A stretch of DNA of 64,000 bases from an uncultured Succiniclasticum sp. (GTDB lineage Bacteria; Bacillota; Negativicutes; Acidaminococcales; Acidaminococcaceae): contig CADCHY010000006.1 of the NCBI GenBank assembly GCA_902801365.1, positions 186,001-250,000 of the forward strand. Direction: 5' to 3'. Position numbers and translations under genes: made by a program. The notes beneath the pieces were generated by a model, which saw nothing but the letters and a program-made list of their open reading frames with translations, had not been told where the DNA came from and searched no databases. Of the stretch, positions 1 through 64,000 are shown piece after piece. Each line of letters begins with the position of its first letter. Positions within the stretch are counted from its first letter, which is position 1.

Positions 1-1950
1 GGGACGCCCGTGGGGGCAGGTAAAGGGATGGGTCGTATTGCACAGATCGACGATCAGCTGGCGCATCTGCCTCGTATTCAATACTTCTCCCGCTTTGATA
101 GCAGCCCGGCAGGCGGTCATATGCAGCACGTCCTGCCGCAGTTCGCTGGCTTCCGGCGTACGATGTTCCCTCAGATACTGCGCGATTTCGCGGATAAAAT
201 CTTCCGCGTCTTCATTACGTATATCGCTGGGCAGGCTGGCAATCCGCACGGAGTTCTCCCCGGCTGTGGTAATGTCCACTCCCAATTTGTAAAACGCATC
301 ATGATGCTGTTCGAGCAGTTCCACTTCTTCCGATTGCAGCGTAACATACAGAGGAATCAGAAGCTGCTGGGCCGGAATATCGTTATGGGTCAGCACCAGA
401 CGGTCATACAAAACACGTTCATGGGCTGCGTGCTGATCGATTAGATACAGGGTATCTTCAGACTGGGCGATAATAAAGGTTTTGTCAACCTGACCGATGG
501 GCCAGATGGTTTCCAGCGTATCCTGCCCTGCAAGCTGCATCGCTACCGTATTCTCTGTCTGCAAAACAGCCTGGTCGCGCATGAGCTGACGTGTCTCGCC
601 TAAACTGTACACCGGTTCTTTCAGCGACTCTTCACCGTATGTTTTGTCCGGTCGTTTCCATATTTCCTGACCGCGACGGGAATAACCATCCCCACTCAAC
701 GAACGATTGGCGAAATTGTTCCCAACAGATCCGGAAGCGTTATAAACGTTTCTTTCTATACCGATGTCCTGATTCAGGTGACCTTGTTTCCCGTCTTCTG
801 CCGCGCCGCCAAACATATCCTGCTGCGACGCTGATGAAACGCCTGTTGCCTCTCGCGGAGATTCCCCGTTGTTTTCTGCCCTCTCCAGTACCGCTGCCAA
901 AGCCATCCGGTTCTGTTCCTGCAAACTCGTTTCCTGTTCCGCATGCATCGGCTTTGTCAGCGCATCGGTCAGGGCACGGAAGACTGCTTTATAAATGGCG
1001 CTTTCGTCGCTGAACTTGATTTCACTTTTCTGGGGATGCACATTCACGTCAATGGTAGCCGGGTCAACCTGGATATCCAGTACGGCAAAGGCAAACCCCC
1101 GCTTGGGTATCTGGGACTGATAGGCATGCTCGATAGCCTTGCTGATCATCAGATTGCTGATGCTGCGACCGTTTACCAGAATGGTCTGCCATCCCCGGGT
1201 TCCTTTCAGCAGCGTGGGCTTGCCGATAAATCCCTGTACCAGAATGCCGGTAAACACACCATCCAGTTTTACCGGCAGCAGATCGTCCGAAACTTTTTTC
1301 CCGTACAGCGCGGTAATCGTGTCTTTCAGATTACCCAGTCCGGGAGTCACCAGCACTTCTTTATCGTTGCTGGTCAGTTTGAACCGCACGTCCGGCCGGG
1401 CCAGGGCGATCCGTGTCAGCATTTCCGTAATATACCGGCCTTCGGTGGATACCGTTTTCAAAAATTTGCGGCGGGCCGGTACGTTATAGAATAAATCTTT
1501 AACGATGACCGTTGTTCCCGCGGGTCCGCCGGTCTGAATGCATTCTGCCTCTTCACCGCCATTCACTTTGATAGAAGTGGCCAGTTCTTCCTGCTGGGGA
1601 CGGGTCAGCAGTTCAAACCGGGACACCGACGCGATACTTGGCAGTGCTTCCCCCCGGAACCCCAGGGTGTGGAGGCTGCGCAGGTCGTCCACTTCCCGGA
1701 TCTTGCTGGTTGCGTGGCGCTGTAAGGCCATGCGGGCGTTCTGCTCCGTCATGCCGCAGCCGTTATCGGCTACCCGGATATATTCCGTACCGCCTTCAAA
1801 AATCGTCACTTCTATGCTGTCCGCCCCGGCGTCCAACGCGTTCTCCACCAGTTCCTTTACCACCGATGCAGGTTTTTCCACCACCTCGCCGGCCGCAATC
1901 TGGTTCGAAGTATTGGTATCCAGTAACCGGACTTCCCTTTCCTGAATCAT
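1..1950 (-). CDS. mutL: DNA mismatch repair protein MutL (3' end outside window)
   Basis: MutL couples mismatch recognition by MutS to downstream repair. The reverse strand is open for 650 codons from the ATG at 1950-1948 to the window edge. The N-terminal GHKL ATPase shows ENALDAGA, DNGCGM and GFRGEAL. A variable linker follows. The C-terminal domain carries DQHAAHERVLYD, the endonuclease-type motif, and CPHGRP lies at the very edge, so only a few residues are missing. The start overlaps the mutS stop as ATGA, which indicates translational coupling. The last acidic position of the endonuclease motif is Asp, where Glu is usual. Identity is certain; the exact C-terminus cannot be seen. Confidence 0.95.
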   Translation of the reverse strand, partial: MIQEREVRLLDTNTSNQIAAGEVVEKPASVVKELVENALDAGADSIEVTIFEGGTEYIRVADNGCGMTEQNARMALQRHATSKIREVDDLRSLHTLGFRGEALPSIASVSRFELLTRPQQEELATSIKVNGGEEAECIQTGGPAGTTVIVKDLFYNVPARRKFLKTVSTEGRYITEMLTRIALARPDVRFKLTSNDKEVLVTPGLGNLKDTITALYGKKVSDDLLPVKLDGVFTGILVQGFIGKPTLLKGTRGWQTILVNGRSISNLMISKAIEHAYQSQIPKRGFAFAVLDIQVDPATIDVNVHPQKSEIKFSDESAIYKAVFRALTDALTKPMHAEQETSLQEQNRMALAAVLERAENNGESPREATGVSSASQQDMFGGAAEDGKQGHLNQDIGIERNVYNASGSVGNNFANRSLSGDGYSRRGQEIWKRPDKTYGEESLKEPVYSLGETRQLMRDQAVLQTENTVAMQLAGQDTLETIWPIGQVDKTFIIAQSEDTLYLIDQHAAHERVLYDRLVLTHNDIPAQQLLIPLYVTLQSEEVELLEQHHDAFYKLGVDITTAGENSVRIASLPSDIRNEDAEDFIREIAQYLREHRTPEASELRQDVLHMTACRAAIKAGEVLNTRQMRQLIVDLCNTTHPFTCPHGRP

Positions 1951-4565
1951 ACTACACCGCTTTCCTTTTTCGCTTCCTGCTGCAGTTTATATAACTCGTT
2001 CAATGCTTCAATGGGTGTCATGCTCATTACGTCCAGCTGAAGCAGTTCCGACTGCAGGGCGCTTGTAAACAGGGAACCCATGCCCAGATCGGCAGGTTCT
2101 TCTTTTACAGAACCTTGCGCGACGCCGTCACTGTTGCAGGCTGCGGTTCCGTCGCAGATAAAACCTTTGTTCCGATCGTACTCTTCCAAAATTTCGTCTG
2201 CCCGCTCAATGACTTTTTTGGGCAGTCCGGCCAGCCGGGCCACGTGCACGCCGTAGCTCCGGTCTGTTCCACCCCGGATGATGCGCCGCAGGAAGACGAT
2301 ATCGTTGCCCCGTTCCTTAATGGCAACAGAATAGTTTTTAATCCCTTCCAGCACATCTTCCATGGTAATCAGTTCATGGTAATGCGTGGCAAACAACGTC
2401 TTCGCTTTAATCTTTGTCTGGATGTATTCCATTACCGCCCGGGCGATGGACATGCCGTCGTACGTGCTGGTGCCCCGGCCCACTTCGTCCAGGATGATCA
2501 GGGAATTCTTCGTGGCGTATTTTAAAATCTGGGCCACTTCGTTCATTTCCACCATAAATGTGCTCTGCCCGGTAGCCAGGTCATCGCTGGCCCCTACCCG
2601 GGTAAAGATGCGGTCCACTGCGCAGATATCCGCGCTCCTGGCCGGAATAAAACTGCCCATCTGGGTCATCAGTACCAGGAGGGCAACCTGCCGCATGTAG
2701 GTAGATTTACCTGCCATGTTGGGTCCTGTGATGATTACCATCCGTTCGTCGGCGGAATTCAAAGTTACATTGTTCGGTACAAAGATTTCCTTGTCCAGCA
2801 GCCGTTCCACTACGGGATGACGACCGTCCAGGATCCGGATCTCCCCCCGGTTGTTCAGTTCCGGCCGGTGATAATCATATTTAAACGCCGCCATGGCTAA
2901 CGCGGCCAGCACGTCCAGACGGGCCAGCGCATGGGCCGTGTCCTGGATCTCCGGAATATCTTTCCGGATTTCATCCCGGATCTTATTAAACAGATAATAT
3001 TCCAGGGATTCGATCTTTTCCTTGGCGCTTAAAATCTTGTTTTCAAAATCTTTCAGTTCCGGAACGATATAGCGCTCCGCATTGACCAGTGTCTGCTTCC
3101 GCACAAATTCCGGCGGCACGGCGGACGTTTGTCCCTTGCTGACCTCGATATAATACCCGAACACTTTATTGAAACCGACTTTTAAGGTTTTTATGCCGGT
3201 TGACTCTTTGATCTTCTGTTCAAAATTCGCCATCCACTGGGAATTATTCCGGGCAATGTCGTGGAGTTCGTCCAGTTCCAGATCGTAACCGTCTTTTATC
3301 ATGCCGCCTTCCCGTACGGTAAAAGGCGGTTCATCCACGATGGCCGCTTCCAGGGTATCATGGATTTCCCGGTGCATGTGGATACTGGCTGATAATTTTT
3401 GCAGCAACCCGGATTTCGCGCCCTGCAGTTTTTCTTTCAACGCCGGCAGTGCAGCCAGAGAAGCCCGCAGGCTCACCAGGTCCCGGGCATTAGCGCTTCC
3501 CACTTCCAGACGGGAAAGGATGCGCTCCAGGTCGAACACTTCTTTCAGGCTTTCCTGCAGACTGCCCCGGAGTGAGGGATTCAGTACCAGTTCTTCCACC
3601 GCGTCCTGCCGTTCCCGGATCTTTACAATATCAAGCAGCGGACACTCGATCCAGTTTTTCAGACAGCGGGAACCCATGGAAGTTCCCGTAAAATCCAAAA
3701 TATCCAGCAGCGTGCCCCGCTTGCCGCCGTCACGCATGTTCTTAATCAGTTCCAGATTCCGGATGGCCGTGGCGTCCAGATTCATGAACTGTTCCGTGGT
3801 AATCCGTTCCAGCCGGTTGATCTGGGACAGATCCGTCATCATAGTCTCATGGAGATAGGCCAGCAGGTTCTGCACCGTGGACCGGACCAGAGGATCTAAC
3901 TCAAGCGGACCGAAATGCAGTTTGACATAATCTTCCGGCTCTTTAGCCGCTTCATAAAACGAATAGAGGCAGTCGGTCAGTTTTGATTTCAGCCAGTTTT
4001 CCAGCGCGTCCCACTGGTCTATACCGCTTTTCAGCACGATTTCCGAGGGCTGCAGCCGGAAGAGCTGTTCTTCCACTGAGATCAGCCGTTCGCTTCCGTT
4101 GGCCGTGTACCAGCGGCATTCCCCGGTAGAAACATCCGCCAGGGCCATACACAGTACGCCGTCGTCTTCCTGCAGATACACCAGATACCGGTTGCCGGAC
4201 TCCTCCAGCAATGCCTCATTTAAAGCGGTACCGGGGGTGATTACCCGGATGACTTCCCGTTTGACCAGGCCCTTGGCCAGCTTGGGGTCTTCCATCTGTT
4301 CGCAGATGGCAACGCGAAATCCTTTTTTGATCAACTTCGCAATATAAGGTTCCACCGAGTGATAAGGCACGCCGCACATGGGGATGCGTTCTTCCAGACC
4401 GCCGTTGCGCCCTGTCAGTGTCAGTCCCAGTTCCCTTGAAGCGGTTTTGGCGTCCTCAAAAAACAGTTCGTAAAAATCGCCGCTGCGATAAAACAGCAAT
4501 TCATCCCGGTATTGATTTTTGAAATCGAGATACTGCTGCATCATCGGCGTTAATTCATTGGCCAT
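1947..4565 (-). CDS. mutS: DNA mismatch repair protein MutS
   Basis: MutS recognises base mismatches and small loops. The 872-residue protein has the Phe-x-Glu mismatch-contact motif near the N-terminus (GDFYELF), connector and lever regions, Walker A (GPNMAGKSTYM), Walker B (IILDEVGRG) and a C-terminal clamp/HTH region. The open frame extends 13 codons further upstream. I chose the ATG at 4565 because GGGAGG lies 5 nt before it and family members start with this MANELTPMMQQYLDFK-like sequence. It lies downstream of miaB and overlaps mutL by 4 bp, so miaB-mutS-mutL is probably one transcript. Confidence 0.97.
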   Translation of the reverse strand: MANELTPMMQQYLDFKNQYRDELLFYRSGDFYELFFEDAKTASRELGLTLTGRNGGLEERIPMCGVPYHSVEPYIAKLIKKGFRVAICEQMEDPKLAKGLVKREVIRVITPGTALNEALLEESGNRYLVYLQEDDGVLCMALADVSTGECRWYTANGSERLISVEEQLFRLQPSEIVLKSGIDQWDALENWLKSKLTDCLYSFYEAAKEPEDYVKLHFGPLELDPLVRSTVQNLLAYLHETMMTDLSQINRLERITTEQFMNLDATAIRNLELIKNMRDGGKRGTLLDILDFTGTSMGSRCLKNWIECPLLDIVKIRERQDAVEELVLNPSLRGSLQESLKEVFDLERILSRLEVGSANARDLVSLRASLAALPALKEKLQGAKSGLLQKLSASIHMHREIHDTLEAAIVDEPPFTVREGGMIKDGYDLELDELHDIARNNSQWMANFEQKIKESTGIKTLKVGFNKVFGYYIEVSKGQTSAVPPEFVRKQTLVNAERYIVPELKDFENKILSAKEKIESLEYYLFNKIRDEIRKDIPEIQDTAHALARLDVLAALAMAAFKYDYHRPELNNRGEIRILDGRHPVVERLLDKEIFVPNNVTLNSADERMVIITGPNMAGKSTYMRQVALLVLMTQMGSFIPARSADICAVDRIFTRVGASDDLATGQSTFMVEMNEVAQILKYATKNSLIILDEVGRGTSTYDGMSIARAVMEYIQTKIKAKTLFATHYHELITMEDVLEGIKNYSVAIKERGNDIVFLRRIIRGGTDRSYGVHVARLAGLPKKVIERADEILEEYDRNKGFICDGTAACNSDGVAQGSVKEEPADLGMGSLFTSALQSELLQLDVMSMTPIEALNELYKLQQEAKKESGVV

Positions 4566-4630
4566 AGTTCCTCCCGGAAATGCTTCCGTGTTTCCTGCAA
4601 TCATTTATTCAGCCATTGTATTTCCTGAAA

Positions 4631-6085
4631 TCAATTAATTCTTGTTCCTTTCACCAGCCAGGTCTGGGCGTTTTCAATTTTAATCTGCACCAGCTGTCCG
4701 GGACGAATGGGGAGACTGCTTCCCTCTTCCGTATGTATTGTTTGTTCGTATCCATTAGCATTTTTAACTGTATAGTTCTGCTGCCAGAGCACCAGTTTGT
4801 TGCCCCGGGTACGGCCGCTCCAGGTTTCCGGATGCTTTTCCGTGGGACCTTCCGCCATCACTTCTACCGTCTGCCCCACCAAATTCCGGTTGATGCACAG
4901 GGACTGCCTGTTCTGCACGTCCATGAGCTTCTGCAGCCGGTCGTGCTTCACCTCATCCGGAATCTGATCCTGCATCCGTGCCGCCGGAGTGCCGCTGCGT
5001 TTGGAATAAATAAAGGTAAAAGCGGAATCAAAACCCACCTCTTCCACCAGACTGCAGGTCTCGGCAAAATCTTCATCCGTTTCGCCGGGAAATCCCACAA
5101 TGATATCTGTGGTAATGGCTGCCTGAGGAATGTATTTACGTATCGTCTTCACCAGTTCAAGGAACCGTTCCCGTGTATAACCCCGGTTCATGGCTTTTAA
5201 GATCCGGCTGCTGCCGCTCTGGAGCGCCACGTGGAAATGCTCGCACAGATGCGTCCCCTGCGCCACCGTCCGGATCACTTCTTCCGACATATCCCGGGGA
5301 TGGCTGGTCATAAAATGGACCCGCTCCACGCCGGGCACCTGATCTACCGCTTTCAGCAACGCGGCAAACGGTTCCGCCTTAAGGGCTTCGGTAAAACCTT
5401 CTCCCACCGCGCTGCTGACGGACAGCAGTTTTTCTTCCTCATGGTTCCGTAAAAAATCCTTGCCGTAGGAATCCACATTCTGCCCCAGCAGGGTGATTTC
5501 CTTATAACCGGCCGCCACGGCGGAACGCACTTCTTCCAGAATATTCTCAATGCTGCGGCTCCGTTCCCGGCCCCGTACGTACGGCACGATGCAGTACGTA
5601 CAGAAATTATTACAGCCGTACATGATGGGGATCCAGGCGCTGAAGCCGCTCTCCCGCACGCGGTGTCCTTCAAACTCACTGCTCTGTACTTCCAGACTGG
5701 TGAACACGCCTTTTTTGCGTTCTTCCAGATAATCCTGCAAAATCTGTTTGAAAGAATTTACATACGAAGTGCCTAACAGCAGATCGATCTGGGGATATTT
5801 TTTCACAAGCGCCGCGCCGTCCTTTTGCGCCATGCAGCCCGCCACACAGATGATCTGTCCCGGGTGTTGGGCCTTCACGCGTTTCAGCTCGCCGATTTTT
5901 CCCAGAATCTTAAGTTCCGCGCTTTCCCGGATGCAGCAGGTATTTACCAGAATCACATCGGCCCGGACCAAATCTTCCGTGCGCGCGTAACCCAGTTCCT
6001 CAAGCTGTCCCGCATAATGCTCCGCGTCGCTTTCGTTCATCTGGCAGCCGTAATTTAATATGGAATAATATTTTTCTTTTCTCAT
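4631..6085 (-). CDS. miaB: tRNA-2-methylthio-N6-dimethylallyladenosine synthase MiaB
   Basis: MiaB is a radical-SAM methylthiotransferase that converts i6A37 to ms2i6A37 in tRNAs. The 484-residue protein has the N-terminal UPF0004 domain with three cluster cysteines (NYGC, NTCC, VAGC), the radical-SAM CxxxCxxC motif in YGCNNFCTYC, and a C-terminal TRAM domain. Its ATG overlaps the stop of the upstream SufB-like gene as ATGA. Translational coupling of a two-cluster Fe-S enzyme to a cluster-assembly scaffold is functionally sensible. A MiaB identity rather than MtaB or RimO is supported by the neighbouring mutS-mutL, which is a common miaB location in Firmicutes. Confidence 0.95.
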   Translation of the reverse strand: MRKEKYYSILNYGCQMNESDAEHYAGQLEELGYARTEDLVRADVILVNTCCIRESAELKILGKIGELKRVKAQHPGQIICVAGCMAQKDGAALVKKYPQIDLLLGTSYVNSFKQILQDYLEERKKGVFTSLEVQSSEFEGHRVRESGFSAWIPIMYGCNNFCTYCIVPYVRGRERSRSIENILEEVRSAVAAGYKEITLLGQNVDSYGKDFLRNHEEEKLLSVSSAVGEGFTEALKAEPFAALLKAVDQVPGVERVHFMTSHPRDMSEEVIRTVAQGTHLCEHFHVALQSGSSRILKAMNRGYTRERFLELVKTIRKYIPQAAITTDIIVGFPGETDEDFAETCSLVEEVGFDSAFTFIYSKRSGTPAARMQDQIPDEVKHDRLQKLMDVQNRQSLCINRNLVGQTVEVMAEGPTEKHPETWSGRTRGNKLVLWQQNYTVKNANGYEQTIHTEEGSSLPIRPGQLVQIKIENAQTWLVKGTRIN

Positions 6086-7002
6086 TTCAAAAATCCGTTG
6101 ATAATCTGTTCTTCCGCCTGCTCCTGGGTAAGTCCCAGGGTCATCAGCTTGATGATCTGTTCCCCGGCAATCTTGCCGATAGCCGCTTCATGTACCAGGG
6201 CCGCGTCCACATTATTGGCATCCAGCTGGGGTATGGCCAGCACCCGGGCCTTGTCCATGATGATGGCGTCACACTCTGTGTGCCCTTTGCAGGCCGCGTT
6301 GCCGGTAATGCGGGAAGAAAACTCCTGGAAAGACTCTTCCCGTGCCACGGAACGGGACACCACATCCGCCGCCGCGCCGTCTCCGTTCAGATAGGTTTCA
6401 TAAATGCTTTTGGCTTTCTGGTTCCCATGGGTCATGAGCCGTTCCCTGACCACCAGGGACGCATTGGCTGCCAGTTCCGCTTTCGTGGTGCGGACCGTGG
6501 AATCCACGCCCTTGATCTGCACCATTTCCATTTCCATGGAACTGCCTTCTTCCAGATAGGCTTCCGTCACCGGGTTCAGGATGCGTTTGCCCCGGCCGTC
6601 CCCTTCTCCGTAATGCTTTTCCACATATTTTACTTTGCTGTTTTTGCCCACAAAGAAGCGGTGCACGCCGTCATGCTCGGAATCCTGCACACCGCAGTTA
6701 TGGATGCCGCAGCCTGCCACGATGACTACATCGCAGTCCTCACCGATATAAAAATCGTTATAAACCGTTTCCTTCAGTCCGCTGTCACTGAGTACAACCG
6801 GAATATGCACGCTTTCCTTTTTCGTACCCGGTTTGATGCGGATATCGATGCCGCTCACATCCGCCTTGGAAACAATGTCAATATTAGCCGTCGTGTTCCG
6901 CGCCGCCAGCTTGCTGTTAGCCCGGATATTATACGCGCCGGTGGGTACCGTGTGGAGATCCGCAATCTCCGCCAGGAGTCGTTTCTGAATTGCATCAATC
7001 AC
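6082..7002 (-). CDS. SufB/SufD-family Fe-S cluster assembly scaffold (minimal SmsB-like)
   Basis: This 306-residue protein belongs to the SufB/SufD family of beta-helix Fe-S scaffolds and is shorter than classical SufB (about 470 residues). The middle contains a conserved-looking HNCGVQDSEHDG segment followed by RFFVGKNSKVKYVEKHYGEG, then the family-type C-terminal core with many acidic and Asn residues. No SufB-length N-terminus is present. A GTG at 7002 with GGGGAGG 8 nt upstream is preferred over the GTG at 7011, which overlaps that ribosome-binding site. It overlaps sufC by 8 bp and miaB by 4 bp. With no sufS, sufU or second sufB/D paralogue nearby, it resembles the SUF-like minimal (SMS) arrangement; that last point is inference. 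Confidence 0.85.
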   Translation of the reverse strand: MIDAIQKRLLAEIADLHTVPTGAYNIRANSKLAARNTTANIDIVSKADVSGIDIRIKPGTKKESVHIPVVLSDSGLKETVYNDFYIGEDCDVVIVAGCGIHNCGVQDSEHDGVHRFFVGKNSKVKYVEKHYGEGDGRGKRILNPVTEAYLEEGSSMEMEMVQIKGVDSTVRTTKAELAANASLVVRERLMTHGNQKAKSIYETYLNGDGAAADVVSRSVAREESFQEFSSRITGNAACKGHTECDAIIMDKARVLAIPQLDANNVDAALVHEAAIGKIAGEQIIKLMTLGLTQEQAEEQIINGFLK

Positions 7003-7741
7003 AGTTCGCACCTCCCCGTTTCAGGCAGCCGCATACGCCAACCGCGTCACTTGTCCCCAACAGTTCCGGAAGAATTTCTTCCCGGGGGCCGTGCTTAGTG
7101 ACCTGTCCGTTGGCCAGCACCACAATCTCATCGGCAATCTGCAGGATTCGTTCCTGATGGGAGATGATCAGAATGGAACGGGTATTGGCCGTGCGCATCC
7201 GCTCAAACACACTGATCAGATTCTGGAAACTCCACAGGTCGATGCCCGCTTCCGGCTCGTCAAAGATGGCCAGCTGCGTACCCCGGGCCAGCACGGTAGC
7301 GATTTCTATTCGCTTTAACTCTCCGCCGGAAAGAGAGGCGTTCACTTCCCGGTTGATATAATCCCGGGCGCACAGTCCCACTTCCGATAAAAATTCACAG
7401 CAGGCGCTGACGGTCAGTTGTTTGCCTGCCGCAATGCGCAGCAGGTCCAGCACCGTGATTCCCTTGAACCGGGCGGGCTGCTGGAACGCAAAGCTGATGC
7501 CCAGGTTGGCCCGCTCCGTAATGCTTTTGCCTGTAATGTCTTCCCCGTTAAATATAATCCTTCCTTCTGTGGGCGTTTCAATGCCGGCAATGAGCTTTGC
7601 CATGGTGGACTTACCACCGCCATTGGGACCTGTCACAACAACAAACTTCCCGTCGTCAATGTTCAGATCCAGATGCCGGATGATCTCTTTCTCTTTACTG
7701 TCATCCTGCACGTTAAAACTGATGTCTTTTAACTCAAGCAT
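6995..7741 (-). CDS. sufC: Fe-S cluster assembly ATPase SufC
   Basis: SufC is the soluble ABC-type ATPase that drives conformational change in the SufB/D scaffold. The 248-residue protein has Walker A (GPNGGGKST), a Q-loop region (FAFQQPARFKG), the ABC signature LSGGELKRIEIA, Walker B (LAIFDEPEAGID) and the switch histidine (IISHQERIL). There is no membrane partner. A clear GGAGAGG site precedes the ATG at 7741. It is the first gene of a probable sufC-sufB-like-miaB-mutS-mutL transcript. Confidence 0.93.
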   Translation of the reverse strand: MLELKDISFNVQDDSKEKEIIRHLDLNIDDGKFVVVTGPNGGGKSTMAKLIAGIETPTEGRIIFNGEDITGKSITERANLGISFAFQQPARFKGITVLDLLRIAAGKQLTVSACCEFLSEVGLCARDYINREVNASLSGGELKRIEIATVLARGTQLAIFDEPEAGIDLWSFQNLISVFERMRTANTRSILIISHQERILQIADEIVVLANGQVTKHGPREEILPELLGTSDAVGVCGCLKRGGANCD

Positions 7742-7879
7742 AATTCCTCTCCGAATTTACTGTCTGTTGTTTACTGAAAAAGGGTTTATTTTTTCTTACC
7801 CGGCCGCACTCAATTCATGTACGTTTCTGCAGCCAGTCTTAGCCGCTGTCCGTACAGATACTTCTGCCCGGAAACGGTC

Positions 7880-8140
7880 TTATGCGTTTTCCTGCAGCGC
7901 CGCTTCTACCGCGATCGCCAGCTGGTCGGCACAGGAAGTGCCGCGTTTGGCACAGTCGTTGCCACGCAGCAAAGCCGCAATTTCTTTTGCGTCAGCACCT
8001 TCCACCAGTTTCCCGATGGCCAGCAGGTTTCCCGGACAGCCTCCGGTAAATTTCACGTTGTGCAGTTTGCCAGCCTCGTCTAACGCGAAAGTGATCTGGC
8101 GCGAGCAGACGCCCTGGGGTGTATACGAATAGTTTTTCAT
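7880..8140 (-). CDS. TIGR03905-type TSCPD domain protein
   Basis: This 86-residue protein matches the small TSCPD/TIGR03905 family: YTPQGVCSRQITF at the N-terminus, FTGGCPGNLLAIGKLVEG in the middle and NDCAKRGTSCADQLA near the C-terminus. Cysteines at about 12, 35, 63 and 70 suggest metal or cluster binding, although the family function is not established. GAGAGG precedes the ATG by 9 nt. The gene is in the same orientation as sufC, 138 bp upstream of it. A separate extended -10 promoter lies at 8220-8228. Confidence 0.82.
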   Translation of the reverse strand: MKNYSYTPQGVCSRQITFALDEAGKLHNVKFTGGCPGNLLAIGKLVEGADAKEIAALLRGNDCAKRGTSCADQLAIAVEAALQENA

Positions 8141-8219
8141 TTTCTGATACCTCTCTTCTCTTTCCGAAAAATGCTTTCTTAAATAAAGATTTATTTACTA
8201 ATTATCAATGTATTATTAT

Positions 8220-8228
8220 ATTATATCA
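8220..8228 (-). promoter_or_regulatory. extended -10 promoter for the TSCPD gene
   Basis: Read on the minus strand this is TGATATAAT, an extended -10 (TGN plus TATAAT), about 80 bp before the ATG at 8140. No good -35 box is visible. Confidence 0.5.
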
Positions 8229-8466
8229 TGAATTGACAGATACGGTTAAGCAATTCCGTCTATTGAAATTCATTATAATAACTTATATCAAATTACTAGG
8301 AATTGCAATATCCTTTCCCCCTGCTAATTAAAACTTTCTGTGAAACATTTAAAAGAATTTTGCTTGATTCCGGTTTCCTTACAATTATAATAACAAATCT
8401 TCGCCCAGCACTGTTTATGCTTTTTCCAAAAAAAAATAAAAACGTTATAGCTATTTTTGTAATATG

Positions 8467-8475
8467 TGGTAAAAT
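8467..8475 (+). promoter_or_regulatory. extended -10 promoter for uppP
   Basis: TGGTAAAAT is a TGN-TAAAAT extended -10 located about 36 bp before the proposed TTG start of uppP. It sits in AT-rich DNA with no clear -35 box. Confidence 0.45.
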
Positions 8476-8510
8476 AGGAAAGTATTAATTTGAATAAGGA
8501 GATAGTTATC

Positions 8511-9341
8511 TTGCTTGAAATAATGAAAGCCGTGCTGTTCGGCATCATCGAAGGCGTCACCGAGTGGCTGCCCATATCCTCTACCGGCCATATGATCTTA
8601 TTGGACGAGTTCGTGCATCTTGGTGTCAGCGCCGAGTTTTATAAACTCTTTGAAGTGGTCATCCAGCTGGGCGCGATCCTGGCGGTTATCCTGTTGTACT
8701 TTGAAAAAATCTGGCCCCTGAAACGGAAAGACGGTTCCCTTACTTTGGACCGGCCCACCCTGGACCTCTGGGGGAAGATCATCGCCGCCTGCCTGCCGGC
8801 TGCTGTCATCGGCATCCTGTTTAATGACTGGATGGAAGAACATTTCTTTACCCCGGAAGTGGTGGCCATTACCCTGATTCTCTATGGCATTCTGTTCATT
8901 GTGATCGAATCCCGGAATGTCGGCTCCGGAAAGGTGAAAAGCGTAATGGATATTTCCTACGGCAAAGCCATCCAGGTAGGTATCTTCCAACTTTTCTCCC
9001 TGGTTCCCGGAACCTCCCGTTCCGGTTCCACCATCATCGGCGGCCTGCTGATCGGGCTGGAACGCAGCGTGGCGGCGGAATTTACTTTTTATCTGGCTAT
9101 CCCTGTCATGATCGGCGCTTCCCTGCTGAAACTGATCAAATACATCCTGCGGGTGGGTTTTGTATTTAACGGCAGCGAACTGCTCATCCTTGCTGTGGGA
9201 TGCGTCGTAGCTTTTATCGTCAGCATCATCGTGATCCGGTTCCTGATGAGCTACATCAAAAAACACAATTTTATCGTGTTCGGTTACTATCGCATCGTTT
9301 TAGGCATCATGGTACTGGGATATTTTTGGTTTTTAAAATAA
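8511..9341 (+). CDS. uppP: undecaprenyl-diphosphatase UppP (BacA family)
   Basis: UppP is an integral membrane phosphatase that recycles undecaprenyl diphosphate to the monophosphate carrier used in peptidoglycan synthesis. The 276-residue protein has the two family motifs: EGVTEWLPISSTGHM near the N-terminus and PGTSRSGSTI in the middle, with several hydrophobic helices. The start is a TTG at 8511 preceded by AAGGAG with 9 nt spacing. A TTG at 8490 lies before that site, and the ATG at 8523 is 21 nt away from it. It is monocistronic and converges with the nucleotidase gene. Confidence 0.95.
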   Translation: MLEIMKAVLFGIIEGVTEWLPISSTGHMILLDEFVHLGVSAEFYKLFEVVIQLGAILAVILLYFEKIWPLKRKDGSLTLDRPTLDLWGKIIAACLPAAVIGILFNDWMEEHFFTPEVVAITLILYGILFIVIESRNVGSGKVKSVMDISYGKAIQVGIFQLFSLVPGTSRSGSTIIGGLLIGLERSVAAEFTFYLAIPVMIGASLLKLIKYILRVGFVFNGSELLILAVGCVVAFIVSIIVIRFLMSYIKKHNFIVFGYYRIVLGIMVLGYFWFLK

Positions 9342-9356
9342 CCTCATTATAAAGAT

Positions 9357-9561
9357 TTCTTAAAAGTAAATACAGCGGCGGTAACGTATTCGCAAAACCG
9401 TCTGTGTTTGCTGTTTCATGGATTCATTCGCCTGTGGCTCGAAACTCGGGCTTCGCCCTCAGACAGCCTCGCCACGGCCGGCTCATTTCGTCTCATGAAA
9501 CTACGCAAACGCTTCCGATGTTTTGCAAATACGTTACCGTCGCTGTTATTTTATTTAAGAA
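9357..9561. repeat. 205-bp imperfect palindrome between convergent genes
   Basis: The arms at about 9357-9420 and 9494-9561 are near reverse complements: ACAGCGGCGGTAACGTATT on the left matches ACAGCGACGGTAACGTATT read from the right. Complementarity continues through GCAAAAC, GTTTGC and TTTCATG. The inner part contains a smaller GGGC-TTC-GCCC hairpin at 9448-9456. It fills the gap between uppP and the convergent nucleotidase gene. It may be a MITE- or REP-like element or a large bidirectional terminator; no U-run typical of intrinsic terminators is present at its edges. Confidence 0.8.
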
Positions 9562-9598
9562 TACACTGAAGAAATGAGTTAATAATAATACACTCAGC

Positions 9599-11068
9599 TT
9601 ATTCTACAATCACCAGCCGCTGTTCTTCAGGAGCCGTAATATGCGGATGGGATGTAAAGTACTCTTCCAGCAGACCCAGGCTGCGGGTGGCAACAACCTT
9701 TGGCATGCCGTTACGGGCGATTTCCGCTTCAGAAATATCCAGTCCGGTCTGCAGGTTCTTGAAATGGAACTGGTGCATGCCTACGCGCAGCGGTTCATCG
9801 TCGCCTATCTCCCGGCCATGCATGGTCAGACTGGTGACTTTTTTCTGCGTTTTATTATAGACGACCCGCAGTCCTTCGGAAAACTGGTAAAACTCCGTGT
9901 GGGCATTGGGGTCAAAGGCTTCGTCCCGCAGCATATACTCCATCATATGGCGGAACTGCCGGCCTGTCACGACGTAACGGTACACTTCTTCGTCAAACGG
10001 CTCCATTTCCTGTAAATCCTGCAGGGTCATGACAGGTCCCAGGTATTGGCTGCGAAGACTTCCGGAAGCATGCAGCATGATATCCAGTCCCAGGGAATCC
10101 TTAAAAGCATCGGCAAAGATTTTGCCTACCGGGGTCTCACGGTTGCGGACGGGATGGGCATACCGTTCCGGGAAGCGGGTCAGGATCCGGTTGTATTTTG
10201 TTTCCGTTACATGCTTGTATTTCCCGATAATGTTTTTAAGCACTTCATCCTCCGGGCAATACTCCGGCGTTACGGGGATCAGCTGCCAGGTGTAACTGTC
10301 AATCGTGTTACGGTCGGTATCTACCATAATATCGAAACGTCCAATCTGGTCCGTGCCGGACGCTGCCTGTACAATGGGGATACCGTTTACTTCAACAGGC
10401 TTTGCCAGCAGTGTATGACTGTGTCCCCCGATAATCAGGTCCACGCCCCAGCGGGGATCCAGTAAAGCAGCCAGCTGCTGGTCCGCTTCAATGCCGATAT
10501 GGGTCAGCAGCACCGTAAAATCAATATCTTCCGTCCGATAGGCGTCGCAGATGCGCCCCACTTCCGCCGCGGCCTCATGGATGTCCACCAGAGTGCCGAT
10601 CAGTTCTTCCAGTTTGGTCTTCTGCAGCACTTCTTCTGTCAGAATGCCTATAAACAGCACCTTCATACCTCCGGTCTCCAGGATCCGGTGGGAACGGAAC
10701 AGACGCCGGCCATTGTGCTTCAGGTACATATTGGCGTTGATGATAGGAAAATTGGCGCATTTTTCCAGAAACAGAAGATGGGCCAGCCCGTAATCCACTT
10801 CGTGGTTGCCGATGGTCACCACATCCGGAGCCAGCAGGTTCATGATCTCAATGGTGGAAACTCCCTTGAATTCCGAATCGATCAGGGATCCCTGAAACAT
10901 ATCCCCGGCTATGGCATAGATTACGTTCTCTTCTTCCCGGCGCACCTTGTTGACGTAACCGGAGAGCATAGAAACACCGCCCACCAGTTTATCGTCTACT
11001 TTTTCTACCAGGAAATCACCGTGCAGATCGTTAGAATGTAGTAAAGTGAGTTTCTTCAAATGCTTCAT
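9599..11068 (-). CDS. bifunctional metallophosphatase/5'-nucleotidase (YunD-like, cytoplasmic)
   Basis: This 489-residue protein has the calcineurin-like metallophosphoesterase domain followed by a 5'-nucleotidase C-terminal domain. Metal-binding motifs are visible in order: HSNDLHGDF, AGDMFQGS, GNHEVDYG, LTHIG and GGHSHT. The C-terminal half (PVGKIFADAFKDSLGLDI onward) is the substrate-binding type domain. No signal peptide is present, unlike periplasmic UshA, so a cytoplasmic YunD-like role on nucleotides or related phosphoesters is more likely. AAGGGA precedes the ATG at 11068. It follows another phosphoesterase gene with a gap of only 21 bp, so the two are probably co-transcribed. Confidence 0.88.
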   Translation of the reverse strand: MKHLKKLTLLHSNDLHGDFLVEKVDDKLVGGVSMLSGYVNKVRREEENVIYAIAGDMFQGSLIDSEFKGVSTIEIMNLLAPDVVTIGNHEVDYGLAHLLFLEKCANFPIINANMYLKHNGRRLFRSHRILETGGMKVLFIGILTEEVLQKTKLEELIGTLVDIHEAAAEVGRICDAYRTEDIDFTVLLTHIGIEADQQLAALLDPRWGVDLIIGGHSHTLLAKPVEVNGIPIVQAASGTDQIGRFDIMVDTDRNTIDSYTWQLIPVTPEYCPEDEVLKNIIGKYKHVTETKYNRILTRFPERYAHPVRNRETPVGKIFADAFKDSLGLDIMLHASGSLRSQYLGPVMTLQDLQEMEPFDEEVYRYVVTGRQFRHMMEYMLRDEAFDPNAHTEFYQFSEGLRVVYNKTQKKVTSLTMHGREIGDDEPLRVGMHQFHFKNLQTGLDISEAEIARNGMPKVVATRSLGLLEEYFTSHPHITAPEEQRLVIVE

Positions 11069-11089
11069 CGTATCCCTTTCTGTCTTTCT

Positions 11090-11800
11090 CTATGCCTGCC
11101 AGACATATTTTGTAATCACATCGATGCAGGACAGGCGGCCGCCTTCCAGATAGGACCCCGTATCACAAAGAATAATATGATTATCCCGTATCACAGGGTA
11201 CATGTCCCAGGTGATACCTTTAAACATATACTGCAGATTCTGGATGGGAGTATGCCCTACCACGATTGTTTCTTTGCCATGATAACCTGTATAGAACTTT
11301 TCCCGGATCCAGATCAGGTCCTTTTCCTGCTGCTGTTCCAGAGGTACATCCGGATCCACACCGGCATGACAGAAATAATAATCGCCGGCGCGGTAGTATA
11401 AGGGCAGGTTCCGGGCATAGTCCAGCCGGTTCTGCAGGGCTTTGCCTCCCAGTTTCTGCAGCTGGGGAAGCGTCTTGTCCCCGCCGTAGGTGAGCCACTG
11501 ACTGGTCCGGTTCAGCAGACGGATGTCAAGTTCATCCTTTGCTTTTGCCAGCGCATCGAAATAATCCAGCATCTCCCGCTCGTGATTGCCCATCAGGTAG
11601 ATAACGGACTCAGGATGCTGTTTCTGAAGATGCATCACATAATCGAAGCACTGCAGTGATTCCGGACCCCTGTCGATCAGGTCGCCCAGGAAAACCAGGA
11701 TGTCCTGGGCCGGATCGAATTTGATGCGGCGCATCAGTTTTTTTAATTTTTCATACTGCCCGTGCACATCTCCCACGGCCATGACGCGGCTTCCAATCAT
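11090..11800 (-). CDS. metallophosphoesterase, serine/threonine phosphatase-like
   Basis: This 236-residue protein of the PPP-type phosphoesterase family has VGDVHGQY, LGDLIDRGPES, MGNHEREML and a downstream HAGVDPD plus VGHTP histidines, which together form a binuclear metal site. Size and motifs resemble bacterial PrpE/ApaH-like enzymes; the substrate (phosphoprotein or dinucleoside polyphosphate) cannot be decided. The start at 11800 is preceded by AAGGGG; a longer frame upstream lacks a ribosome-binding site. It precedes the nucleotidase gene in the same operon. Confidence 0.85.
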   Translation of the reverse strand: MIGSRVMAVGDVHGQYEKLKKLMRRIKFDPAQDILVFLGDLIDRGPESLQCFDYVMHLQKQHPESVIYLMGNHEREMLDYFDALAKAKDELDIRLLNRTSQWLTYGGDKTLPQLQKLGGKALQNRLDYARNLPLYYRAGDYYFCHAGVDPDVPLEQQQEKDLIWIREKFYTGYHGKETIVVGHTPIQNLQYMFKGITWDMYPVIRDNHIILCDTGSYLEGGRLSCIDVITKYVWQA

Positions 11801-11985
11801 AATAACCCCTTTTGTGTTGACTGTTTGCGGAAATCCGGCTGCTTTATTACAAGCGCGCGACACATTCCGCCGGTGTTTTTCTGTTGTGTTTCTGATACAA
11901 TATTATTAAACATATTTTAACACATATTTTACCCGATTTTCTTTTTTTAGTAAATTGTCATAGTTTTGTCAAAAATAATGATTAT

Positions 11986-12017
11986 ACTGACCATAGATAA
12001 AACTGACCATAGATAAA
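11986..12017. repeat. tandem 16-bp repeat (2 copies)
   Basis: ACTGACCATAGATAAA occurs twice head to tail without any mismatch (11986-12001 and 12002-12017). It lies in the divergent gap between the phosphoesterase operon and the secreted protein gene, 53 bp before the latter's ATG. It could be a duplicated operator or simply a slippage duplication. Confidence 0.85.
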
Positions 12018-12069
12018 TAAGAATTCTGTTTTGAATTGTAATCACGAAGATCAGACGGAGGTAACGCCC

Positions 12070-12978
12070 ATGAAAAACTGGAAAATAACCGCAACCGGAC
12101 TTCTGGCTGTTTCCATCCTGGCAGCAGGTCTTGCCTGCCCCATCCCTGCCGGCGCGGCAGCCATAAATCAAAAACTGACAGTGAATACGGAATATAAAGA
12201 GGGAGCCGTGGTTCCTGCTTCCCAGACGGAAGCCGTGCGTCTGGCTGCCAGAGAGAAAGCCTTGTCACAGTATTATATCACCAGCGGCAGAAAGCTGGAA
12301 AAAGCGGTCGCTATGCTGGAAGGCCTGTCTCCGCAAAAGACCGGCCTGGATGCAAGAAAATCCTATTTTTACCGTATGGACAAAAGCCTGTCGGGCAATT
12401 ATTTCCAGCACGTAAAAGCATTCACGCCGGATATGGAAACGCTGGCAGGCGAATACTTTATCGCGAAGGATAACAGCTGTGTATTCCGCCGTTTCCCGGA
12501 AAACGGGAATTTCGAAATGCTGGAAGGTTCTACGGAAAAACTGCTGAAAAAAGTAGAAATTTACCGCGCCAGCGGGATCATTCCGTTAAAAGGAAACGGA
12601 AAGGTTCTGGTACGTGTGCCCGGCAACCTGCCCTACGATCTTACCCTGACCAGTCTTACGGAAAACATAGCCACAATCACCGAAGAAAACGGCCAGCTGA
12701 TCATTAACGGCAATGCCCGCGGATACGCGGATGTTCTGGCTGAGGTGGAAATCGGCGGCTACGTGAAAACGGAAAAGCTCCGGTTTGCCGTTATGGACAG
12801 CCAGGATATCGCCGCTTATGAAGCCCGGCAAGTCTATGTCCCTGTATATGTCGGCTGGGACTGGGGCTGGGGATGGGGCTGGGACCGCCCGCACCATCAC
12901 CCAGGGCCCCCGCCACGGGGACCACGTCCCGGCGGCGGACCCAGACCGGGCGGCGGCCATCATGGACCAAGGAAATAA
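12070..12978 (+). CDS. secreted protein with Trp/Gly- and His/Pro/Gly-rich C-terminal tail
   Basis: I do not recognise a named family. The 302-residue product has a typical signal peptide (MKNWK, hydrophobic core, PAGAAA cleavage region near residue 30) and a mixed alpha/beta body. After the body come a short run of alternating W and G (VGWDWGWGWGWD) and a tail rich in His, Pro, Gly and Arg. The ATG at 12070 has GGAGGT 7 nt upstream; the longer frame from 12031 lacks this. Location is probably periplasm or cell surface. The His-rich tail could bind metal, which is inference. A terminator follows. Confidence 0.75.
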   Translation: MKNWKITATGLLAVSILAAGLACPIPAGAAAINQKLTVNTEYKEGAVVPASQTEAVRLAAREKALSQYYITSGRKLEKAVAMLEGLSPQKTGLDARKSYFYRMDKSLSGNYFQHVKAFTPDMETLAGEYFIAKDNSCVFRRFPENGNFEMLEGSTEKLLKKVEIYRASGIIPLKGNGKVLVRVPGNLPYDLTLTSLTENIATITEENGQLIINGNARGYADVLAEVEIGGYVKTEKLRFAVMDSQDIAAYEARQVYVPVYVGWDWGWGWGWDRPHHHPGPPPRGPRPGGGPRPGGGHHGPRK

Positions 12979-13007
12979 AGACAAATGAATTAAACCTGAT
13001 CATAAAG

Positions 13008-13046
13008 TTAAGGAATCACCCTTGTGGTGGTTCCTTAATTGTTTTC
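13008..13046 (+). terminator. Rho-independent terminator
   Basis: The 13-nt arms TTAAGGAATCACC and GGTGGTTCCTTAA pair with one G-T, with a 5-nt loop, and are followed by TTGTTTT. It lies 29 bp after the secreted protein gene. Confidence 0.8.
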
Positions 13047-13112
13047 AGGAGCTGTTCTATTTTTCGTATCTAATTAATAATCTAATAATCTTTCTGCAAA
13101 GAACCGATTGTA

Positions 13113-13121
13113 TGGTATAAT
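13113..13121 (+). promoter_or_regulatory. extended -10 promoter
   Basis: TGGTATAAT is a perfect extended -10. It stands about 84 bp before the ATG at 13205, with no clear -35 box. Confidence 0.55.
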
Positions 13122-13204
13122 AATTATGAAATAAAGAAAATAAAACAAATCAAATATAAAAATGTCAGGATTTGGAATTGTCATTTCAGAGGAGGCAAAT
13201 CATC

Positions 13205-13717
13205 ATGGAAGAAAAGAAAGTCTACACCGAAGAAGAGATTGAACAGCTGGCGGAAAAGGCATCCCAGAATGCCATGGAACATTTCAAACACGGTCTGAAC
13301 TGCGGCGAATGCGTACTGCAGGGGTTCCTGGACCTGGGTATCAGCGAATACCCGCCTGAAATCATTGCCCTGGTTTCCGGCATGGGCGGCGGCATGGGCT
13401 TCACCAAACACACCTGCGGCGCGGTAAACGCCGGCATGGTTGTGATCGGCAGCAAACAGGGCCGTAAAAATCCTTATGCCAAAGAAACTTTTGCGGAACG
13501 GGTGGATGAACTGCATCATGACGAGACCGGCATCTATCCCCGCCACGCAGTTTATGTGAAAGATGTCATCACGGAATACGGCACCATCGAATGCCGCGAC
13601 CTTTGCTTCCCCTTTGATGAATCAACCAAAGAAGGCATGAAAGAACGGGCCCGCAACTGCAAGAAGATCATCGGCTTCTGCGCGAAAGAAGCAACAAAAG
13701 CCGCATTGAAGAAATAA
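13205..13717 (+). CDS. C_GCAxxG_C_C family redox protein
   Basis: This 170-residue protein fits the C_GCAxxG_C_C family, found in anaerobes and often next to oxidoreductases. It has NCGECV (Cys33, Cys36), the GMGGGMGFTKHTCGAVNAG core (Cys71), then Cys130/Cys134 and Cys152/Cys159, seven cysteines in all. They could form disulfides or ligate a metal or cluster; the biochemical role is unknown. The ATG at 13205 has GGAGG 9 nt upstream. It has its own extended -10 promoter and a strong terminator, so it is monocistronic, upstream of a thiol/disulfide enzyme gene. Confidence 0.82.
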   Translation: MEEKKVYTEEEIEQLAEKASQNAMEHFKHGLNCGECVLQGFLDLGISEYPPEIIALVSGMGGGMGFTKHTCGAVNAGMVVIGSKQGRKNPYAKETFAERVDELHHDETGIYPRHAVYVKDVITEYGTIECRDLCFPFDESTKEGMKERARNCKKIIGFCAKEATKAALKK

Positions 13718-13751
13718 GATTGTATTGAAGTAATATTGTTTAACTGCAGTC

Positions 13752-13784
13752 ACCGGTATCAGCGTTTTACTGATACCGGTTTTT
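13752..13784 (+). terminator. Rho-independent terminator
   Basis: The perfect 11-bp stem ACCGGTATCAG/CTGATACCGGT, with a 7-nt loop, is followed by TTTT. It ends the C_GCAxxG_C_C gene. Confidence 0.88.
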
Positions 13785-13887
13785 ATAACAAAAGACAGCT
13801 GCATCCTGCAGCATTCGCGAAAGAACAGATTTCATGCATCGCGAATTGCATAAACACATAAATGAACGGACAGAAGGAGGAAGTGTT

Positions 13888-15585
13888 TTGAGCAAGCGAA
13901 TCTTAGTGGTCGGTGGTGTGGCCGGTGGCGCATCGGCGGCAGCCCGGGCCCGCCGTCTGGACGAACACGCGGAGATCATTGTGTTTGAACGGGGACCCCA
14001 CGTTTCCTTTTCCAACTGCGCCCTGCCCTATTTCTTAAGCCGAACCGTGGCGGACAGCGCGGACCTGGTGATGATGGATCCCGCCCAGTTCAAGAAGAAA
14101 TATAACATTGAGGTGCGAACGGAAAACGAAGTCATCGCCATCAACCGGGAAGAAAAGACCGTAACGGTAAAGAATCTTACGGACGGCAGAGAATATACAG
14201 AAACATACGATGCCCTGATCCTCTCCCCCGGCGGCGAACCCATCCTTCCCGGCGCCATCGAAGGCATCCGCAACGAAAACGTCTTTGGCATCCGCAACGT
14301 GGTGGACATCGCTAAGCTTGATGCCTGCATCCGTGACCGTAAGGCAGAGAATATTGCTGTCGTCGGAGGAGGTTTTATCGGCTGCGAGATTGCGGAAAAC
14401 CTGGTGCATGCCGGTTACAAGGTCACCCTGATCGAGGCCATGGATCAGGTCATGATGCCTTTTGATTACGACATGGCCCAGATCCTGCACAAAGAGATGC
14501 TGGAAAACGGTATGACCCTGATTTTAAAAGACGGGGTGAAAAAGATTGGCAGTAATGCCATTGAACTGGCCAGCGGCAAACAGGTCAAAGCCGACGCTGT
14601 GGTGATGGCCGTGGGTATCCGTCCGGAAACCACCCTGGCCAAAAACGCCGGACTGGCCATCGGTGAAACCGGCGGCATCAAAGTCAACGCCAACTTCCAG
14701 ACCAGCGACCCTTCCATTTATGCTGTAGGCGATGCCATCGAGGTGTTCAGCCGCCTCACCCGCAAACCCATGCGGCTGGCCCTGGCCTGGCCCGCCCAGA
14801 TGGAAGCACGGGCCGCGGCGGATCATATTTACGGGATCCGCAATCAGCAGAAAGGATTTATCGGTTCTTCTGTCATCCGTATCTTCTCTTTGCTGGCTGC
14901 CAGTACCGGCCTGAACGAAAAAGCGGCGAAAGCAGAGGGGATACCTTATGAAATTGCCTATGTAATTCCTTCCGACAAGGTGAGCCTCATGCCCGATGCC
15001 CACCCTATTCATGTAAAACTGGTTTTTGAAACACCGACAGGGCGTCTGTTAGGAGCCCAGGCCATCGGCAAGGGTGAAGCAGACCGCCGCATTGATGTGA
15101 TTGCCGCCCTGATCTCCATGGGCGGGACCCTGGAAGATCTGAAGAACATGGAACTCTGTTACGCTCCGGTGGTAAGCACTGCCAAAGACGCAGTGAACAT
15201 GGCGGCGCTGGTGGGGCTGAACCTGCTCCACGGCGTGTACCGTCAGGTTCCTCTTACTAAGGTGCGTGAGCTGGTAGAAAGCAAGGCCTGCATCATCGAC
15301 GTGCGGGAACCGGGCGAATACAGTGCCGGCCATCTGCTGAACGCAATTAATATTCCGTTAAGCCAGCTGCGGCAACGCATGGACGAGATTCCCAAAGATA
15401 AGCCTGTCTACCTCCACTGCCGTTCCAGCCAGCGGAGTTACAATGCCATCATGGCTTTGCAGCACTGCGGTTTCGATAACCTGTATAACATTGCCGGATC
15501 CTATCTGGCCATCTGTCTGTATGAGTATCCTCAGGATGTGCTCTTCAACCGGGAAAAAATCGTAACAGCATATAACTTTAAATAA
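13888..15585 (+). CDS. CoA-disulfide reductase-like FAD oxidoreductase with rhodanese domain
   Basis: This 565-residue pyridine nucleotide-disulfide oxidoreductase has an FAD dinucleotide fold (VVGGVAGGASAAARARR), a single active-site cysteine (Cys44 in SFSNCALPY) and an NAD(P)H domain (VVGGGFIGCEIAE). A FAD-binding YAVGDA segment, a dimerisation domain and a C-terminal rhodanese domain follow; the rhodanese catalytic cysteine is about residue 511 (LHCRSSQRS). Relatives reduce CoA disulfide, CoA persulfide or polysulfide with NAD(P)H. The start is TTG at 13888 with GGAGG 7 nt upstream; a longer frame to 13834 lacks a site. A role in thiol or sulfur balance in this anaerobe is likely. Confidence 0.88.
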   Translation: MSKRILVVGGVAGGASAAARARRLDEHAEIIVFERGPHVSFSNCALPYFLSRTVADSADLVMMDPAQFKKKYNIEVRTENEVIAINREEKTVTVKNLTDGREYTETYDALILSPGGEPILPGAIEGIRNENVFGIRNVVDIAKLDACIRDRKAENIAVVGGGFIGCEIAENLVHAGYKVTLIEAMDQVMMPFDYDMAQILHKEMLENGMTLILKDGVKKIGSNAIELASGKQVKADAVVMAVGIRPETTLAKNAGLAIGETGGIKVNANFQTSDPSIYAVGDAIEVFSRLTRKPMRLALAWPAQMEARAAADHIYGIRNQQKGFIGSSVIRIFSLLAASTGLNEKAAKAEGIPYEIAYVIPSDKVSLMPDAHPIHVKLVFETPTGRLLGAQAIGKGEADRRIDVIAALISMGGTLEDLKNMELCYAPVVSTAKDAVNMAALVGLNLLHGVYRQVPLTKVRELVESKACIIDVREPGEYSAGHLLNAINIPLSQLRQRMDEIPKDKPVYLHCRSSQRSYNAIMALQHCGFDNLYNIAGSYLAICLYEYPQDVLFNREKIVTAYNFK

Positions 15586-15648
15586 AAAAATCAGTATTTC
15601 TGTAACAAATATAACACAATTGGTGCTTCCTTTTTTAGATTTTACGAG

Positions 15649-15654
15649 TATAAT
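15649..15654 (+). promoter_or_regulatory. -10 box upstream of pdxK
   Basis: TATAAT lies in a T-rich stretch about 146 bp before pdxK, which implies a long leader. No convincing -35 or riboswitch fold was recognised in the leader. Confidence 0.35.
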
Positions 15655-15800
15655 TAAAGTTGCCATTTCGTCAGGTCAAACGGACCGATTGCGGGTTTAC
15701 CGGTTCTGGAAGGTACATCAGACATCAGGAACCCCGCCCGCTCAACAAGTCCCGACGTTGTTTTATGGCAACACTGAATTTACGAGGGGAGATTTTAACC

Positions 15801-16598
15801 ATGTATAAAGCAATGACCATCGCCGGATCAGATACCAGTGGCGGCGCCGGTATGGAGGCTGATCTGAAAACCTTTCAGGAGCTGGGTGTGTACGGGATGA
15901 CCGCCCTCACCTGCATCGTAGCCCAAAATCCCAACGCGGACTGGGCCCACGAGATTTATCCCATTGAAACCGCTGTCATCGAAAAACAGCTGGTCACAAT
16001 CCTGCAGGGCATCGGCTGCGATGCCCTGAAGACCGGCATGCTGGGCAGCGCCGATCTGGTAGAGCTGATTGCCGCCACCATCGACAAATATGAATTGAAA
16101 AATGTAGTCATCGACCCGGTCATGGTCTGCAAAGGCATCGATACCATCATGGTGCCGGAAGCTGCGGCAGCGATTAAAGAGCTGCTGGTAAAGCGGGCGC
16201 TGGTCATGACGCCTAACCTGCTGGAAGCAGCCTACCTGGCAGATATGCCTGCCATAACTAACGTTGATGAAATGAAACAGGCTGCCACTGTGATCCATGA
16301 TAAAGGCTGCCGGAACGTAATTCTGAAAGCCGGTGACCGCCTGCCCGGGAACGACGCGGTAGAATTAGTCTACGACGGTAAAACTTTTACAGAAAAACGC
16401 CATCCGAAGGTTCCCAACTCCTATAACCATGGAGCAGGCTGCACCTTCTCTGCTGCCGTCACCGCCTGCCTGGCAAAAGGCATGGCTGTCACGGACGCCC
16501 TGGAAACAGCTGAAAACTTTATCAATGCCGCCCTTCGCGGTTCCTTCCGGATGAACCAGTGGTCCGGAGCCCTGAAGCACTGCGCCTGGAGAGAATAA
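15801..16598 (+). CDS. pdxK: pyridoxine/pyridoxal kinase PdxK (ThiD-like fold)
   Basis: This is a ribokinase-fold ATP-dependent kinase of 265 residues: MTIAGSDTSGGAGMEADLK at the N-terminus, YGMTALTCIVAQNP, DPVMVCKG, and the anion-hole motif NHGAGCTFSAAV near the C-terminus. YGMTALT followed by IVAQNPNADW and the C-terminal MNQWSGALKH resemble Bacillus PdxK (pyridoxine kinase) more than HMP kinase. A separate thiD lies at 56205-57011. Its job is therefore probably B6 salvage. The ATG at 15801 has GGGGAG 9 nt upstream; the frame is open further upstream without a site. A strong bidirectional terminator follows. Confidence 0.85.
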   Translation: MYKAMTIAGSDTSGGAGMEADLKTFQELGVYGMTALTCIVAQNPNADWAHEIYPIETAVIEKQLVTILQGIGCDALKTGMLGSADLVELIAATIDKYELKNVVIDPVMVCKGIDTIMVPEAAAAIKELLVKRALVMTPNLLEAAYLADMPAITNVDEMKQAATVIHDKGCRNVILKAGDRLPGNDAVELVYDGKTFTEKRHPKVPNSYNHGAGCTFSAAVTACLAKGMAVTDALETAENFINAALRGSFRMNQWSGALKHCAWRE

Positions 16599-16664
16599 GT
16601 TTTGTCTGTTGTCCGTTCTCTGCACGAGAAGGAAGTTCAGATTTCCAAAATGCTTATCAAACTA

Positions 16665-16720
16665 TAAAAAACGCAACGTTCACTGCTGTTTCTTACAGCT
16701 ACAGAACGTTGCGTTTTTTT
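16665..16720. terminator. bidirectional terminator between pdxK and AbrB-family gene
   Basis: Arms AAAAAACGCAACGTTC and GAACGTTGCGTTTTTTT pair perfectly around a 22-nt loop, with A-run and T-run at the two sides. It serves the convergent genes on both strands. Confidence 0.9.
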
Positions 16721-16729
16721 GTGGGTTAC

Positions 16730-17773
16730 CTACCCTTTATAATTCTCATCGAAATATCTGTTCAGACAAAACGGAACCGTCAGATTCATCATCAGGAGGC
16801 GCACAATCTGGTACGTCAGTATAATGGACACGTCGGCCCCCATGCTCATGCCGGCCAGGCACATCTCCGTCATACCTCCGGGAGCCATGGCCAGAAACGC
16901 CGTCACAATGGGGATCCCGTAATAGCGTACCAGTATTTCCGCTACCGCAATGCTTCCGCCGATAATCAGAAGTGTCCCAATGATTGCATAAGGCAGCAGC
17001 ACCCTGGTTCTGTACAGCCGTTCCTTATCCAGCATGCACCCCATGTACAGGCCGATGTTCATCTGGGCCAGGTTCATGAGGATGGGCGGCGGCTTTTGCA
17101 GATGTACGTTACAAATAATGGAAAAAGCCGCCGTGGCTATAATCGGACCAATCAAAGCCGCCGTGGGAACTTTCAGCTTTTTGGCAGCCACAAAGCCGAA
17201 TCCGGCCACGGGAATCAGAATCAGCCAGGTAAGCCCTGTATTATCCCCTACAGGAGCCAGCAGCCCCTGAGGAACTACTGTAGCACCCAGAAGGTGGATC
17301 ACCAGAAAAGGAACGGAGATAACTACCCCGAACAGACGGATGGTCTGCTGCATAACCACTACATTGGCATCCACCCGGGGATCTTCGTCCGCCAGCAGCA
17401 TCATCTGGTTCAGCCCGCCGGGCAGCATGCCCATAATGCAGCTCAGCAGATTGGCAAAGGTATGTTTATATGTGAACCAGGCCACCAGCAGCGATATGCC
17501 GATGGCCACAAAGGAAGCCCCAAAGACACCCAGAACATGCTGGGACATCTGCACCAGTGTTTCATGGGTAAAGCTCCGGCCGATGCCATAACCGGCAGCC
17601 AGCAGCCCCAGATTGCGCCATAACAGAGGCCAGCGCATATCTGTCCATATAAAGAATTTCAATGCAGAGGCTGAAAAGATCCCGCTCAGCATGAACGGTA
17701 TGGGAATCCGGAAGTGGAATAACAGCAGCCCCAACAGGAATGACATTACCAGGGCTGTCAACCGCTTTTTCAT
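16730..17773 (-). CDS. AbrB-family integral membrane protein (putative transporter/regulator)
   Basis: This 347-residue polytopic protein shows the internal duplication typical of the AbrB membrane family (often called ammonia monooxygenase-like; unrelated to the AbrB transition-state regulator). Two repeated signatures, MGMLPGGLNQMMLLADE in the first half and MAPGGMTEMCLAGMSMGAD in the second, each follow a hydrophobic helix. About ten hydrophobic segments are visible. The substrate is unknown. GAGGGG precedes the ATG by 7 nt. Confidence 0.82.
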   Translation of the reverse strand: MKKRLTALVMSFLLGLLLFHFRIPIPFMLSGIFSASALKFFIWTDMRWPLLWRNLGLLAAGYGIGRSFTHETLVQMSQHVLGVFGASFVAIGISLLVAWFTYKHTFANLLSCIMGMLPGGLNQMMLLADEDPRVDANVVVMQQTIRLFGVVISVPFLVIHLLGATVVPQGLLAPVGDNTGLTWLILIPVAGFGFVAAKKLKVPTAALIGPIIATAAFSIICNVHLQKPPPILMNLAQMNIGLYMGCMLDKERLYRTRVLLPYAIIGTLLIIGGSIAVAEILVRYYGIPIVTAFLAMAPGGMTEMCLAGMSMGADVSIILTYQIVRLLMMNLTVPFCLNRYFDENYKG

Positions 17774-17795
17774 CTTCCATCCCCTCTTTTTCTGA

Positions 17796-17834
17796 TAAAA
17801 ACACCCTCTGTCATTTTTGCCGACAGAGGGTGTT
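17796..17834 (-). terminator. Rho-independent terminator for YcxB-like gene
   Basis: On the minus strand the 13-bp stem AACACCCTCTGTC/GACAGAGGGTGTT is followed by TTTTAT. It lies directly after the gene ending at 17846. Confidence 0.88.
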
Positions 17835-17845
17835 GCTCTTAACTC

Positions 17846-18337
17846 TTACAGCTTATATTGTGCCTTAATCTTACCGATGAACTTTATCAGTTCCGGTTTG
17901 CAGTTGGCTTTTTCCACAATGGCGCCCTGTTTGTCGTTCAGCATCAGGTAAAAATTGGTAGGCGTTTCATAAATGTGGCGCAACTGTACGTACTTATAGG
18001 CGGAACGGCCCATCTTGTTCACCTCTTCATAATGATCCAGATAGAACGTCATATTGCTGGGCGTACCTTCCAGACGGCTCTTGCCAAATTCTTTTTCCGC
18101 CTGTTTGCGTACATTATGGGGAATTATATATAAGAAGACCGCAAAACCCACCGCTACCATGGCTGCTGCCGCAATATACCAGGCATTGTACAGGCAGATG
18201 GCAATGATCACCGCAATAATAGCCGCAATAATATACTGCGCTTTTCTGAACTTGCTGTCGTGCTTCTGAATCTCAAGATTCATCTTGCCGAATTCCGCCG
18301 CACTGTATGTTGTATTTGTTTTATAAATAATACGCAT
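17846..18337 (-). CDS. YcxB-like membrane protein
   Basis: This 163-residue protein has two adjacent N-terminal transmembrane segments (residues about 34-75) and a C-terminal cytoplasmic domain with FYLDHYEEVN and YVQLRHIYETPTNFYLML, the pattern of the YcxB-like domain. Function is not established. It has its own promoter (18386-18394) and terminator, so it is monocistronic. Confidence 0.75.
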   Translation of the reverse strand: MRIIYKTNTTYSAAEFGKMNLEIQKHDSKFRKAQYIIAAIIAVIIAICLYNAWYIAAAAMVAVGFAVFLYIIPHNVRKQAEKEFGKSRLEGTPSNMTFYLDHYEEVNKMGRSAYKYVQLRHIYETPTNFYLMLNDKQGAIVEKANCKPELIKFIGKIKAQYKL

Positions 18338-18385
18338 GGATACTTCTCTCTCCTTATTCCTTTAAAGTTGGTTGCTCATTTTTGT

Positions 18386-18394
18386 ATTGTACCA
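18386..18394 (-). promoter_or_regulatory. extended -10 promoter for YcxB-like gene
   Basis: On the minus strand this reads TGGTACAAT, a TGN extended -10 about 50 bp before the ATG at 18337. Confidence 0.45.
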
Positions 18395-18436
18395 CATCCA
18401 ACGTAAAATGCAAATATATAAAACAGTAAAATTTTA

Positions 18437-18461
18437 GGGCGGCGTTTTTTAGGCGCCGCCC
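18437..18461 (-). terminator. terminator after dicarboxylate symporter gene
   Basis: On the minus strand GGGCGGCG and CGCCGCCC form a GC-rich 8-bp stem followed by TAAAATTTT. The T-run is interrupted, so termination may be partial. Confidence 0.6.
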
Positions 18462-18512
18462 CATTCAATTATTATAAATTATGATTCTATGATTCAGAAT
18501 GATTGACCGCAA

Positions 18513-19718
18513 TTATGCTGCGTTTTTCCGTTCGCTCTTATCTACTACGCAGCAGACAGCGCCGTCACCGGTGATATTAACGCAGGTACGGAACATATCC
18601 AGCACACGGTCGATACCGGCAACCAGGGCCAGGCCTTCCATAGGCAGCTGAACTGCCTGCAGCACCATAGCCAGCATGATGAGGCCCGCGCCGGGAACGC
18701 CGGCGGTACCGATGGAAGCCAGGGTACCGGTGAAGACGATCATGATCATATCGGAAGAAGTCAGGTTCACGCCGAAAGCGTTAGCCACGAACAGAGAGCA
18801 AACGCCCATGTACAGCGCCGTGCCGTCCATGTTGATGGTGCAGCCCAGCGGCAGTACGAAGGAAGTCACTTCACGGGACAGGCCCAGTTTTTCCTGGCAG
18901 TTCTTCATGTTAACAGGCAGTGCAGCCGCAGAGGAACAGGTGGTGAAAGCCAGCATCATGGCTTCGGACATGCCGCGGAAGAACTTCACCGGGTTCACGC
19001 CGCCCATTGTAGAAGCCAGCGTGGAATAAACAAGGATGCACTGCAGGGCACAGCCGATGGCAACAGCCAGGATTACGCTTAACAGCGGGAGCAGCACCTT
19101 GGGGCCGTTTTTGCAGACAACCGGCAGCAACAGCGCAAACACGCCGATGGGAGCAAACTTCATAACCATGGCGATGATTTTGTAGCATACTTCAGCGCCC
19201 GCATCATATAAATCCATCAGGAAACGGGAACGCTTTTCATCTAACTGGGTGATGCCTACGCCTACCAGCAGCGCAAAAATGATGACGGGCAGAATCTGGC
19301 CTTTGGCCATGGCGTCAATCGGGTTGGTAGGCACCATGTTCACCAGGACCTGCATAAAGGTCGGCGCTTCTTTTACTTTCGGCGCAACCTTTCCGGCAAT
19401 ATCCAGGCCTACGCCGGGCTGGATGATGCCGGCTACGGCAAAACCGAGAACAATAGCCACAGCAGTGGTAATCAGATACAGGCAGATGGTCTTGGCGCTG
19501 ATACGGCCCAGCTTTTTGCTGTCGCCGCCCAGACTGGTAACACCTACGATCAGTGAGCAGGTGACGACAGGCACGATCATCATCTTGATGAAGTTAATGA
19601 AGATGGTACCAACAGGCGCAATCCATTTGTTAACAAACGGCAGCCCGTCCGGCCCGAGAGCCAGACCTGCGCATACAGACAACACTAACGCGATTAAAAT
19701 TTGGACAGAAAGATTCAT
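18513..19718 (-). CDS. dicarboxylate/amino acid:cation symporter (DAACS/GltP family)
   Basis: This 401-residue secondary transporter takes up glutamate, aspartate, other dicarboxylates or serine with H+ or Na+. Diagnostic motifs are the serine-rich re-entrant loop (CSSAAALP), the substrate/cation site TINMDGTALY, and GTAGVPGAG in the second re-entrant loop. The ATG at 19718 has GAGGGG 7 nt upstream. It is monocistronic, with an extended -10 at 19753-19761. If the host is an amino-acid fermenter, glutamate is a likely substrate; that is inference from the suspected lineage. Confidence 0.9.
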   Translation of the reverse strand: MNLSVQILIALVLSVCAGLALGPDGLPFVNKWIAPVGTIFINFIKMMIVPVVTCSLIVGVTSLGGDSKKLGRISAKTICLYLITTAVAIVLGFAVAGIIQPGVGLDIAGKVAPKVKEAPTFMQVLVNMVPTNPIDAMAKGQILPVIIFALLVGVGITQLDEKRSRFLMDLYDAGAEVCYKIIAMVMKFAPIGVFALLLPVVCKNGPKVLLPLLSVILAVAIGCALQCILVYSTLASTMGGVNPVKFFRGMSEAMMLAFTTCSSAAALPVNMKNCQEKLGLSREVTSFVLPLGCTINMDGTALYMGVCSLFVANAFGVNLTSSDMIMIVFTGTLASIGTAGVPGAGLIMLAMVLQAVQLPMEGLALVAGIDRVLDMFRTCVNITGDGAVCCVVDKSERKNAA

Positions 19719-19752
19719 ACGTTTACCCCTCATTTCTTTTAAATTTAAAGGT

Positions 19753-19761
19753 ATTTTACCA
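19753..19761 (-). promoter_or_regulatory. extended -10 promoter for symporter gene
   Basis: On the minus strand this is TGGTAAAAT, 35 bp before the ATG at 19718. Confidence 0.5.
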
Positions 19762-19830
19762 CTATTTCGAAAACTAATCTATATTTCAGGGCAAAGTATA
19801 CATGTATACATTTTTAATTACGGTCTTTCA

Positions 19831-19839
19831 TGCTATAAT
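19831..19839 (+). promoter_or_regulatory. extended -10 promoter for DUF6173-like gene
   Basis: TGCTATAAT, an extended -10, lies 37 bp before the ATG at 19876. It is divergent to the symporter promoter about 70 bp away. Confidence 0.55.
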
Positions 19840-19875
19840 TATATTGACAATCATACAAATTCAGGAGGACTTGCC

Positions 19876-20244
19876 ATGAACAATCCCGTTATCAGTAAAA
19901 ACGCGGCTGCCAATATGTGCGAACGGATCAATAAGCTGATCCGCAACTTTGAAAAAAGCCTTGCCCCTGACGAAGTGGCTGCCATGAGCCTGGCCTCTTT
20001 CTCCAACCGCCCCATCATCATCAAACGGCTGGGGTACTGGAATCCGGACCTGATCGTGCTCTACGGTTTCGATCCCAACACCGGGGAAGCCCTGAAGATG
20101 ATCCAGCACATCTCCCAGTTCACTCTGTGCCTGATCACCTTAAAGAAACCGCCCCAGGACGGTGAGCTGCCGGAGGATGATGAGAAGCAGGAAGCGGCAA
20201 ACCGCCGGATCGGATTCATTGTTAATGAGGAAGAAGCACAGTAA
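19876..20244 (+). CDS. small conserved protein, DUF6173-like
   Basis: This 122-residue protein carries a central block LGYWNPDLIVLYGFDPNTG followed by LKMIQHISQFTLCLITL, which resembles DUF6173 proteins (family match made from memory, function unknown). The C-terminus is acidic (PEDDEKQEAANRR). There is no signal peptide. AGGAGG lies 7 nt before the ATG. A same-frame extension upstream runs antisense to the symporter gene and is not used. It has its own promoter and a following terminator. Confidence 0.72.
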   Translation: MNNPVISKNAAANMCERINKLIRNFEKSLAPDEVAAMSLASFSNRPIIIKRLGYWNPDLIVLYGFDPNTGEALKMIQHISQFTLCLITLKKPPQDGELPEDDEKQEAANRRIGFIVNEEEAQ

Positions 20245-20297
20245 ACCCTTACCCGGCCCTACTGATCTTTCTGTTTTAATTATCGCTTAAATAAAGT

Positions 20298-20328
20298 AAA
20301 GCCCTTACGCAAATTGCGTAAGGGCTTT
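20298..20328. terminator. bidirectional terminator
   Basis: AAAGCCCTTACGC and GCGTAAGGGCTTT form a perfect 13-bp stem with a 5-nt loop. It separates the DUF6173-like gene from the convergent PTS gene. Confidence 0.85.
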
Positions 20329-20335
20329 GTTCGTT

Positions 20336-21787
20336 TTACATTTCTTCTTCCGGCGGATCCTCAAAGCCTGCTGCCCAGGTTGCGGCAAAACCCGCAAGAT
20401 AAGCGATCAGAACGCCAATCAAATATAACAGTACATGATTGGTAGCGGCCGCCAGGGGGATACCGGAAATCCCAAGGGCATAGGAACCGATGCCGTGATA
20501 CGCCTGCCAGGCGCCACCGAAAGCGCCGCCGATACAGGCACAGACAAAAGGTTTGCCCAGGGGCAGCGTAACGCCGTAGATCAGCGGCTCGCCGATACCC
20601 AGCATGCCAACGGGAAGCGAACTTAAAATGGTCCGCCGCAGGAATTTATTTTTGCTCTTCAGATACACAGCAAAAGAGGCCCCTACCTGCCCGCACCCGG
20701 CCATAGCTGCAATAGGAAGCAGAATCGTCATGCCCATGGAGGCCAGCATATCCGCATGGATCGGCGTCAGACCGTGATGCACCCCCACCATGACAATGGG
20801 AAGGAAGATGCCCCCGATGACAAAACCGGTAACCGCGCCGCCTGTCTGGATTGAATGCACTGTGTAATAGCTCAGGACATCGGACAGAATGCCTCCCAGA
20901 GGCTGGAAAATGAACAGACCGGCCAGGGAAACCGCTGTAATCGTAACCAGCGGCGCCAGAAACAAGCTGACGGATTCAGGGACGCATTTGCGCAGCCTTG
21001 TATCAATCAGGGCCGTGGCCGCACCGATCAGCAGGGAAGCAAAGATACCGCCCCTTCCCGGAATCAGCGGACTTCCCATAAAGGTAATATCCGCCAGACC
21101 GGGAGCTGCCAGCAATGCTGCCATGGCGCCGCCTAAAGCCGGGGTGCCGCCAAATTCTTTGCAGGCGTACAACCCGATAAATGCATTCAGCACCATAAAA
21201 ATGGAACCGCCTGCCAGCTTCAGATACTGTATATAGGAATTGCCTGCCAGCTCGGGACTGATTTTCAGCAACAGGCTGACAAGCCCGGTAAGCAGACCGC
21301 AGCCGATGAAAGCAGGGATCAGCGGGATAAAGATATGCCCCACCCGCTGCAGCATGCGTTTCAAAACAGACCGGCTGTTTCTCTTTTTGATTTCGGCATG
21401 CAGTTCTTTACCGTCGCCGATTTTGTTCTCCGGTTTCTGTATTTCTGCAGGAGCCGGTTTTGGATTTTCAGAGACAGAATGACTGGCAGAAAGAGCGGCA
21501 GGCTCTGCGCCAACTGTTTGGACCGCAGCTTTTGTCTTCTCCTTTTCTGCCAGCAGCCGTTTGCATTCCTTTGCCACGTTTTCCGCTTTACCCGGGCCCA
21601 GAACCACATGAATCTCCCCGTCGTTTAGGATCACGCCTTTCACACCGGCAATCTTTTTCAGTTGTTCTTTGGTCACGGTCACAGCGCTGACACGCAACCG
21701 CAGCCGGGTCATGCAGTTGTAGGCATCCGTTATGTTTTCAGGCCCGACTGCAGCGAGAATGGAACGGGCTATCTGCTGGTTATCCAT
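20336..21787 (-). CDS. PTS EIIBC permease, MurP-like (N-acetylmuramate/glucose family)
   Basis: This 483-residue phosphotransferase permease has an N-terminal EIIB domain with the phosphorylated cysteine at about residue 25 (NCMTRLRLRV) and VVLGPGKAENVAKE, then an Ala/Pro/Lys-rich linker (residues about 85-145). The EIIC membrane domain follows, with FIPLIPAFIGCGL, GVHHGLTPIHADM and GIGEPLIYGVTLPLGKPF. Length, domain order and the absence of a fused EIIA match E. coli MurP, the N-acetylmuramic acid permease; sucrose- or glucose-type specificity cannot be excluded. It lies 20 bp after the broken D-Ala-D-Ala carboxypeptidase gene, consistent with a cell-wall-recycling context. Confidence 0.82.
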   Translation of the reverse strand: MDNQQIARSILAAVGPENITDAYNCMTRLRLRVSAVTVTKEQLKKIAGVKGVILNDGEIHVVLGPGKAENVAKECKRLLAEKEKTKAAVQTVGAEPAALSASHSVSENPKPAPAEIQKPENKIGDGKELHAEIKKRNSRSVLKRMLQRVGHIFIPLIPAFIGCGLLTGLVSLLLKISPELAGNSYIQYLKLAGGSIFMVLNAFIGLYACKEFGGTPALGGAMAALLAAPGLADITFMGSPLIPGRGGIFASLLIGAATALIDTRLRKCVPESVSLFLAPLVTITAVSLAGLFIFQPLGGILSDVLSYYTVHSIQTGGAVTGFVIGGIFLPIVMVGVHHGLTPIHADMLASMGMTILLPIAAMAGCGQVGASFAVYLKSKNKFLRRTILSSLPVGMLGIGEPLIYGVTLPLGKPFVCACIGGAFGGAWQAYHGIGSYALGISGIPLAAATNHVLLYLIGVLIAYLAGFAATWAAGFEDPPEEEM

Positions 21788-21807
21788 GCTTTAAACCTCT
21801 AATGGGA

Positions 21808-22200
21808 TTACGCGCCAGGTCTCCGTACTATGGGCATCCGTACCGGTTTACCGGAAATAACAGCGGGTTTTGCTGTTGCAACGCTGCCGGCAGCGCCGCT
21901 GTTTACCGAAGCGTTGCTGTCTGCGGCGGTTTTAGCCGCAGGAGCCTGGGCCGGCGCGGCCGGTGTTGCCGGCTTATTTGTTGCGACAGGAATCGTTGCG
22001 GAAGCAGGCCGGTTTGTTGTGGAAGGCGCCGCTGTTACCGGCTGATTTGTCGCTGTTGGCTTATTCGATACGGAAGGCGCGGACGAAGCCCCTGGTTTCT
22101 TTACAGACGGGACACGCCGGGAAGCCGGTTTCCCAGCTTTCTCGACAACAATCTTTCCTACCCCGCCTACGGAAAAGCCGTAATCCAGCATCGACCTCGC
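21808..22200 (-). pseudogene. out-of-frame C-terminal part of the D-Ala-D-Ala carboxypeptidase
   Basis: In another frame from the upstream catalytic part, this segment reads RFADARSMLDYGFSVGG, the usual end of the S11 peptidase core. A long Ala/Pro/Thr/Asn-rich tail follows, ending KPVRMPIVRRPGA. It has no start signal of its own. It is best explained as the detached C-terminus of the gene at 22167-22952 after a short deletion near 22205-22215 that removed about 15 codons and shifted the frame. Confidence 0.75.
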
Positions 22201-22952
22201 ATCCGCAAACCGGGAATATCATTCCGCTTTGCCGAAGCCGCCAGACAGCCTTTTGCCGCGCTGGTCCATCCGGTCTTGATCCCATTGGCGCCGGTATAGA
22301 AACTCAGCAGCCGGTTCGTGTTGTCCGCCTTATACGTTTTGCCTGAAGGAGACGCCCAGTGTATCACCGAACTCTTCGAACTGACAATATTGCGGAAATC
22401 CGGGTTCTTCATGGCATAGGCCGCAATTTTTGCCATATCCCTTGCCGTAGTGTAATGCCACTTGGCCGTCAGCCCGTGGGGGTTGCTGAAATGCGTCTTC
22501 CGGCAGCCCAGCTCTTTCGCTTTCGCGTTCATACGGTCGGCAAACTTCAGGATATTTCCGGAAACATTCTGCGCTACTACCACAGCAGCGCCGTTATCAG
22601 ACTCCATCATCATGCCCCGCATCAGCTCGCCGGAGCGCATCTTCTCCCCGCCCTTCATACCCAGGTCCGAGTATTCCGTAGCGGCAGCGGCCATGCTGAT
22701 ATTAAAAATGGAATCCAGTCCTTTTTCTTCCAGGCCCAGGATACAGGTCATCACCTTGGTCAGGCTGGCGGGAGAACGGCGGGTATCCGCATTCTTTTCA
22801 TAAATCACACTACCGGTCCGGGCGTTAATCAGGATTGCAGACTCCGCCTGCACGTTGGGCGCGGCCCACACCTGCGCGCTGTGCACGGTAACAAAAGCAG
22901 CAGCAAGCAGCAAATATCTGAATGAAAGAAATTTTAAAAACTTACTGTCCAT
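22167..22952 (-). CDS. D-alanyl-D-alanine carboxypeptidase (S11, DacA-like), frameshifted near C-terminus
   Basis: DD-carboxypeptidases trim the terminal D-Ala of peptidoglycan stem peptides. This frame encodes 261 residues: a signal peptide ending near VWAAPN and all three catalytic motifs, SxxK in SPASLTKVM, SDN in MMESDNGAAV, and KTG in NGIKTGWTSAAKG. After GCLAASAKRND the frame switches to an unrelated end (MRGRCWITAFP), while the expected RFADARSMLDYGF continues in another frame. The catalytic core is therefore intact but the last strand of the fold and the low-complexity tail are lost. Activity is uncertain. The upstream secreted NFPD-repeat gene ends 14 bp before it. Confidence 0.82.
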   Translation of the reverse strand: MDSKFLKFLSFRYLLLAAAFVTVHSAQVWAAPNVQAESAILINARTGSVIYEKNADTRRSPASLTKVMTCILGLEEKGLDSIFNISMAAAATEYSDLGMKGGEKMRSGELMRGMMMESDNGAAVVVAQNVSGNILKFADRMNAKAKELGCRKTHFSNPHGLTAKWHYTTARDMAKIAAYAMKNPDFRNIVSSKSSVIHWASPSGKTYKADNTNRLLSFYTGANGIKTGWTSAAKGCLAASAKRNDIPGLRMRGRCWITAFP

Positions 22953-22966
22953 TGTTCAGGCCTTTA

Positions 22967-23344
22967 TCACGGTACACCGGGGAAATTAGTCACATACTGG
23001 ATCTTGATATCCGGGAAGTTGTCAACGAACTGGATGGTGAAATCGGGGAAATTTTCCACAAACTGCCATTCACCGATCTTATTGGGGAAATTGGATACCT
23101 TTTTCACTTTCAGGTCAGGAAAATTCTTAACAACCTGCACTTTGATATCGCCGAAGTTCTTTACAACTTTAACCTTGCCGGCAAGGCGGATGCCCTTAAA
23201 ATAGCCGTCCTTGCTGACAGCACCGTAAGGAATCAGCTGCTGCTGTCCCTCAGGCGAAGGAACGAGGATGTTATCCGACGCGAAAGCAGAGGCAGAGAAC
23301 AGGATCGACGCAGCCAGAACCGCGAGAGCAAACTTCTTTTTCAT
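22967..23344 (-). CDS. secreted NFPD-repeat protein
   Basis: This 125-residue product has a signal peptide (MKKKFALAVLAASILFSASAFA). The mature part contains six short beta-like repeats around V-x-NFPD-x-K-x-Q: VVKNFGDIKVQ, VVKNFPDLKVK, VSNFPNKIGEW, VENFPDFTIQ, VDNFPDIKIQ and VTNFPGV. Alternating hydrophobic and polar residues suggest stacked beta strands. Similar short repeat proteins exist in other Gram-negatives without known function. GGAGG precedes the ATG and an extended -10 lies at 23389-23397. It heads a possible operon with the carboxypeptidase and PTS genes. Confidence 0.78.
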   Translation of the reverse strand: MKKKFALAVLAASILFSASAFASDNILVPSPEGQQQLIPYGAVSKDGYFKGIRLAGKVKVVKNFGDIKVQVVKNFPDLKVKKVSNFPNKIGEWQFVENFPDFTIQFVDNFPDIKIQYVTNFPGVP

Positions 23345-23388
23345 ACAGGTTACCTCCCATCATACCAGATTATTTCTGTGTGATATGA

Positions 23389-23397
23389 ATTATAACA
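23389..23397 (-). promoter_or_regulatory. extended -10 promoter for NFPD-repeat gene
   Basis: On the minus strand this reads TGTTATAAT, about 45 bp before the ATG at 23344. Confidence 0.5.
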
Positions 23398-23470
23398 CAG
23401 TCTTGTGTCTTAAAAATGGCAGACTCAGAGCCGCTTACTCTGTGAAGTGAACCGGCAGACACGCGGTCCT

Positions 23471-23968
23471 TTACTCTTCCCAATGGATGCGGGCCGGGTC
23501 GAAACGGTCGATGATCTTGCCCTGTCCCTGGGGATAGCCCACCGGCAGGACAGCGAACACTTCCAGATCTTCCGGCAGGTTCAGGACCTTTTTGGCCGGT
23601 TCCTGCCGTTCCGGATGGGGTGCGAAGGAAAGCCACACCGAACCCATCTCCAGCGCGGAAGCCTGGATCAGCATGTTTTCACAGCAACAGCTCATATCCA
23701 GCAGGGTCATCATCGGTTCAAATACACCTTTGGTACGGTAGCAGGCCACGATGGCTACGGGAGCATTGGCCACAGGCCTTGCGTAAGGAGTACAGGTTGC
23801 CAGTTTGGCCAGCGTTTCCTTATTGCGCACCACGTAAAACTCCCAGGGCCGCTGATTCTTGGCTGAAGGCGCCGCCATGCCGGCACGGATGATCTGCTCA
23901 ACCGTTACATCATCCACGTCAATATCCAGGTACGTGCGTACGCTCTTACGTTTAAAAATAATGTTCAT
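23471..23968 (-). CDS. nitroreductase family protein
   Basis: This 165-residue FMN-dependent NAD(P)H oxidoreductase of the nitroreductase superfamily starts with the typical FKRKSVRTYLDIDV motif and has AGMAAPSAKNQRPWEFYVV (FMN phosphate and ring contacts). It also has SCCCENMLIQASALEMGSVW and a C-terminal VGYPQGQGK. The natural substrate is unknown; such enzymes reduce quinones, nitroaromatics or flavins. It is monocistronic, preceded by an extended -10 and two copies of an 11-bp direct repeat. Confidence 0.88.
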   Translation of the reverse strand: MNIIFKRKSVRTYLDIDVDDVTVEQIIRAGMAAPSAKNQRPWEFYVVRNKETLAKLATCTPYARPVANAPVAIVACYRTKGVFEPMMTLLDMSCCCENMLIQASALEMGSVWLSFAPHPERQEPAKKVLNLPEDLEVFAVLPVGYPQGQGKIIDRFDPARIHWEE

Positions 23969-24024
23969 GATTCTGGGTCCTTTCCTAAACGGTATTTATA
24001 TTGAAAATACGGATTAACCGCGCC

Positions 24025-24051
24025 TGTGTGAGAGTCATATTGTGTGAGAGT
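24025..24051. repeat. 11-bp direct repeat, possible operator
   Basis: TGTGTGAGAGT occurs at 24025-24035 and 24041-24051, a 16-bp period. It lies between the nitroreductase start and its -10 element, so it is within the transcribed leader or just downstream of the promoter. Confidence 0.6.
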
Positions 24052-24085
24052 AATGTACAAAACTGAATAATCCGCATTTCGTAAT

Positions 24086-24094
24086 ATTATAACA
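24086..24094 (-). promoter_or_regulatory. extended -10 promoter for nitroreductase
   Basis: On the minus strand this reads TGTTATAAT, about 118 bp before the ATG at 23968. Confidence 0.45.
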
Positions 24095-24202
24095 CACAGC
24101 CGGGATATTTGTTAAGAATGGGCAGTTTAAATGATTTCACAAATAGTTCCTTAAAATCAAGAAAGAAACGATTAAAAAAAGATAACATTATTAAGCGTTT
24201 TG

Positions 24203-24216
24203 TGGTAAAATATAAT
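24203..24216 (+). promoter_or_regulatory. -10 region for the haem/sirohaem operon
   Basis: TGGTAAAAT (extended -10) overlaps TATAAT at 24211-24216. Either could serve as the -10 of the sirC-hemL operon, leaving a leader of about 100 nt. Confidence 0.5.
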
Positions 24217-24319
24217 GAATTACTATTTACAATTCTATTTCGCTTTTAATGATAAGGCGAAGCCAGGAAAAACAACAGTTATTACAAAGCACACGAATTA
24301 GTTTCTGACCGGGGTATGT

Positions 24320-24976
24320 ATGGCTTACAATCAGTTTCGTTATACGGTGCAGCTGAATATGGAAAACCGTCACTGTGTGGTAGTTGGCGGAGGCAGCGTG
24401 GCGCTGCGCAAATTAAAATCCCTGCTGGAAGCCGGAGCCGCGGTCACCGTCATCGCGCCGGAAATTCTTCCTGAAATCACTGCGTTACAAAGAAAGTTTC
24501 CTGCTTTGACCCTGTGCCGGCGTAATTACGAAACGGGCGATCTCAGACACGCGTTCCTGGTCATAGCGGCCACGGACAACCGCGATGTCAACGCAGCGGT
24601 CGTAAGGGAAGCCCGGGAGCGGCAGTGCCTGCTGAACGTAACGGACGAGCCGGACGCGGGAAACTTTACCGTAGCAGGAACCTATGACAACGGCAGCCTG
24701 CATTTTTCCGCATCAACGGGAGGCAACCCCCGCCTCACCCACCTGCTGATGAAGGATATGCAGCAACAGTACGGCGACGATATGGCCGCCTTCGCCACGT
24801 TCCTGGACGAACAGCGGGAAAACGTCAAACAACGCCTGCCGGGTCCCCGGACCAGACAGGAATTCTGGAGAACTACTCTCACAAATCAGCTGCTGCAACT
24901 GGTTAAAGAAGGCCGTCTGCAGCAGGCAAAGGAGATCATTATAGATGCAGTTAATCGTATTGGGGCTGAATCATAA
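24320..24976 (+). CDS. sirC: precorrin-2 dehydrogenase / sirohydrochlorin-forming protein (CysG N-terminal domain type)
   Basis: This 218-residue protein corresponds to the N-terminal module of CysG/Met8. It has an NAD-binding Rossmann motif (VVVGGGSVALRKLKSLLEAGA), VIAATDNRDVNAAV, LNVTDEPDAGNFTVAGTY and the ASTGGNPRLTHLL catalytic-region motif. It oxidises precorrin-2 to sirohydrochlorin; iron chelation (as in Met8) is possible but not provable. The C-terminal methyltransferase of CysG is absent here but present downstream in the cobA-hemD fusion. Its end overlaps hemA by 32 bp. It is first in the tetrapyrrole operon. Confidence 0.88.
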   Translation: MAYNQFRYTVQLNMENRHCVVVGGGSVALRKLKSLLEAGAAVTVIAPEILPEITALQRKFPALTLCRRNYETGDLRHAFLVIAATDNRDVNAAVVREARERQCLLNVTDEPDAGNFTVAGTYDNGSLHFSASTGGNPRLTHLLMKDMQQQYGDDMAAFATFLDEQRENVKQRLPGPRTRQEFWRTTLTNQLLQLVKEGRLQQAKEIIIDAVNRIGAES

Positions 24977-26255
24977 GACCGCCCCTGTGGAAATCCGTGA
25001 AAAATTCAATTTTTCACGCAGCCGTATCAAGCACGTGCTGCGGCTGCTGAAAGAATCAGACGACTTTTCGGAAGCCGTCCTGCTTTCCACCTGCAACCGC
25101 ACGGAACTTTATCTGGTGGCTCAGGAACCGGAAGATGGTATGGAAGCGCTGCACAATGCGGTGAAACGCATTGCCGGCAAAGCCTTCGACAAAGAGTACT
25201 TTTACACTCTCACCGGCGTCCACTGCGTCCGTCACCTGTTTCTGGTGGCCAGCAGCCTGGACTCCCTCATCGTGGGCGAAGGCCAGATCCTGAGCCAGGT
25301 GAAGGACGCCTACCATCTGGCCCGCACTTCAGGCACCACTTCTTTCATGTTCAATACAATCTTTAACCAGGCCATCTCCTCAGGCAAGAAGATTCGCACC
25401 CGGACCCAGATTGCCTACCGGAGCGTCAGCGTTTCGTCTGCTGCCGTCGACCTGGCCATCGACGTGGTTGGCGACCTGAGCGTCGCGGATATCCTGGTCA
25501 TCGGGGCCGGCAAGATGAGCGAACTTACCGCACGGCATCTGATGGACAAAGGCGCCCCTTCCATTTTCGTCACCAACCGCAGCTACGATCACGCAAAGGA
25601 ACTGGCAGACAAATTCAACGGTTCCGTCATCCGTTTCGATGACTTTATCGACCACGTCGTGAACGCGGACATCGTCATCACCTCCACCGGAGCCACCCAC
25701 TACATCATCCACCACGACCAGCTGGCCCTGGCCCTGGAGGAACGTGTAAAGCCCAATCCTCTGGTTTTGATCGATATCGCCGTGCCCCGTGACGTGGATC
25801 CGGAAGTCACGGACCTGGACAACGTGGTCCTGTACAACATCGACGACCTGAAGAACGTGGTGGATACCAACAAAGAGCTGCGAAACCAGGACGCGGAGGC
25901 AGCGAAGTTCCTGATTGAAGAAGATATCGAGGCTTTGAAGGAACGGCTGCGGTATCTTTCCATGCGGCCCGTCATGGTACGTCTCCACGACAAGTTTGAT
26001 TTCCTGCGGGAACGCATCCTGGCCAAGACCCTTCGCAAGATGCCGGAACTGACGGAAGAACAGCAGCATAAAATTGAAGTGATGAGCGAACGGCTCATGT
26101 ATAAGTTCCTCCGGGACCCCATGATCAACATCAACAAGGCCGCCGGCACGGAAGAAGAAGAACACGTGAAAACGGATATCAGCCGCTTTTTTATGTTAGA
26201 TGACAAAGACGAGGAAAACCCTGACGATGAAAAAAACTATAACTATTGGAACTAG
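24945..26255 (+). CDS. hemA: glutamyl-tRNA reductase HemA
   Basis: HemA reduces glutamyl-tRNA(Glu) with NADPH to glutamate-1-semialdehyde, the first step of the C5 pathway. The 436-residue protein has GLNHKTAPVEIREK, the catalytic cysteine at residue 50 (LSTCNRTELY), SLIVGEGQILSQVKDAY, and the NADPH domain (VIGAGKMSELTARHL, VTNRSYDHA). A helical dimerisation domain follows. A highly acidic C-terminal tail (about 30 residues ending KNYNYWN) extends beyond the usual end. AAGGAG precedes the ATG. It overlaps sirC upstream and hemC downstream, implying tight coupling. Confidence 0.96.
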   Translation: MQLIVLGLNHKTAPVEIREKFNFSRSRIKHVLRLLKESDDFSEAVLLSTCNRTELYLVAQEPEDGMEALHNAVKRIAGKAFDKEYFYTLTGVHCVRHLFLVASSLDSLIVGEGQILSQVKDAYHLARTSGTTSFMFNTIFNQAISSGKKIRTRTQIAYRSVSVSSAAVDLAIDVVGDLSVADILVIGAGKMSELTARHLMDKGAPSIFVTNRSYDHAKELADKFNGSVIRFDDFIDHVVNADIVITSTGATHYIIHHDQLALALEERVKPNPLVLIDIAVPRDVDPEVTDLDNVVLYNIDDLKNVVDTNKELRNQDAEAAKFLIEEDIEALKERLRYLSMRPVMVRLHDKFDFLRERILAKTLRKMPELTEEQQHKIEVMSERLMYKFLRDPMININKAAGTEEEEHVKTDISRFFMLDDKDEENPDDEKNYNYWN

Positions 26256-27150
26256 GAAAAGCCTGCTGGCCCTCTGGCAGAGCAATTACATCAAAAGCTG
26301 TCTGGAGAAAGAATATCCGGACTGTGAAGTCCGTTTGCAGAAAATCGTCACCAAAGGTGACAAAATCCTGGACGTTCCCCTGTCCAAGATCGGCGGCAAG
26401 GGACTGTTTACCAAAGAAATTGAAACCGCGCTGCTGGACGGTGAAGTCGACCTGGCCGTCCACAGCCTGAAGGATATGCCCACAAAGCTGCCGGAAGGTC
26501 TCTGCCTGACTGCCATTACGGAGCGTGCTGTTGTGGGCGATGCTTTTGTCAGCAACAAGTACAACACCTTCGCGGAGATGCCTGCGGGCACGGTGCTGGG
26601 TACTTCCAGCCTGCGGCGTAAGGCGCAGCTGTTAGCCAAACGGCCCGATCTGGATATCCGGGACCTGCGGGGCAATGTGGACACCCGTCTGCACAAGCTG
26701 GATGAAGGCCAGTATGATGCCATCATCTTAGCCGCGGCCGGCCTCACCCGCTTAGGTTACGCAGACCGGATCAAAGAAACCCTGCCCTGTGATTTTTGCA
26801 TTCCCGCGGTAGGCCAGGGTGCATTAGCCATCGAATGCCGGACCGATAACAAAGAAGTCCGGGCCATGCTGGAGTTTCTGAACCACCCTGCTACCAAGAG
26901 TTGTACCGACGCGGAACGCGCCTTTTTAGGACTGGTGGAAGGCGGCTGTCAGGTACCCATCGGCGTACACGCGGATGTTATGGAAAATGACAGGATGCAT
27001 GTGAACGCCATCATCGCCTCCCTGGACGGCTCCACCCTGCTCCGGGACGAAATCGACGGCGACGCGGCGGATGCCGTTGCCTTAGGGCAGACGCTGGGCA
27101 AGCGCATGCTGGACAACGGCGGCAAAGCGATTTTGGATGAAATACTTTGA
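26227..27150 (+). CDS. hemC: porphobilinogen deaminase (hydroxymethylbilane synthase) HemC
   Basis: HemC condenses four porphobilinogens to hydroxymethylbilane on a dipyrromethane cofactor. The 307-residue protein begins TIGTRKSLLALWQSN and has HSLKDMPTKLPEG, GTSSLRRKAQL, LRGNVDTRL, PAVGQGALAIE, and the cofactor cysteine at residue 241 (EGGCQVPIG). I chose the ATG at 26227, which gives the standard N-terminus; the frame opens 9 codons earlier. It overlaps the hemA end by 29 bp. Confidence 0.96.
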   Translation: MKKTITIGTRKSLLALWQSNYIKSCLEKEYPDCEVRLQKIVTKGDKILDVPLSKIGGKGLFTKEIETALLDGEVDLAVHSLKDMPTKLPEGLCLTAITERAVVGDAFVSNKYNTFAEMPAGTVLGTSSLRRKAQLLAKRPDLDIRDLRGNVDTRLHKLDEGQYDAIILAAAGLTRLGYADRIKETLPCDFCIPAVGQGALAIECRTDNKEVRAMLEFLNHPATKSCTDAERAFLGLVEGGCQVPIGVHADVMENDRMHVNAIIASLDGSTLLRDEIDGDAADAVALGQTLGKRMLDNGGKAILDEIL

Positions 27151-27166
27151 TGAAAGGAATACTGCA

Positions 27167-28681
27167 ATGAACAAAACCGGTAAAGTGTATCTCATCGGCG
27201 CGGGCCCCGGCGACCCGGGCCTGCTGACCTTAAAAGGCCGCGACTGCCTGGCCGCCTGCGACGTAGTGGTGTATGACCGTCTGGCCGATCCCCGCATCTT
27301 AAGCTGGGTCAATCCGGAAGCTGAACGCATCTACGTGGGCAAAGCGTCCAGCAACCATGTGATGAAGCAGGAAGACATTTCCAAACTGTTGGTCAAACTG
27401 GCTGCGGAAGGCAAAACCGTAGCCCGTCTGAAAGGCGGAGACTCTTTCGTCTTCGGCCGGGGCGGCGAAGAAGCCTTGCTGCTGAAAGAAAACAATCTCC
27501 CCTTTGAGTTTGTTCCCGGCATCACCAGCGCCATCTCCGTACCGGAGTACGCCGGCATCCCCGTAACCCACCGGAAGGTAGCCGCCAGCTTCGCCGTGAT
27601 CACCGGCCACGAAGACCCGTCCCGGGAAAAATCCGGCATCAATTGGAAAGGCCTGGCCACAGGCGTCGATACGCTGGTCTTCCTCATGGGCGTGGAAAAC
27701 CTGAAGAATATTGCGGCCAAATTAATCGAAAACGGCCGCCCGGCCGATACCCCTGCAGCCCTGATCCGCTGGGGCACCCACCCAGAACAGCGCACCCTCG
27801 TTACCACACTGGGCAACGCGTATGAAGATGTGGTACGCACCGGCATGAAACCGCCTGCCATCTTTATCGTAGGCGAAGTAGTGAAACTGCGGGACTCCCT
27901 CAGCTGGTTCGAGACCAAGCCCCTCTTCGGAAAAACCTTTGTAGTGACGCGCGCTCGGGCCCAGGCTTCCGCCCTGACGGAAAAACTGGAAATGGAAGGC
28001 GCCAAGGTGATGGAAGTGCCTGCCATCAGGATTACGGATCCGGATGACTTCGCGCCGCTGGATGCGGCACAGAAAAAACTGGCTGCCTACGACTGGGTCA
28101 TCTTCACCAGCGCCAATGGCGTAGACCTGTTCTTTGACCGTCTGCTGCAGAACGGCAAGGACGCCCGCGCCTTTGCCAATAATAAAATCGCGGCCATCGG
28201 CACTGCCACGGCAGACATGCTGACCGCCTACGGACTGACAGCCGACTTAATCCCCGCCTCCTACAAAGCGGAAGACCTGGTTGACACCCTGCTGCCCCAG
28301 CTCCACAAAGGCAGCAAGGTACTGCTGGCCCGGGCCAAAGAAGCCCGTAATGTGCTGCCGGACTCCTTACAAGCAGCCGGCGCCGACGTGGATGTAGTTG
28401 CGGTGTACCAGACTGTCAGCGACTGCGAAAACAAAGAAGAGCTGCTGGACGCGTTAAAGAATAACGCAGTGGACTGCATCACCTTCACCAGTTCCTCCAC
28501 TGTGACCAACCTGCTGAAAGCGCTGGACAGTGAGAAAGAACTGCTGAAGGATGTGACTCTGGCCGCCATCGGCCCCATCACCGCCAAAACCATGGAAAAG
28601 AACGGACTGAAGCCGACCGTATGCGCCGACACCTACACCATCGACGGCCTGGTGGAAGCGTTGAATAAATTTTACAGATAA
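27167..28681 (+). CDS. fused uroporphyrinogen-III C-methyltransferase / uroporphyrinogen-III synthase
   Basis: This 504-residue bifunctional protein has an N-terminal SUMT (CobA) domain: YLIGAGPGDPGLLTLKG, DVVVYDRL, ARLKGGDSFVFGRGGEE and FVPGITSAISVPEYAGIPVTHR. From about residue 250 a HemD domain follows (VVTRARAQASALTEKLE, WVIFTSANGVDLFF, CITFTSSSTVTNLLKAL). It cyclises hydroxymethylbilane to uroporphyrinogen III and methylates it at C2 and C7 to precorrin-2, the branch to sirohaem and cobamides. cobA-hemD fusions are common in Firmicutes. AAAGGA precedes the ATG at 27167. Confidence 0.94.
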   Translation: MNKTGKVYLIGAGPGDPGLLTLKGRDCLAACDVVVYDRLADPRILSWVNPEAERIYVGKASSNHVMKQEDISKLLVKLAAEGKTVARLKGGDSFVFGRGGEEALLLKENNLPFEFVPGITSAISVPEYAGIPVTHRKVAASFAVITGHEDPSREKSGINWKGLATGVDTLVFLMGVENLKNIAAKLIENGRPADTPAALIRWGTHPEQRTLVTTLGNAYEDVVRTGMKPPAIFIVGEVVKLRDSLSWFETKPLFGKTFVVTRARAQASALTEKLEMEGAKVMEVPAIRITDPDDFAPLDAAQKKLAAYDWVIFTSANGVDLFFDRLLQNGKDARAFANNKIAAIGTATADMLTAYGLTADLIPASYKAEDLVDTLLPQLHKGSKVLLARAKEARNVLPDSLQAAGADVDVVAVYQTVSDCENKEELLDALKNNAVDCITFTSSSTVTNLLKALDSEKELLKDVTLAAIGPITAKTMEKNGLKPTVCADTYTIDGLVEALNKFYR

Positions 28682-28696
28682 GGAAGTGTTTACATC

Positions 28697-29683
28697 ATGA
28701 CCGGATTTCCCATTTACCGTCCCCGCCGCCTGCGCGCTACCGAGAACCTGCGCAGCCTGATCCGGGAGACGAGCCTCAGTGTAAAAGATTTGATTTTCCC
28801 CCTGTTTGTGGTACCGGGCGAAAATGTCAAGAACGAAATTGAAACTCTGAAAAACAATTACCAGTGGTCTGTGGACCGGGTGATGGAAGCCGTAGATGAA
28901 GCAGTAGAACTTGGCATCCCCGCCGTGCTGCTGTTCGGCCTCCCCTCTTACAAAGATGAAGAAGGCAGCAGCGCCTGGGACGACAACGAACCGGTGCAGC
29001 GTGCCAGCAAAGCCATCAAGGCAAAGTATCCGGAGATGGTGGTCATCACCGACGCCTGCTTCTGCGAATACACCACCCATGGTCACTGCGGCATTCTGAC
29101 CCCGGACTGCGCTTCCGTGGACAATGACAAGACCCTGCCCAACCTGGCCAAGCTGGCTGTCAGCCAAGCCCGGTGCGGCGCGGATATCATCGCCCCCTCC
29201 AACATGATGGACGGTTACGTAGCCACCATGCGCAAAGCGTTAGACGACGCGGGCTACGCTAACACAGCCATCATGGCCTACAGCGCGAAATTTGCTTCCG
29301 CCTATTACGGTCCTTTCCGCGCCGCGGCGGATTCCGCTCCCGGCAAAGGCGACCGCAAGGGGTATCAGATGGACCCGGGCAACAGCGACGAAGCCATGCG
29401 GGAAATTGCGCTGGATATTGAAGAAGGCGCGGACATCGTCATGGTAAAACCCGCCCTGGCTTATCAGGACGTAACCAGAAGAGCCCACGAAACCTTTAAC
29501 CGTCCTCTCTGCGTGTATAACGTCAGCGGCGAATACGCCATGGTAAAAGCGGCGGCGGAAAAAGGCTGGATCGATGAAAAGCGCATTGTCATGGAAACCA
29601 TGCTCAGCTTCAAGCGGGCCGGCGCCAAGATGATCATCACCTACCACGCCTTAGATGTGGCACGGTGGCTGAAAGAACAATAA
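28697..29683 (+). CDS. hemB: porphobilinogen synthase (delta-aminolevulinate dehydratase) HemB
   Basis: HemB condenses two 5-aminolevulinate molecules to porphobilinogen. The 328-residue protein has the zinc-type metal site with cysteines 121, 123 and 131 (DACFCEYTTHGHCG). The two Schiff-base lysine regions are MAYSAKFASAYYGPFR and IVMVKPALAYQD. MKKAG-like oligomer contacts are not obvious. AAGGAAG lies upstream of the ATG; the gap to the previous gene is 15 bp. Confidence 0.96.
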   Translation: MTGFPIYRPRRLRATENLRSLIRETSLSVKDLIFPLFVVPGENVKNEIETLKNNYQWSVDRVMEAVDEAVELGIPAVLLFGLPSYKDEEGSSAWDDNEPVQRASKAIKAKYPEMVVITDACFCEYTTHGHCGILTPDCASVDNDKTLPNLAKLAVSQARCGADIIAPSNMMDGYVATMRKALDDAGYANTAIMAYSAKFASAYYGPFRAAADSAPGKGDRKGYQMDPGNSDEAMREIALDIEEGADIVMVKPALAYQDVTRRAHETFNRPLCVYNVSGEYAMVKAAAEKGWIDEKRIVMETMLSFKRAGAKMIITYHALDVARWLKEQ

Positions 29684-29703
29684 AGAGAATCAGTAAAAAT
29701 GAA

Positions 29704-29732
29704 ATTGGCCGGTTGCGAATGCTCCGGCCAAT
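29704..29732 (+). other. hairpin between hemB and hemL
   Basis: A perfect 9-bp stem ATTGGCCGG/CCGGCCAAT with an 11-nt loop sits in the 89-bp gap. No T-run follows, so it is more likely an mRNA stability or processing element than a terminator. Confidence 0.5.
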
Positions 29733-29772
29733 GTTCTATGATTAAATTAATTGATAAAGCAGGTGAATGCGA

Positions 29773-31071
29773 ATGAATACCTTATCCAAATCTTCTTCTG
29801 TCTTTGCGGAAGCCAAACAGTACATCCCCGGCGGCGTCAACAGCCCGGTGCGTTCCTTCCGCAGCGTGGGAGGCAATCCGCCTTTCATTACCAGAGGCGA
29901 AGGCAGCAAACTGTATGACCTGGACGGAAACAACTATATTGATTATGTTTTGTCCTACGGCCCGCTGCTGTTAGGCCACGCCCACCCGGTCGTTACGGAA
30001 GCCGTGCAGGTAGCGGCAGCCAAAGGCACCAGCTTCGGCGCTCCTACCGGCGCGGAAGTAGCGCTGGCCAAACTGGTCTGTGAACTGGTTCCTTCCATGG
30101 ATATGGTGCGCATGGTCAACTCCGGCACAGAAGCTACCATGTCTGCCATCCGTCTGGCCCGGGCTTACACGGGACGGGACTGCATCGTGAAATTCATCGG
30201 CTGCTACCACGGCCACAGCGATGCCCTGTTAGTACATGCCGGTTCCGGCGCCACCACCTTCGGCGTGCCCGACAGCCCCGGCGTGACCAAAGGCACGGCG
30301 GAGACCACCCTCTCCGTTCCTTTCAACGATTTGCACGCGCTGGAGAACGTGTTTGCGGAAAAAGGCAAAGAGATTGCCGCCGTCATCATGGAACCCACCC
30401 CCGGCAACATGGGGCTGGTACTGCCGAAAGACGGTTACTTACAGGCCATCCGCGAATTGACAAAGAAATACGGCAGCCTGCTGATCATCGACGAAGTCAT
30501 GTCCGGTTTCCGCTCCGCCCAGGGCGGCAGCCAGTCCTTGTATCACATAGAACCGGACATCACCTGCCTGGGCAAAGTCATCGGCGGCGGTCTGCCGGTG
30601 GCGGCGTACGGCGGCAAACGGGAAATCATGAACTGGGTCTCCCCCGTAGGCCCCATGTACCAGGCCGGCACGCTTTCCGGCAACCCGCTGGCCATGGCAG
30701 CCGGTATCGCGGCTCTCACATACATGAAAGAAAATGATGTCTGCGCCACGCTGACAAAACGGAATGCAGAACTGACAGACGCGCTGAAAGCGGCCGCCGA
30801 TGCAGCCGGCGTTCCGGTGCAGGTTCCCCGCCTGGGTTCCATGTTCACAGTGTTCTTCTCCGAGAAGGAAGTCACCAACTACGAGGACGCCACCGCCTGC
30901 GATCTGGACGCTTTCCGCATCTACTTCCACAGCATGCTGGAACAGGGCATCTACCTGCCGCCTTCCCAGTTTGAGACCAACTTCATCTCCCTTGCCCACA
31001 GCGACGAAGATTTCGCTAAGACAGTAACGGCAGCGAAAGTTGCGTTTAAGAAAGTAGCAGAAAGTAAATAA
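29773..31071 (+). CDS. hemL: glutamate-1-semialdehyde 2,1-aminomutase HemL
   Basis: HemL is a PLP enzyme converting glutamate-1-semialdehyde to 5-aminolevulinate. The 432-residue class III aminotransferase fold shows [49 protein letters not shown] and the PLP lysine at about residue 268 ([17 protein letters not shown]). I chose the ATG at 29773 with AGGTG 7 nt upstream; an ATG two codons earlier abuts that site. It is the last gene of the operon and is followed by a strong terminator. Confidence 0.96.
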
Positions 31072-31079
31072 AAAAACAT

Positions 31080-31113
31080 AAGCCGGTGCCCGAAAGGACA
31101 CCGGCTTTTTTTG
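31080..31113 (+). terminator. terminator of the tetrapyrrole operon
   Basis: AGCCGGTG and CACCGGCT form the stem around CCCGAAAGGA, followed by a run of seven T after the stem. It lies 10 bp after hemL. Confidence 0.9.
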
Positions 31114-31190
31114 TATATATGAAAACCTCGCCATAGTGGCGAGGTTCCGTGGAGCTTTAGCGGTGAGTGTGGTACGAAACAATAAAAAAG

Positions 31191-31248
31191 CTCCTAACGT
31201 GCTGCTACAATATCGATGACCTGCCAGTCACGACGAACACGTTAGGAG
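31191..31248 (+). promoter_or_regulatory. stem sequestering the tnpA ribosome-binding site
   Basis: CTCCTAACGTG (31191-31201) pairs perfectly with CACGTTAGGAG (31238-31248), which contains most of the AGGAGG ribosome-binding site 8 nt before the tnpA ATG. IS200 leaders are known to repress transposase translation by such a structure. Confidence 0.78.
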
Positions 31249-31257
31249 GACATTAAG

Positions 31258-31701
31258 ATGTCGAAAGAACAAGATAATGCCACACATAGTTTAGCACATA
31301 CGAAGTGGAATTGTAAGTACCATATTGTATTTGCTCCTAAATATCGGAGAAAAGTATTTTATCTTGAAAAGCGTGAGGCGATTCGAGAAATATTACGTAA
31401 GTTGTGTCAATGGAAAGGCGTAGAAATAATTGAAGGGGAAATTTGTCCGGATCATATCCATATGTTGGTAAGTATCCCACCCAAAATGAGCGTTTCGGGT
31501 TTTATGGTATTCCAGCGATTTGGGAATATGAAATTTGCGTACCGAAACCGCGAATTTTGGTGTAGGGGATACTATGTAGATACGGTAGGCAAAAACACGA
31601 AAGCGATACAGCAGTACATAGCCAACCAGTTAGAACGAGATAAGAAAGACGATCAATTAAGTCTGTTTGACCCTCGCGACCCGTTTACGGGGAGCAAGTA
31701 A
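31258..31701 (+). CDS. tnpA: IS200 transposase TnpA with internal deletion
   Basis: This is a HUH single-strand transposase of 147 residues: HTKWNCKYHIVFAPKYRRK, the HUH pair at His66 and His68 (CPDHIHMLVSIPPK), CRGYYVDTVGKN, and the nucleophile tyrosine at about residue 120 (IQQYI). Family members normally read SVS-x-x-MGYLKGKSSLM-x-F. Here SVSGFM is joined directly to VFQRFGNMKF, so about ten residues containing GKSS are missing in frame near base 31504. This probably impairs activity. Codon use is more AT-rich than in neighbouring genes, consistent with mobile origin. Confidence 0.88.
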   Translation: MSKEQDNATHSLAHTKWNCKYHIVFAPKYRRKVFYLEKREAIREILRKLCQWKGVEIIEGEICPDHIHMLVSIPPKMSVSGFMVFQRFGNMKFAYRNREFWCRGYYVDTVGKNTKAIQQYIANQLERDKKDDQLSLFDPRDPFTGSK

Positions 31702-31877
31702 TCTCGTGCATGGCTGGCAGGCCAATTAAAGATGCACTTGTGCATTGCCGGTAGCATTAGGGCTATGCCCGAAAAAGAAAAACCACCGGCTATGCCGGTG
31801 GATATTTATTGTAAGCAAACTACAAGCTGTCAGACATATTATCAATATCCGACGAATATTCAGTTTACAGGATTAAA

Positions 31878-33299
31878 TCAGAAGTAGCAATATACTTCAC
31901 CGAACAAGGTATTTTCATTGGTACCGTCTTTAATCGCTTTGCCGTTGAAGTAACGGAGGGATGCTACGATGTCTTTGTAAATTACATATTTAACACCGAA
32001 ATCCCAGCCCTTCTGTCCGGAATTCATCACTTCATAATCAGGCCGCCAGCTTACGGAATTGCCCAGATGCCTGTAAGCAATATAACCGGTTACATTACCG
32101 GCCTTCTTCTGATCTTCCTTACCAAATGTGGCTTCAACCTGCCAGGAACGTTTGGAACCGTTATAACCCATATCTTTCTTGGTGTTCCACGCAGCTGCAG
32201 CATTCAGGCCAAAGATCTTATCAAACTGATAACCGCCGCCGACTGCAAAGATGTCAGCTGCCATTTTCTCTGAATCGCCGCCAAACATAGAGAAGATGCC
32301 GCCGTCGTCATCAAAGTTTCTGTTACCGAATCTGTGATAGCCGAAACCGACAGAAGCTTTACCCGGCGTAGCAAAGACTTCCATGCCTAAATAATTCGTT
32401 TTCTGGGAAGTGCCGCCACCGCCAAACATAGAAAAGATACCGCCACTGTTTTTCGTACCGTTCGGATCCGCGTTAACACGACCGGCTGTTATTGCGCCTT
32501 TGATTTTGGAGCCGTAAACAACCTGGGCGCCGGTCACGTTATCGGTCACGACCATGCCCCTGTCAACGAATGAGGTATAGGGAAGCCTGCCGATATTGAT
32601 TTGCAGATTCTTATAATCACCGTGTAAGAAGGCGCGGTCAAGATAGAATTCCTTTACTTTACGGCCGCCACCGCCGCCGAGGAACATGCTCATGATATCG
32701 TTGCCGCCACTGCCCCCAAACGAATCGTTCGTGGAATTGCCGCCGGAACGCAGATCAAGATTGTAATTCATACGCAGATGACCGGTCCAGTTTTTGGCAA
32801 TCTTAATGTCAGGTTCCAGGGTAGCAGTCATATACTGAAGCATAGACCTGGAGCGCGAACTGCCTCCGCCGCCGAACAGAGCCATCATGCCACCACCGGA
32901 ACTGATATGGTCATTAATATAGCGGTACCGGATATTTCCTTTCCACTGGATATTACCGACCCTGCGCTCTAATTCAACGATACGGACGTTAAAACCTTTC
33001 AGTTCTTCTTTATATTCGTTGGCTAATTTATCCAGCAGCTTTCTGTCTTTGTCATGAATCTCATCCTGACTTAACACTGCGTTACGGATCATCTTGGCCA
33101 TTTCAAAACGGGTTATCGGCTGATTCCCTCTGAACGTACCATCCGGATACCCGTCGATGACGCCGTGAACCGTCAATGTCTCAATCGCGTCATAGGCCCA
33201 ATGGTCCAACGGAACATCGTCATAAGGCGTCGACGCAAATGCGGATGCCGTAATGCCAAGAGACAATGCCAACAGCATAGCAGAATATCTGGGTTTCAT
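31878..33299 (-). CDS. SLH-domain outer-membrane porin (OmpM-like)
   Basis: This 473-residue protein has a signal peptide (cleavage near AFAS), one SLH domain (residues about 24-75: DDVPLDHWAYDAIETL, GVIDGYPDGTFRGNQPITRFEMAKM), a short helical coiled segment (80-115), and a C-terminal beta-barrel ending in an aromatic residue (CYF). SLH porins tether the outer membrane to peptidoglycan in Negativicutes and are a lineage marker. GGAGGAGG lies 7 nt before the ATG at 33299. Four Gly-rich insertions with an IFSMF-like core (residues about 135-146, 198-212, 286-296, 332-341) punctuate the barrel, probably as loops. Confidence 0.9.
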   Translation of the reverse strand: MKPRYSAMLLALSLGITASAFASTPYDDVPLDHWAYDAIETLTVHGVIDGYPDGTFRGNQPITRFEMAKMIRNAVLSQDEIHDKDRKLLDKLANEYKEELKGFNVRIVELERRVGNIQWKGNIRYRYINDHISSGGGMMALFGGGGSSRSRSMLQYMTATLEPDIKIAKNWTGHLRMNYNLDLRSGGNSTNDSFGGSGGNDIMSMFLGGGGGRKVKEFYLDRAFLHGDYKNLQINIGRLPYTSFVDRGMVVTDNVTGAQVVYGSKIKGAITAGRVNADPNGTKNSGGIFSMFGGGGTSQKTNYLGMEVFATPGKASVGFGYHRFGNRNFDDDGGIFSMFGGDSEKMAADIFAVGGGYQFDKIFGLNAAAAWNTKKDMGYNGSKRSWQVEATFGKEDQKKAGNVTGYIAYRHLGNSVSWRPDYEVMNSGQKGWDFGVKYVIYKDIVASLRYFNGKAIKDGTNENTLFGEVYCYF

Positions 33300-33384
33300 A
33301 AAACTGCCTCCTCCGTAACTTATAACTGCCAAACGACCCGGCAACTATAAGATGTTTTTTAAATAATTTTATCATAACGTTTGT

Positions 33385-33422
33385 TAAAAAAAAAGAGGTA
33401 CCGGACAAAATCCGATACCTCT
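33385..33422 (-). terminator. terminator after the flavodoxin gene
   Basis: On the minus strand AGAGGTATCGGA and TCCGGTACCTCT form a 12-bp stem (one G-T) followed by nine T. It separates the flavodoxin gene from the porin gene. Confidence 0.9.
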
Positions 33423-33495
33423 TACGTATAATATTTTTCCATTTACCACATACGTCTTACCGTTACAGAGCAGGACATTATACTTTAAAGATTTT

Positions 33496-34335
33496 TTACA
33501 TCTCCAGCCACTTTTTAATGTCTTCGTCAGTCATGGAATCAAGCTTATTGGCATCCAGACAGTCCTTTACGTCCGCCTTGGGGACGGTGCTGCGGATAGC
33601 GTCCGAGCTACTCTTGGGGCCGCTGGTCTTGCTGGTGCAGAAAGGATATACCTTCTTCCCTTCCAGATTCACTTTTTCCAGGAACGAATGAATAATGTTG
33701 GGGAAGCTGAACCACCAGATGGGAAAGCCGATGGCGATCTTCTCATAGCGGCTGCAGTCCGGCAGGGAGCCTTTCAGCTCCGGACGGGCGCCGGATGCTT
33801 TTTCCATGCCTGCCTTGGCCACGCACAGGCCGTACATGGACGGATAGGCTTTCACCGGCAGGATGCGGTAGGTGTTGCCTTTCGCCACGGAAGCGATTTT
33901 CTGGGCCGCCTTTTCCGTTACGCCAGACCAGGAATAATAGGCTACCAGCAGTCTGCCAGCCATCTGGGGCTTCCGGTTTTCAAAGCGCGCTCTGAAAGGA
34001 CGGTTATTGGGTCTGTTGCTGCCGCGGTTTGCCGGATCATCACCTTTGCCTTGCGGCCGGTTGCCACGTTCCGCGTTACCTTCCCGGTCAGCGCCCTTAC
34101 CGCCTGCATTACGGTCTTTATTGCCGTCCCAGTTGTTCTTCCGGAACTTACGGGGCGGTTTGCCGCCGGGCTTGCCGGCAGTTCCCTGACCCGGTTTGCC
34201 ACCCTGGCCGCCATTGGGTTTGCCTTCATACTTCTTATTTACATTTTCCCCGCCGGCAGCAGCATTCTGTTCCGGCGCGGCCTGTCCTGCAGGCGTGTTG
34301 GTATTCTTTTTATAAAAGCGTTTTCCTTTAGCCAT
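33496..34335 (-). CDS. flavodoxin-domain protein with long disordered Gly/Asn/Arg/Lys-rich N-terminus
   Basis: The C-terminal part (from about residue 125) is a flavodoxin-like FMN domain: RLLVAYYSWSGVTEKAA (phosphate-binding loop), IAIGFPIWWFSFPNIIHSFLE and YPFCTSKTSGPKSS. The first 124 residues are low complexity, without hydrophobic core, rich in G, N, K, R, P and Q (KPNGGQGGKPGQG, RGSNRPNNRPF), resembling RGG-type nucleic-acid-binding tails. An internal ATG at residue 125 is preceded by GGAAG, so a short form is possible. It lies downstream of an M18 aminopeptidase; a terminator follows. The partner and the role of the tail are unknown. Confidence 0.78.
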   Translation of the reverse strand: MAKGKRFYKKNTNTPAGQAAPEQNAAAGGENVNKKYEGKPNGGQGGKPGQGTAGKPGGKPPRKFRKNNWDGNKDRNAGGKGADREGNAERGNRPQGKGDDPANRGSNRPNNRPFRARFENRKPQMAGRLLVAYYSWSGVTEKAAQKIASVAKGNTYRILPVKAYPSMYGLCVAKAGMEKASGARPELKGSLPDCSRYEKIAIGFPIWWFSFPNIIHSFLEKVNLEGKKVYPFCTSKTSGPKSSSDAIRSTVPKADVKDCLDANKLDSMTDEDIKKWLEM

Positions 34336-34411
34336 ATCGTCACACTCTTTCCCTTAATTTTGAAAGGGCGTTTCAGCCCGTCTTGCGCTTATCTTTGTCT
34401 TTCTGACAGTT

Positions 34412-35833
34412 TCACACTCTCTTCGCCAGTTTTAAAAAGGCTTCATAGCCCCGTCTTGCTTCGTAAATGTCTGCTTTGCTGGTAGCTTCCCAGGGCGCGT
34501 GCATGCTCAGCACCGGCACGCCGCTGTCAATGACATTCATACCATACAGCGCCATGATGTAGGCAATGGTGCCGCCACCGCCCAAATCTACCTTGCCCAG
34601 TTCTGACATCTGGAAGTTGATCATTTCCCTGGCAAAGATATCGCGGATGTGGGCAATGTACTCCGCATTGGCATCGTTGGAACCGGATTTTCCCCGGGCG
34701 CCGGTAAACTTGTTCAGCACCAGGCCCTTGCCAAAGTAGGCTACGTTCTTCTTGTCGAAGGCTGAGGCGTACAGCGGATCAAACGCGCTGCTCACATCAC
34801 TGGACAGCATGGTGCTGTTAGCCAGTGTCCGACGTAAGGTCAGGTTCGTGCCCTGTCCCAGCAGCTCCAGCAACTCCGCCACGGTGTTCTCAAAGAACAG
34901 GCTCTGCATGCCGGTGGCACCAACGCTGCCAATCTCTTCCTTGTCTACCAGCAGGCAGCAGGTGGTGCGGCTTACGTCTTGCACGTCCAGCATGGCTTTG
35001 TAAGAACCGTAGGCGCAGACCCGGTCATCCTGCCCGTAGGACAGCACCATACTCCTGTCAAAGCCCGCTTCCCGTGCGCGTCCTGCAGGCACCACTTCCA
35101 GCTCCGCTGACAGAAAATCTTCTTCTTCCACGCCGAACTGTTTCTTCAGGATTGCCAGCACGCCTTTCCTGACGGCTTCTTTGCCGGCGGACTTTTTGTC
35201 CTCTTCCTTCACGTTGCGGCCCAGTTTGACGGGCTGGTTGCCCACGATCACATCAAGGGCTTCCCCTTCTATTACCTTAGCCGCGTTTTTCGTCATCTGG
35301 TCCTGGGCCAGATGGATCAGCAGATCGGAAACGAAGAACACCGGATCTTCCGGTTTCTCACCCACGGCCACCTTCACCACGGTGCCGTCCTTTTTAACGA
35401 TAACGCCATGGATCGCCAGGGGGATCGTCACCCACTGGTATTTCTTGATGCCTCCGTAGTAATGGGTATCCAGCAGAGCAAAGCCGCCCTCTTCATACAA
35501 CGGGTTCTGCTTCACATCCATGCGGGGGGAATCGATGTGAGCCCCTAAAATATTCATGCCGTTCTCAATGGGCTCTTTGCCGATGTTGAACATGGCGATG
35601 CCCTTTTTCATATTGATGCGGTATACCTTGTCACCGGCTTTCAGCTTTTTGCCTTTGGCAATCAGCTCGTCCATGTCTTTGTAACCGGTGGCTTTCATTT
35701 CCTCAAGAATGATTTCCACACATTCCCGCTCCGTTTTGCCGTTGCTGAGGAAATCAAGATACCCTTTGCAGAATTCATGGCAGGCCTTTACCTGCGCGGC
35801 AGAATATTTTTCCCATGTGCTTTTGTTTTCCAA
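34412..35833 (-). CDS. M18 family aminopeptidase
   Basis: This 473-residue cytosolic zinc aminopeptidase of family M18 (aspartyl/LAP4 type) shows metal and catalytic motifs ILGAHIDSPRMD, LVDKEEIGSVGATG and VLSMHAPWEATSKAD, plus the SSDVSSAFDP region. It releases N-terminal residues from peptides. The start is TTG at 35833 (reading MENKST) with AAAGGA 9 nt upstream. It follows fni by 36 bp and may share a transcript with it. Confidence 0.9.
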   Translation of the reverse strand: MENKSTWEKYSAAQVKACHEFCKGYLDFLSNGKTERECVEIILEEMKATGYKDMDELIAKGKKLKAGDKVYRINMKKGIAMFNIGKEPIENGMNILGAHIDSPRMDVKQNPLYEEGGFALLDTHYYGGIKKYQWVTIPLAIHGVIVKKDGTVVKVAVGEKPEDPVFFVSDLLIHLAQDQMTKNAAKVIEGEALDVIVGNQPVKLGRNVKEEDKKSAGKEAVRKGVLAILKKQFGVEEEDFLSAELEVVPAGRAREAGFDRSMVLSYGQDDRVCAYGSYKAMLDVQDVSRTTCCLLVDKEEIGSVGATGMQSLFFENTVAELLELLGQGTNLTLRRTLANSTMLSSDVSSAFDPLYASAFDKKNVAYFGKGLVLNKFTGARGKSGSNDANAEYIAHIRDIFAREMINFQMSELGKVDLGGGGTIAYIMALYGMNVIDSGVPVLSMHAPWEATSKADIYEARRGYEAFLKLAKRV

Positions 35834-35869
35834 TCTGTTTCGTCCTTTCTGTTTACCAGTTCTTCTCTC

Positions 35870-36925
35870 TCAATGCTTCCGTTTGAACTGCGGTTCATAG
35901 CCCCGGCTTTGGATAAAGGCCAGGGTATCTCCGGTAAAGATCAGCGGTACCTGTTGCAGTTCACGGACAGTTCGGCTGCCCGTCAGCACCATGATGTCCT
36001 TCAGGTCGGCAATTACATCCTGCAGATATGAAACGGCTGCCTCTTCCCCCTGCTGCTGCAGCACTGCCAGAATGCTGCCGCTCATGGCCACCGCGTCCGC
36101 GCCCAATGCGATAGCCTGGGCCGCCTGCCAGCCGCTGCAGATGCCTCCGGACGCGATCAGCGTGTCCCAGGGCTGCATCCCATGGGCCGCATCGATGAGA
36201 CTCCAGGCCGTAGGGATCCCCCAGTCTGCGAATTTCTCACAGCGCTTTGCCTTGCCCCTGGCTGCTTCAATCGCCGCGAAGCTGGTACCGCCGCGGCCCG
36301 CAACGTTGAAACAGTTGAAGCCCCTTGCCTGCAGCTCCCTGATCTGCTCCGCCGCCATGCCGCAGCCGGTCTCTTTGATAATTACGGGAACCGGCACGCA
36401 GTCCTGCAGACGGGACAGGTTGTCGGGAATCTGGGAAAAGGTTTTGTCCCCCTCCGGCATGATCAGCTCCTGGGCAGCGTTCAAATGGATCTCAAGGGCA
36501 TCGGCAGCGATCATATCCACGGCAGCTCTCGCTTCATCCGGAGATACAAGGGCGCTAACATTGGCAAAAAAGATGCCCTCCGGATTCTCCTCCCGGACCA
36601 CCTTATAGGTGTCCGCATACTGCCCTTCTTTCACCGCGCCGTACTGGGAACCCACCGCCATGGCCACACCGGCGGCTTTGGCCACCGCCGCCAGCCTGCG
36701 GTTGATTTCCTTTACCTCCTGCGCGCCGCCGGTAATGGCATCGATAAACACCGGCACCGGCAGTTTCAGGCTGCCGATCCGGGTGCTGATATCGACCCGG
36801 TCCGGATCCACAGGCGTCAGGCAATTATGCAGGAACCGGACATCTTCCAGCCCCGTGCTGCGGTTTCCGCTGTTCAACTCCAGCGCATACCGGATATGAT
36901 CTAACTTACGTTGCTCCCGTGTCAT
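35870..36925 (-). CDS. fni: type II isopentenyl-diphosphate delta-isomerase
   Basis: Fni interconverts IPP and DMAPP using FMN and NADPH. The 351-residue TIM-barrel protein has RKLDHIRYALEL at the N-terminus, FIDAITGGAQEVKEIN, MAVGSQYGAV, LEIHLNAAQELIMPEGD, VIIKETGCGM, NVAGRGGTSF and GADAVAMSGSIL. AGAGG precedes the ATG. Only about 20 bp separate it from the ispH-rpsA terminator, so it may depend on read-through. Confidence 0.94.
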   Translation of the reverse strand: MTREQRKLDHIRYALELNSGNRSTGLEDVRFLHNCLTPVDPDRVDISTRIGSLKLPVPVFIDAITGGAQEVKEINRRLAAVAKAAGVAMAVGSQYGAVKEGQYADTYKVVREENPEGIFFANVSALVSPDEARAAVDMIAADALEIHLNAAQELIMPEGDKTFSQIPDNLSRLQDCVPVPVIIKETGCGMAAEQIRELQARGFNCFNVAGRGGTSFAAIEAARGKAKRCEKFADWGIPTAWSLIDAAHGMQPWDTLIASGGICSGWQAAQAIALGADAVAMSGSILAVLQQQGEEAAVSYLQDVIADLKDIMVLTGSRTVRELQQVPLIFTGDTLAFIQSRGYEPQFKRKH

Positions 36926-36943
36926 AAAAAACCTCTGTTAAAC

Positions 36944-36974
36944 CAAAAAAGAGGACGGAATAACTCCGTCCTCT
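36944..36974 (-). terminator. terminator after ispH-rpsA
   Basis: On the minus strand AGAGGACGGA/TCCGTCCTCT form a perfect 10-bp stem with a 5-nt loop, followed by TTTTTT. It lies 11 bp after the stop codon. Confidence 0.9.
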
Positions 36975-36985
36975 GCGATGCAGGA

Positions 36986-39109
36986 TTATTTCTTGAGACC
37001 TTCCAGCTGTTCCGCCATAGCATTATTGGAGAAGTTATCTTCAGTATTGCCATCCATATAAGCTTTCATTTCCGCTTTTTCTTCATCTTTTTTCGCGCGG
37101 GTCAGGGACAGGCCAATCTTGCGTTTTGCCTGGTCGATCTTGATGATCATCGGGGTAACGACCTGGCCGATCTTCAGCACGTCTTCCGGTTTTTCCACGC
37201 GGGTGTCAGCCAGCTCGGAAACATGGATCATGCCTTCTACTTTATCATTCAGGCGTACCAGCGCGCCAAAGGGCAGGAAACGTTCCACGGTGCCTTCTAC
37301 CATGTCGCCAACCTGGAAACCGGCGGCGGCAGCAACCCACGGATCTTCCTGGGTAGCTTTGATAGACAGGGAAACGCGATGGTTTTCTTTGTCAACTTTC
37401 TTGACAAATACTTTTACCATGTCGCCTTCCTTGGCAACGTCTTCCGCTTTTACGCTGCGGTCATAGGACAGTTCGGTGTTGTGAACCAGACCTACCAGGC
37501 CTTCAATTACTTCTACGAACAGACCGAATTCGGCAACCTTTACAACCTTGCCTTCGTAAGTCTCGCCTTCCACGATTTCTTCGTAGGCAGCAGCCTCACG
37601 GGCAGCGCGGGCTTCACGGGCCGCAGCGATACGGGCTTCCCGGTTCGCCAGCCATTCCTGATGTTTCTGGGCTTTTTCAGCCTTCAGCAGGTCGCGGCGG
37701 GAAACGACGATACGTTTCTTTTCCGCGTTTACTTCGATGATTTCAGCTTCCAGTTCTTTACCAACATACGGGGTAAAGTCGTCAATGTGACGCAGTTCCA
37801 CGTGGGAAGCAGGCATAAAGCCTTCCACGCCTTCCACCGCAACGGCCAGACCTACGACCTGTTTCGGTTTATCGGAATCTTTGTCGCGGCCGCGGGCTTT
37901 AATCACGCGCAGCACCGTAACGGTAGCCGGACGTTTTTCGCCTTCCGCCAGCGGTTCAACAGTCTTCCAGGCAGCTTCTTTTTCCGCACGGATCTTGGAC
38001 AGGCGGATAAAATCTTCATTGGTGGAGCCCGGTACTACGACCGCTTCCACTTCATCCCCAACTTTAACGGTGTCAACCAGTTCGTCCGGGTTAGCGTCCG
38101 CGGCCCAGTCAGCCCAGGCGATCAACCCTTCACGTCTATAGCCAAAAGAAATATAAACGCCTTCTTTATCTACCTGAATTACTTTGCCGGTAACGAGTTT
38201 GCCAGGGTGTACACCATAGCCTTCCATGCTTTCATCGAGCATAGCTTCGAATTCGTTACCCTCTACTTTGTTGATTTCCATGTTTTCCATCGCTTTGACA
38301 GCCTCCTTAATTATACGTTCCGGAGTGGATGCTCCGGCCGAGATACCGATTTTTCTGCACCCCTGGAACATTTCCGGGGAAAGTTCACTGGCGGTTTCAA
38401 TCTGGAAGCACCGGGGGCAGAGGGCGCTTACCAGCTCGGTCAGGTGCCTGGTGTTGGCACTGTTCCTGCCGCCTATCACGATAAAGGCGTCTACCTCTCT
38501 GGCCAGCTTTGCCGCAGCCTCCTGCCGCTGTCTGGTGGCCAGGCAGATCGTCCGCTCCACCCGGTATTCGCCGGGCCTTGCGGCCTGCAGCGCCTGCAGT
38601 ATTTCCTCAAATTTCGCCAGTTCAAACGTAGTCTGGATAATGACGCAATATTTGGAAACAAAGGGCACTTCACCAATATCTTCTTTGCGTTCAATTATTA
38701 TAGCATTTTTTCCTGCAAATGCCAATATACTTTTTACTTCCGGATGATTTTTTTCTCCCACGATAATCGGCAGGTAACCATCCTCAAATGCCTGCTGTGC
38801 CTTGCGTTGACTGGTTTTTACGTTAGGACAGGTGGCATCCAAAATTTTCAAATTTTTTTCAATTGCCTGCTCATAAATTTCCGGACCCACCCCGTGGGAA
38901 CGGAAAATGACCGTTTCACCCGGCGCAAAATCCTCCAGGGAGTCTTTGCAGCCTACCCCTTTGGCCGCCAGTTCTTCCGTAAACTGGGGATTGTGGATCA
39001 GGGGCCCCAGGGTTGCGGCAGGCAGGCTGTTCACTGCGCCCTCCGCGATCTCCACGGCCCGTTTAACGCCGTAGCAGAAACCGCAGGGATCAGCTACTAT
39101 GACTTTCAT
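36986..39109 (-). CDS. ispH: fused 4-hydroxy-3-methylbut-2-enyl diphosphate reductase / ribosomal protein S1
   Basis: This 707-residue fusion has an N-terminal IspH (residues 1 to about 285) with the three Fe-S cysteines at 12, 94 and 189 (PCGFCYGVKRA, LDATCPNVK, TICLATRQRQ) and HNPQ and HPEV motifs. It makes IPP and DMAPP in the last step of the MEP pathway. From about residue 300 four S1 RNA-binding repeats follow, separated by an Ala/Glu/Arg-rich helical linker between repeats 2 and 3 (QEWLANREARIAAAREARAA). IspH-RpsA fusions are known in Clostridia and Negativicutes. Its start overlaps the plsC end by 20 bp. Confidence 0.95.
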   Translation of the reverse strand: MKVIVADPCGFCYGVKRAVEIAEGAVNSLPAATLGPLIHNPQFTEELAAKGVGCKDSLEDFAPGETVIFRSHGVGPEIYEQAIEKNLKILDATCPNVKTSQRKAQQAFEDGYLPIIVGEKNHPEVKSILAFAGKNAIIIERKEDIGEVPFVSKYCVIIQTTFELAKFEEILQALQAARPGEYRVERTICLATRQRQEAAAKLAREVDAFIVIGGRNSANTRHLTELVSALCPRCFQIETASELSPEMFQGCRKIGISAGASTPERIIKEAVKAMENMEINKVEGNEFEAMLDESMEGYGVHPGKLVTGKVIQVDKEGVYISFGYRREGLIAWADWAADANPDELVDTVKVGDEVEAVVVPGSTNEDFIRLSKIRAEKEAAWKTVEPLAEGEKRPATVTVLRVIKARGRDKDSDKPKQVVGLAVAVEGVEGFMPASHVELRHIDDFTPYVGKELEAEIIEVNAEKKRIVVSRRDLLKAEKAQKHQEWLANREARIAAAREARAAREAAAYEEIVEGETYEGKVVKVAEFGLFVEVIEGLVGLVHNTELSYDRSVKAEDVAKEGDMVKVFVKKVDKENHRVSLSIKATQEDPWVAAAAGFQVGDMVEGTVERFLPFGALVRLNDKVEGMIHVSELADTRVEKPEDVLKIGQVVTPMIIKIDQAKRKIGLSLTRAKKDEEKAEMKAYMDGNTEDNFSNNAMAEQLEGLKK

Positions 39110-39710
39110 CTTCCAACGCCACCGCCTTCCTTAAAATCAATACTTCTTCCCGCCAGCGGGCGCCCAGTTCGTCCAGACTTTCCCGCCCGGTCCCCATGTT
39201 GGGATCGTATTCCATGGGTTTGCCGAAGATGACCCGCACTTTGGGCCAGCCCTTATGCCTGCTGAAGTCTGTACCGTATATATAGGCGGGAACGATCTGC
39301 GCCTTCCGTTTGATGCCCATCATGAAGGCGCCGCCGCCGGCCCGGCCCAATTCCCCGGTTTTGCTGCGGGTGCCTTCCGGGAACACGGCCAGTACTTTAT
39401 TTTCTTTCAGGATCGTCAGCCCGGTCTTGATGGCTTCCCGGTCCATCTCGCCCCGTTTTACGGGAAAGGCACCCAGTTTGCGGATCAGGGCGCCGAACCA
39501 GGCAGGTTTGAACAGCTCTGATTTCGCCATGAAATGCACTTTCCGCGTTGCCGACGCGCCCAGCACGGGCGGGTCCAGCAGACTCAGATGGTTGCTGGCG
39601 ATGACCACGGGGCCTTCTTCCGGAATGTTTTCCCTGCCGAAGATTTCCAGGCGGAGAAAGAGTTTGAAGAGCGGAGGCCACGTGAGATAACAGAAATCGT
39701 ATAAGGTCAT
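39090..39710 (-). CDS. plsC: 1-acyl-sn-glycerol-3-phosphate acyltransferase PlsC
   Basis: PlsC acylates lysophosphatidate to phosphatidate at the membrane. The 206-residue protein has an N-terminal hydrophobic segment, the HX4D motif (SNHLSLLDPP), GAFPVKRGEMDREAI, the substrate motif FPEGTRS and IVPAYIYGTD. Its ATG shares one base with the cmk stop codon, and its end overlaps ispH-rpsA, giving a cmk-plsC-ispH/rpsA operon common in Firmicutes. Confidence 0.93.
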   Translation of the reverse strand: MTLYDFCYLTWPPLFKLFLRLEIFGRENIPEEGPVVIASNHLSLLDPPVLGASATRKVHFMAKSELFKPAWFGALIRKLGAFPVKRGEMDREAIKTGLTILKENKVLAVFPEGTRSKTGELGRAGGGAFMMGIKRKAQIVPAYIYGTDFSRHKGWPKVRVIFGKPMEYDPNMGTGRESLDELGARWREEVLILRKAVALEDESHSS

Positions 39711-40378
39711 TATTGTCTCTCTTTAACCAGTTCCAATACTTTATCCGTCACCTGTTCGATATTCATGGCAGACGTGTCCAGATAAATGGCATCTTCCGCC
39801 TGGCGCAGGGGGGATACTTCCCGTTCGCTGTCCTGTTTGTCGCGGAAGGCGATGTCTTCCTGCAGTTTTTTGTAGTCTACTTTCTCCCCTTTGGCTTCCA
39901 GTTCGAGGCCGCGGCGGCGGGCCCGTTCTTCTACGGTAGCGGTGAGGAAGATTTTGCACTGGGCATCGGGGAAGACTACGGTACCGATGTCACGGCCGTC
40001 CATGACGATGCCGCCTTCGGCGCCCATGCGGCGCTGCTGGTCTGTCATGGCGGTACGGACTTCCGGCACGGCGGCTACTTTGGAAACCAGTCCGGTCACT
40101 TCGGCGGTGCGGATGTCGTCCGTTACTTCCGTTCCGTCCACGAAGACGCGGTTGATGGCGTTCTCAGGGCAGAAAGTGATGCGGATCTCGTTGGCCAGTT
40201 TGCCGGCCAGTTCCGGGGAAAAGGGTTCTCCTGTCTGCAGGAGTTTCCAGGTTACCGCCCGGTACATGGCGCCGGTGTCGATGTAGGCGAAGCCGAGTTT
40301 GCCGGCCGCCAGTTTGGCGATGGTGCTTTTACCTGCGCCTGCGGGTCCGTCGATTGCTACTACAAAACCTTTTTTCAT
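39710..40378 (-). CDS. cmk: cytidylate kinase
   Basis: CMP kinase of 222 residues, phosphorylating CMP and dCMP. It has the P-loop GPAGAGKSTIAK, YIDTGAMYRAVTW, VMDGRDIGTVVFPDA, FLTATVEERARRR and RDKQDSEREVSPL. AAGGTG precedes the ATG. It heads the operon with its own probable promoter at 40398-40426. Confidence 0.95.
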   Translation of the reverse strand: MKKGFVVAIDGPAGAGKSTIAKLAAGKLGFAYIDTGAMYRAVTWKLLQTGEPFSPELAGKLANEIRITFCPENAINRVFVDGTEVTDDIRTAEVTGLVSKVAAVPEVRTAMTDQQRRMGAEGGIVMDGRDIGTVVFPDAQCKIFLTATVEERARRRGLELEAKGEKVDYKKLQEDIAFRDKQDSEREVSPLRQAEDAIYLDTSAMNIEQVTDKVLELVKERQ

Positions 40379-40397
40379 AGTAAATCACCTTTTTGTT

Positions 40398-40426
40398 ATA
40401 TTAATTGTAAGTAAAAGGATTCACAA
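40398..40426 (-). promoter_or_regulatory. probable promoter for cmk operon
   Basis: On the minus strand TTGTGA and TAATAT are separated by 17 bp, with the -10 about 20 bp before the cmk ATG. Confidence 0.4.
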
Positions 40427-40478
40427 AACTGTTCCTCTTTGCTATTTCCTTTTCCTTACCAATTGTTATAATATTAAC

Positions 40479-41807
40479 TTATTTATTACTCAAAACCGTT
40501 TGCGCCGCATTTAGTCCAGCTACGTAGCCGCTGCTGAAGGCGGCCTGCAGGTTGAAGCCGCCGGTATAGCCGTCTACGTCCATGACTTCGCCGGCAAACC
40601 AGAGTCCGCCGATGCGTTTGGCTTTCATGGTTTTGGGGTCTATCTCTTTCAATGCGACGCCACCGGCTGTGACGATGGCTTCCCGTAAGGGTCTTGTTCC
40701 CACAATGGGAATCGTAAAATGCTTCACGGCCTGCACGAGGTCCAGTCGTTCGTCTTTGGAAATCTGACTTACCGGTTTGCTGCCGTCGAGAAAAGCCGCA
40801 TCCAGAACCGGCGCTACCAGAGGCTGGGGCAACAGCTTGCGTACGACTTCGGAAAGCCGCAATTTGCTGAATTCCTGAAAGTCCCGCATAAGCCTGGCAT
40901 CCAGCTTGTCGTCGGGCAATGCAGGTTTCAGGTCGATGGAAAGTTCCAATTCCGGCTGGTTGTAATGTTCCAGCCGCGCCACCTTCCGGCTCATAGTGAG
41001 GCAGATGGGTCCGGCGATGCCGCCGCGAATAAACTGCAGCTCGCCGAATTCTTTTGCCGCGACTTTACCATCCGCCAGCACGGAAGCTTCCACATTTTTA
41101 AGGGAAAGTCCTTCCAGGTCTTCGATAAACCCTTCTTCCGGTTCCAGCGGAACCAGTGCAGGAAGCAGCGGTTCCACGGATATTCCCAGTTTCTCCAGCA
41201 CCGGCACGAAGTTTCCGTCCGAGCCGGTTCCGGGATAGGAGGCTCCCCCGGTGCAGACTATTACCGCTCCTGCGTCAAGGGTGTGTTCCGGTCCCAGCTT
41301 CGCCTTCCCTTTGGTAATGCTCCGAAAGTCCTGCCCTTCCCTGCGCCCGTCGTTCTCCACGTTACGGTAGCGTACACCGGTGACCTGGCCTGGCTTTACG
41401 ACAAAGCCGGAAGCCTGCACACCGGTTACAAGACGGCCGTCTGCTTTTTGCAGCGCAGCTGTCAGGACTTCAATCACATCTTTTGCTTTCCCGGATGCGG
41501 GAAAGACACGGCCGCCCCGTTCGGTTACGGTCTCCAGACCGCGCTCCTGAAAGAAGCGTAGCAGATCTTCATTGGTAAACTGCTGCAACGCGCTGAAGAG
41601 GAACTTGCCGTTGCCCGGCAGGTTGGGAATGAACTCTTCCACCGGACAGGCGTTGGTGAAGTTACACCGGCCCTTGCCGGTGATCATCATCTTTTTGCCC
41701 GGTTCCTTCATGCGCTCCAGCACTACGACGGAAGCGCCCTGCTGCGCGGCCGTGATGCCTGCCATGAGGCCGGCCGCCCCGCCGCCGATCACAACAATAT
41801 CTGGCAT
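40479..41807 (-). CDS. HI0933/YhiN-type FAD-dependent oxidoreductase
   Basis: This 442-residue flavoprotein of the HI0933 family (also called BaiN/aminoacetone-oxidase-like) has a dinucleotide fold at the N-terminus (VIGGGAAGLMAGITAAQQG), GKKMMITGKGRCNFTN, ERGGRVFPASGKA, CTGGASYPGTGSDG, and the C-terminal FAD contact GLWFAGEVMDVDGYTGGFN. The substrate is not established. It begins 1 bp after the rluB stop, so it belongs to the scpA-scpB-rluB transcript. Confidence 0.88.
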   Translation of the reverse strand: MPDIVVIGGGAAGLMAGITAAQQGASVVVLERMKEPGKKMMITGKGRCNFTNACPVEEFIPNLPGNGKFLFSALQQFTNEDLLRFFQERGLETVTERGGRVFPASGKAKDVIEVLTAALQKADGRLVTGVQASGFVVKPGQVTGVRYRNVENDGRREGQDFRSITKGKAKLGPEHTLDAGAVIVCTGGASYPGTGSDGNFVPVLEKLGISVEPLLPALVPLEPEEGFIEDLEGLSLKNVEASVLADGKVAAKEFGELQFIRGGIAGPICLTMSRKVARLEHYNQPELELSIDLKPALPDDKLDARLMRDFQEFSKLRLSEVVRKLLPQPLVAPVLDAAFLDGSKPVSQISKDERLDLVQAVKHFTIPIVGTRPLREAIVTAGGVALKEIDPKTMKAKRIGGLWFAGEVMDVDGYTGGFNLQAAFSSGYVAGLNAAQTVLSNK

Positions 41808-41808
41808 A

Positions 41809-42732
41809 TTATACCTTCTTTATACGTTTCGGCTTATCGCTTTGCGCTCGTTTAACCGATTTTTCTTCCGATTTAATACGTGGCCTTGCAGATTTGCGTC
41901 CTTCCGGCTTTACCACGGCGATCCGTTTCGGTTTCCCTTCTCCCGCCGGTTTGGCTTTCTTTTCCGGTTTCGGTTCTGCTGCCGGTTTCTCTTTCTTTTC
42001 CGGATCCCGTTTCAGGCCGCAGGTCGCCCGCAGTTCTTCAATCTCTTCATTGAACAGCTCGCGGCAATCGCCCCGCCGCAGCCCGGTGAGGGTCAGGGGA
42101 CCCATCATCACGCGCCGCAGATACCGCACCGGAAAGCCGATGTAATCGCACATCCGGCGCACCTGCCGGTTCCGTCCCTCATGGATCGTCACCGTAAAAC
42201 GGGTCAGGTTCTTATCATAATCATAACCCATTAGGTTTACCAGGGCCGGCGCGGTCATGCCGTCTTCCAGCTTCACGCCGATGCGCAGCAGATCCAGCTT
42301 GTCCTGGGGCACGATGCCGGGCACAGTCACTTCGTAGGTCTTATTCACCTCGTGGCTGGGATGGGTCAGAGCCTGGGCCAGTTCACCGTCGTTGGTGAGC
42401 AGCAGCAGGCCTTCCGTATTATAATCCAGCCGCCCTACCGGGTACACACGCTGGGGAATATCCTTAACAAAATCCGCAATGGATTTGCGGCCTTCCGGGT
42501 CTTTCATGGTGGTCACAACGCCCCGGGGCTTGTAAAACAGCAGGTACGTCTTGCGTTCCCGGTGCACGGGATGCCCGTCAACCGTGATGAACGCGTTAGG
42601 CCCAACCTTGGTACCCAACTCTTTCACTACCTTGCCGTTCACCTTCACGCGCCCGGCCGTAATATATTCTTCCGCTTCCCGGCGGGAAGCCACGCCGGCC
42701 GCAGCCAGCACTTTCTGCAATCGTTCTTCCAT
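41809..42732 (-). CDS. rluB: 23S rRNA pseudouridine synthase RluB-like
   Basis: This 307-residue protein has an N-terminal S4 RNA-binding domain (ERLQKVLAAAGVASRREAEEYI) and a RsuA/RluB catalytic domain with the Asp-containing motif VGRLDYNTEGLLLLTNDG and EGRNRQVRRMCDYIG. A C-terminal tail of about 60 residues is Lys/Pro/Arg rich. It likely modifies 23S rRNA in the peptidyl-transferase region. RluB rather than RsuA or RluE is inferred from the scpAB neighbourhood. Confidence 0.9.
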   Translation of the reverse strand: MEERLQKVLAAAGVASRREAEEYITAGRVKVNGKVVKELGTKVGPNAFITVDGHPVHRERKTYLLFYKPRGVVTTMKDPEGRKSIADFVKDIPQRVYPVGRLDYNTEGLLLLTNDGELAQALTHPSHEVNKTYEVTVPGIVPQDKLDLLRIGVKLEDGMTAPALVNLMGYDYDKNLTRFTVTIHEGRNRQVRRMCDYIGFPVRYLRRVMMGPLTLTGLRRGDCRELFNEEIEELRATCGLKRDPEKKEKPAAEPKPEKKAKPAGEGKPKRIAVVKPEGRKSARPRIKSEEKSVKRAQSDKPKRIKKV

Positions 42733-42786
42733 TAATCTGTTTCCTCGGTTTCTATGGAGTCCAGTAAAAAACTGTCGATAAAACTT

Positions 42787-43485
42787 TTATCCTTCCTTGT
42801 TTTCCGCTGCCGCTTCCATTTCTTTTACATCTTCTTCGCCCAACTGCGAAGTATCATCCGAAACGGATATTGCATCGTTCTCTTCATCGGGAACTGCATC
42901 GGCCTCAGCAGCGGGCGATCCTGCCTCATCCATTTCCAGCAGCGACAACTGCTGGGGATGTTTCGCCGCGTCTTCTGCCAGGATGTCCGGCATGGCGGGC
43001 AGGTCTTTCAGCGCCTTCAGGCCAAACACTTCCAGAAAGCGGCTGGTGGTTTTGTATAAAATCGGACGGCCCGCCGTGTCCTTGCGCCCGGCCTCCGCGA
43101 TCAGTTCCCATTCCAGCAGCGTGTTCACCACGCCATCCACGCTGACCCCGCGGATCGCTTCCATTTCGGTGCGGGTCACCGGCTGGCGGTACGCGATGAT
43201 TGCCAGTGTCTCCATAGCCGCGTTGGACAGCTTCAGTTCCTGGGTCCCGGCCAGCTGCAGGATCATCTCATGATGGCAGGCCTTGGTGCAAAGCTGCCAG
43301 CCTTCCGCCACTTCCCGCAGTTCCAGACCGCGTTTTTCCGATTTGTATTCTTCCTGAAGCAGACCCAGAAGCTCCCAGGTCTGGGGCTTGTTCAATCCCA
43401 ACAGTTCCGCCAGCTGCGGCACGCCGAGAGGTTCCCCCGCCGCGAAGAGCAGCGCTTCCAGCCGGCCCATATTATCCTGCTGCAT
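42787..43485 (-). CDS. scpB: segregation and condensation protein B
   Basis: ScpB (232 residues) is the winged-helix dimer that stabilises the ScpA kleisin in the SMC condensin. It shows LEALLFAAGEPLGVPQLAELL, ETLAIIAYRQPVTRTEMEAIRGV and LIAEAGRKDTAGRPILYKTT, followed by an acidic C-terminal extension. It overlaps scpA by 14 bp with AGGAGG before its ATG. Confidence 0.94.
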   Translation of the reverse strand: MQQDNMGRLEALLFAAGEPLGVPQLAELLGLNKPQTWELLGLLQEEYKSEKRGLELREVAEGWQLCTKACHHEMILQLAGTQELKLSNAAMETLAIIAYRQPVTRTEMEAIRGVSVDGVVNTLLEWELIAEAGRKDTAGRPILYKTTSRFLEVFGLKALKDLPAMPDILAEDAAKHPQQLSLLEMDEAGSPAAEADAVPDEENDAISVSDDTSQLGEEDVKEMEAAAENKEG

Positions 43486-44218
43486 CCGGTTCCCCTCCTA
43501 TCAGTACCGGCTCATGCACGGTACGTAAAAAAATGTAGATCGGCGCAAAGGCCATGCTCTGGCTGATGCGCACCACCTGTAAACGAAGCAGTTCAAGCAC
43601 TGCCAGAAACGACGCCACCATCTCGCCGGAGCTGCCCGATTTGACAAAAGCCTTTTCGAACTCGATGCCTTCGGGATAATTTTCCAGCAGCTTCACGATC
43701 TCCTGCATCTTGGCGCCCACGTCATACTCCTGCCGGTCCACCACCGCAATCTGGCGCCGCAGAGAGCCGGACAGGCCCGCCAGAGCCAGCAGCAGCTCGC
43801 TCACCGGATAGTAATGCAGGTTCCGCAGTTTGCTGTCGGCAAAATACGGCCTGCGGGTATGCTGCCGGGCCGCCGTCTGTTTCATCGTCTCCAGCTGTTT
43901 GGCCACCGCCTTGATGCACCGGTATTCCAGCAGCATCTGTACCAGCATATCCCGGGGGTCCGCTTCATCCTCGTCCTCCAGCTCCGTCTTCGGCAGCAGC
44001 ATGCGGGACTTGATCTGCAGCAGCAGGGAGGCCATCACCAGAAACTGGCTGGCCGCTTCCAGATCCGTTTCCGTGAAGGAATGCAGATAGGAAATGTACT
44101 GGTCTGTGATGGACACGATGGGGATATCGTAGATATCCATCTTGTTCTTTTCAATTAAATGTATCAACAGGTCCAGCGGTCCTTCAAAATCAAGGACCCG
44201 GACCACCGGATCAGCCAT
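43472..44218 (-). CDS. scpA: segregation and condensation protein A
   Basis: ScpA (248 residues) is the bacterial kleisin that bridges SMC heads. It has the family N-terminus VRVLDFEGPLDLLIHLIEKNKMDIYDIPI, then ASQFLVMASLLLQIKSRMLLP, and a C-terminal winged-helix segment (VASFLAVLELLRLQVV). It starts 12 bp after the M50 protease gene with AGGAGA upstream. Confidence 0.95.
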   Translation of the reverse strand: MADPVVRVLDFEGPLDLLIHLIEKNKMDIYDIPIVSITDQYISYLHSFTETDLEAASQFLVMASLLLQIKSRMLLPKTELEDEDEADPRDMLVQMLLEYRCIKAVAKQLETMKQTAARQHTRRPYFADSKLRNLHYYPVSELLLALAGLSGSLRRQIAVVDRQEYDVGAKMQEIVKLLENYPEGIEFEKAFVKSGSSGEMVASFLAVLELLRLQVVRISQSMAFAPIYIFLRTVHEPVLIGGEPDAAG

Positions 44219-44229
44219 AAGAGGTTCTC

Positions 44230-44850
44230 CTAAAACAGTATGCTCGCAATTCCGTAACAGATCTTCAGGTACCAGGAAGCCAGTGGCCCGATGATCATAT
44301 TGGAGATACCGCTGTACACGATGAGGACCAGTACGATAAAGCCGTACTGCCCTACAAAGCGTTCAAATTTGTACGCCGTCTCGTAGTCCATGAAGGTTTC
44401 CACAATCTTGGACCCATCCAGCGGCGGAATCGGAATCAGGTTGAAGAACGCGAACCAGACATTGTACAGCATGAGCCAGTACAGGAACTGGTTCACCATG
44501 TTGCTGGACATGCCCAGACTGCCCCGGGCCGTCATAATCAGCACCGCCACGAAGCACAGGAACAAATTGGCCAGCGGGCCGGCCGCGGAAACCTTCAGCT
44601 GTCCGGAACGGTAGTCCTTATAGTACCGGGGATCGATCTCAACCGGTTTTGCCCAGCCGAAGCCGCAAAGCACCAGCATCAGGGTACCCACGATATCAAG
44701 ATGGGCCAGCGGGTTCAGGGTCAGCCTGCCCTGCAGGCCGGGCGTGGGATCTCCCAGGCTGTCGGAAACGCAGGCATGGGCGTATTCGTGAATAGTCAGC
44801 GCGATCAAAAGCGCCGGAGCACGGAACATTAACGTAGAAAAGTCTAACAC
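44230..44850 (-). CDS. site-2 protease family (M50) membrane metalloprotease
   Basis: This 206-residue polytopic protein has the zinc motif HEYAH in the first transmembrane helix (ALTIHEYAHACVSDSLGD) and the second metal motif NLIPIPPLDGSK in a later helix. It is the short YwhC-like form without a PDZ domain that often precedes scpAB in Firmicutes. The substrate is unknown. The start is GTG at 44850 with GGAGG 8 nt upstream. It is the first gene of the scpA-scpB-rluB operon. Confidence 0.9.
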   Translation of the reverse strand: MLDFSTLMFRAPALLIALTIHEYAHACVSDSLGDPTPGLQGRLTLNPLAHLDIVGTLMLVLCGFGWAKPVEIDPRYYKDYRSGQLKVSAAGPLANLFLCFVAVLIMTARGSLGMSSNMVNQFLYWLMLYNVWFAFFNLIPIPPLDGSKIVETFMDYETAYKFERFVGQYGFIVLVLIVYSGISNMIIGPLASWYLKICYGIASILF

Positions 44851-44916
44851 AGGCGTGTCCTCCGTTTATTTTTTATCAATATAATGAAGAAAATTTTGTA
44901 CACATATAACCATTTT

Positions 44917-44945
44917 ATTATAGCGCAAAAGCAGCATGTTGTCTA
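44917..44945 (-). promoter_or_regulatory. promoter for the M50-scpAB operon
   Basis: On the minus strand TAGACA and TATAAT are separated by 17 bp. This is one of the few promoters here with a good -35 box. The -10 is 67 bp before the GTG start. Confidence 0.6.
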
Positions 44946-44966
44946 TGAATTAAGTGTAAATCGACA

Positions 44967-46292
44967 TTATACACTGTGCTGCAGCATGGCTATTCTAATC
45001 AACCGGTTCAGTTCATCAGCCATAAACAGCGGAATATTTAAAATCTTTCCATCATAACTCAGGTTTCTCATGGAAAGCCGGACCATCAACGATGTTTGTT
45101 CCCCATAATTCTTTGCATACCGTTTCAGACTCGTCGACGTCACACTCTCACCGGCTTTTGCCTCAACCGGGATGATATCACTCTCACGTTGTACGATAAA
45201 ATCAACTTCATGTGATGCGTCCGTCCAATAACGGGGCGCGACCTCAAAACCGCGCTTCAGTGACTGATGTACATAGTTCTCAGTCAATGCGCCTTTAAAT
45301 TCCGTAAACAGGCGGTTATTCTCTGCAAACGCAGTGACAGGCAGATACGAAAGGCGGCGGAGAATGCCTACATCAACTGCATAAACTTTAAATGCGTTCA
45401 GATCATCATAAGCCGAAAGAGGCAGACCGGGTTTGCTGATACGGAAGACTTTGCTTACTACATCTGCGTCCCGTAGCCAGTTTAATGCATTCTCATACTC
45501 CCGCGCCCGGGCGCCCGGTTTTACAACGCTATACAGAAACTTTTTGTTTTCCCTTGCCAGCTGGGAAGGAAGTGATTGCCAGATATAACGGATCTTCGGC
45601 ACGTCTTCCGCTGGCGCGTGTTTGCCAAAATCACTTTCATATGAAGAGATAATACCGGAAAGTACGTTGTCAACTTCTCTCGGGTCTTTGTCCTCAGTCC
45701 AGGCCAACACAGATTCCGGCATGCCGCCCGTTACAAAATAATGTTTCAGCATTTCTGTCAGCGGTGTAAAAAAAGCATCCGGTACCGGCACAAATTCGTT
45801 TACAGAAGCAAGATACTCCGCAAAATTCTCCGCCCCGTCGGCAAGGAGAAATTCCGTAAACGTCATCGGTCCCATTGAAAGAAAATCAACCTGACCCACG
45901 GGAAATCCGCCGCTCAGCTGTAAGCCCAACAGGGACCCGGCACTTGCAATATAATACTCCGGCGCGTCTTCCTTAAAATACTTCAGACTGTTCAGCGCTT
46001 CCTCACATGCCTGAATCTCATCAAAAATGATAAGAGTATCCTTTGTAATCCTCTGTCCGCTTGCCATGGCAAGGTTTTGCAGAATGCGCCTTACATCTTT
46101 TGTGGTTTGAAAAAAATGCGCAAATTCCGGGTTCTTATCAAAATTAAACCGCACAAATCCGTCTTTGAATGTTCTTCCGAACTCTTCCAGCACCCAAGTC
46201 TTTCCCACCTGTCTTGCACCGCGCAGCACTAACGGCTTTCTGCGTTTGGAATTTTTCCAGTCAAGTAACTCCTTCATGATTGTGCGCTTCAT
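44967..46292 (-). CDS. AAA-family ATPase with DUF4143 domain
   Basis: This 441-residue protein has an N-terminal AAA-type ATPase: Walker A (LRGARQVGKTWVL), Walker B (TLIIFDEIQACEEAL), a sensor-like ASAGSLLG, and the family segment PMTFTEFLLADG. A DUF4143 domain follows, with the nuclease-fold-like ASHEVDFIVQRESDIIPVEAKAG near the C-terminus. Such genes are widespread, patchily distributed and of unknown function; a defence or toxin role has been suggested but is unproven. The ATG at 46292 has AGGAGG 9 nt upstream. The gene looks less GC-rich than its neighbours and stands alone. Confidence 0.85.
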   Translation of the reverse strand: MKRTIMKELLDWKNSKRRKPLVLRGARQVGKTWVLEEFGRTFKDGFVRFNFDKNPEFAHFFQTTKDVRRILQNLAMASGQRITKDTLIIFDEIQACEEALNSLKYFKEDAPEYYIASAGSLLGLQLSGGFPVGQVDFLSMGPMTFTEFLLADGAENFAEYLASVNEFVPVPDAFFTPLTEMLKHYFVTGGMPESVLAWTEDKDPREVDNVLSGIISSYESDFGKHAPAEDVPKIRYIWQSLPSQLARENKKFLYSVVKPGARAREYENALNWLRDADVVSKVFRISKPGLPLSAYDDLNAFKVYAVDVGILRRLSYLPVTAFAENNRLFTEFKGALTENYVHQSLKRGFEVAPRYWTDASHEVDFIVQRESDIIPVEAKAGESVTSTSLKRYAKNYGEQTSLMVRLSMRNLSYDGKILNIPLFMADELNRLIRIAMLQHSV

Positions 46293-46369
46293 TTTGATAC
46301 GCCTCCTACCCCGCAAATTCGATACTTTATATCATAATTATAGTGCCCGTGATGAAGAGAATCAAGTAA

Positions 46370-46413
46370 AATCACATAATTTTTGATAAAAACGTGATTA
46401 TAATCACATAATT
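46370..46413. promoter_or_regulatory. candidate operator: palindrome with flanking direct repeats
   Basis: GTGATTATAATCAC at 46394-46407 is a perfect 14-bp palindrome. AATCACATAAT occurs at 46370-46380 and again at 46403-46413. The cluster lies 80-120 bp upstream of the AAA ATPase start, overlapping a plausible promoter. Confidence 0.5.
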
Positions 46414-46592
46414 TGCAATTTTTATGTGTTCGACGAAGGTGCTCCGGTTATATTTTCACCAAACTACAAAACAGCCGCAGACAAATCTACGGCTGTAAGT
46501 AACTATGGATTTGCCTGTCTTCCGACGAGAGCGTTCACGAATTGTCTTTACTCTATTTCATCTCATATGCATTTTATTTATCTTCAAACTTA

Positions 46593-46601
46593 TGATATAA
46601 T
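46593..46601 (+). promoter_or_regulatory. extended -10 promoter for esterase/ATP-grasp operon
   Basis: TGATATAAT, an extended -10, lies 48 bp before the GTG at 46650. Confidence 0.55.
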
Positions 46602-46649
46602 AAACATGAGCAAACACTAGTCACACTGTAACTTTTATTATGAAGGAGC

Positions 46650-47402
46650 GTGTATCATTTCAGCAACCACCTCTGGCGCAACATGAACATACGCGTTTAC
46701 GGTACCAAAGGCTGGCCGCTGCTGGTGTTCCCAACCCAGGACGCCATGTGCGACAACTATGAAAACTTCGGGATGATCGACGAACTGTCCGAATTCATTG
46801 ACAACGGCCAGTTCCAGCTGTTCTGCGTAGATACGGTAGATCAGGAAAGCTGGTCCGACAACTACGGCGACAAGTTTCTCCGGGCCGAGCGGCAGGAAAA
46901 TTATTACCGCTACATCACCGAAGAAGTAGTCCCCCTGATCCACGAACACAACCACAGTGACTGGCGGCCTCTTACCACAGGCTGCAGCATGGGCGCCACC
47001 CACGCAGCCATCGTGTTCCTGCGCCGTCCCGACCTGTTCGAAGGTGTCATCGGTTTCTCCGGCTGCTACGACGCCCACTATTTCTTCGGGGCCTGGATGA
47101 ACAACACCCTCTACGACAACTCCCCCGCCACCTTTATGCCGAACCTGGCTCCGGACCACCCCTACATCAGGCTGTTCAACCAGCGGTGCATCGTTTTCTG
47201 CGTAGGCCAGGGAGCCTGGGAAGACGAAGGCATCCGCACGCAGCGTATCCTGGACGAATCCTTCCGGGCCAAAGGCATCGCCGCCTGGTGTGATTTCTGG
47301 GGTTTCGACGTGAACCATGACTGGCCCTGGTGGAAGAAGATGTATCAGTACTTCCTCCCCCACGTGCTGAACCACTGCCGTGTACACGGACTGGAAGACT
47401 AA
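46650..47402 (+). CDS. alpha/beta-hydrolase esterase (putative esterase family)
   Basis: This 250-residue protein has the esterase-family alpha/beta-hydrolase pattern: MNIRVYGTKGWPLLVFPTQ at the N-terminus, the nucleophile elbow GCSMGATHA (Ser113), VIGFSGCYDA, and a C-terminal acid/His region in GFDVNHDWPWWKKM. There is no signal peptide. The GTG at 46650 gives the family-like N-terminus but AAGGAG lies only 1 nt upstream, and an in-frame stop is two codons before. The ATG at 46683 is the alternative, so the start is uncertain. It lies 15 bp upstream of an ATP-grasp gene; the two probably act in one pathway. Confidence 0.8.
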   Translation: MYHFSNHLWRNMNIRVYGTKGWPLLVFPTQDAMCDNYENFGMIDELSEFIDNGQFQLFCVDTVDQESWSDNYGDKFLRAERQENYYRYITEEVVPLIHEHNHSDWRPLTTGCSMGATHAAIVFLRRPDLFEGVIGFSGCYDAHYFFGAWMNNTLYDNSPATFMPNLAPDHPYIRLFNQRCIVFCVGQGAWEDEGIRTQRILDESFRAKGIAAWCDFWGFDVNHDWPWWKKMYQYFLPHVLNHCRVHGLED

Positions 47403-47417
47403 GAAAGGACCCATCCT

Positions 47418-48680
47418 ATGAACTTTGTTTTTATCTCCCCCCAATTCCCCCGTACCTACTGGAACTGGTGCGACCGTCTGAAAAAGAACGGCGCCAATGT
47501 GCTGGGTATCGGCGACACGCCCTATGACCAGCTGGACGACGCGTTGAAAAACGTCCTTACAGAGTATTACAAAGTAGGCACCCTGGAAGATTACGACCAG
47601 GTGTTCCGCGCTGTAGCTTTCTTCTGCTTCAAATACGGCAAGATCCACTGGCTGGAATCCAACAACGAATACTGGCTGGAGCATGACGCCATGCTGCGGA
47701 CCGATTTCAATATCCTGTCCGGACCGGACGTGGATGAGATCCAGGCCTACCGCAGCAAAACCGCCATGAAGCCCTACTATAAAAAGGCCGGTGTGCCTAC
47801 CGCCAGGCAGGCGCCTGTCACCACCCTGGAAGAAGCAAAAGACTTCATCAAAAAGGTTGGCTACCCCGTCATCGTAAAACCGGAATACGGCGTAGGCGCC
47901 GCGGCCACTTACCGGCTGGAAAACCGGCACGAACTGGAAGATTTCTTCTCTGACTTACCGGAAGATTCCTATGTCATGGAAGAATTCGTGCCCGGCTGGA
48001 TCTGCTCCTACGATGCCATCGTGGATTCCCACAGCGAGGTATTGTTCGAATCCATGAGCATCTCCCCGCCCATCATGGACATCGTGAACAACCAGACGGA
48101 ACTGATTTTCTACGTGCCGCCCTATGTGGAGCCCCAACTGCAGAAACGGGGCCGCGCCACCGTTAAGGCCTTTGGCGTGAAGAGCCGTTTCGTGCATATG
48201 GAATTCTTCAAGCTCACCAAAGCCAAGAAAGGCCTGGGCAAAGAAGGCGACTTCGTGGGACTGGAAGTCAACATGCGTCCGGGCGGCGGCTACATGCCCG
48301 ACATGATGGACTTCGCCCACTCCACCGACGTGTACCAGCTTTGGGCCGACATGATCTGCTTTGACGAACGGCGGCTTCCGGAAAATCCGGACCAGCAGTA
48401 CTGCGTCTTCTTCGGTCAGCGTGACCACTTCCATTATCTCCACAGCCAGCAGGACATTATGGCAAAATATGGCAGTCGTATCAAAATGAACGAACGCATG
48501 CCCGAAGTCCTTTCAACGGCCATGGGCAACCAGATGTACACCGCCCTGCTTCCCACGAAAGAAGACATGGACGAATTCGTGAGATACGTAGGTGAAAAAG
48601 AAGAAGACAAACCGGACGGCAAGGAAGGTATCGACTACGAAGGCGCCTACGAGCATGAAGAGTGCCACCAGGCCGACTGA
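47418..48680 (+). CDS. ATP-grasp ligase of unknown substrate
   Basis: This 420-residue ATP-grasp enzyme has a preATP domain (NFVFISPQFPRTYWNWCDRL, NVLGIGDTPYDQL), the ATP-binding domain (KTAMKPYYKKAGVPTARQ, YPVIVKPEYGVGAAATYRL, VMEEFVPGWICSYDAIVD), and the Mg-binding GLEVNMRPGGGYMPDMM with Glu and Asn ligands. A C-terminal region includes CVFFGQRDHFHYLH. Such folds couple ATP to acyl-phosphate-based carboxylate-amine or carboxylate-thiol ligation. The substrate cannot be inferred. AAGGAC precedes the ATG. It forms a two-gene operon with the esterase and ends at a strong terminator. Confidence 0.85.
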   Translation: MNFVFISPQFPRTYWNWCDRLKKNGANVLGIGDTPYDQLDDALKNVLTEYYKVGTLEDYDQVFRAVAFFCFKYGKIHWLESNNEYWLEHDAMLRTDFNILSGPDVDEIQAYRSKTAMKPYYKKAGVPTARQAPVTTLEEAKDFIKKVGYPVIVKPEYGVGAAATYRLENRHELEDFFSDLPEDSYVMEEFVPGWICSYDAIVDSHSEVLFESMSISPPIMDIVNNQTELIFYVPPYVEPQLQKRGRATVKAFGVKSRFVHMEFFKLTKAKKGLGKEGDFVGLEVNMRPGGGYMPDMMDFAHSTDVYQLWADMICFDERRLPENPDQQYCVFFGQRDHFHYLHSQQDIMAKYGSRIKMNERMPEVLSTAMGNQMYTALLPTKEDMDEFVRYVGEKEEDKPDGKEGIDYEGAYEHEECHQAD

Positions 48681-48724
48681 ACCAGCTGACAGATAGCATC
48701 AAGATTATAATACCAATACATGAG

Positions 48725-48757
48725 AAAAAAGCGACGGAGCAACTCCGTCGCTTTTTT
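48725..48757. terminator. bidirectional terminator
   Basis: The 15-bp perfect stem AAAAAAGCGACGGAG/CTCCGTCGCTTTTTT with a CAA loop serves the ATP-grasp operon on plus and gpsA on minus. Confidence 0.93.
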
Positions 48758-48811
48758 CGCCGGCTAAACAGGATTTTTAAAATCGCATAGGTATATTTTA
48801 TATCCTCAACT

Positions 48812-49807
48812 TTATCCCTTTCGTTCAGCAGTCTTATCCCGGCCCATCAGACGGGCCACTTCAGTTCGGGGATCAGCATTATGATTTACGATAGCATCTA
48901 CAGCCCGGACAATGGGCATATCCACATTATATTTGTCAGCGTAGGCGATGGCCGCGGGAAGGGCGTTGATTCCTTCCACCACCATGCCAACCCGTTTCAC
49001 AGCGGCCGCCGTCTCATAACCCTGACCAATGAGGTACCCACAGCGATTGTTCCGGCTGTGCATGCTTGTTGCAGTCACAATCAAGTCCCCCATGCCCGCC
49101 AGGCCGGCAAAAGTATCCCGGGCGCAGCCCAGCTTTTCTCCCAGCCGGGCAATCTCCGCCAGGCCACGGGTAATAAGAGCTGCCTTAGCGTTGTCGCCGT
49201 ATCCAAGACCTGCTGACATACCCGCCGCCAATGCAATAATGTTCTTCATGGCGCCACAGAGCTCCACGCCCTTCACATCCGTGTTGGTATACACCCGCAG
49301 ACAGGAATTCATGAACACATCCTGCACTTTTTCCGCCACGTTGAGATCCTCACAGGCGGATACAATGGCACCAGGCAGGTCCCGGGCCACCTCTTCTGCA
49401 TGGGTAGGGCCGGAAAGGGCCACCACTTTCACCTCCGCCTTCACTTCATCACGGATTACTTCGGATAAGGTCATCAGCGTTTCCGCTTCGATGCCCTTGG
49501 CCACATCCACTATGATCTGCCCGTCATGAATGAACGCATTGGCCAGTCTGGCCGCAGACCTTACAAAGACAGAAGGAACGGCAAAGACCAGCAGGTCCTT
49601 GTCTCTGCATACTTCTTCCATTAATTTTGTAAACTTAACCGCTTCCGGAATAATCATATCCGGCAGGTTCTTCTGTGTGCGGGTAGTTTCCAGCCGGTCG
49701 ATTGCCTCCGGGTGGGGCGACCACACCCGAACTCCGTGGCCGCTGTTGGAAAGCATCCTTGCCAGAGCCATGCCCCAAGTCCCCGCCCCGATAATACCTA
49801 TGCGCAT
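48812..49807 (-). CDS. gpsA: NAD(P)+-dependent glycerol-3-phosphate dehydrogenase
   Basis: GpsA reduces dihydroxyacetone phosphate to sn-glycerol-3-phosphate for phospholipid synthesis. The 331-residue protein has the NAD(P) motif IGAGTWGMALARML, LLVFAVPSVFVRS, VVALSGPTHAEEVARDLPGA, the catalytic ELCGAMKNIIALAAGMSAGLG and TFAGLAGMGDLIVTATS. AGGAGA lies 8 nt before the ATG and an extended -10 is at 49877-49885. Confidence 0.95.
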   Translation of the reverse strand: MRIGIIGAGTWGMALARMLSNSGHGVRVWSPHPEAIDRLETTRTQKNLPDMIIPEAVKFTKLMEEVCRDKDLLVFAVPSVFVRSAARLANAFIHDGQIIVDVAKGIEAETLMTLSEVIRDEVKAEVKVVALSGPTHAEEVARDLPGAIVSACEDLNVAEKVQDVFMNSCLRVYTNTDVKGVELCGAMKNIIALAAGMSAGLGYGDNAKAALITRGLAEIARLGEKLGCARDTFAGLAGMGDLIVTATSMHSRNNRCGYLIGQGYETAAAVKRVGMVVEGINALPAAIAYADKYNVDMPIVRAVDAIVNHNADPRTEVARLMGRDKTAERKG

Positions 49808-49876
49808 AATTCAAGTCTCCTGATATTCTAAATACCCTGATATTTAATAAATTACTAAAATATTGTTGTTTTATTA

Positions 49877-49885
49877 ATTATACCA
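49877..49885 (-). promoter_or_regulatory. extended -10 promoter for gpsA
   Basis: On the minus strand this reads TGGTATAAT, a perfect extended -10, 70 bp before the gpsA ATG. Confidence 0.55.
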
Positions 49886-49934
49886 TATGGACAGGACGGA
49901 AAAAACAGTTTGCGAAAGGTGCGATCCGAAAAGT

Positions 49935-49966
49935 AAAAAACCGCACCCCCTGTAGGGAATGCGGTT
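49935..49966 (-). terminator. terminator after the Lys/Trp-repeat gene
   Basis: On the minus strand AACCGCATTCCC pairs with the imperfect complement GGGGGTGCGGTT, followed by TTTTACTTTT. Confidence 0.75.
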
Positions 49967-50006
49967 CATAGACACATTATCAGTTATTACGATCAGTTAA
50001 ACAGAA

Positions 50007-50540
50007 CTAAAAACAAACATTATCATTCGGCGCCGCCGCTTCCGCCTCCGTCACCATCGCCGCCTTGCGTATTCTCGAATATACCGTCTCTGTTGGTGTC
50101 GTCACGCCAGTTTTCCCAGTCCCTGCGGTGCTTTTTCCTCCACTTTTCAAAATCTTTCGATTCCCAAATGGAATCCCGTTCCTTTTTCCAGTCCTTATAG
50201 GTCTTTTTGCTCTTGGGATTCCTCTTTTTCCATCGCCGTAGGATTTCTTATTATCTTCTTCCTGCTTTTTACGCCGTTCACTGCGGTATTTTTCTCTGGA
50301 AGAGCTTCTGTCAGAGCGATTCTTCTTCCATTTCCGGTATTCCTTTTCGATCTGATCGGCATCCGTCTCCCGTTTCCACCTGCGGTATGCCTTCCTCATC
50401 TCATCTGAGGTGCTGCTTAAATACATATCCGGACGGAATTCCGGTTCAGCAGTCGTAAGAGAAGGATACTGCGGTGCTGCCATAGCCTGGGAAGCGAAGA
50501 AAACCGTCAGGACTGCAGCCAGTATCGTGGTTTTTTTCAT
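50007..50540 (-). CDS. secreted Lys/Trp-repeat protein, apparently frameshifted in the second half
   Basis: The open frame encodes 177 residues with a signal peptide (MKKTTILAAVLTVFFASQAMA) followed by basic repeats around YRRWKRETD and YRKWKKNRSD. After about EEDNKKS the frame loses this pattern. In another frame the pattern resumes as LRRWKKRNPKS, YKDWKKERDS and FEKWRKKHRRDWENW, ending with an acidic/Gly tail (NTQGGDGDGGGSGGAE) and a stop at 50023-50025. A single-base loss between about 50225 and 50255, near short A-runs, explains this. No family recognised. It has its own extended -10 and a terminator. Confidence 0.72.
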   Translation of the reverse strand: MKKTTILAAVLTVFFASQAMAAPQYPSLTTAEPEFRPDMYLSSTSDEMRKAYRRWKRETDADQIEKEYRKWKKNRSDRSSSREKYRSERRKKQEEDNKKSYGDGKRGIPRAKRPIRTGKRNGIPFGNRKILKSGGKSTAGTGKTGVTTPTETVYSRIRKAAMVTEAEAAAPNDNVCF

Positions 50541-50570
50541 AATGTTTCCCTCCTGTCATTGTTTTAATTA

Positions 50571-50579
50571 ATTTTAACA
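50571..50579 (-). promoter_or_regulatory. extended -10 promoter for Lys/Trp-repeat gene
   Basis: On the minus strand this reads TGTTAAAAT, about 31 bp before the ATG at 50540. Confidence 0.45.
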
Positions 50580-50782
50580 TAAGTAGGAGAAAAATGTGTG
50601 ACAGAATTTTGTTTATTGATTTTTTATAACAAATTCACCGGACGCTTTTCTGCATCCGGTGGTTTTAACTTTTTCGCGTCTTACTATTCCATCAGAGAAC
50701 AACGTTTCACCATGACCACTCCGTAACCATCTTCAAACGCAGCTTCGCGGGCCATTTGCCGCAGTCCGCCTTTCAAAACGGC

Positions 50783-50827
50783 TAAAAAGAACGCCAGGGA
50801 TGTTCCGTAACAGAACATCCCTGGCGT
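50783..50827 (-). terminator. Rho-independent terminator downstream of thiE
   Basis: A perfect 15-bp stem ACGCCAGGGATGTTC/GAACATCCCTGGCGT with a 7-nt loop is followed on the minus strand by TCTTTTTA. It lies about 190 bp after thiE, giving a long 3' untranslated region. Confidence 0.85.
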
Positions 50828-51020
50828 CAGCTGAAATTCGTTTTCCAAGAGAAAAATAAAAAGGGATATCGCTACCGCGATATCAAACAGCGCGCAGGTG
50901 CGGGCTTAACCGAACCCGGACAACACAACCAGCGGCGGCAGACAAAACCCGGGCATGAAGTGGAAGCGAATACCGATAAGCATCGAATCCCCTTTTATCG
51001 TTTTTTATCAGATGCTGGAT

Positions 51021-51698
51021 TTACTGACCCAGAAACCGGTTCACCGCTCCGCAAACGGAAGCCGCGCCTAGGATGCCGCTGACCACTGCGACTCCGTCAG
51101 CGCCTGTGTCTAAAACCTGTCGATAGTTTTCCGTTGTGATGCCGGCGATGCCGGCGATGGGAATGCGGACCGCCTGCCGGATTGCTTTTAATCCTTCCAG
51201 TCCTAATGGTACCGTATCTTTCTTTGTATGGGTGACAAACACGGCCCCGCAGCCTAAGTAGTCTGCGCCGGCCGCTTCCGCCGCCAGGGCTTCCTGTACA
51301 TTGTGGGCTGTGGCGCCGATGAGGAAGCGGTTGCCTGTTAGAGGAAGGGTACTGCCGGCTGTGTGCGCTGCAACACTGTTTGCAAAAAACAGATCTGCCA
51401 GCCTCCGCGCTTCCGCAACCGGAATGTCATCCTGCCCCAGATGCACGCCATCCGCTCCGGTCAGGAGCGCAATGTCGAGGCGGTCATTCACAAGCAAAGG
51501 CACGTTGTACCTGTGGCACAACGCGATGAGCCTTCGCGCCTTTTCCAGCATATCCTTCCCCAGCCCGTTCTTTTCCCGGTACTGCACCAGGGTCACACCC
51601 GCATGCAATGCCTCTTCCACCGCGTCAAACAAATTGCGGTCGGGCGGCAGGCAGGCTTCATCGGTAACAAGATATAAACGTAGATTAAATCGTTTCAT
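51021..51698 (-). CDS. thiE: thiamine-phosphate synthase ThiE
   Basis: ThiE joins HMP-diphosphate and thiazole phosphate to thiamine phosphate. The 225-residue TIM barrel has LRLYLVTDEACLP, GVTLVQYREKNG, LLVNDRLDIALLTGADGVHLGQDD, LIGATAHNVQEALAAEAAGADYLGCGAVF, THTKKDT (phosphate loop) and PIAGIAGITTENYRQVLDTGADGVAVVSGI. I start it at the ATG at 51698, the family N-terminus; no clear ribosome-binding site is visible there or at the longer start 51743. A long palindrome separates it from tkt. No TPP riboswitch was recognised. Confidence 0.92.
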   Translation of the reverse strand: MKRFNLRLYLVTDEACLPPDRNLFDAVEEALHAGVTLVQYREKNGLGKDMLEKARRLIALCHRYNVPLLVNDRLDIALLTGADGVHLGQDDIPVAEARRLADLFFANSVAAHTAGSTLPLTGNRFLIGATAHNVQEALAAEAAGADYLGCGAVFVTHTKKDTVPLGLEGLKAIRQAVRIPIAGIAGITTENYRQVLDTGADGVAVVSGILGAASVCGAVNRFLGQ

Positions 51699-51727
51699 AG
51701 GCAGTAATTTTAAAAACTTAATGCGTA

Positions 51728-51837
51728 CAGGAACCGTTGGCATCCCGGAAGGGTTACCAGTCTGACGACACCGAGCAACGCGAACAGCGTGATCGTGTGC
51801 AGTGAGGAAGTGGGAGGCGGGAGGCCAACGGTTCCTG
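51728..51837. repeat. 110-bp structured element bounded by 14-bp perfect inverted repeats
   Basis: CAGGAACCGTTGGC at 51728-51741 is exactly complementary to GCCAACGGTTCCTG at 51824-51837; pairing continues inward with one mismatch to about 20 bp. Inside, ACAC...CGC/GCG...GTGT forms a second hairpin. It fills the gap between tkt and thiE, both on the minus strand, and does not end in a T-run. Confidence 0.78.
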
Positions 51838-51851
51838 ATAATATTTGTTGA

Positions 51852-53837
51852 TTAAAACGCTGCTTTCACCATTGCAGCTACGTTCACGCCGGTCATCCCG
51901 TAGTGTTCCGCCACTACGCCGCCCGGCGCCGAAGCCCCGAACGTATCAATGCCCAGCACACGGTCTTCCCGTTTGGTGTAACGGGTCCATCCCAGTGTAA
52001 CGCCGGCTTCCACCGCAAAGGTGGGTACATACTTGGGCAGCACGCTTTCTTTATATTCCGTGCTCTGCTCTTCAAACACTTCCATGGAAGGCATGGATAC
52101 TACAGCAACGTCAATGCCGTCTTCTGCCAGAATCTTCTGGGCTTCTAACGCAATCTTAACTTCCGAACCGGTAGCGATGATTACAGCTTTTGCCATGTCT
52201 TTCGCCGGGCTCAGCACATAACCGCCCTTCAGGGCGCCTGCATGCACGGCTTCCGCCTGTTCGTGCAGCACCGGCAGGTTCTGCCGGCTCAGGCACAGGG
52301 TAACAGGACCGGTCTTGTGCTCAATAGCATATTTCCAGGCCGCCGCCGTTTCCAGAGCGTCTGCCGGGCGCCATACCACCGAGTTGGGGATCAGCCGCAG
52401 GCTCATCACCTGCTCGATGGGCTGATGGGTTGGCCCGTCTTCCCCGACCGCGATGCTGTCGTGGGTCATGACGAAGATGGACTGGGTCTCCATAAGTGCC
52501 GCGATGCGCACCGCAGGCCGGAGGAAATCGGAGAACACCAGGAAGGTGGCGCCGAAGGGGATCACGCCCCCGTGTACACTCATGCCGTTGATAATGCAGC
52601 CCATGGCATGTTCCCGCACGCCGAAGTGGATGTTCCGGCCGGCGGGTTCTGCTTTGCTGTAATAACCGGCGGCTTTCATGACAGTTTTATTGGAGGGACC
52701 CAGGTCGGCGCTGCCACCCACCAGTTCCGGCACCACTTCTGCCAGTTTCTGTAAAATATCCCCGGAAGCTGCCCGGGTAGCTACGCTTTCTTTGCCTTCA
52801 AATAAGGCTTCCAGCGCTGCCAGGTCTACGGTGCGGTTGCCGGATAAGGAAGCCAGCAGCTCCCCGACCAGTTCCGGATATTTTTCTCCGTAGGCTTTTA
52901 CCAGTTCGTTCCAGTCTGCTTCCGCTTTGGCGCAGGCTTCCAGTTTATCATTGAAATGCACTTTTACTTCCTCCGGAACTACGAAGCTCTGTTCCGGATC
53001 CCAGCCCGCCGCTTCTTTGGTCTTTTTCAGCGCTTCGGCGCCTAAAGGCTCCCCGTGGCAGGAAGGGCTGTCCTGTTTGGGGCTGCCGAACCCGATATGG
53101 GTCCGTACGATGATGATGCTGGGATGCTCTTTATCCGCCTGTGCTTCTTTTACCGCCGCTTCCAGCGCTTCTAAATCTTCGGAGCTTTCTACCCGCAGCA
53201 CCTGCCAGCCGTAGGCTTTGAAGCGGGTCTCCACACATTCCGTGAAGGCGATGTCCGTGCTGCCTTCGATGGTGATCTTGTTGTCATCATACAGGTAGAT
53301 CAGCTTGCCCAGGCCTAAGGTGCCTGCCAGGGAAGCGGCTTCGGAGGCCACCCCTTCCATCAGGTCGCCGTCGGAGACAAGGCCGTAGGTGTAGTGGTCG
53401 ATCACCGGGAAGTCCGGTTTGTTGTATTTGGCTGCCAGCATGCTTTCCGCCAGGGCAAAGCCAACGCCCATGGAAAGTCCGTGGCCCAGGGGGCCCGTGG
53501 ACACATCCACGCCCGCGGTGACGCCGTATTCCGGATGGCCCGGGGTCTTGCTGCCCCACTGCCGGAAGTTCTTCAGGTCGTCGATGGTCAGATCATAGCC
53601 CGCCAGATGCAGCATGGCATACAGCAGCGCCGAACCGTGGCCCGGGGACAGGATGAAACGGTCCCGGTTGAACCACTTGGGATCCGCCGGATTATACTTC
53701 ATAAACTTATCCCACACAGTATACATCAATGGCGCAGTGCCCAGAGGAAATCCCGGATGCCCGGATTTTGCCTTTTCCACTTCGTCTGCTGCGAGGAACC
53801 GCAGGGTTTGTATACATTTTTCATGAATGGTAGCCAT
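51852..53837 (-). CDS. tkt: transketolase
   Basis: Transketolase transfers two-carbon ketol units in the pentose phosphate pathway using TPP. The 661-residue full-length enzyme has KSGHPGFPLGTAPLMYTVW, DRFILSPGHGSALLYAMLH, TGPLGHGLSMGVGFALAE, the TPP motif GDGDLMEG-like segment (VSDGDLMEGVASEAAS), DSIAVGEDGPTHQPIEQ and a C-terminal regulatory domain. AGGAGG precedes the ATG and an extended -10 lies at 53876-53884. Confidence 0.97.
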   Translation of the reverse strand: MATIHEKCIQTLRFLAADEVEKAKSGHPGFPLGTAPLMYTVWDKFMKYNPADPKWFNRDRFILSPGHGSALLYAMLHLAGYDLTIDDLKNFRQWGSKTPGHPEYGVTAGVDVSTGPLGHGLSMGVGFALAESMLAAKYNKPDFPVIDHYTYGLVSDGDLMEGVASEAASLAGTLGLGKLIYLYDDNKITIEGSTDIAFTECVETRFKAYGWQVLRVESSEDLEALEAAVKEAQADKEHPSIIIVRTHIGFGSPKQDSPSCHGEPLGAEALKKTKEAAGWDPEQSFVVPEEVKVHFNDKLEACAKAEADWNELVKAYGEKYPELVGELLASLSGNRTVDLAALEALFEGKESVATRAASGDILQKLAEVVPELVGGSADLGPSNKTVMKAAGYYSKAEPAGRNIHFGVREHAMGCIINGMSVHGGVIPFGATFLVFSDFLRPAVRIAALMETQSIFVMTHDSIAVGEDGPTHQPIEQVMSLRLIPNSVVWRPADALETAAAWKYAIEHKTGPVTLCLSRQNLPVLHEQAEAVHAGALKGGYVLSPAKDMAKAVIIATGSEVKIALEAQKILAEDGIDVAVVSMPSMEVFEEQSTEYKESVLPKYVPTFAVEAGVTLGWTRYTKREDRVLGIDTFGASAPGGVVAEHYGMTGVNVAAMVKAAF

Positions 53838-53875
53838 GGTAAGCCTCCTGATTTCATTAAATTTTTTGACAATAT

Positions 53876-53884
53876 ATTATACCA
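53876..53884 (-). promoter_or_regulatory. extended -10 promoter for tkt
   Basis: On the minus strand this reads TGGTATAAT, about 40 bp before the tkt ATG. Confidence 0.55.
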
Positions 53885-53964
53885 TTTAAAAAAGAATAAT
53901 TCTATATTAAATTAAAAACAGCGCAGCCTGGATTTTCGTTTGCAAACATTCAGCTTAAATTCAG

Positions 53965-53993
53965 TTTACGTATTCCGCATTTTATTGTATAAT
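53965..53993 (+). promoter_or_regulatory. promoter for the EF-G-like gene
   Basis: TTTACG and TATAAT are separated by 17 bp, 38 bp before the ATG at 54032. Confidence 0.55.
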
Positions 53994-54031
53994 ATATGCA
54001 TGCATAATTAAACTCAAAGGGGGATTAATTC

Positions 54032-56098
54032 ATGAAAGCTTATACAGGCGACAAAATCAGAAACGTGGCCATTGTAGGTCATGGTGGGGCCGGAACCACA
54101 TCCGTTACGGAAGCCCTGCTCTATCGCGCAGGCGCCATCGACCGTATGTGCAAGGTCGAGGATGGGACCACCACCACGGACTATGAACCGGAAGAAATCA
54201 AACGCGGCGTATCCGTTAACGCCACCTTGGCGCCGGTAGAATGGCGCGACAGCAAGATCAACTTCATCGACACCCCGGGCTTCGCTGACTTCGTAGCCGA
54301 AGTGAAAGGCGCTTTCCGGGCTGTAGACAGCGCCCTGATCGTAATCAACGCCACCGCAGGCGTACAGGTTGGCACCGAGCAGTGCTGGAAGCTGGCGGAA
54401 GAAGCCGGTCTGCCCCGCATCCTGCTGGTAAACAAGATGGACCGCGAAAACGCGGACTTCGACAGCATCCTAGAGAACCTGCGCCATAAATTCGGCAAGA
54501 AAGTGCTGCCCCTGGAACTGCCTCTGGGCAAAGAAGATAAATTCGAAGGCGTCATCGACTGCGTAAAGATGAAAGCCTACCGCAAGAACGGCAACGGTTC
54601 CGACGAGATCGAGATTCCGGATGACCTGAAAGCCTATGCGGAAGACATGCATGAAAAGATGGTAGAAGCCGCTGTGGAAGCCGACGACGAGTGCATGATG
54701 CGCTATCTGGAAGGCGAGACCATTTCCGATGAGGAAATCAAGAAATGCCTGATCATGGGCATCCGTCAGGCCCACATCTTCCCCATGATCTGCTGCAGCG
54801 CCACCAAGAACATCGGCCTGGGCCGGACCATGAACGCCATCATCGATTACACCTACCCTGCCATCCTGAACGATTACAAGGTAAAAGACATTGCCACCGG
54901 CGAAGAAGTGACCCGCGACGCAGGCGCCCCCATGGCTGCCCTGGTGTTCAAGACCACCTCTGACCCGTTCGTAGGCCGTCTGAGCTTCATCCGCGTGTTC
55001 TCCGGCTCCATCAAAGCCGACAGCGTGGTTTACAACTCCAGCCGTGAAAAAGACGAACGCATTGCCAACGTATTCACCATGCGCGGCAAGAACCAGATCG
55101 CCATGAAAGAAATCACCGCCGGCGATATCGGCGTAACCTCTAAATTACAGTTCACGGTAACCGGCGATACCCTCAGCGATAAGGCCAACCCGGTTCTCTT
55201 CGCTCCCATCGCCTTCCCGCTGCCCATGTACACCCGTGCGATCTTTGCCAAGAAGAAAGGCGAAGAAGACAAGATCTCCAACGCCCTGACCCGTCTCATG
55301 GACGAAGATCCCACCATCATCATGAGCCGCAACCCGGTGACCAAGGAAATGCTGGTAAGCGGTATGGGCGACCAGCACATCGAAATCATCATGGAGCGCA
55401 TGAAACGGAAATTCGGCGTGGAAGCCGACCTGCGCGCGCCTCAGGTTGAATACCGCGAGACCATCCGCGGCAAAGCCCATGTACAGGGCAAACATAAGAA
55501 ACAGTCCGGCGGCCACGGCCAGTACGGCGACGTTGTGATCGATATGGAACCCCTGCCGCCGGGAAGCGGTTTCGAGTTCGTTGATAAGATCTTCGGCGGC
55601 GCGGTACCCCGTCAGTACATCCCCGCTGTGGAAAAAGGCATGCAGGAATGCATGCAGCACGGCATCCTGGCCGGTTACCCGGTTGTGGACGTACGCATCA
55701 CCCTGGTAGACGGTTCCTACCATCCGGTTGACTCTTCGGAAATGGCCTTCAAGACCGCTTCCAGCATCGCTTTCAAGAAGGCGATGGAAGAATCCAAACC
55801 CGTTCTGATGGAACCCTACTACAACCTGTATGTTCTCTGCGCTGAGAGCATGATGGGCGACGTTATCGGTGACCTGAACTCCAAGCGCGGCCGTATCCTC
55901 GGCATGCAGAGCGTGGAAGAAGGCATCAGCCGTGTAGAAGCCCAGGTTCCTTATGCGGAGATCATGGAATACGCCGTTGACCTGCGGGCTCTGACCCAGG
56001 GCATGGGCACCTTCGAAATGAAGTTTGACCATTACGAAGACGTGCCGGCCAAGATGGCGGAAAAGATTATCGAAGAGAGAAAGAAAGAAGCGGAATAA
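54032..56098 (+). CDS. elongation factor G-like translational GTPase with altered P-loop
   Basis: This 688-residue protein has all EF-G domains and clusters with EF-G-like paralogues rather than canonical FusA (N-terminus VAIVGHGGAGTTSVTEALLYRAGAI, GTTTTDYEPEE). The switch regions RGVSVNATL, DTPGFADF and NKMD are present, as are domain IV GHGQYGDVVIDMEP and C-terminal RGRILGM. In the P-loop the Walker A lysine is replaced by threonine (GHGGAGTTS, residue 22). GTP hydrolysis may be reduced or the loop may work differently. It is monocistronic with a good promoter and terminator, away from the str operon. Confidence 0.88.
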   Translation: MKAYTGDKIRNVAIVGHGGAGTTSVTEALLYRAGAIDRMCKVEDGTTTTDYEPEEIKRGVSVNATLAPVEWRDSKINFIDTPGFADFVAEVKGAFRAVDSALIVINATAGVQVGTEQCWKLAEEAGLPRILLVNKMDRENADFDSILENLRHKFGKKVLPLELPLGKEDKFEGVIDCVKMKAYRKNGNGSDEIEIPDDLKAYAEDMHEKMVEAAVEADDECMMRYLEGETISDEEIKKCLIMGIRQAHIFPMICCSATKNIGLGRTMNAIIDYTYPAILNDYKVKDIATGEEVTRDAGAPMAALVFKTTSDPFVGRLSFIRVFSGSIKADSVVYNSSREKDERIANVFTMRGKNQIAMKEITAGDIGVTSKLQFTVTGDTLSDKANPVLFAPIAFPLPMYTRAIFAKKKGEEDKISNALTRLMDEDPTIIMSRNPVTKEMLVSGMGDQHIEIIMERMKRKFGVEADLRAPQVEYRETIRGKAHVQGKHKKQSGGHGQYGDVVIDMEPLPPGSGFEFVDKIFGGAVPRQYIPAVEKGMQECMQHGILAGYPVVDVRITLVDGSYHPVDSSEMAFKTASSIAFKKAMEESKPVLMEPYYNLYVLCAESMMGDVIGDLNSKRGRILGMQSVEEGISRVEAQVPYAEIMEYAVDLRALTQGMGTFEMKFDHYEDVPAKMAEKIIEERKKEAE

Positions 56099-56130
56099 GC
56101 GGTAAAGATTGTAACCCCTGAATAAAAGCA

Positions 56131-56165
56131 AAACTGCCGTGCAATAATGCACGGCAGTTTTTTTG
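56131..56165. terminator. bidirectional terminator
   Basis: A 12-bp perfect stem AACTGCCGTGCA/TGCACGGCAGTT with loop ATAA, followed by seven T on plus; preceded by AAAAGCAAA, giving a weaker T-run on minus. It separates the EF-G-like gene from thiD. Confidence 0.92.
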
Positions 56166-56204
56166 TTTATTAACAGATTATACAGTTACCAGGTATTCCG
56201 TTCA

Positions 56205-57011
56205 CTACTCCCCTGTTCCTGCTTTTTTCCACAATTCGACAAAGTGATGGGTAGGCCCGTGGCCTTTCCCTAAGGCGATGCCATGCCGGATGGCGGTGGT
56301 TACATAGTCTTTGGCTGCTTTTACGGCTTCTGCAAGGCGCATGCCTTTTGCCAGGTTCGATGCTAAAGCGCTGGACAGTGTGCAGCCGGTACCGTGGGTG
56401 TGCTGGGTCTGGATACGGGTGCCGGGCAGCCAGGTTCCCTCTTTGCCATCGTACAGGTAGTCGTCTGCCCTGCTGCCTTCCAGATGCCCGCCTTTGACGA
56501 GTACGGCTTTGGCTCCAAGGCTGATAATGTGCGCCGCCGCTCTTTCCATGTCCTGTTCGGTTTTGATGGCAAAGCCGCAGATGGCTTCCGCTTCCGGCAG
56601 GTTGGGTGTAAGCAGTGTGGCCAGGGGCAGCAGTTCTTTGATCAATGCGTCGCAGGCGTCCGGCTGCAGCAACGGGTATCCGCTCTTGGAAATCATGACG
56701 GGATCCACAACGATAACAGGCGGTTTCCACTTTTTCAGTGCTTCCGCAATGGCGTGGATACTTTCGGTTCTGGAAACCATGCCGATTTTCACACCGTCTA
56801 CCCGGATGTCGCTAAAGACCGCGTCTATCTGCGCCGTAATGATGTCAGGAGAAATATCCTGCACAGCCGTCACCCCGCAGGTGTTTTGCGCAGTGACTGC
56901 CGTAATCACGCTCATGCCGAACACGCCATGGGCCGCAAAGGTTTTTAAATCCGCCTGAATGCCGGCGCCGCCGCTGCTGTCGCTGCCGGCTATAGTGAGT
57001 AAGTGTTTCAT
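56205..57011 (-). CDS. thiD: hydroxymethylpyrimidine/phosphomethylpyrimidine kinase ThiD
   Basis: ThiD phosphorylates HMP to HMP-P and HMP-PP, the pyrimidine donor for ThiE. The 268-residue ribokinase-fold protein has LLTIAGSDSSGGAGIQADLK, HGVFGMSVITAVTAQNT, VVDPVMISKSG, LTPNLPEAEAICG and the anion hole THGTGCTLSSALAS. VTAQNT and the C-terminal GHGPTHHFVELW are typical of ThiD rather than PdxK, whose candidate is at 15801-16598. GGAGG precedes the ATG. Confidence 0.92.
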   Translation of the reverse strand: MKHLLTIAGSDSSGGAGIQADLKTFAAHGVFGMSVITAVTAQNTCGVTAVQDISPDIITAQIDAVFSDIRVDGVKIGMVSRTESIHAIAEALKKWKPPVIVVDPVMISKSGYPLLQPDACDALIKELLPLATLLTPNLPEAEAICGFAIKTEQDMERAAAHIISLGAKAVLVKGGHLEGSRADDYLYDGKEGTWLPGTRIQTQHTHGTGCTLSSALASNLAKGMRLAEAVKAAKDYVTTAIRHGIALGKGHGPTHHFVELWKKAGTGE

Positions 57012-57072
57012 GATTCCTCCAAAGATTATTAACGCGCTATGAAGAATCCCCCGCCAGGGTCTATTAAGTCTG

Positions 57073-57630
57073 TTATAATTTCCCTTTCATGGAAAGAATC
57101 CCTAAAGCCGCCAGCGATTTTCCATCGTAAAGCAGCCCTTCTTCTATCATCGGCAGAATCTTCTCGCGGGGTATCGCTTCCACCGTTATGAATTCATCCG
57201 GATCCGTGTGCTGCGCATGCCGGTGCAGACCGGTAGCCGCATACAGATAAATCACTTCATTGGTAAAGCCCGGCGTGGTGGCAATAGCGCCCAAATATTC
57301 CCAGTTATCTGCTTCGTAACCTGTCTCTTCGGAAAGCTCCCGCACGGCGCAGACATCCTTGTCTTCCCCCGGATCGATCTTCCCGGCGGGAAGTTCGTAC
57401 ATGACGGTGCCCATGGGATACCGGAACTGTTTCACGAAGATGATGCTGCCGTCGGGCAGGATGGGTACAACGGCAATGGCCCCCTGATGGTCCGCCATCT
57501 CCCGGGTGGTGGTTCTGCCGTTGGGCAGGCGCACTTTGTCTACATGTACGTGGAGCAGCCTGCCTTCAAAGGCAGGTTCACTGCTGACAAAGACCTCGTC
57601 TAAGGCGGGGTCGCTCATTTTCTTTAACAT
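57073..57630 (-). CDS. NUDIX hydrolase, ADP-ribose pyrophosphatase type
   Basis: This 185-residue protein has the NUDIX box with core residues G-x5-E-x7-RELSEETGY (in PAGKIDPGEDKD onward), DGSIIFVKQFRYPMGTVMYELPAG and a following proline-containing ADPRase-type segment (IATTPGFTNEVIYLY). It likely hydrolyses ADP-ribose. AGAGGAT precedes the ATG. It follows recN by 15 bp in the argR-recN operon. Confidence 0.88.
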   Translation of the reverse strand: MLKKMSDPALDEVFVSSEPAFEGRLLHVHVDKVRLPNGRTTTREMADHQGAIAVVPILPDGSIIFVKQFRYPMGTVMYELPAGKIDPGEDKDVCAVRELSEETGYEADNWEYLGAIATTPGFTNEVIYLYAATGLHRHAQHTDPDEFITVEAIPREKILPMIEEGLLYDGKSLAALGILSMKGKL

Positions 57631-57645
57631 GTTCTATCCTCTTTT

Positions 57646-59337
57646 CTAAAACAGCGGCTGCTTGCTGTTTTTAAATTCATTGGCTGCCCTGATCAGCGCG
57701 GCTGCGTTGTCCGCCGCTGCTTTCGTGGCGTGCTCGCCGGCGGTCATGCGCACCAGTTCTTCTACCCTGCCTTGTTTGTCCAACACGGTCAGGTCAGTAC
57801 GGGTGCGCCCTTCGGCTGTCTGTTTCTGTATCCGGATATGGCGGTCACCGAAGGCTGCGATCTGGGCCAGGTGGGTGATGCAGATCACCTGACCGCGCCG
57901 GGCGATGAGGGCCAGCTTCTCCGCCATTTTCTGGGCGGTGACGCCTCCTACCCCGGTGTCGATCTCATCGAAGACCATGGTGTTGACGCCGCTGATGCCG
58001 ATGAGCACCGTCTTTAACGCCAGCGCCAGGCGGCTCAGTTCGCCGCCGGAGGCAACCCTTCCCAGAGGCTGTAATGGTTCCCCTGCGTTGGCGGAGAAAA
58101 GCAGTTCCATCTGGTCTTTGCCTTCCGGGGTAAAGTCCGGCTTCTCCGCAAAAGTGATCTGCAACTTTCCGTCCGGCATGGCCAGGTCATGGATATGGGT
58201 CTCCACCTCCCGGCAGAGTTTTTCCGCGTTCTGTTTGCGTAAAGCTGTCAGCACGTTGGCTTTGGCTGTCAGCTCCGCTGTAATTTTATCCAGTTCTTTC
58301 CGCGCTTTGGCGATCCGGTTGTCCAGGTCCTGCAGCTGTTCCTGCTGTTCCTTCGCCTGTTCCAGATAGGCCAGCACCGCTTCTTCCCCGTTGCCGTATT
58401 TGCGTTGCAGCCGGTACAGCAGGTCCAGCCTGTCCTGCACTTCGGTCATGCGGTTGGGGTCGAAGTTCTGGCCGTCCACATAGTCCTGCAGCTGGCCCCG
58501 GGCATCGTCCGTGGCAATCCAGGCGCTGTCAATGCCGTCATATACCGCCTGCAGCCGGCTGTCGTAGCGGGCCGCGCCGCCGATCTGTTCCCTGATTTCC
58601 GCCAGCTGGCTCAGGGCGCCGTTGTCCTGCTCCAGCATGCCGTAGGCTTTTTGCAGGGCGTTCATGATCTTACCGCTGTTCTGCAGCAGTTTGGCCTCGT
58701 CCTTCAGGGCTTCTTCTTCCCCGATCTTTAGGTTGGCTTCGCTGATCTCCTGAATTTCCCAGGCCAGCCGGTCCAGCAGGCGTTCCCGCTGGCTTCCCTG
58801 CTCTTCCAGCTGTTCCAGGTCTGCTTTGGCTTTTTCATATTTATCATATTGTAACCGATAGGATTCCAGCACCTGTTCCGCCGCTTCGCCGCCGAACGCG
58901 TCCGTAAAGAAGCGGGACGCTTTGGGCTGCAGCAGTAACTGGTTCTCGTGCTGGCCGTGGATGTCCACCAGCAATTCCGCGAATTGTTTCAACACTGCCA
59001 AAGGCACCGGGATGCCGTTGACACTGCTCTGGCTTTTTCCCGCAGCGGTCACTCTGCGTTTTAAAAATAAAAAATCATCCGCTTCGATGCCCTGTTCCTG
59101 CAGCAGGCTGTGGATCTTCTCATCCTGCCCATCGAAGACAGCCTGCACCCAGAAGGCGTCGGTGCCGGTCCGTACCATGCCGGCGGCGGCCCGGCCTCCC
59201 AGGGCGATGCCGAAGGCGTCAATCAGAATGGATTTGCCGGCCCCGGTCTCCCCGGTGAACACCGTGAAGCCTCCGGAAAAATCCACTTTCGCGTCTTCTA
59301 TTAAGGCAAAGTTATGCACGTGCAATGATTGCAGCAT
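57646..59337 (-). CDS. recN: DNA repair protein RecN
   Basis: RecN is an SMC-like ATPase acting on double-strand breaks. The 563-residue protein starts MLQSLHVHNFALIEDAKVDF and has Walker A (FTGETGAGKSILIDA), a long central coiled coil (residues about 150-350), the signature VASGGELSRLALALK and Walker B (NTMVFDEIDTGVGG). A long same-frame extension upstream overlaps argR and is not used. The ATG at 59337 lies right after the argR stop. Confidence 0.95.
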   Translation of the reverse strand: MLQSLHVHNFALIEDAKVDFSGGFTVFTGETGAGKSILIDAFGIALGGRAAAGMVRTGTDAFWVQAVFDGQDEKIHSLLQEQGIEADDFLFLKRRVTAAGKSQSSVNGIPVPLAVLKQFAELLVDIHGQHENQLLLQPKASRFFTDAFGGEAAEQVLESYRLQYDKYEKAKADLEQLEEQGSQRERLLDRLAWEIQEISEANLKIGEEEALKDEAKLLQNSGKIMNALQKAYGMLEQDNGALSQLAEIREQIGGAARYDSRLQAVYDGIDSAWIATDDARGQLQDYVDGQNFDPNRMTEVQDRLDLLYRLQRKYGNGEEAVLAYLEQAKEQQEQLQDLDNRIAKARKELDKITAELTAKANVLTALRKQNAEKLCREVETHIHDLAMPDGKLQITFAEKPDFTPEGKDQMELLFSANAGEPLQPLGRVASGGELSRLALALKTVLIGISGVNTMVFDEIDTGVGGVTAQKMAEKLALIARRGQVICITHLAQIAAFGDRHIRIQKQTAEGRTRTDLTVLDKQGRVEELVRMTAGEHATKAAADNAAALIRAANEFKNSKQPLF

Positions 59338-59339
59338 AT

Positions 59340-59834
59340 TTACCGTTTTCCTTTCTTCGGAGACAGGGCTTCTGCTTCCGCTGCGTCCCGGAACCGGAAG
59401 TAAGACATGAGTTCCTCCGCGATCTCCGGCCGTTCGATGGCCACGAAGATGGTGTCGTCGCCTGCCACGGTACCCATGACCCCGATCCATTTCATGCTGT
59501 CAATGGCGAAGGCTACGCCCTGGGCCGTTCCCGGCAGGGTGTGGAGTACCACCAGGTTGCCGCCTGCCTGCACCGAGATCACGGAATTGCGGATCAGCCG
59601 TTCCATCTGTTCGGAAGACATAATGTGGCTGCGTTCCCTTGGAAAGGCGTAGCGGTAGCCGCCCCGCATGTCGGAAACCTTTACAAGCATCAGTTCCTTT
59701 ATATCACGGGACACCGTAGCCTGCGTCACCTGCATACCGCTCTCCTGCAGGGCTTTTGCCAGATCTTCCTGGGTCTCGATGTTGCGTGTCTCCACCAGAT
59801 TCCGTATCATCTGGTGACGTTCCTGTTTGCTCAT
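59340..59834 (-). CDS. argR: arginine repressor ArgR
   Basis: ArgR (164 residues) represses arginine biosynthesis or activates catabolism when bound to arginine. The N-terminal winged helix is KQERHQMIRNLVETRNIETQEDLAKALQ with QVTQATVSRDIKELMLVKV. The C-terminal hexamerisation/arginine domain has VLHTLPGTAQGVAFAIDSM and GTVAGDDTIFV. GAGGAGG lies 7 nt before the ATG at 59834. ArgR-recN adjacency is typical of Firmicutes. Confidence 0.95.
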   Translation of the reverse strand: MSKQERHQMIRNLVETRNIETQEDLAKALQESGMQVTQATVSRDIKELMLVKVSDMRGGYRYAFPRERSHIMSSEQMERLIRNSVISVQAGGNLVVLHTLPGTAQGVAFAIDSMKWIGVMGTVAGDDTIFVAIERPEIAEELMSYFRFRDAAEAEALSPKKGKR

Positions 59835-59869
59835 GGAAAGTCCTCCTCGTATGGAAGTTCTATAAATCG

Positions 59870-59971
59870 ATTGCCGTGGGATTTTTGCGAAGGACAAGGA
59901 AATGGCTCGCAGACGCAGTGGTGCTGCGTCGAGAGACATTGATGCAGTCATTCACAAAAAGCACCGGCAAT
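59870..59971. repeat. 100-bp imperfect palindrome between nadK and argR
   Basis: ATTGCCG...TTTTTGCGAA on the left pairs with TTCACAAAAAG...CGGCAAT on the right. A central hairpin GACGCAG/CTGCGTC with an outer CTCG/CGAG pair is at about 59907-59934. It begins at the nadK stop codon and ends about 36 bp before argR. No terminal T-run is present. Confidence 0.72.
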
Positions 59972-60825
59972 TACAGGTCGTGGATCAGTTTTTCCTGCCA
60001 CGTCTCATAATAACTCTTGTCAGTCAGGCGCATCAGCCGTAAGAACTGCCGGTTCTTGGTGATCCGCACCACATCCCTCATGCCGATCTCGCAGACCGGT
60101 ATGCCGTCGGCGGACAGGGCCATGGGGGCGGTGTTCCGGGGCAGCAGGCGGATTTCCACTTCTTCCGTGGCCGGAATGACCAGAGGCCGGGTGGCCAGGG
60201 AGTGGGCGCAGATAGGTGTGATGATCATCACATCCATGCCCGGCTGCACCAGGGGTCCACCCGCAGACAGGGAATAGGCGGTGGAGCCGGTAGCGGTGCC
60301 TACGATGAGCCCGTCCGCGGCATAGCGGGCGGAGGGTTTGCCGTTGATGTACAGCTCGATGTGGTTGGTAGTGGAAAGGTTGCTGCGGGCGGCCACGAAC
60401 TCATTGATGGCCAGTTCGCTATGGGGTGTCTTTTTGCCTTCGGCAAAAGTCTGTGACTGCAGCAGGCAGCGCTTCTCGATGGTATATCTTCCGTCCGCCA
60501 GCAGCTGGAAGGCCTGCGTCAGGGTTTCAAATTCGATTTCCGCCAGGAAACCCAGGTGACCAAAGTTCACGCCGAAGACCGGTACGTTGATCTTCACCAT
60601 GTCCCGGGCCATGCGGAGGAAGGTTCCGTCCCCGCCCAGGGAGACTGCGGCGGTCAGCCGGGAGTTTCGTCCGGCGAAGGTCTCCAGGTTATACATTTTC
60701 GCAATTTGTTCCGGCGCCACCACCGTAAAATTGAACTGGCGGCAAAGGGCCAGGATGGCTTCAAAGTGGATCCGCACTTTGACGATGCTCATATTGGGAA
60801 AGATTCCCAGACGTATATTATCCAT
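59971..60825 (-). CDS. nadK: NAD kinase
   Basis: NAD kinase makes NADP. The 284-residue protein has the GGDG motif (VSLGGDGTFLRMARDM), VFGVNFGHLGFLAEIE, NEFVAARSNLSTTNHIEL and GTATGSTAYSLSAGGPLV. AAAGGAAG precedes the ATG. It lies 11 bp after tlyA in the same operon. Confidence 0.95.
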   Translation of the reverse strand: MDNIRLGIFPNMSIVKVRIHFEAILALCRQFNFTVVAPEQIAKMYNLETFAGRNSRLTAAVSLGGDGTFLRMARDMVKINVPVFGVNFGHLGFLAEIEFETLTQAFQLLADGRYTIEKRCLLQSQTFAEGKKTPHSELAINEFVAARSNLSTTNHIELYINGKPSARYAADGLIVGTATGSTAYSLSAGGPLVQPGMDVMIITPICAHSLATRPLVIPATEEVEIRLLPRNTAPMALSADGIPVCEIGMRDVVRITKNRQFLRLMRLTDKSYYETWQEKLIHDL

Positions 60826-60836
60826 TATTACTTCCT

Positions 60837-61646
60837 TTACTTATCAAGCTCCGCATGGGATGCCGCTACAACGGCGTCGATGTCTGGAACTGTATTTTGC
60901 TGAGTGTCCGCGGTCAGGTACAGCAGGTACTCGATGTTTCCTTCCGGCCCTTTCACCGGGGAAAAGTCCAGGCCGCCGATGCCGAAGCCTACTTCTTTGG
61001 CCAGGTCAATGATGCGCCGGATGACTTCCTTGTGCACTTCCGGGTCCCGCACCACGCCCTTTTTGCCGATGTGTTCCTTGCCTGCTTCAAACTGGGGCTT
61101 GACGAGGGCAAGGACGAAAGCACCGGGCGCCAGCAGTTTTTTCACCGCCGGCAGGATTTTGTCCAGTGAGATGAAGGCCACGTCGATGGAGGCGGCGTCG
61201 ATGGGTTCCGGCAGACTGTGTTCGTCCAGGGCCCGGGCGTTGGTCCGCTCCATGTTGATGACCCGCGGGTCGTTGCGCAGCTTCCAGGCCAGCTGTCCGT
61301 AGCCTACGTCGATAGCGTAGACCCTGCTTGCCCCGTTCTGCAGGGCGCAGTCCGTAAAGCCGCCGGTGGAGGCGCCGATGTCCGCCATCACCTTGCCGGC
61401 GACGGTTACGGGGAACACCTGCAGGGCTTTTTCCAGTTTCAGGCCTCCCCGGCTTACGTATTTCAGCTGGTCCCCCAGAAGGCGGATTTTTGCTTCCCCT
61501 TTCACGGAGGTACCGGGTTTGTCTATTTTCTGTTCGTCTACCAGCACCTGTCCCGCCATGATGGCCGCCTGGGCCCGGGCCCGGCTTTCGAAGAGGCCCT
61601 GTTCTACCAGATAGGTGTCGAGACGGATCTTTTTTGCTTTTTCCAT
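60837..61646 (-). CDS. tlyA: TlyA family rRNA (cytidine-2'-O)-methyltransferase
   Basis: This 269-residue protein has an N-terminal S4 domain (IRLDTYLVEQGLFESRARAQAAIMAG) and an FtsJ-like SAM methyltransferase domain with MADIGASTGGFTDCALQNGA, VYAIDVGYGQLAWKLR and LVKPQFEAGKEHIGKKG. TlyA 2'-O-methylates 16S and 23S rRNA in some bacteria; the haemolysin label is historical. It sits between dxs and nadK, a conserved Firmicutes order. Confidence 0.92.
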   Translation of the reverse strand: MEKAKKIRLDTYLVEQGLFESRARAQAAIMAGQVLVDEQKIDKPGTSVKGEAKIRLLGDQLKYVSRGGLKLEKALQVFPVTVAGKVMADIGASTGGFTDCALQNGASRVYAIDVGYGQLAWKLRNDPRVINMERTNARALDEHSLPEPIDAASIDVAFISLDKILPAVKKLLAPGAFVLALVKPQFEAGKEHIGKKGVVRDPEVHKEVIRRIIDLAKEVGFGIGGLDFSPVKGPEGNIEYLLYLTADTQQNTVPDIDAVVAASHAELDK

Positions 61647-61656
61647 ATGTTTCTTT

Positions 61657-63537
61657 CTACATCCAATGGGAGATTTTCTCCGCCATCTGCTCCGGTGTCA
61701 GTCCGATATCATGCATCAGCAGCTTTTTATCTCCCTGGGAGATGAACTGATCCGGAATACCAAAGGGCAGCACGGCGGTCATATGCAGCAGGCCGTACCG
61801 GTTCAGGGTTTCCATCACCGCGTCCCCGACGCCACCTTTCAGCACGCCTTCTTCCATGGTGACGATGCGGTGGGTTTTGGCCGCGTTTTCACAGAGAAGG
61901 TCTTCGTCCAGCGGTTTGGCGAAGCGCATGTTCACCACGCCGGCGCGGATGCCTTTTGCCTGCAGCAGGTCCGCGGTTTTTTCCGCTTCCACCACCATGC
62001 TGCCGATGGCCCAGATGGTAAGATCCGTTCCTTCCCGCAGGGTTTCCGCCTTGCCGATGGGCAGCGTGTGCAGCGGTTCGCTCATATCCGCGCCCAGGCC
62101 GCTGCCTCTGGGGTAACGGAGGGAGATGGGTCCGTCATTGTATTCCATGGCTGTCAGCAGCATGTGCCGCAGCTCGTTTTCATCTTTGGGTGCCATCACT
62201 GTCATGTTGGGCATGGGAATCAGGTAGGCGTAGTCGAAGACACCGTGATGGGTGTAGCCGTCGTCCCCTACCAGGCCGGCCCGGTCCATGCACAGCTTCA
62301 CCGGCAGGTTCTGCATGCAGATGTCGTGAAGCACCTGGTCGTAGGCTCGCTGCATGAAGGTGGAGTAAATGGCCGTTACCGGTTTGATGCCTTCCGTGGC
62401 CAGCCCCGCCGCGAAGGTCACCGCGTGCTGTTCCGCGATGCCCACGTCGAAGAAGCGTTCCGGGAAGCGTTTGGCAAACAGGTTGGTACCGGTGCCTTCC
62501 GGCATGGCTGCCGTGATGGCCACGATGGATTTATCTTTTTCCGCCAGTTCCACCAGGGTTTTTCCGAAGACGCTGGTGTAGGTAGGCGGCGCGCCGGGCT
62601 TGCTGATTTTCTTGCCGGTGGCAATATCGAAAGGCCCCGTTCCGTGGAATTCGTTGGGCCTCTCTTCCGCGGGAGTGTAGCCTTTGCCTTTTTTGGTGAC
62701 CACATGGATCAGGACAGGGCCCTCTTCCCGTTTGGCTGCCATCAGCATGGGCAGCAGCGCTTCGATATCATGGCCGTCCACGGGGCCGAAGTATTTGATG
62801 CCCAGGTATTCGAATATGGACCCGGGGGATACCAGGTATTTCACCCCGCCTTTCACCCGGTCGATGACCTCCAGCACATCCTCGCCGTGCTTCATGTCGC
62901 CCAGCCAGTTTTCCAGATTGTGCTTCAGTTTGTTGTAGGTCTCGCCGGTACGCAGCTGGTACAGGTACTGTGACATGGCCCCCACGTTTTTGGAAATGGA
63001 CATCTCGTTATCGTTAAGGATGATGATGATCCTTCGTCCGGTGTCCCCTATGTGGTTCAGGGCCTCAAAGGACATGCCGCCGGTCATGGCGCCGTCCCCG
63101 ATAATGGCTACCACGTGGTAGTTTTCCCCTTTCAGGTCCCGGGCGGCCGCGATGCCGTCCGCCGCGGAGACAGACGTGGAAGAATGGCCCACGCCGAATG
63201 CGTCGTGTTCGCTTTCCTGCCGTTTGGGAAAGCCGGACAGGCCTTTGTATGTGCGCAGGGTGGGAAACGCTTCCTTGCGTCCGGTTATGATTTTGTGGAT
63301 GTAGGCCTGATGCCCTACATCAAAGATGAATTTGTCCCGGGGAGAGTCAAAGACCCGGTGGAGGGCGATGGTCAGTTCCACCACGCCCAGATTGGGAGCC
63401 AGGTGCCCGCCGTTTTTGGACACAACTTCGATGAGCAGCTGCCGAATCTCCTCCGCCAGCCGGTTCATTTCTTCCAGTGTAAGAGTTTTCAGGTCCAGCG
63501 GGCTGTTGACTCTGTCCAGAATTTTATTCTCAGACAT
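61657..63537 (-). CDS. dxs: 1-deoxy-D-xylulose-5-phosphate synthase
   Basis: DXS condenses pyruvate and glyceraldehyde-3-phosphate with TPP at the entry of the MEP pathway. The 626-residue protein has GGHLAPNLGVVELTIALH, FDVGHQAYIHKIITGR, HSSTSVSAADGIA, the TPP motif GDGAMTGGMSFEALNHIGD, NDNEMSISKNVG, DVGIAEQHAVTFAAG, YSTFMQRAYDQ and PLRYP-like ISLRYPRGSG. GGAAAGG precedes the ATG. A GC-rich hairpin separates it from ispA. Confidence 0.96.
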   Translation of the reverse strand: MSENKILDRVNSPLDLKTLTLEEMNRLAEEIRQLLIEVVSKNGGHLAPNLGVVELTIALHRVFDSPRDKFIFDVGHQAYIHKIITGRKEAFPTLRTYKGLSGFPKRQESEHDAFGVGHSSTSVSAADGIAAARDLKGENYHVVAIIGDGAMTGGMSFEALNHIGDTGRRIIIILNDNEMSISKNVGAMSQYLYQLRTGETYNKLKHNLENWLGDMKHGEDVLEVIDRVKGGVKYLVSPGSIFEYLGIKYFGPVDGHDIEALLPMLMAAKREEGPVLIHVVTKKGKGYTPAEERPNEFHGTGPFDIATGKKISKPGAPPTYTSVFGKTLVELAEKDKSIVAITAAMPEGTGTNLFAKRFPERFFDVGIAEQHAVTFAAGLATEGIKPVTAIYSTFMQRAYDQVLHDICMQNLPVKLCMDRAGLVGDDGYTHHGVFDYAYLIPMPNMTVMAPKDENELRHMLLTAMEYNDGPISLRYPRGSGLGADMSEPLHTLPIGKAETLREGTDLTIWAIGSMVVEAEKTADLLQAKGIRAGVVNMRFAKPLDEDLLCENAAKTHRIVTMEEGVLKGGVGDAVMETLNRYGLLHMTAVLPFGIPDQFISQGDKKLLMHDIGLTPEQMAEKISHWM

Positions 63538-63589
63538 TCCGTTTTGCCTTTCCGTGTTTTCGTGTGTTGCGTTGTGAGAGTTATGTAAA

Positions 63590-63657
63590 TCGCTGGCGCG
63601 TATGCTGTTGCAGGCTGCGCCGCCTGTGCGGCGGTGTTGCAGCAGCGCTTGCGCGCA
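63590..63657. repeat. GC-rich imperfect palindrome between ispA and dxs
   Basis: CGCTGGCGCGTATGCTGTTG on the left and the complement of GCAGCAGCGCTTGCGCGC on the right form an imperfect stem around a GCGCCGCC/GCGGCGGT inner hairpin. It starts 2 bp after the ispA stop codon (minus strand) and lacks a T-run. Confidence 0.68.
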
Positions 63658-63658
63658 T

Positions 63659-64000
63659 TCAGTTTTTGCGGTTGGTCATGAGTCTGGCGATTTCCCGCAA
63701 GGGTTCCGCCTTTTCCCCGAAGCTCTCCAGGCAGGCCAGGGCTTCCTTCGTGGTGTCGTCCGCCATCTTCCGGGCTGTTTCCAGTCCGAAGAGGGATACA
63801 TAAGTGGACTTGTTGTTTTTCTCGTCGCTGCCGATGGGTTTCCCCAGTTCTTCCTCAGTGCTGGTCACGTCCAGGATGTCGTCTTCGATCTGGAAGGCCA
63901 GGCCGATCAGTTCCGCGAAATGCGTCAGGGCCAGCAGCTGTTCGTCAGTGGCTCCCGCCAGGTGGGCGCCGCCCCGCACGGCTGCAATGAACATGGCTCC
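63659..64000 (-). CDS. ispA: polyprenyl (farnesyl/geranyl) diphosphate synthase, C-terminal part
   Basis: The 113 visible residues are the C-terminal part of an FPP-synthase-type prenyltransferase: GAMFIAAVRGGAHLAG, IGLAFQIEDDILDVTSTEEELGKPIGSDEKNNKSTY with the second Asp-rich motif (DDILD), and a helical end. The start lies outside the window. Position upstream of dxs supports IspA, which supplies FPP for undecaprenyl diphosphate. Confidence 0.9.
   Translation of the reverse strand, partial: GAMFIAAVRGGAHLAGATDEQLLALTHFAELIGLAFQIEDDILDVTSTEEELGKPIGSDEKNNKSTYVSLFGLETARKMADDTTKEALACLESFGEKAEPLREIARLMTNRKN

Follow-up and report, generated by a model that had tools for sequence, protein, structure and literature searches.

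The window, a stretch of 64,000 nucleotides from an uncultured Succiniclasticum sp., a rumen anaerobe, carries two genes on the same strand, 15 bp apart, that encode a putative esterase and an ATP-grasp protein (hereafter the ligase). Their upstream neighbor is an ATPase gene on the opposite strand. The locus comprises the following features:

46593–46601, + strand: extended −10 element TGATATAAT, shared by the majority of ten Succiniclasticum-type loci, that of the window among them
46643–46648, + strand: Shine-Dalgarno AAGGAG, as read in the sequence
46650–47402, + strand: esterase gene, GTG start, 250 aa, GCSMG elbow, PF00756
47418–48680, + strand: ATP-grasp ligase gene, ATG start, 420 aa, LEVNMRPGGG
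~48724–48758, no strand assigned: intrinsic terminator, probably bidirectional, −25.6 kcal/mol, z −6.1
48812–49807, − strand: gpsA, converging on the pair from downstream

The sequence-only reading of this DNA had described an esterase plus ATP-grasp pair, and both open reading frames are confirmed by Pfam matches and catalytic residues. The private promoter it proposed is borne out by the conservation of the extended −10, though a consensus promoter scan found no match in the region of 46593 and no consensus −35; beyond the −10, no shared operator was seen 5′ of the esterase in the ten loci. The strong terminator is also real, as its folding energy and z-score indicate. A terminator scan overlooked it; the likely reason is that the A/T stretches on either side pair with each other, so that it may work in both directions and serve gpsA as well. 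Weak Rfam matches all fell on the terminator hairpin, and no riboswitch or T-box was found in 20 relatives, seven sulfur-operon loci, or the window. An anti-phage defence role was ruled out, as no PADLOC model matched the locus.

The start of the esterase gene appears damaged in this genome. Nine related loci of the Succiniclasticum type have the esterase ATG about 10 nt past the Shine-Dalgarno sequence; compared with these relatives, the window has a 27-nt deletion at 46653/46654, between GCGTGT and ATCATTTC, by which the usual ATG and the first codons are lost. The nearest in-frame start that is left is a GTG, 1 nt after AAGGAG. The remainder of the gene is intact and differs from that of its relative L007 by 24 silent and 2 replacement codon changes; judged from its codons, the gene apart from its start is under purifying selection. 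Translation of the esterase may be weak in this genome, unless the deletion reflects a fault in the assembly.

Families, folds, and active-site residues

The esterase matches PF00756 with 47.2 bits (cut-off 22). Its residues S113, E191, and H223 are conserved across relatives and probably form the catalytic triad. The predicted structure (pLDDT 96.5) has S-formylglutathione hydrolases, antigen 85C (Ag85C), and esterase D as its nearest PDB folds. PF00756-type esterases are also active on acyl-glycans and as acyltransferases.

The ligase matches the ATP-grasp family CPSase_L_D2 (30.2 bits, cut-off 19.8), and no fewer than 48 of 50 relatives keep its residues K154, E188, E262, E283, N285, and R287. 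The folds nearest to its predicted structure (pLDDT 91.7; rows from plasmid records were left out of the structure predictions) are those of RizA, YwfE/BacD, and BL00235, with an E-value of 4e-27 and TM-scores of 0.68/0.73 against RizA (4wd3); a profile search likewise related it to the L-amino-acid ligase type (E 1e-18). The closest solved structures share only 14–18% identity. BacD itself was ruled out, since the ligase scores 30.1 bits with the BacD model NF053745, far under the cut-off of 850; in NCBIfam, no model came near its cut-off for either the ligase or the esterase. Going by the modeled fold, the ligase probably joins amino acids using ATP. BacD has been reported to make many Cys-dipeptides (PMC6588663).

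Neither the esterase nor the ligase could be placed in a family with an established but unrelated function, which was one of the two outcomes that would have counted against the sequence-only reading, and the logic of a ligase combined with an ester hydrolase, as put forward from the sequence alone, is compatible with the families and predicted folds of both.

Conservation and spread of the pair

Co-occurrence of the two families across genomes had been named beforehand as a test of the pair, and the pair withstands it. Among 100 dereplicated loci that extend far enough on either side of the ligase, 71 have an adjoining esterase, in the orders esterase–ligase and ligase–esterase as well as divergently. 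On the ligase tree, 23 or more changes of arrangement are counted, a figure that also takes in loci with no esterase detected. Adjacency has thus been kept despite much reshuffling and the pair is therefore a functional unit, whose conservation we regard as nearly certain. At 21 of 109 loci, the module is enlarged by a second PF00756 esterase (EstB, as opposed to the adjoining EstA). In a neighbor scan of frames of at least 60 codons, only the esterases and general metabolic genes were recurrent; a graspetide (RiPP) synthetase cluster would be marked by a conserved precursor peptide gene beside the ATP-grasp gene.

The ligase is present in 11 of the 14 genomes of its own genus, including Succiniclasticum ruminis DSM 9236, whose ligase is 96% identical to that of the window. 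It was further detected in 65/151 Selenomonadaceae-type genomes, 109/200 genomes of another family, and 7/247 Bacteroidales genomes, as well as in Treponema, Spirochaetales, Anaerolineaceae MAGs, Peptoclostridium, and Rhizobiaceae; pairing with the esterase is also seen in the latter two. Overall, the pair spans Negativicutes, Clostridia, Bacteroidales, Spirochaetes, and Rhizobiaceae, and occurs in hundreds of anaerobic gut bacteria. Its parts are known enzyme superfamilies, and a literature search found no published description of the pair.

Some loci carry additional copies of the ligase. At L034 and L142, two ligase paralogues lie one behind the other; EstA is divergent from them, and EstB is placed at a greater distance. 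In the Selenomonadaceae-type genus g339, a ligase paralogue shares a single ORF of about 795 aa with an HD-GYP domain (L234:5946-8339 and L237:5444-7822), and seven genomes of this genus have open frames of about that size. The two copies that were read are both HD-GYP c-di-GMP-phosphodiesterase-like fusions with no esterase, and a ligase–esterase fusion of the Rosetta-stone kind was rejected on this ground.

Sulfur and cysteine operons around the relatives

Neighboring genes were initially surveyed with no hypothesis in mind and then checked by Pfam and NCBIfam. In Bacteroidales (L105/L168 and L169), the pair lies among genes for a family 2A encapsulin (SrpI), a cysteine desulfurase, a CysE-like hexapeptide acetyltransferase, CysK, ThiS-like and ThiF-like proteins, and DsrE2. 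The encapsulin/desulfurase operons of these loci and of L127 also hold CysE-like, CysK, ThiS-like, ThiF-like, JAMM-like, and DsrE2 genes; these seem to form a set for cysteine synthesis by way of a sulfur carrier, grouped about a compartment that stores sulfur. The encapsulin occurs in 6 of the 247 Bacteroidales genomes and coincides with the ligase in two, both times within 3 kb; the other four of the six SrpI genomes sampled are without the ligase.

Other architectures place the pair beside sulfur uptake and assimilation genes. In selenomonads (L154, L093, and L261), it stands between genes for a sulfate-binding protein, CysT, CysW, and CysA on one side and for AprA, a ferredoxin, CysD, and CysN on the other. 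In L176 and L248, metNIQ, a Cys/Met PLP enzyme (MGL/CGS), and DUF2292 precede the pair and a sulfate-binding protein gene comes after it; such a gene also follows the pair in Selenomonas ruminantium ATCC 12561 (L068), 164 bp from the ligase. In L052–L054, the ligase is followed by a Cys/Met PLP enzyme. The selenomonad locus L250 holds nitrogenase-like K-D-H-B genes (10930–15635), the pair, DUF2292, O-acetylhomoserine sulfhydrylase (OAHS), and CysK; the KDHB set looks similar to methylthio-alkane reductase, and the locus may serve sulfur salvage in a comparable way. In L268, genes for IscS, IscU, OAHS, a cystine-type ABC transporter, an Rrf2 regulator, and the pair are all co-directional. Finally, L113 carries EstA, EstB, the ligase, a glutamate–cysteine ligase (GCL) after a 12-bp gap, and then a second ligase. 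The sulfur genes seen most often beside the pair are those for CysK and for OAHS/CGS-type enzymes. Most loci, including the window, have no sulfur gene nearby. The earlier statement that the genes have no biosynthetic neighbors thus holds for the window but fails for many relatives, in which the pair sits inside sulfur/cysteine assimilation operons. Its description as self-contained is not supported: given this metabolic context, the isolation seen here is a local accident.

We compared these frequencies with random regions. With one arbitrarily chosen representative per cluster, a sulfur gene was found in 10/109 loci versus 2/40 random regions, which is not significant (p 0.33). Counts weighted by cluster were then used instead, with the set of random regions unchanged. 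At the level of species clusters, 7.5 of 110 had a core sulfur gene within 4.5 kb where 1.1 were expected (p 5e-5, or 0.0016 with the background doubled), an enrichment of about 5- to 7-fold over a small control. Clusters at 75% identity gave 4.7/70 versus 0.7 expected (p 0.001, or 0.016 with doubled background), and those at 70% a weaker 2.9/53 versus 0.6 (p 0.018, or 0.096). The p-values are indicative, because a single gene in 780 kb defines the background rate and the list of sulfur genes was drawn up after the first examples. In a second sample, with the gene list fixed beforehand, 9/60 loci were positive versus 1/40 in the reused controls, two of the nine positive loci repeating or closely resembling earlier ones. 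The state of sulfur linkage changes at least ten times on the ligase tree.

These data bear on an alternative explanation, namely that the pair makes and breaks an amino-acid conjugate or dipeptide unrelated to sulfur, the sulfur operons being incidental or reflecting shared regulation only. This would suit the majority of loci that are without sulfur genes, among them those of Peptoclostridium, Pararhizobium, and Succiniclasticum, the lack of significance of the simple locus counts, and the fusion of a related ligase to an HD-GYP domain in one genus. It is harder to reconcile with the repeated changes of linkage on the tree, the operon-level placement in several unrelated architectures, two of which (L169 and L176) turned up after the hypothesis had been written, and a weighted enrichment that persists down to 75% identity clusters (p 5e-5 to 0.016) and weakens at 70%. 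We consider a product of this kind unlikely, and a link of the pair to sulfur and cysteine metabolism highly probable.

Proposed role and comparison with known systems

We propose that the pair is a metabolic module serving cysteine and sulfur assimilation, mostly in anaerobes, and consisting of the ligase ("grasp") and EstA, with EstB in some lineages. The ATP-grasp protein would convert a carboxylate to its acyl-phosphate and couple this to an amine, supplied either by cysteine itself or by an acceptor that contains cysteine. A small Cys-peptide or conjugate would result, and the cells, which apparently have neither glutathione nor bacillithiol, would use it as a low-molecular-weight thiol or a store of cysteine. 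The esterase-D-like hydrolase would cleave ester or S-acyl (thioester) adducts and so recycle the compound, in parallel to the action of S-formylglutathione hydrolase on glutathione. We infer the presence of cysteine in the substrate, the formation of a peptide bond, and the function given to the esterase from the folds, the active-site residues, the sulfur context, and the absence of PF04262 and BshC from the genome studied here, taken together. For the pair as a cysteine-metabolism accessory that makes a Cys peptide or conjugate and hydrolyzes its ester or thioester adducts, we estimate a probability of roughly 40%; thiol chemistry of the pair, taken by itself, is likewise a tentative proposal.

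A different use of the same chemistry would be catabolic: the ligase could attach an amino acid as a handle to scavenged organosulfur for uptake or processing, and the esterase would later free the carrier, by analogy with the glutamylation and deglutamylation of amine catabolism. In keeping with this idea, genes near the pair include a sulfate permease, a cystine-type ABC transporter, metNIQ, the nitrogenase-like KDHB cluster, and OAHS, that is, uptake and scavenging genes rather than redox enzymes. However, the encapsulin/desulfurase/CysE/CysK operon and the GCL operon concern cysteine and not scavenging, and the neighbor scan found no oxidoreductase or lyase constantly beside the pair. On balance, we think such a catabolic role improbable.

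The presence of GCL at L113 raises the question of glutathione. A stand-alone GshF-type GCL without the GshB half (L113:7940-9259) lies there between two ligase paralogues, in one operon with EstA and EstB, and the L052 genome has a GCL of the same kind near its ligase. The ligase could accordingly take the role of GshB and add an amino acid to gamma-Glu-Cys, the esterase being a true S-formylglutathione hydrolase. The ligase that adjoins GCL in L113 is, however, a divergent paralogue on the ligase tree. In a profile search of the genome studied here, neither GCL of the family PF04262 nor BshC (PF10079) was found. GCL was also absent from 8/10 test genomes, the exceptions being those of L113 and L052, and from 199/200 genomes of the family in which 109/200 have the ligase. 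Because of this last result, gamma-Glu-Cys is not a general substrate of the ligase. With GCL nearly always absent, glutathione synthesis was ruled out as the general role, and we regard a glutathione-type synthetase as very improbable.

Equally remote is the idea that the esterase is an acyltransferase resembling Ag85 or homoserine acetyltransferase, which would supply CysK or O-acetylhomoserine sulfhydrylase with an O-acyl amino acid, using a carboxylate activated by the ligase: CysK and OAHS/CGS-type enzymes as leading sulfur neighbors, Ag85C among the nearest folds, and a weak profile match to homoserine O-acetyltransferase speak for it, but the encapsulin operons already have a CysE-like gene and the MetX match spans only the nucleophile elbow (39 positions).

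Returning to the cysteine-metabolism accessory, its most far-reaching form would have the pair produce and regenerate a low-molecular-weight thiol, or a peptide for cysteine storage, that is new to the literature and takes the place of glutathione or bacillithiol in anaerobic gut and rumen bacteria, with Selenomonas, Succiniclasticum, a clostridial family, and Prevotella relatives as hosts; in some Bacteroidales, the module would work together with sulfur-storing encapsulins. We hold this extended version to be doubtful. The ligase is carried by roughly one in two of the genomes sampled, both in a clostridial family and among those of the Selenomonadaceae type. Since it turns up time and again within cysteine and sulfur operons, it becomes testable which thiol or cysteine reserve is used by anaerobes without glutathione and bacillithiol. 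The pair offers a short list of candidate genes for this purpose, and Selenomonas ruminantium is among the cultured hosts.

Several known systems resemble parts of the module. Family 2A encapsulin (SrpI)/cysteine-desulfurase operons have the pair between the desulfurase and the CysE/CysK genes in some Bacteroidales; published accessory genes of these encapsulins are serine acetyltransferases and rhodaneses, and the term ATP-grasp is absent from the paper (PMC8346489). With the glutathione synthetases GshF/GshB, the module shares an ATP-grasp ligase beside GCL in L113, whereas nearly all hosts tested are without this partner. The esterase resembles S-formylglutathione hydrolase/esterase D (7yvt, 3fcx, and 6jzl) in its alpha/beta-hydrolase fold (TM up to 0.75), its GxSxG elbow, and a histidine motif of the H-x-W-x-W style. 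It scores 17.8 bits with the S-formylglutathione hydrolase model TIGR02821 (cut-off 281.7), however, and its host is without a PF04262 glutamate–cysteine ligase. The ligase corresponds to RizA (4wd3), YwfE/BacD (3wnz and 3vmm), and BL00235 (3vot) over the whole length of the ATP-grasp fold including the N-terminal domain (TM 0.61–0.73), at only 15–18% identity, and shares with them the ATP and Mg residues and a likely acyl-phosphate chemistry leading to an amide bond. Whereas the literature links the known L-amino-acid ligases to dipeptide or antibiotic synthesis in Bacillus, this ligase family is associated with an esterase and with sulfur operons.
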